IMG/VR virus record: IMGVR_UViG_3300031638_000018
Coordinates: 1 to 24,714 of that record
Reading direction: 5' to 3' (one strand)
Length of the DNA stretch: 24,714 bases
Source of the DNA: a virus
Shown here: piece by piece, positions 1-24,714 of the stretch
Layout: every line of letters begins with the position of its first letter
Position numbering within the stretch: position 1 is the first letter of the stretch
Notes under the pieces: generated by a model
Told to the model about the DNA's origin: nothing
Seen by the model: only the letters and a program-made list of their open reading frames with translations
Databases searched by the model: none
Translations under genes and position numbers: made by a program

Positions 1-627
1 AGAACTTGGGATGAAGTCTGGACAATAAATTCAGCAGCTGCTGTGTACGACACAGACAGAATGTTTATGTTAGACCCGGCAAGTCGTTTTTTTGATAGTA
101 ATGACGCTGGTAAACAAACCAGTGTTCTCACCAGAATACTTCCAGATGCTCAATATCCTGTTTACACTTGTGAACTGGACGAAAGAGTGCCGTCTGCTGT
201 GGTTTTTCCTATAGAAGAAGTCTGCAACGCTACTGGTTGTGCTTATCTTAATAACACAGTCGCTTACGCAATAGCGTTTGCTTTGTGGAACGAAGTAGAG
301 TCTATTGACTTGTACGGCATAGATTTTTCTTACAAAGAAAACATGCACTTTGCGGAAGCTGGCAGAGCTTGTGTTGAGTTTTGGATTTGTAAGTGCATGG
401 ACGCAGACATTACAGTAGGCATAAGTTCACGATCTACGGTGTTGGATTCCAACGTAGTAGCAACCGATAGGTTGTATGGTTTTCACAGACTAGACAAACC
501 GTTGGTAGCAGTGCCACACGAAGGCAAATGGATTATAGGTCCTTACGAAGACATTGACGAAAAGTTAAAAGAACACGGTTTAATATTAGACAGAGACGAA
601 GAACCACCAGAACCCTACAAAGGATGA
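1..627 (+). CDS. Partial Rossmann-like phage protein (DUF115/MptE-like flavour), 5' end cut by window
   Basis: The reading frame is open from base 1 (it begins R-T-W-D-E-V-W-T-I-N) and runs to the TGA at 625-627. The gene therefore starts before the window, and the GTG at 43 is not a convincing start. About 208 residues are visible. The motifs VWTIN near the left edge, then D-R-M-F-M-L-D, and later I-D-L-Y-G-I-D-F-S, resemble the Rossmann-like DUF115/MptE proteins, in which an aspartate follows YG. That resemblance is from memory of the family and the function is not established; a nucleotide-sugar or pterin-type ligand is only a guess. The stop overlaps the next start by ATGA, so the gene belongs to the structural operon and is probably co-translated with it. 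I am sure it is coding and unsure of its role. Confidence 0.85.
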   Translation, partial: RTWDEVWTINSAAAVYDTDRMFMLDPASRFFDSNDAGKQTSVLTRILPDAQYPVYTCELDERVPSAVVFPIEEVCNATGCAYLNNTVAYAIAFALWNEVESIDLYGIDFSYKENMHFAEAGRACVEFWICKCMDADITVGISSRSTVLDSNVVATDRLYGFHRLDKPLVAVPHEGKWIIGPYEDIDEKLKEHGLILDRDEEPPEPYKG

Positions 628-908
628 GTGACGGCTTCATACAATTAGGTCAAGTTGGGGTGCACACCACACACAACAAAGGACACGACCCAGAGTTTTG
701 GGCAGAACAAGCCACAAAGAAAATTTGTGAAATTTCTATGGATGCACCAGAGCATGTCAAACAACAAGCTATAGCTTTTCAAAACCAAGTTTATACTGTA
801 ATCTTACATAGTATTAAGAACGCAATAAATTCTAAAAATGTGACGTATGTGAATTTATTAAGGCAACAAGGTCATGAAGACATGGCTAAGATAATTAAGG
901 AGCTTTAA
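624..908 (+). CDS. Small conserved phage protein, unknown function
   Basis: This is a 94-residue protein starting at an ATG that overlaps the previous stop (ATGA), preceded by AAAGG as a weak ribosome site. It is soluble, with no signal peptide or membrane segment. The N-terminal part holds a T-H-N-K-G-H-D-P-E-F-W-A-E-Q-A stretch (about residues 15-30), followed by a mostly helical remainder ending in basic residues. Small proteins with a GH.PEFWAE-type motif occur next to structural genes in marine phages, as I recall, but I know no function for them. Its place between the Rossmann-like gene and virion genes suggests late expression. The call rests on tight packing and plausible composition. 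Confidence 0.8.
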   Translation: MSDGFIQLGQVGVHTTHNKGHDPEFWAEQATKKICEISMDAPEHVKQQAIAFQNQVYTVILHSIKNAINSKNVTYVNLLRQQGHEDMAKIIKEL

Positions 909-911
909 AAA

Positions 912-1337
912 ATGGCAATTACATCAGCAATAGCATCAAGTTTTAAACAAGAAATTCTTGTAGAAGGACACAATTTAACCAACGGAGCTGACTCAATAAA
1001 GTTAGCACTTTACACCTCATCAGCAACAATGGGAGCTAGTACAACAGCCTATTCAACCACGAATGAGGTGACTGGTACCAATTACACAGCAGCTGGAGCA
1101 GCACTTACTAATGTAACACCAGCATTGTCTGGCACTACAGCAATAGTAGACTTTGCTGATTTGACGTTTGGTACAGCTACAGTAACTGCTAGAGGTTGTT
1201 TGATTTACAACTCAACAAACTCAAACAAAGCCTTGGCTACTATTGATTTTGGTGGAGACAAAACAAGCACAGCTGGAGACTTCACCATAGTTTTTCCAGC
1301 AGCAAGTGCAACAGCCGCCATCATAAGAATAGCTTAA
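912..1337 (+). CDS. Probable virion structural protein (beta-rich, Ala/Thr-rich)
   Basis: A 141-residue protein starting three bases after the preceding stop, with GGAGC just upstream of the start. It is extremely rich in Ala, Thr, Ser and Gly and almost free of charged residues in the middle, as in beta-sandwich capsid decoration or tail-associated proteins. The second half contains R-G-C-L-I-Y-N-S-T and A-T-I-D-F-G-G-D-K, followed by A-G-D-F-T-I-V-F-P. That pattern is familiar from short phage proteins found beside tail and head genes. There is no signal peptide. It sits just before the gp10-like gene in the same direction. A decoration or head-tail role is inferred; the exact function is unknown. 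Confidence 0.75.
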   Translation: MAITSAIASSFKQEILVEGHNLTNGADSIKLALYTSSATMGASTTAYSTTNEVTGTNYTAAGAALTNVTPALSGTTAIVDFADLTFGTATVTARGCLIYNSTNSNKALATIDFGGDKTSTAGDFTIVFPAASATAAIIRIA

Positions 1338-1366
1338 ATTAATTTTAGTAATGGTAGAGTTAAGAG

Positions 1367-3256
1367 ATGCCACTCACAAAATTTAATTTTAAACCGGGCA
1401 TAAACAAGGAAGAAACCGATTACTCCAACGAGAATGGTTGGGTAGACGGTAACTTAGTACGCTTTAGAAAAGGTGGCGTAGAAAAAGTAGGCGGTTGGGC
1501 AAAGAAAAGTACCAACGTATTTTTTGACACAGCCAGAGCATTACACAGTTGGATTTCATTGGGTGGTGCACGCTATCTAGGATTTGGTACCACTTCTAAA
1601 TATTACATAGACAACGGTGGCAGTTACAATGATGTTACTCCCATAAGAGCTACTACAACCAATGGTATTGTATTTTCAGCTACCGATGGTTCATCTTTAA
1701 TTACAGCTACAGACTCAGATCATGGAGCTGTTGTTGGTGATTGGGTTACATTGGCTGGAGCAGTGTCACTTGGTGGTGTTATTACAGCTACGGTACTAAA
1801 CAAAGAATACCAGATTAACGGTGTTGGTTCTGCAAACGTATTTACATTCACAGCCACAGATTCTGCTGGCGATGCTGTTACAGCCAATAGTAGCGACAGT
1901 AATAATGGCGGAGCTGGAGCTGATGCTGTTTACCAAATAAATTCTGGATTGGATGTTTTTGTACAATCAGCTGGTTGGGGTTCTGGAACATGGAGTGCCA
2001 GTACATTCGGCTCTACAAGTGCTTTGTCTGCTAATGGTCAATTAAGGTTATGGACACACGACAATTTTGGAGAGAATTTAATCATTAACCCAAGAGCTGG
2101 AAGCATCTACAGGTGGGTAGAAGATGATGGCTTAGACACCAGAGCTGTAGCTCTGAATACTACTTCTGGTGCAAACTTAGTACCTACCGTTGCTTTACAA
2201 GTTATTACATCAGAGACTGACAGGCATTTGATAGTATTAGGAGCTGACCCTATATCTGGCAGTGCCAGAACTGGTACGCTAGACCCAATGCTTGTAGCCT
2301 TTAGTGACCAAGAAAATGAATTAGAGTTTGAACCACTGTCTACCAACTCTGCTGGTTCTCTTAGATTATCAAGTGGCTCTTTAATCGTAGGTGGTCTTAA
2401 ATCAAGACAAGAAGTATTGATTTGGACAGACACAAGTTTGTACAGCATGACTTTTATAGGACCTCCGTTGATCTTTGCTGTAAACCTTATTAACGAAGGT
2501 GCTGGATTAATAGGACCCAAAGCTGTAGTCAATGCTTCCAATGGTGTCTATTACATGTCAAAAAATGGTTTTTACTTTTACAACGGTGCTGTACAAAAAC
2601 TGCCTTGTTCGGTGCAAGATTATGTTTTTTCTGATCTGAACTTAACACAAGCGTACAAATGTCACATTGCATTGAACAGTGAGTTTTCTGAAGTGTGGTT
2701 CTTTTATCCTTCTATAGAAGATGGCACTAATGAAATTTCACGTTATGCAATATACAACTACGAAGAAAACTCTTGGTCTATAGGTTCTTTGGTAAGACAC
2801 GCTTGGCTGGATGCTGGTATAGAAAACAAACCAATAGCGTCTGGTATAAGTTCTTCTGTTAACTGTTTGTTTACACACGAGACTGGTTTTAACGATGACA
2901 CAAGTGCTATGGATGGTGTGTTTATAGAGTCAGCAGACATTGATATAGCAGATGGTGAGAACTTTGCTTTTGTAAAAAAAGTAATACCAGATGTCTTGTT
3001 TGCTACACAGACAGGCACTAATCCTTCTCCAGCCATGAACATAGTTGTTAAAAGCAGAGACTTTAATGGCGACTCTTTGACAACAAACTCAACCACACAG
3101 GTTACTACTACTTCTACTTACTCTAATCTAAGAGCAAGAAGCAGACAGTTGGTATTGAGGTTTGAGTCCGATGACGACAACACCGTTGACAGAAAAGACT
3201 ACAAGTGGAGATTGGGAGCTACACGTTTGGATGTGCAGCCGTCTGGTAGAAGATAA
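1367..3256 (+). CDS. P22 gp10-like tail hub / packaged-DNA stabilisation protein
   Basis: A 629-residue protein. The N-terminus has the signature seen in this group: F-K-P-G-I-N-K-E-E-T at about residues 7-16, then G-W-V-D-G-N-L-V-R-F-R and G-G-V-E-K-V-G-G-W up to about residue 45. Phage proteins with this opening are commonly classed with P22 gp10, which closes the portal and stabilises packaged DNA in short-tailed phages. The remainder is beta-rich and Ser/Thr/Asn-rich, with repeated W-x-x-G-S and N-x-x-S patterns expected of a propeller or beta scaffold. AAGAG precedes the ATG. The gene ends in TAATG with the next gene. The family assignment is moderately sure. A generic tail-tube or hub protein is the alternative. 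Confidence 0.75.
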   Translation: MPLTKFNFKPGINKEETDYSNENGWVDGNLVRFRKGGVEKVGGWAKKSTNVFFDTARALHSWISLGGARYLGFGTTSKYYIDNGGSYNDVTPIRATTTNGIVFSATDGSSLITATDSDHGAVVGDWVTLAGAVSLGGVITATVLNKEYQINGVGSANVFTFTATDSAGDAVTANSSDSNNGGAGADAVYQINSGLDVFVQSAGWGSGTWSASTFGSTSALSANGQLRLWTHDNFGENLIINPRAGSIYRWVEDDGLDTRAVALNTTSGANLVPTVALQVITSETDRHLIVLGADPISGSARTGTLDPMLVAFSDQENELEFEPLSTNSAGSLRLSSGSLIVGGLKSRQEVLIWTDTSLYSMTFIGPPLIFAVNLINEGAGLIGPKAVVNASNGVYYMSKNGFYFYNGAVQKLPCSVQDYVFSDLNLTQAYKCHIALNSEFSEVWFFYPSIEDGTNEISRYAIYNYEENSWSIGSLVRHAWLDAGIENKPIASGISSSVNCLFTHETGFNDDTSAMDGVFIESADIDIADGENFAFVKKVIPDVLFATQTGTNPSPAMNIVVKSRDFNGDSLTTNSTTQVTTTSTYSNLRARSRQLVLRFESDDDNTVDRKDYKWRLGATRLDVQPSGRR

Positions 3257-3624
3257 TGGGTAAGTTACTAGAAACCAGATTGCCAATAGCACAGGGCAAC
3301 ATGGTGTCTATAGACACTTTCAATCGTTTGGTTCGTATAATGGAACTAAACTTAGGACGCTTTGACACTACTGCTACGCCACAATACACAGACGTTGAGC
3401 GTAATTCTTCTTCTTTTAGTGCTGGTGACGTTATCTGGAACACCACGACAGAAGAGTTGCAAGTTTATGATGGCGATGCTTGGGTAAACCTGTCGGTAGG
3501 TCCTCAATTTGGCTTAGAAGCCAAGGCTTCAATAGGAGCTGTTACAGTAACCCTTGATGGGAATGTAACGGTAAACATAACGGGTCCTGTCTATGGATGG
3601 GATAAGGAACAATGGTACACATGA
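3256..3624 (+). CDS. Small virion-associated protein, possibly frame-broken at its 3' end
   Basis: A 122-residue protein whose ATG shares one base with the preceding stop (TAATG), implying coupled translation. Residues 55-80 carry a beta motif, S-A-G-D-V-I-W-N-T-T followed by L-Q-V-Y-D-G-D-A-W-V, seen in tail-fibre and neck-type phage proteins. The C-terminal part is V-T-V-N-I-T-G-P-V-Y-G-W and then stops soon after an abrupt D-K-E-Q-W-Y-T. Immediately downstream another frame reads on in protein-like style to 3673, so the true protein may be about 20 residues longer (see the separate entry). The function is unknown; its place among structural genes suggests a virion component. Confidence 0.75.
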   Translation: MGKLLETRLPIAQGNMVSIDTFNRLVRIMELNLGRFDTTATPQYTDVERNSSSFSAGDVIWNTTTEELQVYDGDAWVNLSVGPQFGLEAKASIGAVTVTLDGNVTVNITGPVYGWDKEQWYT

Positions 3625-3673
3625 CATTGCTGAAGTTGGTGCTACAATAAGCACAGATTCGGTTAAGATATAA
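3611..3673 (+). other. Possible out-of-frame C-terminal continuation of the 3256 gene
   Basis: In the frame beginning at 3611 the DNA reads N-G-T-H-D-I-A-E-V-G-A-T-I-S-T-D-S-V-K-I and then TAA at 3671-3673. This looks like genuine coding sequence and not like a spacer. If joined to the 3256 gene by a one-base shift near the GGATGGGATAAGG stretch (3593-3608), the protein would end 12 bases before the next ATG with AAAAAGG between them. That matches the tight spacing elsewhere in this operon. It could be an assembly or sequencing indel, a real mutation, or a programmed shift. Confidence 0.4.
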
Positions 3674-3685
3674 AAAGGTAAGATT

Positions 3686-5989
3686 ATGGCGATGAGCGAA
3701 GAACTACAAAGAAGAATAAGCAACCTAACAGGTGATGAGGCTGGTCTTTATAATCCAGAGCCACAACAGTCTTTTATGATGGCTTCTGGACAAAGTGATC
3801 CTTATGCTGGCTTAGAACTTCCTGACACAGAATACTTACGAAACAGACAAGCAAGTGGTCCAGCTGTTTTTCAAAACCAAGATATTAAAGAGCTTTTGGC
3901 AGATTACGCTGGTCGTATAGCTGATGGTGAGCCTAAATTAGTTCAAGATGCACAAAGCTACATACCTATACTAGAACAAAGAACTGGTTTGAACAGAGAC
4001 GATCCGCAATTTCAAAACATGTTACAGATGGCTGTAAACAGAGAAACACGAACAGACACATCAATACCTGAAGTGGTTGCAACTGGTAGAATGGAAGATT
4101 CTCCAGAAACCATAGCGCAAAGAGCACAAGACCAAGAATTAAGAGCCTATCAAGAACGAGCCAGAACCGCACCAAGCATGGCTCCAATGAATCCCATGAG
4201 AGATCAAATGGAAGCGGTTGCTCCAGACATGGGAACCGATCAAAAATTGATTGAGTTGCAAAAAGCAATTAATGAACTGCAACAACAAAAGTCAATGACC
4301 AATGACCCAGAAGAAATAGAAGCGTTGGACAATTTGATAGAAGCCGCTACAACAAAAGCATTGGCACCACAGGCTGAAATTATAGATCAATTGTCGCAAA
4401 CTGGTGGCGAAGACAACATGATGGCTCACGTTAGGACAGGTGACATAAATGTTTCTGCCGAGATGTTAGAGAACAACCCACAACTTGAAGACGCTATAGA
4501 AAGAGCAGCTTTGGACAAAGGCATAGACCCAGAGTCTATGGTTTATGGCTCAGGCGTAGCCAGTCTAAATGTTTACACAGGTGCTGAAGAGCATGGTTTC
4601 ATGAAGAAATTAGGCAAAAGTTTAAAAAAAGTAGCAAAAACAGTAGCACCTATTGTTGGTCCTTTAGCTAATTTTATACCCGGTGTAGGACCTTTGATGA
4701 GTGCTGCTATTGCAGCTGGAACCACTAAACTGGGTGGTGGCAGTTGGAAAGACGCATTGAAATCAGGTGTTACAAGTTACGGAGTGGGTAAGTTAACTTC
4801 AGGCATTGGCAGTTTAGGAACAGGAGCTGATGCTGCAACAGCTGGAGCAAAAACCAGCGGTAATTTATTTTCAAGAATGAAAAGCGGTATAGGTAGTATT
4901 TTTAATCCTGAAGAGGGAGCAAAAGGTATCTTTGGTGGCAGTTTAGGACCAAACATAAGACGTGGTATAGGCAGTATATTTCAACCACAAGCTCAAATGA
5001 CACCAGAAGCATACGAACAACTTACTCCAGAACAACAAGCTGCTTACGATGCTTCACAACCTCAATTTAGCGGTTTGTTTGGAAAAGACAGTATTGCAGA
5101 TAAATTATTTAACGTAGACCCAAACAAAGGAACTGGACCTTTAAGTTTTCTTACTGGACCACAGCAATATGATAAAGACGGCAACCCTATTCAAAGTTCT
5201 TTCATGACAAACACAGGCGGTGGATTAAGTGGCATGGGCATGTTGGGCATAGGAGCTTTGTCTGCTGGACTCGGTAAGTTGGCTTACGAAGACACTAAAA
5301 AAGACAAAGGCTTACAGTTAACACCTTTAAACACAATGAACGCAACGGGTCGATACAACTTAGAAGCGGAGATCGCCAGAAGAATGGGTCAACAAGCACC
5401 CAACCCTACTGAGTTTGGTTTGCTACCAGCCAACACAATGCCACAACTGAGTGGTGGTCAACCAAGACCAGAAGAACAAGTCATGGCAGCAGCTATGGGT
5501 GGTGAAGTAATGAACTACCAAGACGGTGGTGCTGCACAATACCCAAACAAAGGTTTGGAATCTTTGGCTAAAGTAGCACCAGAAGCTGTAAGAGCTATGG
5601 GTTACAACATGGGTGGACAGGCAATGATGCCTATGAACTACAACATGGGTGGACAGGCAATGATGCCTATGAACTACAACATGGGTGGTCAAGCAATGAT
5701 GCCTATGGCTTATGCTGAAGGTGGCAACGTAGCCATGGAAGACTTTGATAGAATGAACGGAAGAATAAACGGAGAAGGAACAGAAACCAGTGATGACATA
5801 CCAGCTATGCTTTCAGATGGTGAGTTTGTAATGACAGGTCAAGCCGTCAGAGGTGCTGGTTCTTATTCAATGAACAACGATGGCGGTATATTGACGTTAA
5901 GTCCGTCTGGCAGTCCTGACAGAGAAGCTGGAACCGATACCATGTATCAACTAATGGAGGCTTTTAGCGGTCAAGCAAGACCAGCTTAG
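3686..5989 (+). CDS. Large virion protein with helical N-half and LSDGEFVMT motif
   Basis: A 767-residue protein; AAAAAGG lies just upstream of the ATG. Residues 1-300 are polar, helical and rich in Gln/Glu. Around 305-350 lies a Lys-rich amphipathic segment followed by a hydrophobic Gly/Ala/Pro stretch (V-G-P-L-A-N-F-I-P-G-V-G-P-L), which could insert in a membrane. Residues 640-675 are three 12-residue tandem repeats. The C-terminus holds D-D-I-P-A-M-L-S-D-G-E-F-V-M-T (about 704-718) followed by an R-G-A-G; this module recurs at the C-termini of large phage structural proteins. There is no enzymatic motif. An internal-virion or ejection protein is inferred from size, composition and position. 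The Met/Gln/Gly richness is unusual. Confidence 0.8.
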   Translation: MAMSEELQRRISNLTGDEAGLYNPEPQQSFMMASGQSDPYAGLELPDTEYLRNRQASGPAVFQNQDIKELLADYAGRIADGEPKLVQDAQSYIPILEQRTGLNRDDPQFQNMLQMAVNRETRTDTSIPEVVATGRMEDSPETIAQRAQDQELRAYQERARTAPSMAPMNPMRDQMEAVAPDMGTDQKLIELQKAINELQQQKSMTNDPEEIEALDNLIEAATTKALAPQAEIIDQLSQTGGEDNMMAHVRTGDINVSAEMLENNPQLEDAIERAALDKGIDPESMVYGSGVASLNVYTGAEEHGFMKKLGKSLKKVAKTVAPIVGPLANFIPGVGPLMSAAIAAGTTKLGGGSWKDALKSGVTSYGVGKLTSGIGSLGTGADAATAGAKTSGNLFSRMKSGIGSIFNPEEGAKGIFGGSLGPNIRRGIGSIFQPQAQMTPEAYEQLTPEQQAAYDASQPQFSGLFGKDSIADKLFNVDPNKGTGPLSFLTGPQQYDKDGNPIQSSFMTNTGGGLSGMGMLGIGALSAGLGKLAYEDTKKDKGLQLTPLNTMNATGRYNLEAEIARRMGQQAPNPTEFGLLPANTMPQLSGGQPRPEEQVMAAAMGGEVMNYQDGGAAQYPNKGLESLAKVAPEAVRAMGYNMGGQAMMPMNYNMGGQAMMPMNYNMGGQAMMPMAYAEGGNVAMEDFDRMNGRINGEGTETSDDIPAMLSDGEFVMTGQAVRGAGSYSMNNDGGILTLSPSGSPDREAGTDTMYQLMEAFSGQARPA
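5603..5710 (+). repeat. Three tandem 36-bp coding repeats (12-residue unit)
   Basis: The unit encodes Y-N-M-G-G-Q-A-M-M-P-M-N. Copies 5603-5638 and 5639-5674 are identical in DNA. The third (5675-5710) differs at GGT/GGA and CAA/CAG and ends in Ala instead of Asn. Identity at synonymous sites points to recent duplication by slippage or unequal recombination. The repeat stays in frame within the 3686 gene. Confidence 0.95.
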
Positions 5990-5998
5990 AGAAACAAT

Positions 5999-8137
5999 AT
6001 GTCATTTAACATGGATAGATTTAGATTTTTAGACGCTCCAGCACTGCCACAAGCTCAAGTAATGCCTCAAGTAGCACAACCTTTTCAAATGCCACAAGGT
6101 ATAGCTGGTTTAAACACACAAAACCAATTTACATTGCCCAGTGGTGAAACCATTGACTTGGCACAGATACAAGCTAATTTAGCTGGTTTAAATATACCGG
6201 GTATGCAATTGCCTTCACCTGTAGCTCAACAAATTAATCCAGATGGTATGATGCAGCCTACAATACCACCTGTGTCAGCAGTTGAAGGTATTGATCCATT
6301 TGCACCATCTGTTAATGCTGTAAACACACCTGTAAGTATGCAACCAGAAAGCATGAATGAATTGGCTGCATCACAAGATAAATTTGCACAACCTAGGGAA
6401 ATGGGAACAGCGATGGGAGCTACTATGGCTGGAGAGATGCCTAGAGATTTGAGTTCTTTAGCTAGTAATTTTAATTTACCCAATAATCAAGCACCTGTAG
6501 CTGCACCAATGCCTTCACCTGTAGCTGCACCAATGCCTTCACCTGTAGCTGCACCAATGCCTTCACCTGTAGCTGCACCAATGCCTTCACCTGTAGCTGC
6601 ATCTTTAGGTATGCCAACTGCTATGGCTATGGCACCACCAACACCAATGTCTTCAGACTTACTAACTGGTGCTACAACTCAGCCTATTAATTTACCCACT
6701 CCAGTAGAGCAACCATTAGCACCCTACACAGGTGCTGGACAGACTGAATCACCGAACTACATTCCTGAAGTTACAAGAAACGAAACTGGAATGGACGCAA
6801 CAACCCAACAGTTGTTGTTCGGTTTAGATGGACAAGGTGGATTTATACCGGGAGCCATGCAAGCAGCAGAAAAGACTTTCTTTAATGCCGATGGCACTCC
6901 AAGAGTCGTAGAAGAACAAAGAGCTGGTTTCTCAGGAGATCAAACCTCTGGCATGGATTTAACGAGAGCCAATGTTGGTTCACAAAATCGTTTCTTGCAA
7001 GGTGCTGAAGGTGCTTTTGGACAAGGCGTTAGCGATATAGGGCAAGGCATACAAAGAGGCAGAGGCTATCAAGAACAAGGATTAGGAGCCATACAAGGCG
7101 GTATAGGCGGCTTGAAAGGTGAATTGGGTGGCGTAGAAGGCATACAAAGAGGAGCTGCTGGTGAATTTGGACAACAAGTAGGTGGCATAGCCGATAGAGG
7201 TATAAACGCTACTGAAAGATTTGGCAACAGATTGGGTGAGTCAGAAAACCTAATGAGAGGCACCACGGGTGCTTACGACCAATCGATGACGGATCAATTC
7301 TACAACCCTTACGAAGACAAAGTGGTACAACAAACCATAGACGATGTGTTGGAGTCTGGTGACAAACAAGACATGGCTGCTAGAGCCAGAGACATACAAA
7401 CGGGCGGTGAGTCTGCGTTTGGTTCTAGGGCAAGATTAGGAGCTTCTGAGAGAAGAGAAGCGTTAGGCAGAGGTTTGGGTGAAGCACTGAGTGGTATACG
7501 TTCCAGAGGCTTCTCAGAGGCTCAACAGACGGGTATGGGTGAGTTTGCTAGGCAAAGACAAGCAGAAAGAGCAGCATCTTCTGGTCTGGCTGGTTTGTCT
7601 GGTGCCAGACTTGGAGCACAACAAAACTTAGGCAGTCAGTTAACTGGTCTGGCTGGTCAACAATTAGCCTCCCAACAAAACTTAGGTTCCTCGTTGACTG
7701 GCTTGGCTGGTACAAGATTTGGTGCAGCACAGACGGGTGCTGGTGCCCTTAGTAACATGGGCAACTTAGAATCGCAGTACGGTCAACAATTAGCCAACGC
7801 TCAGTTTGGTTTGGGTAGCAACCTACAAGGACTCGGATCACAAACACAACAGGCTGGAGCGTTTGATGCTGGTCAGCTAATGGGTCAAGGTGGACTGCAA
7901 CAACAACAAGCACAGGCTGTCTTGGATGCACAGAGAGCGAACGCTCTGACGGCACAAGCGGCTCCGTTGGCACAATACCAAGCACTGTCACCGTTTATAA
8001 ACATGGCACCGAAAGGCTCGTTCCAAACCAGCACAAGGTTCACTCCTAGACCGAGTGCAATGATGCAAGGCATTAACACAGGACTCGGAGCGTTTGGAGC
8101 CTTTGGCAGTATGGCTAGAGGAACGAGGGCAACGTAA
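5999..8137 (+). CDS. Large low-complexity virion protein (Pro/Gln-rich N-half, Gly/Gln-rich C-half)
   Basis: A 712-residue protein starting nine bases after the previous stop. Residues 1-260 are Pro/Met/Ala/Gln-rich with four exact V-A-A-P-M-P-S-P repeats (about 167-198). The centre is Gly-rich helical sequence of the G-x-G-I-Q-R-G type. At about 433-482 lies F-Y-N-P-Y-E-D-K-V-V-Q-Q-T-I-D-D, then a G-G-E-S-A-F-G-S-R-A-R-L-G stretch, a module seen in large structural proteins of many phages. Residues 520-600 contain a looser 18-19 residue repeat around L-T-G-L-A-G and A-Q-Q-N-L-G. There is no catalytic motif, signal peptide or clear membrane span. An internal core or ejection role is inferred. 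It ends in TAATG with the next gene. Confidence 0.8.
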   Translation: MSFNMDRFRFLDAPALPQAQVMPQVAQPFQMPQGIAGLNTQNQFTLPSGETIDLAQIQANLAGLNIPGMQLPSPVAQQINPDGMMQPTIPPVSAVEGIDPFAPSVNAVNTPVSMQPESMNELAASQDKFAQPREMGTAMGATMAGEMPRDLSSLASNFNLPNNQAPVAAPMPSPVAAPMPSPVAAPMPSPVAAPMPSPVAASLGMPTAMAMAPPTPMSSDLLTGATTQPINLPTPVEQPLAPYTGAGQTESPNYIPEVTRNETGMDATTQQLLFGLDGQGGFIPGAMQAAEKTFFNADGTPRVVEEQRAGFSGDQTSGMDLTRANVGSQNRFLQGAEGAFGQGVSDIGQGIQRGRGYQEQGLGAIQGGIGGLKGELGGVEGIQRGAAGEFGQQVGGIADRGINATERFGNRLGESENLMRGTTGAYDQSMTDQFYNPYEDKVVQQTIDDVLESGDKQDMAARARDIQTGGESAFGSRARLGASERREALGRGLGEALSGIRSRGFSEAQQTGMGEFARQRQAERAASSGLAGLSGARLGAQQNLGSQLTGLAGQQLASQQNLGSSLTGLAGTRFGAAQTGAGALSNMGNLESQYGQQLANAQFGLGSNLQGLGSQTQQAGAFDAGQLMGQGGLQQQQAQAVLDAQRANALTAQAAPLAQYQALSPFINMAPKGSFQTSTRFTPRPSAMMQGINTGLGAFGAFGSMARGTRAT
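6497..6592 (+). repeat. Four exact tandem 24-bp coding repeats (8-residue unit)
   Basis: The unit starts GTAGCTGCACCAATG and encodes V-A-A-P-M-P-S-P. It is present in four identical copies (6497-6520, 6521-6544, 6545-6568, 6569-6592), followed by nine bases of a fifth. A single related C-C-T-T-C-A-C-C-T-G-T-A-G-C-T occurs upstream near 6212. Perfect identity suggests a young, slippage-prone array inside the 5999 gene, probably a flexible linker. Confidence 0.95.
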
Positions 8138-9504
8138 TGGTAGATATATCTAACGAATACATACAAGGTTTACAAGATCAAGTAAACAGTTTTGATTTTG
8201 ACGCAGAAAGAAAAAAATACGCAGAGCGTTTAAATGCAATTTCTCCACCACAACAAAATTTTGATATTTTTGATTTAGCCACAAGTCTTTCACAAGGATT
8301 GACTGCACAAATGCAAACCGACAGACCAAATTCTATAGGCGGTGGTTTTGCGTTAGGCTTTAACAAAGCATCTGAAGACATGAAACAAAGAAATGCGGAT
8401 TATGCAAAAGCCAAACAACAAGTTGCATTAGAAGCATCTAGGTTGGCTATGCAAAGCGAAGAAAAAGCCAAAGACTATTTAAATGATTTTGCTTTGAAAA
8501 CCATTGGCGACACCAATAAGGAAATTAAAACAAGCAATATAAGCTGGATTGATCAAGAGACTGGTGAAAGAAAAGAAGGCACTTTAAATAAAGCTGGTGG
8601 CTTGTTTAAAGACATTATGAATGATCCTGAAAAATATCAAGCTAAAGAAGTGGTACAACAGTTGTTTCCTGATGAAAACATATATAAAGAGTTAGACAAA
8701 GAAACAGCAAAACAAATTACGGCTTTTGAAACTACTTGGCAAGAAGAATCAGATGCACAAGTTGGAATTTTAGACAAAACAAATTCAGCTAGATATTATG
8801 CAAATCTGCTTGACGAATCAGCTTTTGGACCTGCAGCTTTATTAAAATTAGGTCTTAATAGTGTTTTTATTGAATTAGGAATGGGAGGATTGGTTGATAA
8901 AGAAGAATTAGGGGCTTCTTTTGCAGTTAATTCAGTAGGTACTGGGTTAGCCATGGGGTTAATTGGACAGACCAAAGGTGCTATTTCTGACAGAGAAATG
9001 AAAATGTTTTTAAAAGCATCAGCAACACTTGGAAATTCTAAAAAAGGTTTTTTAAATATATTACAAATAACCGATAAAATTGCTAATAGAGCTATTGGTT
9101 TTAATGAAGAGTGGGCAAAAGAAAGAGCAGATTTACAAAGTCGAAACGTTAGTCTTGCAGAAATAAGAAGCAGACAGGCTGGTTTTAAAGCTGCATATCA
9201 TAGGAGAGAACCTATGTTCGAGGGTAGCAATGACTACAATCCTGATCTTTCAATAGAGGCTAATTTAGCTAATATGAAAGAAGGCACCGAGGCTTATAAT
9301 TTAGTTTCTCAAATGACTGATGAAGGTATAAAAGCCTATGATCGTATTAGACAAAAACACGCAACTTTTGGTGATCCAGACAATATATCAAAATCCAATG
9401 CTTTAGGAATTGAAGATGTCCCAGATGGAGCAGTGTTTCAAAGAACTGTAAATGGTGTGGATTATTATAGGCTCAACGGTGATTTATACACCAATAAAAA
9501 CTAA
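8137..9504 (+). CDS. Virion / ejection-type protein, unknown function
   Basis: A 455-residue protein beginning at TAATG with the previous gene and ending at TAATG with the next. The N-terminus is helical. Residues 45-90 carry D-L-A-T-S-L-S-Q-G-L and then S-I-G-G-G-F-A-L-G-F-N-K-A, a pattern I recall from structural genes of marine phages. A hydrophobic Gly/Ala region lies at about 265-280, followed by G-A-I-S-D-R-E-M-K-M-F-L-K-A (about 281-294), also typical of that group. Codons are more AT-rich than in the gene upstream. No enzyme motif is visible. Position among large virion genes argues for a co-packaged internal protein; this is inference. Confidence 0.75.
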   Translation: MVDISNEYIQGLQDQVNSFDFDAERKKYAERLNAISPPQQNFDIFDLATSLSQGLTAQMQTDRPNSIGGGFALGFNKASEDMKQRNADYAKAKQQVALEASRLAMQSEEKAKDYLNDFALKTIGDTNKEIKTSNISWIDQETGERKEGTLNKAGGLFKDIMNDPEKYQAKEVVQQLFPDENIYKELDKETAKQITAFETTWQEESDAQVGILDKTNSARYYANLLDESAFGPAALLKLGLNSVFIELGMGGLVDKEELGASFAVNSVGTGLAMGLIGQTKGAISDREMKMFLKASATLGNSKKGFLNILQITDKIANRAIGFNEEWAKERADLQSRNVSLAEIRSRQAGFKAAYHRREPMFEGSNDYNPDLSIEANLANMKEGTEAYNLVSQMTDEGIKAYDRIRQKHATFGDPDNISKSNALGIEDVPDGAVFQRTVNGVDYYRLNGDLYTNKN

Positions 9505-12005
9505 TGCCAAAAGCAACTGAAGAAGAAATACTAGCTTACGAGGAACATATAGCTAGAGAAAACCTTGTTACAGAACAGACCAAACAAGATGCGGCTGATA
9601 AAAGTGGTTATTATGATGGTTTGTTATCAGGTTTAAGCAATAGTGAACCAGCCAGACTTAGGTGGTTAGCTGGTAAAAGATTTCCAGAAGCTGAAGAAAT
9701 GGGTTTAGACCCAATAGAATATGGAACTTATTTTATTGGTAAAGATGGAGATATTAGGTACCAAGACCCTGTAACTGGAGCATTTAAAGATGAATTTGTC
9801 GAAGGTCGTTTTGGCATTGGTGCAGACAGCGTGACTGGTAGCATTTTTCCAGCTGCACAATTTGCCTCTGAGTTAATTGGTGGTGTTGGTGGTTTGATTG
9901 CTGGCGGTTTAGCTTATGGAGTACCGGGTGCTATTGCTGGCGGTAGTAGTGGAACAGCTGTCGGTGGTTCGACTATGTATGGAGTTAGGGCTGGGTTGTC
10001 GCAAATGTTAGATGGACCTAAGTTAGAAACTGAAAAAATGATAACAGACCTGTCTTTATCTAGTGCCGCTGGTGGAATACCTTTTGGTGCACCAGCTAAA
10101 AGTTTGCCTCGATTTGCAGAAAATATTTCTTCACGATTTTTAGGCGTAGATGGCAGAAATAAATTACAAACCATTATTAAAGAGGGTGGAGAAACTGCTG
10201 ATGATAAGATTGCTTTTACTCAAAAAAAATATGGAATTACGTTAACCAGACCAGAGGCACAAAGGGTTGTGTCTGAAGGTTCACAATTACAAAAGTATTT
10301 ACAAGTACAGCCTTCGTCACAAAATTTATGGAATTTTTACAACCAAAGAAATTTGCAAGTACAAGAAATAGCTGATGACTTTTTTACAGAAATAAGTTCA
10401 GGTAAATATGTTCGTGGCGAAGTTAAAGACAAACTTACAGGTAAAGTTGGTATAGATGAAGACATAGACGTTGCAAGAGCTTCACAAGCTGTGTTAAAAA
10501 AATTAGCAGACAAACGATCAAAAAGAGCTGGTAGAGTTTATAAACAAGCCTATGAATTAGACGTTAAAATTGATGTTAGTGATATTTTGTCTGACATTAA
10601 AAAAGTAATTGCAGACCCCAACACCTCTCCAACTAAAATGAAAGCATATAAGGAAATGGAAAGGGGCTTGACAGACCAAACCACAAAACAAGCCAGAAAT
10701 ACCACAGAACTTTTACACAATAGTTTACAAGACGATTTTGGTAATGTAATAGCAAGTTTGACAGGTAAAGACAAATCTCAAAAATTAAAAAGAGAAGTCT
10801 CAGTAATAAGAGATAAAATAAATCTTAGACTTAGAGAGGCAAACCCTACTTTTGCTAGGGGTAATGATATATTCAATCCGTCAAAGGGTCACATGCAAGT
10901 ATTAGACAGAAGTATTATAAATGCTTTTGCTGATGTGGTTGAAAAGGGCGGACAAAATGCAGCGAGAATTTCAAAAAAATTGTTTAGTGGTAATGCTAAA
11001 CCCAGAGAAATACAACAATTAAAAAAATTGTTGCAAGCAGAGTTTGTAGACAAAGAAGGCGTAACCAGAAGCGGTGCTAGTGCTTGGCAAAATTTAAAAG
11101 GCACTTGGTTACAAACTCAATTTGATGACGCAGTTGTAGGCACTGCCAATCCTTTAAATTCACCAAATAAATTTTTACAAAAAATTGGCATTAGAGGAGA
11201 TGTAAGAACAGCTTTTCCTTCAATGACAGGTAGATATAATGTAGATGAAGTTGTACAAGCAAGGGCTATAGGTAAAAAAGCTAGGATGTGGGAAGCTATT
11301 TTAGAACCTGATGAGTTAAAAAACTTTGTAGATTTTACCGACACCCTTCAATCTATAACTTATATAGCAACACAGTCTCAATCTCCGACACAACCTTTGA
11401 TGGCTATGTCAGAAATTATGAAAAAAGAAGGAACTAAGGGTTTGGCAAAGTTTAAAGCTTACGCTTTAGGAATGTTTAATATTGTTCCTAGAGCTCTTAA
11501 TCAAGGTACTTCTGACATTACACATAAAATTCTTTCTTCTCAACAAGAAATTTATCAAGACTTAATAGTTGACGCTTTAATAAACCCAAAAAAAGCTGCT
11601 GAATTGCGTGTTTTTTTAGACAACATACAACCAGCAACTTATCTAATGACACAAACTTTTGCTAGAAGTGGTGTAGAAGGTTTAAACCGTTTAGCAGACT
11701 CTCCTGATTTAAGAAATCAAGCCATACTCAATGAACAAAAAGATTTTGCTGACAAACAATTATTAGAAGAACATAAACAACAAGAAAATAAAAAACAAGA
11801 AATAGAAAACCTACAAGGCTCCATAGATAACTTTCAGATGCCACAGGCACAAGGCAGTATGTTTGATGCTCCACCACCCAACATGGCTCCAACAACAACA
11901 GATTCTTCTTTGCGTTTAAGTTTGGCTGGCAACAATCCAGCAACTCGTAATATAGCTATGCGTCAAGAAGAAGAAGACAAAAAAGGTATTGCTGGTTTAG
12001 TCTAA
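9504..12005 (+). CDS. Large helical virion protein with Gly/Ala membrane-like segment, probable DNA-ejection protein
   Basis: An 833-residue protein, the last in the late plus-strand operon, coupled by TAATG to the 8137 gene. Residues 1-110 are acidic and polar with an F-I-G-K-D-G-D-I-R-Y-Q-D-P motif. About 113-165 is a strongly hydrophobic Gly/Ala zipper (E-L-I-G-G-V-G-G-L-I-A-G-G-L-A), as in phage proteins that enter the host membrane during DNA ejection. Residues 200-740 are long charged helices, and the tail is Gln/Asn/Pro-rich. The length and layout resemble gp16-type internal proteins of podoviruses, but no transglycosylase motif is evident. The stop (12003-12005) overlaps the end of the convergent minus-strand gene by nine bases. 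Confidence 0.75.
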   Translation: MPKATEEEILAYEEHIARENLVTEQTKQDAADKSGYYDGLLSGLSNSEPARLRWLAGKRFPEAEEMGLDPIEYGTYFIGKDGDIRYQDPVTGAFKDEFVEGRFGIGADSVTGSIFPAAQFASELIGGVGGLIAGGLAYGVPGAIAGGSSGTAVGGSTMYGVRAGLSQMLDGPKLETEKMITDLSLSSAAGGIPFGAPAKSLPRFAENISSRFLGVDGRNKLQTIIKEGGETADDKIAFTQKKYGITLTRPEAQRVVSEGSQLQKYLQVQPSSQNLWNFYNQRNLQVQEIADDFFTEISSGKYVRGEVKDKLTGKVGIDEDIDVARASQAVLKKLADKRSKRAGRVYKQAYELDVKIDVSDILSDIKKVIADPNTSPTKMKAYKEMERGLTDQTTKQARNTTELLHNSLQDDFGNVIASLTGKDKSQKLKREVSVIRDKINLRLREANPTFARGNDIFNPSKGHMQVLDRSIINAFADVVEKGGQNAARISKKLFSGNAKPREIQQLKKLLQAEFVDKEGVTRSGASAWQNLKGTWLQTQFDDAVVGTANPLNSPNKFLQKIGIRGDVRTAFPSMTGRYNVDEVVQARAIGKKARMWEAILEPDELKNFVDFTDTLQSITYIATQSQSPTQPLMAMSEIMKKEGTKGLAKFKAYALGMFNIVPRALNQGTSDITHKILSSQQEIYQDLIVDALINPKKAAELRVFLDNIQPATYLMTQTFARSGVEGLNRLADSPDLRNQAILNEQKDFADKQLLEEHKQQENKKQEIENLQGSIDNFQMPQAQGSMFDAPPPNMAPTTTDSSLRLSLAGNNPATRNIAMRQEEEDKKGIAGLV

Positions 12006-12233
12006 GGTTTCAGTACCTTTAATCATCGCACCGACAACTTCAAAGTCCATGTCGTAACCCATCGTGGTTTCGCCATCTATTTCTACTTCTAAGTTTCTTG
12101 ACATCAATCGTAGCAATGCCACTTGGTGATGCAGTGTTAACCGACTGAACAGTTCTATAACCTCTGGTGCTTCGACCACAGGCTTGTAACTTTGAGGGAT
12201 TGGCTTCTTAGTCATAATGCTTTTGAAAAACAT
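11997..12233 (-). CDS. Small hypothetical phage protein
   Basis: A 78-residue protein on the minus strand. Its ATG shares a base with the stop of the gene before it (TAATG at 12233), a strong sign that the two are a coupled pair. A second Met lies six codons in. The middle is helical and hydrophobic (V-I-E-L-F-S-R-L-T-L-H-H-Q-V-A-L-L-R-L-M), like a small helical adaptor, and the C-terminus is acidic. No known domain is recognised. It ends convergently inside the last nine bases of the 9504 gene. Since its partner resembles a small DNA-binding protein, a regulatory role is possible but unproven. Confidence 0.65.
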   Translation of the reverse strand: MFFKSIMTKKPIPQSYKPVVEAPEVIELFSRLTLHHQVALLRLMSRNLEVEIDGETTMGYDMDFEVVGAMIKGTETLD

Positions 12234-12415
12234 TACGCTTCGACAACACTTAGTGCACTTAAACGTCTGTGTTCTTTTTCAATCAGAACCTTGAGTTGAT
12301 CAATTTTTGATCGATGCTCTTGTCCACATATATCTTGAAGAAGATCATAAGTCTTAACGTCTACTGCTAAACTTTTCCTTATCTTGTTACTTTCATCTAT
12401 CATTTGATTTTCCAT
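12233..12415 (-). CDS. Small putative ribbon-helix-helix-like DNA-binding protein
   Basis: A 60-residue protein on the minus strand, with ATG at 12415 and an alternative Met four codons in, after GGAAA. Residues 12-50 read R-K-S-L-A-V-D-V-K-T-Y-D-L-L-Q-D-I and continue with E-H-R-S-K-I-D-Q-L-K-V-L-I. This is a beta strand followed by two helices, as in ribbon-helix-helix regulators, with an alternating S-L-A-V strand. It is divergent from the oxygenase gene starting at 12486 and could bind the 70-bp space between them. The fold is assigned by eye only; a generic small helical protein is the alternative. Confidence 0.6.
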   Translation of the reverse strand: MENQMIDESNKIRKSLAVDVKTYDLLQDICGQEHRSKIDQLKVLIEKEHRRLSALSVVEA

Positions 12416-12444
12416 GGTGTGAAGTTTACTGTAGTTTGCAACAA

Positions 12445-12474
12445 TTTACAAATAAGTATTAAAAAATATATGAT
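12445..12474 (+). promoter_or_regulatory. Candidate sigma70-type promoter for the 12486 oxygenase gene
   Basis: TTTACA (12445-12450), an 18-base spacer, then TATGAT (12469-12474). The predicted start of transcription is near 12481, only about five bases before the ATG at 12486, so the message would be almost leaderless; no ribosome site is visible. The whole divergent space (12416-12485) is AT-rich. Confidence 0.5.
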
Positions 12475-12485
12475 AAACTACAAGC

Positions 12486-13199
12486 ATGTACAAACTTAAA
12501 AACTACTTACTCAGCATGCAGTCGCACTGGATGATCAATCAGAACACCTACAATGCCGTGCAAGAAACCATGCCATTGGTTACTAAGTTTAGAGCTGGCA
12601 AAGGCACAGAACCAATGGGCAAGACTCCTGTGCATCAGATTGCCAAGAAAGTATTTCCTGATGTGTACACCGTGCCGTTGTTTCGCAGACACTTTTGTAA
12701 GCTCTTAATGAAAGAGATAGAGCTGATGAAGAGAGAGATTAAGTTTGAAGGCAACGAAGACGAAGACGATCTACGACAGATACCAGAGATAGTGTTGTTG
12801 GAACACTGTCCAGAGCTGTACCGCAACATGTGGTTCGTTGTTCACACGGTACTCAATCCTATCTTCAATGCAATTTGGCAACGTGACTGCAAAGACCCAG
12901 CCAGCATCCAGATCGCTAACTACAATATAAAGGAGAAGCAACAAGGTGCTTGGCACCACGACCACAGTGCTGACATCAGTGTGGTGGTTCCTCTTAACAC
13001 AGGCTCTTACGAAGGTGGTGGTACGGCTTTCCACAACCACGGTTCACTGAAGCCCATACCGAATGGTCACGCCCTGATCTTCCCTAGCTTTACCAATCTG
13101 CACAAAGGACTGCCAGTAGGAACTGGCGACAGATACCTGTTGGTCTTTTGGTTGTGCGACAAAAAACGCATGGTGGATTTGGTTGAATACATCCCTTAA
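12486..13199 (+). CDS. 2OG-Fe(II) dioxygenase family protein
   Basis: A 237-residue protein. The C-terminal half is a typical double-stranded beta-helix oxygenase. W-H-H-D-H gives the iron ligands H157 and D159. This is followed by S-A-D-I-S-V-V-V-P-L-N and Y-E-G-G-G-T-A-F. The distal ligand is H206 in N-L-H-K-G-L-P-V, and R216 in G-D-R-Y binds 2-oxoglutarate. All catalytic residues are present. Enzymes of this fold hydroxylate proteins, nucleic-acid bases or small molecules; the substrate cannot be told. The N-terminal 120 residues are helical and match nothing I recognise. The gene is alone behind its own promoter, divergent from the small putative regulator. Later Mets (residues 11 and 16) are alternative starts, but both lie far upstream of the catalytic motif. 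Confidence 0.85.
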   Translation: MYKLKNYLLSMQSHWMINQNTYNAVQETMPLVTKFRAGKGTEPMGKTPVHQIAKKVFPDVYTVPLFRRHFCKLLMKEIELMKREIKFEGNEDEDDLRQIPEIVLLEHCPELYRNMWFVVHTVLNPIFNAIWQRDCKDPASIQIANYNIKEKQQGAWHHDHSADISVVVPLNTGSYEGGGTAFHNHGSLKPIPNGHALIFPSFTNLHKGLPVGTGDRYLLVFWLCDKKRMVDLVEYIP

Positions 13200-13217
13200 A
13201 GTTAATTAATATTCCTT

Positions 13218-13256
13218 TGTGCAAATACTTGCACATTCCTACACATTTGCTATTGT
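13218..13256 (+). promoter_or_regulatory. Palindromic operator plus candidate promoter before the 13290 gene
   Basis: TGTGCAA (13218-13224) and TTGCACA (13229-13235) form an inverted repeat with a four-base centre, ATAC. The right arm contains TTGCAC (13229-13234), which is 16 bases upstream of TATTGT (13251-13256), a plausible -35/-10 pair. A repressor on the palindrome would block this promoter. TGTGCAA/TTGCACA words also occur in the non-coding region after TerS. Confidence 0.5.
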
Positions 13257-13289
13257 GTGTATGTGAGATTAATAAACAAAGGAGAAAAT

Positions 13290-13628
13290 ATGAGAGTTAA
13301 ACTAATAAAACACGATTACGGAAATGAAATATTACTAAATAATAAATATGTAGGCATGGGAGCAAATAGAACTGTTTTTATAGAAAGTATTAAAGTTGGA
13401 GGACATAAAGGTTCTAAACTTTTAGGAACTACATCAACAAATAAACCTTTTGAAATTGTAGGCGGAATACACGCTGGAGGTACTAAAACAGATTGGTGGT
13501 TAGAAGTTAACGGAATACCTGTTCTTTATACTGATAGTGCTAAAGACTGTTTAGAGCACCTGTGTTCTATTGAATGGACAGATTACAGAATAGAATTCAC
13601 CAATAAACTTTATAAGGAGCAAAACTAA
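13290..13628 (+). CDS. AT-rich small protein of unknown function
   Basis: A 112-residue protein. I choose the ATG at 13290 because AAAGGAG lies just upstream; an in-frame ATG at 13257 has no ribosome site and lies directly on the candidate -10. The predicted protein is basic and beta-rich, with V-G-M-G-A-N-R-T-V-F-I, G-G-I-H-A-G-G-T-K-T-D-W-W-L-E-V-N-G-I-P-V near the middle, and a short helical C-terminus. No family is recognised. Codons are strikingly AT-rich (AAA, ATA, GAA, TTA) compared with the oxygenase before it and the nuclease after it, hinting at a separate origin. It is coupled by TAATG to the small membrane protein that follows. Confidence 0.75.
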   Translation: MRVKLIKHDYGNEILLNNKYVGMGANRTVFIESIKVGGHKGSKLLGTTSTNKPFEIVGGIHAGGTKTDWWLEVNGIPVLYTDSAKDCLEHLCSIEWTDYRIEFTNKLYKEQN

Positions 13629-13795
13629 TGAAAAGATGGCAAGGATTGTTGGTGGCGGTGTTTGTGATTGCAATGCTAGGCATCATAGGAAAGATGGACA
13701 TGGAAGACGAGCTGGTAGCTCAACAGCACTACACCGACATGGTGTGTGCTGGTTACTACCCAGACTACAAAGACCTAAAACCTAGCTGTGACTAA
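13628..13795 (+). CDS. Small single-pass membrane protein (55 aa)
   Basis: Translation from the ATG at 13628 (sharing one base with the previous TAA; AAGGAG upstream) gives M-K-R-W-Q-G-L-L-V-A-V-F-V-I-A-M-L-G-I-I-G and then an acidic, aromatic tail containing Y-T-D-M-V-C-A-G-Y-Y-P-D-Y. The N-terminus is a membrane anchor (about residues 5-21) or an uncleaved signal. Two cysteines lie in the tail, which would face the periplasm if the N-terminus stays in. Small anchored proteins with an H-Y-x-x-M-V motif are frequent in marine phages, as I recall. A spanin or accessory lysis role is conceivable but not shown. It is convergent with the nuclease gene and overlaps its end by four bases. Confidence 0.7.
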   Translation: MKRWQGLLVAVFVIAMLGIIGKMDMEDELVAQQHYTDMVCAGYYPDYKDLKPSCD

Positions 13796-14568
13796 TACAG
13801 GTCACCCAGCTCTATGGTTTGCGTTCCTTTCACGTTGTAGGGCAAATACTCTCCAGTCTCTTTGGCTTTTAACAAAGCATGCAATGCTTGTTCGTTCTTA
13901 GCCTCACCGTACTTCAAGGCTTCTTTAGACATCTCATACACCACATAAGGATAAGGCTGTGCTTTCTCTTGTGCTAGGAATGAAAAGCCTTCAGCTGGTA
14001 AACCAACCGCACGACACGCATCCAGATACAAAGACGCTTGCATGTGGTAACGGAAGTTGTTTATCGCTTGTTTGAAGCCTCTAGGAGAAGCGTCACGGCA
14101 CGTTTTCAAATCCCATACCCTCTTGCCATCGTACCAATCCAATCGTGATTTAAACGGATGTCCGTGATACAAGTAACACAACGTCAGCTCTGTCCTGTCG
14201 TCCTTGCCGTCTGGCACCAGATCAACGATGGTTTCTCTACGCTCCATGCAAGTGTCGTACAAAGACCTAGGGATCGGTGTCAGGTTGCCAACTTCTTCCA
14301 AGAACTCAGCGTGAGCTGTCTTGCCGTCTTTGGTTCTACGGTCAAACTTGGGCTCTATGATGAACTCCTTGTGGAAGTTGTGGAACTCTAGGAACACGGT
14401 GTGTTGCACACGACCTTCCAACAACGCTGGTGAGTCTTTGAATCCTTTGCGGTTCTTCCAAGTGTACAAACATTTGTCCACATCCTTTATGTCCGATGCT
14501 CGGAAAGCTGGTATCTCGTTGTACTCTTCAAACGGCATGTCCTCGTATATTCCTACTTTAAACTCCAT
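13792..14568 (-). CDS. RecE-like PD-(D/E)XK exonuclease (DUF3799 type)
   Basis: A 258-residue protein on the minus strand; AAGGAG lies just upstream of the ATG at 14568. The nuclease motifs appear in order: an early G-R-V-Q-H (G52, H56), E127 in R-T-E-L-T-L, D144 in S-R-L-D-W, D153-L-K155 in V-W-D-L-K-T, and Q177 in Y-H-M-Q-A-S-L-Y, followed by Q-E-K-A-Q-P. This matches the C-terminal nuclease domain of E. coli RecE and its phage relatives, which resect double-stranded DNA 5' to 3' to expose single strands for annealing. It overlaps the oxygenase gene by 11 bases in the minus-strand operon. No annealing protein (RecT/Redbeta) is seen in the window. Confidence 0.85.
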   Translation of the reverse strand: MEFKVGIYEDMPFEEYNEIPAFRASDIKDVDKCLYTWKNRKGFKDSPALLEGRVQHTVFLEFHNFHKEFIIEPKFDRRTKDGKTAHAEFLEEVGNLTPIPRSLYDTCMERRETIVDLVPDGKDDRTELTLCYLYHGHPFKSRLDWYDGKRVWDLKTCRDASPRGFKQAINNFRYHMQASLYLDACRAVGLPAEGFSFLAQEKAQPYPYVVYEMSKEALKYGEAKNEQALHALLKAKETGEYLPYNVKGTQTIELGDLY

Positions 14569-15259
14569 CGTCTATCTCCTTCATTTGTTCTTCTGTTACG
14601 TCAAAGCAATTCATATTGCCAGCCACTGTTCGTCTCTCGCCCTTACCGAAGAAAGGGTAAACCACATGTTGCATCCACGATGGAAACAACAGCAACTTAC
14701 CCTCCTCTGGTTTTACATACCGAGACTGAGAAGGTCTTAACCTCTCTGGGTCTGAGGTTTGGTTAAGACCGTATGTAAAATTGATGAATCCATCTATGGC
14801 TCCAGATGAATTGTACAAATTGTAATCTTCTGTATTGCCTATCTGTTCTGGCACCTTAGTCCAAGTCGTAAAGCTGATGCCCATAGGTGATGCTGTCAGG
14901 TGGTCGTGGATAGGATTGTAGTCACCTTCGTAAGAATGAACCGACCAGAGTTTGTCTGTCACGACTTGCTTGGGTCTTATCATGGTGCCAGTCTGTTCCA
15001 CAAAGTGTCTGAGGTAAGCCACTCCTAGGTTCTCAACCATGAGTCTGAAGTCTTTTAGATCATCGCACTCAAAATCCATGGACAGTTGTTCGCCTTGGTG
15101 TATCTGTCCTACCAGATCGCCACTCAAAGATTTTCTGTCTGGATTCTTCAGCTCTTTATCTAGGTGAGTGTTTAATGTTTGTACCACTTCTTTTGATAGC
15201 CGATGCTCCATCATTATGGCAGCTGGTAAGTTAAAGATGTCGTAATCTAAATTACTCAA
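14558..15259 (-). CDS. 2OG-Fe(II) oxygenase superfamily protein (TIGR02466-like)
   Basis: A 233-residue protein on the minus strand. The start is a TTG at 15259 inside TTGAGTAA, overlapping the end of the DUF3310 gene by eight bases. The first in-frame ATG is 15 codons later with no ribosome site, and starting there would remove an expected N-terminal strand. N-P-I-H-D-H (H118, D119, H120) provides metal ligands. L-L-F-P-S-W-M-Q-H (H198) is the distal ligand, and G-E-R-R-T-V-A-G-N (R209/R210) fits 2-oxoglutarate binding. This layout resembles the TIGR02466 'putative 2OG-Fe(II) oxygenase' group common in marine phages. The substrate is unknown. Its position in a replication operon suggests expression during DNA synthesis. 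Confidence 0.8.
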   Translation of the reverse strand: MSNLDYDIFNLPAAIMMEHRLSKEVVQTLNTHLDKELKNPDRKSLSGDLVGQIHQGEQLSMDFECDDLKDFRLMVENLGVAYLRHFVEQTGTMIRPKQVVTDKLWSVHSYEGDYNPIHDHLTASPMGISFTTWTKVPEQIGNTEDYNLYNSSGAIDGFINFTYGLNQTSDPERLRPSQSRYVKPEEGKLLLFPSWMQHVVYPFFGKGERRTVAGNMNCFDVTEEQMKEIDDGV

Positions 15260-15509
15260 TCAATTTCTCTTGTTCTCTGAGCCGTTGCAGTTCTTCTATC
15301 AGCTTGGTGTCGTACCATTGGTTCTTCTGTAGGTCCTCTATCTCTTTGCCTGTATCTTTGTGCTTGTATTTAAACCTGTGCATGTACTTTATTGATGCAC
15401 CTTCTAAGTAGTATCTAAAATTGTCGCCAAGTTGTTGTTGTATGTAGTCGATACATTCTATGTCGCCTTGGTAGTGTGGTGGTTGATTCACCATGTCTGG
15501 TTTTTGCAT
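15252..15509 (-). CDS. DUF3310 family protein
   Basis: About 85 residues on the minus strand. The frame can be extended to a TTG at 15521, but the ATG at 15509 is the likelier start. Residues 7-70 carry the DUF3310 signature: N-Q-P-P-H-Y, G-D-I-E-C-I-D-Y-I, then Y-Y-L-E-G-A-S-I-K-Y-M-H-R-F-K-Y-K-H-K, and G-K-E-I-E-D-L-Q-K-N-Q-W-Y. The family is very common in phage early regions and is often labelled nucleotide-kinase-like, but no activity is firmly established. It lies downstream of the NGO0469 gene, with a terminator-like hairpin in between that may reduce its expression. Confidence 0.85.
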   Translation of the reverse strand: MQKPDMVNQPPHYQGDIECIDYIQQQLGDNFRYYLEGASIKYMHRFKYKHKDTGKEIEDLQKNQWYDTKLIEELQRLREQEKLIE

Positions 15510-15519
15510 GTTTGTGTCC

Positions 15520-15579
15520 AAAAAAGTGTGAGCAGCCCTGTTTGAAGTGTGAGATCAAAAAGGAAAAAGGACTGCTCAC
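15520..15579 (-). terminator. Terminator-like hairpin / attenuator between NGO0469 and DUF3310 genes
   Basis: Read on the minus strand, GTGAGCAG (15579-15572) pairs with CTGCTCAC (15535-15528). The stem extends by a G-U and two G-C pairs to 11 bp with a 30-base loop. It is followed by AC and six T residues (15525-15520). The G-U pair is only stable in RNA made from the minus strand. The large loop makes it a weaker terminator than usual, suggesting partial termination. Confidence 0.5.
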
Positions 15580-15585
15580 GGAAAA

Positions 15586-16260
15586 TTAAAACGGTAAGTC
15601 TGATTCGTCATCAGCCAAGTCTGCTAGAGACTCGCTGGTGCTTTCTTCTATTACCTCTGACTTAACAACGTCCGAGGCGTTGCCTTCATCCGCTGCTGCT
15701 TTGTGTTCAAAGCTGTCTTCAATGTCTTTTTGTAACCATTCAGGAAAAGAATGAAAAACATCGCACATGGCTTTGGTTTCATCAGAAGACTTGCCTCTGA
15801 ACTCATCGTTGTAAACGTCCAGATCAAACAAGACCTGTTCGTTCTTGGTGGCTACTTTTTGCACACCGCCTTCTGGAAAACGCAGTCCAATGATCTTTGG
15901 ATTGCCACCCGATGTGTGACCAACTTCCACGTCAGCCGAACAACCCAGTAGGTTGCTTATATCAAACCCAGCTTCTTCTTCCTCGGTGAAGTTTTTGTTT
16001 CTCCAAGACTCCAAGTGTTTTCTTAAAGATGCCATCGTTGACAGTGACGCTGTGTACGTCTGGCTGACAGAAAAAGGTCTGCCATCTGCCATCATTTCAC
16101 TGGTGGTTTCAAAAGTAATTCTGACTTGTTTCTTCTTAGAAATCTTGCCTTCGTACTCCTGATTTGTGGTTCCCATGTCTACTATTTGATAGCATATTGC
16201 TGCGTATCTTCCTTTGTCTAGCGTTTCAAAATCGCCAGAACTTTTTATTGTTAAGCTCAT
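15586..16260 (-). CDS. NGO0469-family phage replication protein with SSB-like acidic tail
   Basis: A 224-residue protein on the minus strand, with AGGAG six bases before the ATG at 16260. Family features seen: Y-Q-I-V-D-M-G-T at 24-31, K-K-K-Q-V-R-I-T-F-E, D-G-R-P-F-S-V-S-Q-T-Y-T-A-S-L (59-73), L-R-K-H-L-E-S-W-R (79-87), F-T-E-E-E at 91-95, and F-D-I-S-N-L-L-G (99-106). This is the pattern of the phage replication-initiation protein NGO0469 family. After residue 185 the chain is disordered and acidic, ending D-D-E-S-D-L-P-F, very like the C-terminal tip of bacterial SSB that recruits repair and replication proteins. A single-stranded-DNA-binding role is inferred. It is the first gene of the minus operon, divergent from the primase. 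Confidence 0.8.
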   Translation of the reverse strand: MSLTIKSSGDFETLDKGRYAAICYQIVDMGTTNQEYEGKISKKKQVRITFETTSEMMADGRPFSVSQTYTASLSTMASLRKHLESWRNKNFTEEEEAGFDISNLLGCSADVEVGHTSGGNPKIIGLRFPEGGVQKVATKNEQVLFDLDVYNDEFRGKSSDETKAMCDVFHSFPEWLQKDIEDSFEHKAAADEGNASDVVKSEVIEESTSESLADLADDESDLPF

Positions 16261-16277
16261 AATGTCTCCTAATTGTG

Positions 16278-16333
16278 TTTGCTAAGTTAAATAAAATCTT
16301 GTACTATTTTACATACTTTAGCAAAAACTACAA
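16278..16333. promoter_or_regulatory. Divergent promoter region with inverted repeat between replication operons
   Basis: TTTGCTAA (16278-16285) and TTAGCAAA (16318-16325) are perfect 8-bp inverted arms 40 bases apart. On the plus strand TTGCTA (16279-16284), 17 bases, TACTAT (16302-16307) is a candidate promoter for the primase. On the minus strand TTGTAG (16333-16328), 16 bases, TAAAAT (16311-16306) could serve the NGO0469 operon. The two -10 boxes overlap, so the promoters would compete, and a dimeric regulator on the arms could switch direction. The boxes are imperfect. Confidence 0.45.
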
Positions 16334-16358
16334 CGACCAAAACCAAAAGAGATAATTG

Positions 16359-18521
16359 ATGTCACTAAAAATAACACGACCCACCAAGAATTTTGATAGA
16401 CCTTTAACAGTAGATTACCAAGTAGAATTCACTAACTTTCTTAGTGACAATGGCTTGGAACCAGAACCACAGAAGGGCTTAGTCGCTGACGGCACTATTG
16501 GTCGTGCTTACATCAATGTTGGCGGCAAAAGGAAGCTCGTAGGGTGGTATCAGTTGTGGCTCGATCAGTCTGTGCCTTATGGCAGACTGGGTGATTATCG
16601 AGTCTCAGCTGATTCTCCTACTGCTATTTGGAAACCAGAAAACAGAAAAAGACAGACGCTTACTAAAGAGGAACGGCAAGAAATAGCCGATCTACAGAAG
16701 CAAGCAGAGGTCAAACAACAGGAGAAGTACAGCAAGTCAGCTAAACGAGCACAGAGCCTATGGGATGAAGCCGTACCGTGTGAAAAGCACCCGTACTTAG
16801 AAAAGAAACAGGTGTTGTCTTACGGTTTGAAGGTCAACGCATCGGGACAGCTGGTCATACCTTTGTACGACAAACAGATGACCATTGTTGGTCTGCAATA
16901 CATAGCACAGGACGGCTCAAAGAAATTTCTTACTGGTTCTAAGAAAAGCGGTAGCTTTTTTATTCTGGGCAAAGAGATATTAAAAACCAGTGACATAATT
17001 AACTACGCAGAAGGCTATGCAACAGCAGCGAGTGTCTACGCTGATTACTCACAGCCCGTCATCGTGGCATTTGATGCCTACAATCTATCGCCTGTTGCAG
17101 AGGTCATGTTTGAATTTTTTAACAAGAAGAAACACATCTTTATAGCGGACAATGACGACTCCAAGACGGGTGAGAAGGAAGCAAGCAAAGCCTGTCAAAC
17201 CATACTTAAAAACAAGGGCAATGCCGAGGTTTTAATGCCTCAGAGCAAGGGTGATTACAACGACCACAAGAACGACCCATTAGAAGGCGAACTGATACCT
17301 TCCTTGCAGAAATTAGACCTACCAATCGATTACGAGTTTCAACGCAACGCAAGCGGACGCTTCTTAAACACAAAGGATAATGTGAATGGCGTTTTAAAAA
17401 CGCACAGTGTTGAAGTGCGTTACAACGTCATCAAGAAACGCATGGAAATAGACATACCGAACACCAAGTTCATCGCTGATATGAAGGAGGAGGCATCTTT
17501 GATAGAGGTGGAAGACCGAGCCATCAACATGGGCATACCGCACAACCGAGTCAGAGATTACCTGAAGATACTGGCAGAAGAATACAACCCAGTGGTGGAA
17601 TGGATAGACAGCGAGCCTTGGGATGGCGAAAGCCGTCTGCAAACCTTTCTGGACAGCTTAATGACACACGAGAGCAACCAGCTAAAAGAAATGCTGATGA
17701 AGAAGTGGTTGGTCGGTTGTGTCGCTGCGGCTTACGAAGAACAAGGAGTGGAACTCGAAGGCATCTTGGTACTGCAAGGTGCACAAGGACTGGGTAAGAC
17801 GCTGTGGTTCAAGCGACTGTGCGATTACGACAGGGGTTGGCTACTGGAAGGTGCCACACTTAATCCCAGTGATAAGGACAGCGTAAAGCGAGCCGTTAGT
17901 CACTGGATCGTGGAGTTGGGCGAAATTGAGAGCACGTTTAAGAAGAGTGACATCGACCAGCTCAAAGCATTTGTCACGGCAAAGACGGACGAACTCAGAT
18001 TGCCGTATGACCGAGCGTTTACCACCTACCAGAGACGCACTGCCTTTTACGCCAGTGTTAACGCCAGAGAATTCTTGACGGACACGTCTGGTAATCGAAG
18101 ATTTTGGGTTCTGGCGGTAAAAGACATCAACGTGAACCACGGAGTCAAGATGCAACAGTTGTGGGCTGAGGTTAAGGAGACTTTGTATGTGAAAGGGCAA
18201 AAGAACTGGTTTCTAAGCCCTGATGAGCGAGCCATGTTGCACGAATCGAACGAGATATACCGTACACAGTCTAGTGTTGAAGATTTGCTCTTGGAACACG
18301 TTGATTTCGACAGTGAATACGCAAAACCAGTACAGATGACCAAGTTGTTGCGTGATTTGGGCATTAAAGCCCCAAGGATGCCTGACTTCAAAGAAGCCAA
18401 TCGTGTCTTGCACGAAAGAGGCATCGAAGCACGCAGAACCAACGGTAAGAAGGTTTACGACATCAGCTACACCGCTGTGGAAGAGTCGGGTGGGTTTAAC
18501 AGCAACTTTGGGAGCGACTGA
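16359..18521 (+). CDS. Primase-helicase: TOPRIM primase region plus virulence-associated E (VapE) helicase domain
   Basis: About 720 residues. The ATG at 16359 is preferred over the TTG one codon upstream. In order (numbered from the TTG): an N-terminal region; a TOPRIM-like domain with Y-A-E-G-Y-A-T-A (218-225; catalytic E219) and I-F-I-A-D-N-D-D-S (261-269); then a VapE/D5-like superfamily 3 helicase. The helicase has D-S-E-P-W-D-G near 418, Walker A G-A-Q-G-L-G-K-T (475-482), W-I-V-E-L-G-E-I-E (517-525) as Walker B, and a S-G-N-R-R-F-W motif near 578. The protein should prime and unwind at the phage fork. No phage DNA polymerase is in the window, so it may work with the host polymerase. 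It is coupled to the Mom-like gene by TGATG. Confidence 0.85.
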   Translation: MSLKITRPTKNFDRPLTVDYQVEFTNFLSDNGLEPEPQKGLVADGTIGRAYINVGGKRKLVGWYQLWLDQSVPYGRLGDYRVSADSPTAIWKPENRKRQTLTKEERQEIADLQKQAEVKQQEKYSKSAKRAQSLWDEAVPCEKHPYLEKKQVLSYGLKVNASGQLVIPLYDKQMTIVGLQYIAQDGSKKFLTGSKKSGSFFILGKEILKTSDIINYAEGYATAASVYADYSQPVIVAFDAYNLSPVAEVMFEFFNKKKHIFIADNDDSKTGEKEASKACQTILKNKGNAEVLMPQSKGDYNDHKNDPLEGELIPSLQKLDLPIDYEFQRNASGRFLNTKDNVNGVLKTHSVEVRYNVIKKRMEIDIPNTKFIADMKEEASLIEVEDRAINMGIPHNRVRDYLKILAEEYNPVVEWIDSEPWDGESRLQTFLDSLMTHESNQLKEMLMKKWLVGCVAAAYEEQGVELEGILVLQGAQGLGKTLWFKRLCDYDRGWLLEGATLNPSDKDSVKRAVSHWIVELGEIESTFKKSDIDQLKAFVTAKTDELRLPYDRAFTTYQRRTAFYASVNAREFLTDTSGNRRFWVLAVKDINVNHGVKMQQLWAEVKETLYVKGQKNWFLSPDERAMLHESNEIYRTQSSVEDLLLEHVDFDSEYAKPVQMTKLLRDLGIKAPRMPDFKEANRVLHERGIEARRTNGKKVYDISYTAVEESGGFNSNFGSD

Positions 18522-19192
18522 TGAGTAAAGACAGTCCGTTTAGCACTTACAAGATAAAGCAGATGCCAATTAATCTTTACAAAGAGTGGTTATTGGAAAA
18601 ACACTACGCCAAAAGGCTGTGTCCTATATCTTATGCTTTTGGGTTGGTCGATATTAGCGACAACATAGAAGGTGTTATCACTTTCGGCTGTCCTCCCAAC
18701 AAAGAATACAATGATGGCAAATGTATCTTCAACAAAAAGAAGATCAGAACACTGGAACTCAACAGATTGGTTCTAAACTCCAAAACGCCTAAAAACACAG
18801 CCAGTTATTTTATTATGCAAGCCATTAAAAAGCTGCCGACACCTATGGCTTTAGTCTCTTATGCTGATGCTAACTACAATCATCATGGCTACGTTTACCA
18901 AGCCACTAATTGGCTCTACACAGGAACCAGTGCAAAGAAACACAGGTATACGTTTGAAGACGGTTCAACTTTTGACATGAGAAGAGACATAGACAAGAAA
19001 GGCGAGATAACAGGCAGAGTGGAACTGTTGCCAACTTACAGATACATTTATTTGCATGGCAACAAGAAAGAAAAAAGAGACATGAAGAAAGACATGAAAT
19101 GGGAGGTGCTTGCATATCCTAAAGGACAAAACAAACAATACGATTGCGTTGATATACAGATGAAATCACTACAAGGAGACATGTTTGAGTAA
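18521..19192 (+). CDS. Mom-like DNA adenine modification protein (GNAT-related)
   Basis: A 223-residue protein whose ATG shares a base with the primase stop. The arrangement L-L-E-K-H-Y-A-K-R near the start, I-S-Y-A-F-G-L, G-V-I-T-F-G, L-E-L-N-R-L-V-L, K-N-T-A-S-Y-F-I, L-V-S-Y-A-D-A-N-Y-N-H-H-G and V-Y-Q-A-T-N-W-L-Y-T-G is characteristic of phage proteins grouped with phage Mu Mom. Mu Mom adds a methylcarbamoyl group to adenine and protects DNA from many restriction enzymes. The tail has Y-R-Y-I-Y-L-H-G-N-K-K, also typical. No Com-like zinc-finger activator is visible beside it. Its position directly after the primase suggests modification of newly replicated DNA. The family call is fairly sure; the exact base chemistry is not. 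Confidence 0.75.
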   Translation: MSKDSPFSTYKIKQMPINLYKEWLLEKHYAKRLCPISYAFGLVDISDNIEGVITFGCPPNKEYNDGKCIFNKKKIRTLELNRLVLNSKTPKNTASYFIMQAIKKLPTPMALVSYADANYNHHGYVYQATNWLYTGTSAKKHRYTFEDGSTFDMRRDIDKKGEITGRVELLPTYRYIYLHGNKKEKRDMKKDMKWEVLAYPKGQNKQYDCVDIQMKSLQGDMFE

Positions 19193-19337
19193 CCAGATGA
19201 TTAAAGAGTTGTTTACTGTGTGGTTTTACATATCCATAGCAGCCATAGGCTTGTTCACACTCGCAGTCCTCATGCCGTTCCTCATTGCTCATCGGTTGAT
19301 CAAGCATTTACAAGAAAAGAGGTTGTATGACGAATAA
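19185..19337 (+). CDS. Small single-pass membrane protein (about 50 aa)
   Basis: The TTG at 19185 is six bases after AAGGAG and gives M-S-N-Q-M-I-K-E-L; the ATG at 19197 is the alternative but has no ribosome site. The protein is a short head, a hydrophobic span (about W-F-Y-I-S-I-A-A-I-G-L-F-T-L-A-V-L-M-P-F), and a basic helical tail (H-R-L-I-K-H-L-Q-E-K-R). The basic tail favours a cytoplasmic C-terminus. It overlaps the Mom-like gene by eight bases and the next gene by 11. No family is recognised. Holin-like behaviour is possible but unsupported. Confidence 0.6.
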   Translation: MSNQMIKELFTVWFYISIAAIGLFTLAVLMPFLIAHRLIKHLQEKRLYDE

Positions 19338-19476
19338 GAAAGCAGTACAGACGCTTTACGTTCACGCTGGGTTGGTCGTAAGACCTCAGACTGACGAGTC
19401 CTTAGCGGAGTTGAAGGCGGTGTTAAATAAGCATGGCATCAGGGCGAGTTTGAGGGTCAGCTATGACAATAGATAG
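19327..19476 (+). CDS. Small soluble hypothetical protein (49 aa)
   Basis: ATG at 19327 overlaps the previous gene by 11 bases and ends 14 bases inside the next gene. It encodes a short basic protein with a predicted strand-helix-strand order: V-Q-T-L-Y-V-H-A-G-L-V-V, then E-S-L-A-E-L-K-A-V-L-N-K-H, then I-R-A-S-L-R-V-S-Y. That is reasonable for a small folded domain. No family is recognised. The evidence is tight packing and a sensible amphipathic pattern; no clear ribosome site is seen beyond AAAAGAGG about 10 bases upstream. Confidence 0.55.
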   Translation: MTNKKAVQTLYVHAGLVVRPQTDESLAELKAVLNKHGIRASLRVSYDNR

Positions 19477-19693
19477 ATCGGCAGCCAGAGAGGCTGTAAG
19501 CGATGTAGCCATCGGCTTCTTCATGGCGTTTCCGATAGCAATCCTCGTGTTGTCTACCACCACTTGGATGGAACTCAGCGTGCCAGTCACGGCAGTAGTG
19601 CAAACTTTTGTGTTCACTTTGGTAGGGTTAGTACGCAAATATTTCGTTAGGGTACACTTCAAGGGGCGAGACGAGGTGTGCGAAGATGTATAA
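19463..19693 (+). CDS. Two-TM small phage membrane protein (DUF7220-like)
   Basis: A 76-residue protein starting within the previous gene (GAGGGTCAGCT upstream). The short polar head S-A-A-R-E-A-V-S-D-V-A is followed by two hydrophobic spans, about residues 16-32 and 40-57, joined by W-M-E-L-S-V-P, and ends with a basic R-K-Y-F-V-R-V-H-F. This order (E-A near the start, two spans, a basic aromatic end) resembles the small DUF7220 membrane proteins of phages. Function is unknown. With two spans and a small size it is a candidate lysis or superinfection factor, but nothing confirms that. The last codons carry the first copy of a tandem repeat that continues into the non-coding region. Confidence 0.7.
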   Translation: MTIDRSAAREAVSDVAIGFFMAFPIAILVLSTTTWMELSVPVTAVVQTFVFTLVGLVRKYFVRVHFKGRDEVCEDV

Positions 19694-19723
19694 CAATGTG
19701 CGAAGATGTGCAGAGATGTGCAG
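19677..19723 (+). repeat. Short direct repeats at the 3' end of the 19463 gene
   Basis: TGTGCGAAGATGT occurs at 19677-19689 and 19697-19709. AGATGTGCAG is tandem at 19704-19713 and 19714-19723. The first copy is coding and the others are not. Together they form a dense direct-repeat tract just before the GTACACTG boxes and upstream of TerS. Confidence 0.85.
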
Positions 19724-19751
19724 TGGCAGTGTGTCAAAGAGGGTGGGAAGA

Positions 19752-19779
19752 GGGAGCTGTACACTGTTGGGTACACTGT
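19752..19779 (+). promoter_or_regulatory. Paired GTACACTG element, copy 1
   Basis: GGGAGCTGTACACTG (19752-19766) is followed by a second GTACACTG (19771-19778), with starts 12 bases apart. The whole GGGAGCTGTACACTG string recurs at 19913. An inverted GTACACT lies at 19826-19832. Probable binding sites for a phage regulator or replication/packaging protein. Confidence 0.6.
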
Positions 19780-19832
19780 CAATTTTCCCTTTGTTTATAA
19801 GGCTTTCCTTCTCTTATAGGTTAGTAGTGTAC

Positions 19833-19856
19833 TATATATATATATAAATATAATAA
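19833..19856. other. AT tract in the pre-TerS non-coding region
   Basis: A run of alternating A and T, then AAATATAATAA, forms an easily melted stretch between the two paired GTACACTG elements. It is followed by GAGGAG and a perfect 12-bp palindrome AAACCATGGTTT (19874-19885). This layout would suit an origin or promoter cluster, but nothing proves either. No convincing gene is seen in 19694-19946. Confidence 0.4.
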
Positions 19857-19912
19857 GAGGAGTATAACGTATAAAACCATGGTTTATAGGGGTTGCATTA
19901 CAGGAAGTGTTT

Positions 19913-19942
19913 GGGAGCTGTACACTGCACTTGGTACACTGT
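19913..19942 (+). promoter_or_regulatory. Paired GTACACTG element, copy 2
   Basis: GGGAGCTGTACACTG (19913-19927) and GTACACTG (19934-19941), with starts 14 bases apart. The second box abuts the candidate -35 TTGTCA (19942-19947), so binding there would affect transcription of the 19947 gene and perhaps TerS. Confidence 0.6.
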
Positions 19943-19969
19943 TGTCATGAACGTACTGCAATCTATACT
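19942..19969 (+). promoter_or_regulatory. Candidate sigma70-type promoter before TerS operon
   Basis: TTGTCA (19942-19947), a 16-base spacer, then TATACT (19964-19969); both boxes differ from consensus at one position. The transcript would start near 19976, which makes the ATG at 19977 effectively leaderless, or serves TerS downstream. Confidence 0.5.
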
Positions 19970-20120
19970 TTTCAAGATGGGTGATGAAGAACATGAAATC
20001 ACGACACGGTTTGTGGTTGCCAACACTTTCATGGGAGTGGAGCGAAAGCTCAAAGGACAGAACATAATAACAATAATTAAGATAGACGAGGGTGAATACA
20101 TTGCCTTGGTTGAGGAGTAG
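19947..20120 (+). CDS. Small hypothetical protein before TerS
   Basis: 57 residues from the ATG at 19947. An in-frame ATG at 19977 (M-G-D-E-E-H) fits the predicted transcript start better, and a frame extension to 19893 crosses the GTACACTG repeats and is unlikely. Neither start has a clear ribosome site. The protein is a beta-rich small domain: I-T-T-R-F-V-V-A-N-T-F, R-K-L-K-G-Q-N-I-I-T-I-I-K-I-D, E-Y-I-A-L-V. No family is recognised. It ends two bases before TerS, and the GAGGAG at its 3' end is the ribosome site for TerS, so the two are co-transcribed. Confidence 0.6.
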   Translation: MNVLQSILFKMGDEEHEITTRFVVANTFMGVERKLKGQNIITIIKIDEGEYIALVEE

Positions 20121-20122
20121 AC

Positions 20123-20635
20123 ATGGCTGGACGACCTAGGAAACCAAAACAGAAGATAGTGAGTGCTCCGACACAGTTTGAGAAAGACCACGAGTTTGGT
20201 CTGACTGAGATGCAGTCGTCATTCGTTTGGCATTACACCGAAGGTGCTTGCAGCCAGACTGAAGCAGCTCGGAAAGCTGGCTTTGAGTTTCCAGCTGTCA
20301 GTGCCAACAAACTGCTCAGCGGTACGCATCACCCGAAGGTAGTCAAAGCCATCAGGATCAAACAGGATGAGCTGGCTGAGAAGTACGCCATCACACCACA
20401 GAAGACTGGCACAATGTTGTGGAAGATCATGGAGCAAGCGTATGAAAGTGGACAGCTTAACGCTGCGGTTTCTGCCATCAAGGAGCTCAATCAGCTGGGA
20501 GGATTGTCCATCAATCGCTCGCAGAACATCAACATCAACGCCAACCTTGACCGCATGAGTAAGGAAGATATCAAGGAGAGACTGGGCAAGTTGCTCGGAG
20601 CAGAAACCTCGGATTACTCACCGAAGGATAAATGA
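20123..20635 (+). CDS. terS: Terminase small subunit
   Basis: A 170-residue protein; GAGGAG lies just before the ATG. After a basic head (G-R-P-R-K-P-K-Q-K) comes L-T-E-M-Q-S-S-F-V-W-H-Y, then C-S-Q-T-E-A-A-R-K-A-G-F (about 43-54), the HTH that recognises packaging DNA in Terminase_2-type small subunits. It continues with H-H-P-K-V-V-K-A-I-R and a central helical oligomerisation part containing A-Y-E-S-G-Q-L-N-A-A-V-S-A-I-K-E-L-N, ending with a charged tail. The protein binds the phage pac or cos site and hands DNA to the large subunit. The large subunit does not follow here, so TerS is separated from it. Nearby repeats may include its target. Confidence 0.8.
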   Translation: MAGRPRKPKQKIVSAPTQFEKDHEFGLTEMQSSFVWHYTEGACSQTEAARKAGFEFPAVSANKLLSGTHHPKVVKAIRIKQDELAEKYAITPQKTGTMLWKIMEQAYESGQLNAAVSAIKELNQLGGLSINRSQNININANLDRMSKEDIKERLGKLLGAETSDYSPKDK

Positions 20636-21069
20636 ATTGGTAACTAAGTAATGAGGTGCTCTGCCGTTGAGAGCCCAAAAATCCTGAGAAATTCATTTTT
20701 TCCTAGAAAGTCCAATAGAATCAATAGCTTACGGGTGTATGCTAACATGCACATCTTTGCATGATTGTGCAAACTTGTGTTCAGAGGGCTAACACCTCTG
20801 CATTTCTGGTTCTCTCCAGCCCTCAAAGGAACCCTATGGACTGGGTTTTTAGGGTAGCCAGAACTAATTAATTGACCCCGACACCCCCAAATAGCCAGAG
20901 CCTCGTGCAGTTATAGTTATAGCTAAGTTAGGTACACTGAATCACCAAAAAATCTCATTGCACTTTTAAAGTGCTATACTTTGCACACGACCACATTCGT
21001 GCTGAAAAAAAATTTTTCAAAAAAAAATATGAAAATTAATTACCAACAAAATGTAGGGCAACTTTTAGA
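20636..21069. other. Non-coding, structured 434-bp stretch after TerS
   Basis: No convincing gene. Visible structures are CATGCA/TGCATG (20746-20751, 20758-20763) overlapping the alternative pair TTTGCA/TGCAAA (20756-20761, 20768-20773); a perfect hairpin CAGAGG-GCTAACA-CCTCTG (20782-20800); CTGG/CCAG (20806-20819); and ACCCTA/TAGGGT (20831-20855). GCTAACA occurs twice (20741, 20788). AATGAATT (20631-20638) can pair with AATTCATT (20690-20697) followed by T residues, a weak terminator-like layout. A further GTACACTG lies at 20932-20939. A- and T-tracts at about 21006-21031 suggest bent DNA. Possible origin, packaging site or non-coding RNA. Confidence 0.55.
20960..20980 (+). promoter_or_regulatory. 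Extended -10 promoter overlapped by a 15-bp palindrome
   Basis: GCACTTTTAAAGTGC (20960-20974) is a perfect 7+1+7 palindrome. It ends in TGC directly before TATACT (20975-20980), giving an extended -10 (TGnTATACT). No good -35 is seen at normal spacing. A GTACACTG box lies at 20932. A repressor on the palindrome would block the promoter, which points toward the RusA-like gene. Confidence 0.5.
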
Positions 21070-21459
21070 ATGAAAGATCAAATTAATATTTGTTTGCCGT
21101 TACAAATTTACTATTCAAAAAATAAAAAATTTATTTTAAATTTGAACAACTACAGAAACGCCTACTTCAGAATCCTGTCTATTGCAAAAAAAAATTACAC
21201 CGAGGAGCTGCTACCTGAGTTGCAAGACTTACCTGAATTCACCGAACCAGTGACCTTGACCTACACCTACTACGCCAAAACCAAAAGGCGTATCGACATA
21301 AGCAACCCTTGCTCAATCATAGACAAGTTTGCCTGTGACGCTCTGGTAAAGGCTGGAGTTCTGAAAGACGACAGCTTTGAACAGGTCAACCAAGTGATTT
21401 ACAAATTTGGCGGTTTCGACAAAGAGAACCCCAGATGCGAGCTGGTAGTATCTACATAG
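21070..21459 (+). CDS. rusA: RusA-like Holliday-junction resolvase
   Basis: A 129-residue protein starting at 21070 with no clear ribosome site. The family pattern is present in the second half: K-R-R-I-D-I-S-N (D76), then I-I-D-K-F-A-C-D-A-L (D85, D90), then A-G-V-L-K-D-D-S (D100, D101), then Q-V-I-Y-K-F-G-G. These acidic positions match those used by RusA to bind magnesium and cut four-way junctions. The length fits (RusA is about 120 residues). The usual N-terminal P-P-S-x-N motif is replaced by Y-Y-S-K-N-K-K. Phages use it to resolve branched DNA before packaging or in recombination, which suits its place after TerS. The first 50 residues are unusually AT-rich in codon use. Confidence 0.75.
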   Translation: MKDQINICLPLQIYYSKNKKFILNLNNYRNAYFRILSIAKKNYTEELLPELQDLPEFTEPVTLTYTYYAKTKRRIDISNPCSIIDKFACDALVKAGVLKDDSFEQVNQVIYKFGGFDKENPRCELVVST

Positions 21460-21464
21460 ACAAC

Positions 21465-21507
21465 TTGGTTTACTAACACACGCTTGCACTGATACAATCG
21501 TCTCATG
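21465..21507 (+). promoter_or_regulatory. Promoter-like repeated element, copy A
   Basis: TTGGTTTACT (21465-21474), 16 bases, then GATACAATCGTC (21491-21502) and ATG at 21505. TTTACT and TACAAT sit 18 bases apart as -35 and -10. The same layout, with the same 16-base gap, recurs at 22051-22093. Transcription would begin near 21505 and enter the oxygenase gene at 21533. Confidence 0.55.
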
Positions 21508-21532
21508 TCTGGAATCAGTAACACAGTAGACC

Positions 21533-22078
21533 ATGCACTCTTCTAAACACGGTGTAACGGGCATGTCTTTGTCCACCGAACAAGTGCAAACGTTCATGGA
21601 CTACCTAGAAGACGCCATGCCAGTAAAGGCTAAAGTGCACAAATCTGGCAAGAAAAAGACCGACACTGCCGTTAGAGATGCTGATGTTTACCATATTGAG
21701 CATGAAGCCACAGAGTTGTACGACATCTTGCAAGAGGTTGCAAAGATGGTTAATCTCTACTTCAAGTACGATCTTACTGGCATTGAGAAAGCACAGATCA
21801 TGCACTACAAAGCTCCTTCCAATGGCTACAACTACCACATCGACCTAGAACCCCACACCAGCGAAACCTCTCGGAAGGTCAGCGTGTCCATATTACTCAA
21901 TGATGAATACGAAGGTGGTGAGATTTGCTTCAGAACCAGTGAAGAAGGGACTTGCCAGAAGCCGAGTGTAGGCAACGTCATAGCTTTTAGTAGCTTTATA
22001 CCGCACAAGATCAATCCGATTACCTCTGGTGAACGCTATGCAGTCGTTGTTTGGTTTACTGGTCCTTGCTTTCGATGA
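21533..22078 (+). CDS. 2OG-Fe(II) dioxygenase (prolyl-4-hydroxylase-like)
   Basis: A 181-residue protein; an in-frame ATG at 21563 is an alternative start, and neither has a clear ribosome site. The C-terminal half is a complete catalytic core: I-M-H-Y-K-A-P followed by Y-N-Y-H-I-D (H102, D104 bind iron), K-V-S-V-S-I-L-L-N and Y-E-G-G-E-I-C-F, G-N-V-I-A-F-S-S-F-I-P-H (H158, distal ligand), and S-G-E-R-Y-A-V-V-V-W (R168 binds 2-oxoglutarate). The pattern is that of P4Hc/PKHD-type enzymes, which hydroxylate proline or other residues in proteins; the phage substrate is unknown. It is the third such enzyme here. A second copy of the repeated promoter element lies within its last codons. Confidence 0.85.
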   Translation: MHSSKHGVTGMSLSTEQVQTFMDYLEDAMPVKAKVHKSGKKKTDTAVRDADVYHIEHEATELYDILQEVAKMVNLYFKYDLTGIEKAQIMHYKAPSNGYNYHIDLEPHTSETSRKVSVSILLNDEYEGGEICFRTSEEGTCQKPSVGNVIAFSSFIPHKINPITSGERYAVVVWFTGPCFR

Positions 22079-22093
22079 TAGAATCGTCCAATG
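22051..22093 (+). promoter_or_regulatory. Promoter-like repeated element, copy B
   Basis: TTGGTTTACT (22051-22060), 16 bases, then GATAGAATCGTC (22077-22088) and ATG at 22091. It matches copy A at about 31 of 43 positions, with spacing kept exactly. It lies over the 3' end of the oxygenase gene and would drive the mini-ORF and the large gene at 22201. Confidence 0.55.
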
Positions 22094-22195
22094 AAACTTG
22101 CAAACAGAACGGATAAAACAACGGCTTGTTATCAAGGTTGGTTCTGGAACAGCGAGAAACAGATTTTGGAAAGATGGAGTAACGCAACGGTTTAA
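22091..22195 (+). CDS. Possible mini-gene (34 aa)
   Basis: An ATG at the end of promoter-like copy B opens a 34-codon frame ending five bases before the next gene. It encodes M-K-L-A-N-R-T-D-K-T and then a Trp-rich part, Y-Q-G-W-F-W-N-S-E-K, finishing with a helical E-R-W-S-N. No family is recognised. Support is only that it fills the gap precisely; it may instead be a leader for the 22201 gene. Confidence 0.35.
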   Translation: MKLANRTDKTTACYQGWFWNSEKQILERWSNATV

Positions 22196-22200
22196 ACAAT

Positions 22201-24540
22201 ATGTCACTTAGAGATTTACTGGAACAACAGATACAGCAAAAGATGATGCAAGATCAGATCGACAGAGACGTGGCTGTACAGTTCACGCCATCCGCTGGTC
22301 AAGTAGCTAATGTAACAGGCATGTTGGCACCGGGAGCTGGTATCGCAGACGCAAAGGGTCTATATCCATCATTGGGTTCTTACGACCAACCACTCTCCGA
22401 AGCCTTCTCCAACGAACCTTATCCATCAATGGCAGAGAATTTGGAGCGTGGAGGCTTTGGAGGTTACTTCGATGCCAGCATGCAAGGACTGGGAGTCGCT
22501 GGCGATGCTCTCTACGCAGCTCCAGTTGCTGGCACTTTCCTTGGAGCCACTATTGGTACTGGTTTAAAAGGCTTAGGAGCATTGGGCACAGTAGCCAAAG
22601 CTGCCGCAACAAGCACTAAAGCTGGTAAGGGTGGCAAAGGCATCACCGCACTCGATGAAACGAAAAAGATGTTACAAGCAGACATCGACACGTTTGCCAA
22701 AGACGATCTCGGCTTTACCTCTCCTACGATGGAAGCCTTGATCACGAAAGCACCAGCCAACCTAAAAGGCAAACAGATTACCGAATGGGCTAAAGGCAAC
22801 GCCAACAAAGGCGTGAAGCCTAAAGAATTAGAGTTTCTTGGTTTGGATGAGTATGTAGCCGCTAACCCCAACGCCAATGTCAGAGAAACCGTTGAAGGCA
22901 TCAGTGGCAACAAAGTAAAAGTCAGCTCGAACATCAGAGGCGGTGGTGATGGACAGGTAATGGATTTTGATATTTCCACACCAACAGACGACCCACTGGA
23001 TGGTTCTAAAGTGTATCAAAACATGATAGATGACATTAACTATGAAATAAAAGATGGTGATTTGAATAACCTTCAATATTACGCAGACCGATATGCTGAA
23101 CAAAGACTTTCCCCTAATGAAATGAAACTTTATGATGATCCATTTAATTTTGCAGACCTTCAAAATAGAATTAATAAAAATCTTGAAAGCGGATTTAGCA
23201 CCGAAACACTTGATGATGTCATTGATCAATTAGCAGAAGCCGATTACATGGAAAACCCCTACGAACTAATAAGACCAACAGGTACTACTGCGAGCGATGA
23301 CACTTTTGCTTTTGGCAACGATGAAGTGGGTTACCAACTTTTTGTCGATGGCAAAAGAATTTACAACGATAACAACATAGCCTACAGCCAAACAGAAGCT
23401 CAGATACAGCTTAGAGATTCAATGGCAAACCAAGGTTACGACATGTTCAGATTAAATGCTGATGACTTTGATGAAAGCATGGATTACCTAGGAGGTAAAA
23501 CTAAATTCAAACAATATATTGATAACAGTCTGCCCGGTGGTTCTAACTACCGAGAGGTGGTGTTCAACTGGGACAACGCTCCAGTCAGACACGGTGGCTT
23601 TGATCACTTTGATGATGACAACCAAATAGCTCATGCACTTATTCGAGACAGGAAGCTCGCTGACGGCACCGACACACTTCACGGTGACGAAATCCAGTCA
23701 GACTTACACACAGCTGGTTCTAAGTTTGGATATAACTTACCAGATAAAGTAAAAATTGAAGAAATTAATAAAATAGAAAGTTTTTTAGAAGGCACTGGGC
23801 TGACCATGAAACCACCAGAAAGCCTACAAATTGATGAATTAGTCGATAATGTAATATTTGTAAGAGATGGCAATGACTTTCTGGGTGATTTCGATTTAAG
23901 AGATTTAGAATATTTATCTAAATATGCGAAAGAGCAAGGAAGAACTAGATATGGCTCAGACCAAGCTGACGCTATAGTAAAAATACTTGGTAAAGAAAAA
24001 GTTTCTGAGTTGGCTGATTTAGCAAAGCCACTTGCTAACCAAGGAACAGTTCCCAACTACCCATACAAAGACGACTACTTCGACTTGGCGTTAAAGAAAA
24101 TGCTTTTACTGGCAATAGAAGAAGGCAAGCCAGCCATATCTGTTTCTGGTTCAGCACCCATAAAAGCAAGATACTCAGACGAACCATCTGTGTTCTACGA
24201 AACCCTCTACGACAAAAAGATACCATCAGCCATGAAGAAGCTGTCGAACAAGTACGGTGGTGAGTTTGAAAAAGCTGGTAGGCTAGACGTTGAAGATACT
24301 TTTGGTGGCGGTAGATTTCCAGCAAAAGAAGATGAAGGCATAATGGCAGCTATAGAAGACAAAGGTGGAGAAAAACTTTTTGATGCCAACGTCATTCGCA
24401 TCACCCCAGAGATGAAGGAGAAGATACTTAAGGAAGGCATCCAGTCTTTCGGTACTGGTGGCATCGTGGAGTCTGGCATAACCCACCTAAACACCTCCAA
24501 GAAAAAAACAGACGGCATAGCCGCTATAGCCACCGCATAA
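22201..24540 (+). CDS. Large polyvalent phage protein with EIQSD module
   Basis: A 779-residue protein. Residues 1-140 include Gly/Ala hydrophobic stretches (about 90-135: G-V-A-G-D-A-L-Y-A-A-P-V-A-G-T) of membrane-active type. At about 470-510 the module F-D-H-F-D-D-D-N-Q-I-A-H-A-L-I-R-D-R and then D-E-I-Q-S-D (496-501) followed by G-S-K-F-G-Y is visible. Later there is P-Y-K-D-D-Y-F-D-L-A-L-K-K-M-L near 620. This set recurs in very large phage virion proteins (usually E-E-I-Q-S-D-W) injected with DNA; its activity is not known to me. Base composition shifts within the gene: about 22980-23250 and 23720-24010 are AT-rich compared with the flanks, suggesting a mosaic. The A-rich tract after the stop belongs to the terminator of the opposite strand. 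Confidence 0.8.
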   Translation: MSLRDLLEQQIQQKMMQDQIDRDVAVQFTPSAGQVANVTGMLAPGAGIADAKGLYPSLGSYDQPLSEAFSNEPYPSMAENLERGGFGGYFDASMQGLGVAGDALYAAPVAGTFLGATIGTGLKGLGALGTVAKAAATSTKAGKGGKGITALDETKKMLQADIDTFAKDDLGFTSPTMEALITKAPANLKGKQITEWAKGNANKGVKPKELEFLGLDEYVAANPNANVRETVEGISGNKVKVSSNIRGGGDGQVMDFDISTPTDDPLDGSKVYQNMIDDINYEIKDGDLNNLQYYADRYAEQRLSPNEMKLYDDPFNFADLQNRINKNLESGFSTETLDDVIDQLAEADYMENPYELIRPTGTTASDDTFAFGNDEVGYQLFVDGKRIYNDNNIAYSQTEAQIQLRDSMANQGYDMFRLNADDFDESMDYLGGKTKFKQYIDNSLPGGSNYREVVFNWDNAPVRHGGFDHFDDDNQIAHALIRDRKLADGTDTLHGDEIQSDLHTAGSKFGYNLPDKVKIEEINKIESFLEGTGLTMKPPESLQIDELVDNVIFVRDGNDFLGDFDLRDLEYLSKYAKEQGRTRYGSDQADAIVKILGKEKVSELADLAKPLANQGTVPNYPYKDDYFDLALKKMLLLAIEEGKPAISVSGSAPIKARYSDEPSVFYETLYDKKIPSAMKKLSNKYGGEFEKAGRLDVEDTFGGGRFPAKEDEGIMAAIEDKGGEKLFDANVIRITPEMKEKILKEGIQSFGTGGIVESGITHLNTSKKKTDGIAAIATA

Positions 24541-24545
24541 AAAAA

Positions 24546-24568
24546 AGGGCAGCCATTCGGTCTGCCCT
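24546..24568 (-). terminator. Intrinsic terminator for the minus-strand gene at the right edge
   Basis: AGGGCAG (24546-24552) and CTGCCCT (24562-24568) form a perfect 7-bp GC-rich stem with a nine-base loop. On the minus strand it is followed by an unbroken run of T residues (the A-run at 24539-24545 of the plus strand), a textbook intrinsic terminator. On the plus strand the tail is CCTTTCTT, so it may also stop the 22201 transcript weakly. Confidence 0.85.
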
Positions 24569-24585
24569 CCTTTCTTGGTAACTAC

Positions 24586-24714
24586 TCAGTCATCGTACTG
24601 AACTTCCTCTAAGTCTTTCAGCTCTAGTGCATACCACTTTGCTACAACACCTTCATAAACTGTGATGTCTTGTGCACAATATTTGATGTACTTAAAAGGC
24701 TCGCCATAAATTGG
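24586..24714 (-). CDS. C-terminal end of a minus-strand gene running off the window
   Basis: On the minus strand the frame is open from the right edge to a TGA at 24588-24586, giving 42 residues: P-I-Y-G-E-P-F-K-Y-I-K-Y and later V-V-A-K-W-Y-A-L-E-L-K-D-L, ending E-V-Q-Y-D-D. The start lies outside the window. A strong terminator follows 18 bases after the stop, supporting a real gene. No family can be assigned from this fragment. Confidence 0.6.
   Translation of the reverse strand, partial: PIYGEPFKYIKYCAQDITVYEGVVAKWYALELKDLEEVQYDD

Follow-up and report, generated by a model that had tools for sequence, protein, structure and literature searches.

The window analysed here, which spans the whole of a 24,714-base linear virus record, carries two similar elements on either side of its third oxygenase gene, and these raise the question of what kind of sequence they are. 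Exact matches to TTGGTTTACT-N16-GATAnAATCGTC were located by a scan of the window at 21465-21502 (copy 1) and 22051-22088 (copy 2), and each was followed after a gap of 2 bases by an ATG, at 21505 and 22091 respectively. The copies were identical at 31 of 43 positions, with similarity at background level on either side. The preliminary description, which had reported two equally spaced elements matching at about 31 of 43 positions and an ATG 2-3 bases downstream, was correct in these respects. It had also proposed that the genome and its relatives be scanned for the motif: no third copy was present in the 24.7 kb window with up to 3 mismatches allowed, the exact motif occurred in just two public viral contigs besides the window, and the half of the element holding the -10 box and ATG was not repeated in relatives, being found zero times or once in each relative outside the immediate lineage. 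The number of matches expected by chance from shuffles was 0 for this pattern, which was defined post hoc. However, 5 of 100 dinucleotide shuffles of the window held a 43-mer pair matching at 31 or more positions, and other pairs as good in the window itself were confined to long tail or structural ORFs, 54-72 bases apart. Taken blind, the likeness of the copies was borderline in these shuffles, so its significance must rest on relatives. We regard it as very unlikely that the resemblance is a chance one, picked as the strongest among the many that the window offers, since each copy was separately conserved in relatives and kept its distance to the ATG there; the match between the copies, as distinct from their promoter character, may nevertheless be partly due to chance, including the extra TTGG and CGTC identity.

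Copy 1 is located between the stop codon of a gene for a RusA-type Holliday junction resolvase (21070-21459, plus strand, 129 aa, phrog_1682 3.9e-34) and the third oxygenase. On the same strand, its -35-like box TTTACT occupies 21469-21474 and its extended -10 TGA-TACAAT (TGATACAAT) occupies 21490-21498, with the hexamer 18 bases past TTTACT and TGn right before a TAnnnT hexamer, the arrangement of a sigma-70 extended -10. In RusA relatives among public viral contigs the element was found directly 3' of RusA, where it was non-coding and had different genes next to it, and the consensus read TTTACT-N18-TACAAT with TG ahead of the hexamer and 5-6 bases to the ATG. When 7 distinct versions were aligned, mean identity was 95% in TTTACT (5 of 6 positions invariant), 100% in the TG, 90% in the -10 hexamer and 100% in the ATG, versus 64% in the 15-base spacer and 53% in the 6 bases past the -10 box. 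This pattern is the footprint of a putative promoter with boxes 18 bases apart. The host-type promoter likeness noted earlier was thus borne out, since the -35-like box, the 18-base spacing and the extended -10 were all kept in relatives. The added conserved CGTC claimed with it was not: the bases past the -10 box read CGTC, CGTT, CCTT, CAGC, TGTG, CGAT or AGCT, and because the boxes were 90-100% kept compared with 53% past the -10 box, CGTC lies outside any motif.

Copy 2 is fused to the end of the third oxygenase gene, a 2OG-Fe(II) oxygenase of 181 aa (21533-22078, plus strand, PF13640 1.7e-12, phrog_61 1e-25). The C-terminus of this protein reads V-V-V-W-F-T-G-P-C-F-R-stop, in which TGG-TTT-ACT-GG encodes W-F-T-G, and the -35-like box TTTACT (22055-22060, plus strand) forms the codons F-T of this motif, which is kept in oxygenase relatives. 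Protein conservation therefore does fix the TTGGTTTACTGG half of copy 2, and the previous statement that the match between the copies is not due to protein conservation holds for copy 1, non-coding in relatives, but not for this half of copy 2. The extended -10 of copy 2, TGA-TAGAAT (TGATAGAAT, 22076-22084, plus strand), takes its TG(A) from the TGA stop codon of the oxygenase, a fusion that had been overlooked. Among 40 oxygenase relatives, 20 had the promoter at the oxygenase stop and all 20 used TGA, although many are close kin and the 20 are not independent. The promoter was shifted 13-14 bases downstream in 5 others and absent in 15, and all of these 20 ended in TAG or TAA. In the five promoter-less records examined, an opposite-strand ORF came directly next. 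In two relatives with a different oxygenase tail (L022 and L026), TGATAGAAT likewise preceded the following ATG by 6 bases, and a new TTCACT was present 16 bases upstream of it; since the distance from box to ATG was kept, the copy 2 element belongs to the start of the downstream gene and not to the oxygenase. As the -35 would be ancestral in copy 1 and consists of conserved codons in copy 2, their common TTTACT probably reflects convergence on a workable -35.

Read as codons, copy 1 gives W-F-T-N-T-R-L-H-stop, with the W-F-T codons and the TGA placed as in copy 2, as though it were a relic of an oxygenase 3' end left by a decayed gene duplication. We hold this to be extremely unlikely. The likeness ended abruptly upstream of TTGG, and such a reading of copy 1 was ruled out by the RusA relatives, which were non-coding there, carried CTAG, ACAG or TTGG before TTTACT, and had no adjoining oxygenase.

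The preliminary description had instead proposed a phage-specific motif, in which the whole TTGGTTTACT...AATCGTC word is read by an RNA polymerase of the phage, or by a sigma factor or activator that the phage encodes. TTGG and CGTC are indeed common to both copies and go beyond ordinary promoter boxes, and TTGGTTTAC was seen again at copy 1 in L134 and L136. In the relative L007, CGTC was changed to CGTT in both copies, as if jointly constrained. We nonetheless consider such a family improbable, given that the record holds two copies only and each relative outside the immediate lineage at most one -10/ATG half, that the CGTC bases are free to vary in relatives, that the TTGG of copy 2 consists of oxygenase codons, and that the boxes match sigma-70 with an extended -10. 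The many near-identical long copies of a T7-type phage RNA polymerase promoter family were not found, the count being two in a record that may be a fragment. The earlier proposal of a repeated phage motif was not supported, and one containing CGTC was rejected on the evidence of the relatives. The shared CGTY lies at 21499-21502 and 22085-22088 in the window, and its parallel change in L007 could be due to chance or to exchange between the copies.

In both copies 6 bases separate the -10 box from the ATG (CGTCTC and CGTCCA), and the first T of the -10 hexamer is exactly 12 bases ahead of the ATG. This distance leaves no room for a Shine-Dalgarno site, and it would place the beginning of transcription at about the A of the ATG; that an ATG at the expected transcription start implies a leaderless mRNA had been missed in the preliminary description. 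The spacing was surveyed in 662 kb of sequence from related phages by searching for TGnTAnAMT at distances up to 30 bases before ATG-started ORFs of at least 30 codons. TGnTAnAMT was exactly 6 bases before the ATG at 43 sites, compared with 0-8 sites at any other distance, and each of ten shuffles gave 0-2 sites at spacing 6. Since many of the records are close kin, clustered counts weigh more than the raw 43: the proteins downstream of the spacing-6 sites fell into 11 unrelated families and the sequences upstream into 7 unrelated contexts, where other distances had a median of 1. The downstream families were clustered by BLASTP, and a clustering by shared 4-mers was discarded because it lumped unrelated proteins. 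Three named phages chosen for a similar stabilization-type protein (DSL-LC04, HTVC027P and CRP-901) had 0, 1 and 0 such sites and no peak, so the spacing rule is not general to such phages. The -35 is the weaker part: TTTACT, at 18 bases in both copies, matches TTGACA at 4 of 6 positions; at copy 1 it is kept, at copy 2 it is part of the coding sequence, and the other spacing-6 sites lack it. A consensus scan of the region found 15 promoter-like sites versus 20.5 in shuffles, and since this is fewer than in shuffles, a lone promoter match means little without comparative data.

The same geometry was present elsewhere on the plus strand of the window. The extended -10 TGATAAACT (12471-12479) is 6 bases before the ATG at 12486 of the first oxygenase, and homologues of that gene in L106, L107 and L088 had an extended -10 at 6-8 bases. 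A further extended -10, TGGTACACT (19932-19940), is 6 bases before the ATG at 19947 of a 57-aa ORF, with spacing 6 at 8 homologous sites; this ATG is a better start than the TTG at 19893 of the mechanical ORF call. The extended -10 TGCTATACT (20972-20980) is 6 bases before an ATG in relatives, where TGCTATAnTTTGCACATG is nearly invariant, and before an ACG in the window. In L008 and L016 the TGCTATAnTTTGCACATG site opens a 128-aa gene.

What stands behind the two ATGs differed among relatives. The promoter of copy 1 was followed by genes of 216 aa in L123, at least 130 aa in L126, 275 aa in L128, 326 aa in L132 and 408 aa in L133, and by further genes in L134, L136 and L137, so that exchange covers L123, L126, L128 and L132-L137. 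In the window, its ATG, 6 bases past the box, opens a 13-codon ORF (MSGISNTVDHALF-stop, 21505-21546, plus strand) overlapping the oxygenase start at 21533 in another frame. The close relatives L123 and L126 had the same promoter followed by ATGGCTGGAA at the start of their long ORFs, L007 had ATGGCTGGAACC and then a short ORF, and L027 and L028 had a MAGI-type gene immediately 5' of the oxygenase. By comparison with L123, L126 and L007, the 13-codon ORF is probably a scar left by a gene that was lost, the order of events being inferred. As the simplest reading of its history, the MAGI-type gene would have been deleted with its first codons left behind, and the promoter would for that reason now be upstream of the oxygenase. 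A putative scar of the same sort was seen in L010: the upstream promoter there is followed by an ORF of about 11 codons, in place of the 128-aa gene that L008 and other relatives carry. Behind copy 2, again at 6 bases, the ATG opens a 34-codon ORF (MKLANRTDKTTACYQGWFWNSEKQILERWSNATV, 22091-22195, plus strand) with a small homologous ORF in L026 and L123; in most other relatives a long structural-type gene holds this ATG position, and the gene after copy 2 varied among L087, L092, L099, L113 and L115. Because different genes are joined right after the ATG at both sites and scar-like ORFs follow it in the window and in L010, we also considered that the elements are boundary or recombination words at gene starts, used for cassette swapping, with the promoter look incidental or secondary. 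This appears quite unlikely: conservation tracks the promoter boxes but leaves out the spacer and the bases ahead of the ATG, which would not be expected of a recombination word, the 6-base spacing was also found at unrelated sequences, and the shifted copy 2 of L022 and L026 holds its distance from box to ATG and not its distance to the oxygenase.

Weighing these findings, we consider it likely that both elements are host-type sigma-70 extended -10 promoters for leaderless mRNAs, with activity, start site and leaderless translation predicted from the sequence. What the sequence shows directly is where the elements lie, how they are conserved, the peak in spacing, the link with the stop codon and the exchange of downstream genes. 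As a counterpoint, neither ATG opens a long gene in the window (13 and 34 codons). In the proposed mechanism, the housekeeping (sigma-70-type) RNA polymerase of the host would recognise TGATAnAAT together with the weaker -35 TTTACT 18 bases upstream, the first RNA base would be the A of the ATG or a neighbour of it, and ribosomes would begin on the first codon of the resulting leaderless mRNA, with no Shine-Dalgarno site. Copy 1 would be an old promoter behind RusA after which several different genes have been placed; in the lineage of the window the gene after it would have been lost, leaving the 13-codon ORF and bringing the promoter upstream of the oxygenase. Copy 2 would be a promoter inside the end of the oxygenase gene, with the W-F-T codons as its -35 and the TGA stop giving its TG, and would serve the next gene.

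Leaderless (TA-led) bacterial genes carry as their signature a TANNNT hexamer some 12 bases ahead of the start codon (Zheng et al. 2011, PMC3160421), and this -10 signature was tested experimentally in Deinococcus (Deinococcus-Thermus study 2025, PMC12340547). The elements agree with it in that the first T of the hexamer falls at exactly 12 bases, a spacing at which such hexamers were enriched and which was exact across many unrelated genes. They differ in belonging to a phage group, in the extended -10 TG and in the -35-like box at these two sites. The classic leaderless message of a phage, lambda cI mRNA (PMC3160421, PMC9031893), likewise comes from a phage promoter placed so as to start the mRNA at the AUG, but it encodes a repressor, whereas the genes behind the sites described here are structural-type, small or metabolic ones and are spread over a whole group. 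The Start-Associated Sequences of Cluster K mycobacteriophages (GGGATAGGAGCCC, 3-7 bases before start codons, PMC3203893) are also short conserved sequences close before the start codons of many different phage genes. Unlike those, which are repeated within a genome, the present elements have -10 and -35 boxes in a handful of loosely similar copies, and no GGAG-containing word was present in copy 1 or copy 2. At the level of titles and abstracts, no report of leaderless expression in pelagiphages or marine phages was found. Extended -10 promoters and leaderless genes are known kinds, and what is new is this instance, its group-wide use and the stop-codon fusion.

Several neighbouring features were observed. 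The long intergenic region 20635-21000 after the small terminase gene was 88-97% kept in close relatives, and in distant relatives about 75% was kept over its last 120 bases. It contains near-invariant TATAnCTAnGTT and AATCAC-nAAAAA words. The region may be regulatory or may serve in packaging or replication, and no conserved RNA fold was found in it (3 pairs, no compensatory change). Rfam returned no RNA element, and no tRNA was found. TTGCAC/GTGCAA palindromes were present as GCACTTTTAAAGTGC at 20960-20974, overlapping the extended -10 at 20972, and as TGTGCAAATACTTGCACA at 13218-13235, and are candidate operators for a regulator of the phage. The position of the RusA-type resolvase (21070-21459) was taken in 80%-identical relatives by a gene for a 140-aa protein, MPINSRxKGASYER (L008 2582-3004), which looks like a putative resolvase of a different type. 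A Mom-like DNA modification protein (18521-19192, PF25680, 1e-27) is encoded by the same phage as the three 2OG-Fe(II) oxygenases. Three contigs, L193, L194 and L195, from one MAG labelled Maricaulis sp., encode relatives (43-68%) of the 629-aa stabilization-type protein of the window, a weak lead to Maricaulis sp. as host, since phage contigs can be mis-binned.

With these results, a group of uncultured phages gains promoter and start-codon annotation, and gene starts are corrected, such as the ATG at 19947. The spacing pattern suggests that at a set of its sites this phage group depends on leaderless translation. Where the stop codon is fused to the extended -10, one sequence serves as both the end of a coding region and a putative promoter. 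We tentatively raise the possibility that the leaderless promoter and ATG units act as sockets, in which the promoter stays fixed and genes are exchanged directly behind the ATG. If so, an incoming gene would need neither its own promoter nor a ribosome-binding site, and in one case the promoter would be locked into the last codons and stop of the preceding gene. If downstream genes do swap at the leaderless ATG, this would be a simple route to phage mosaicism.
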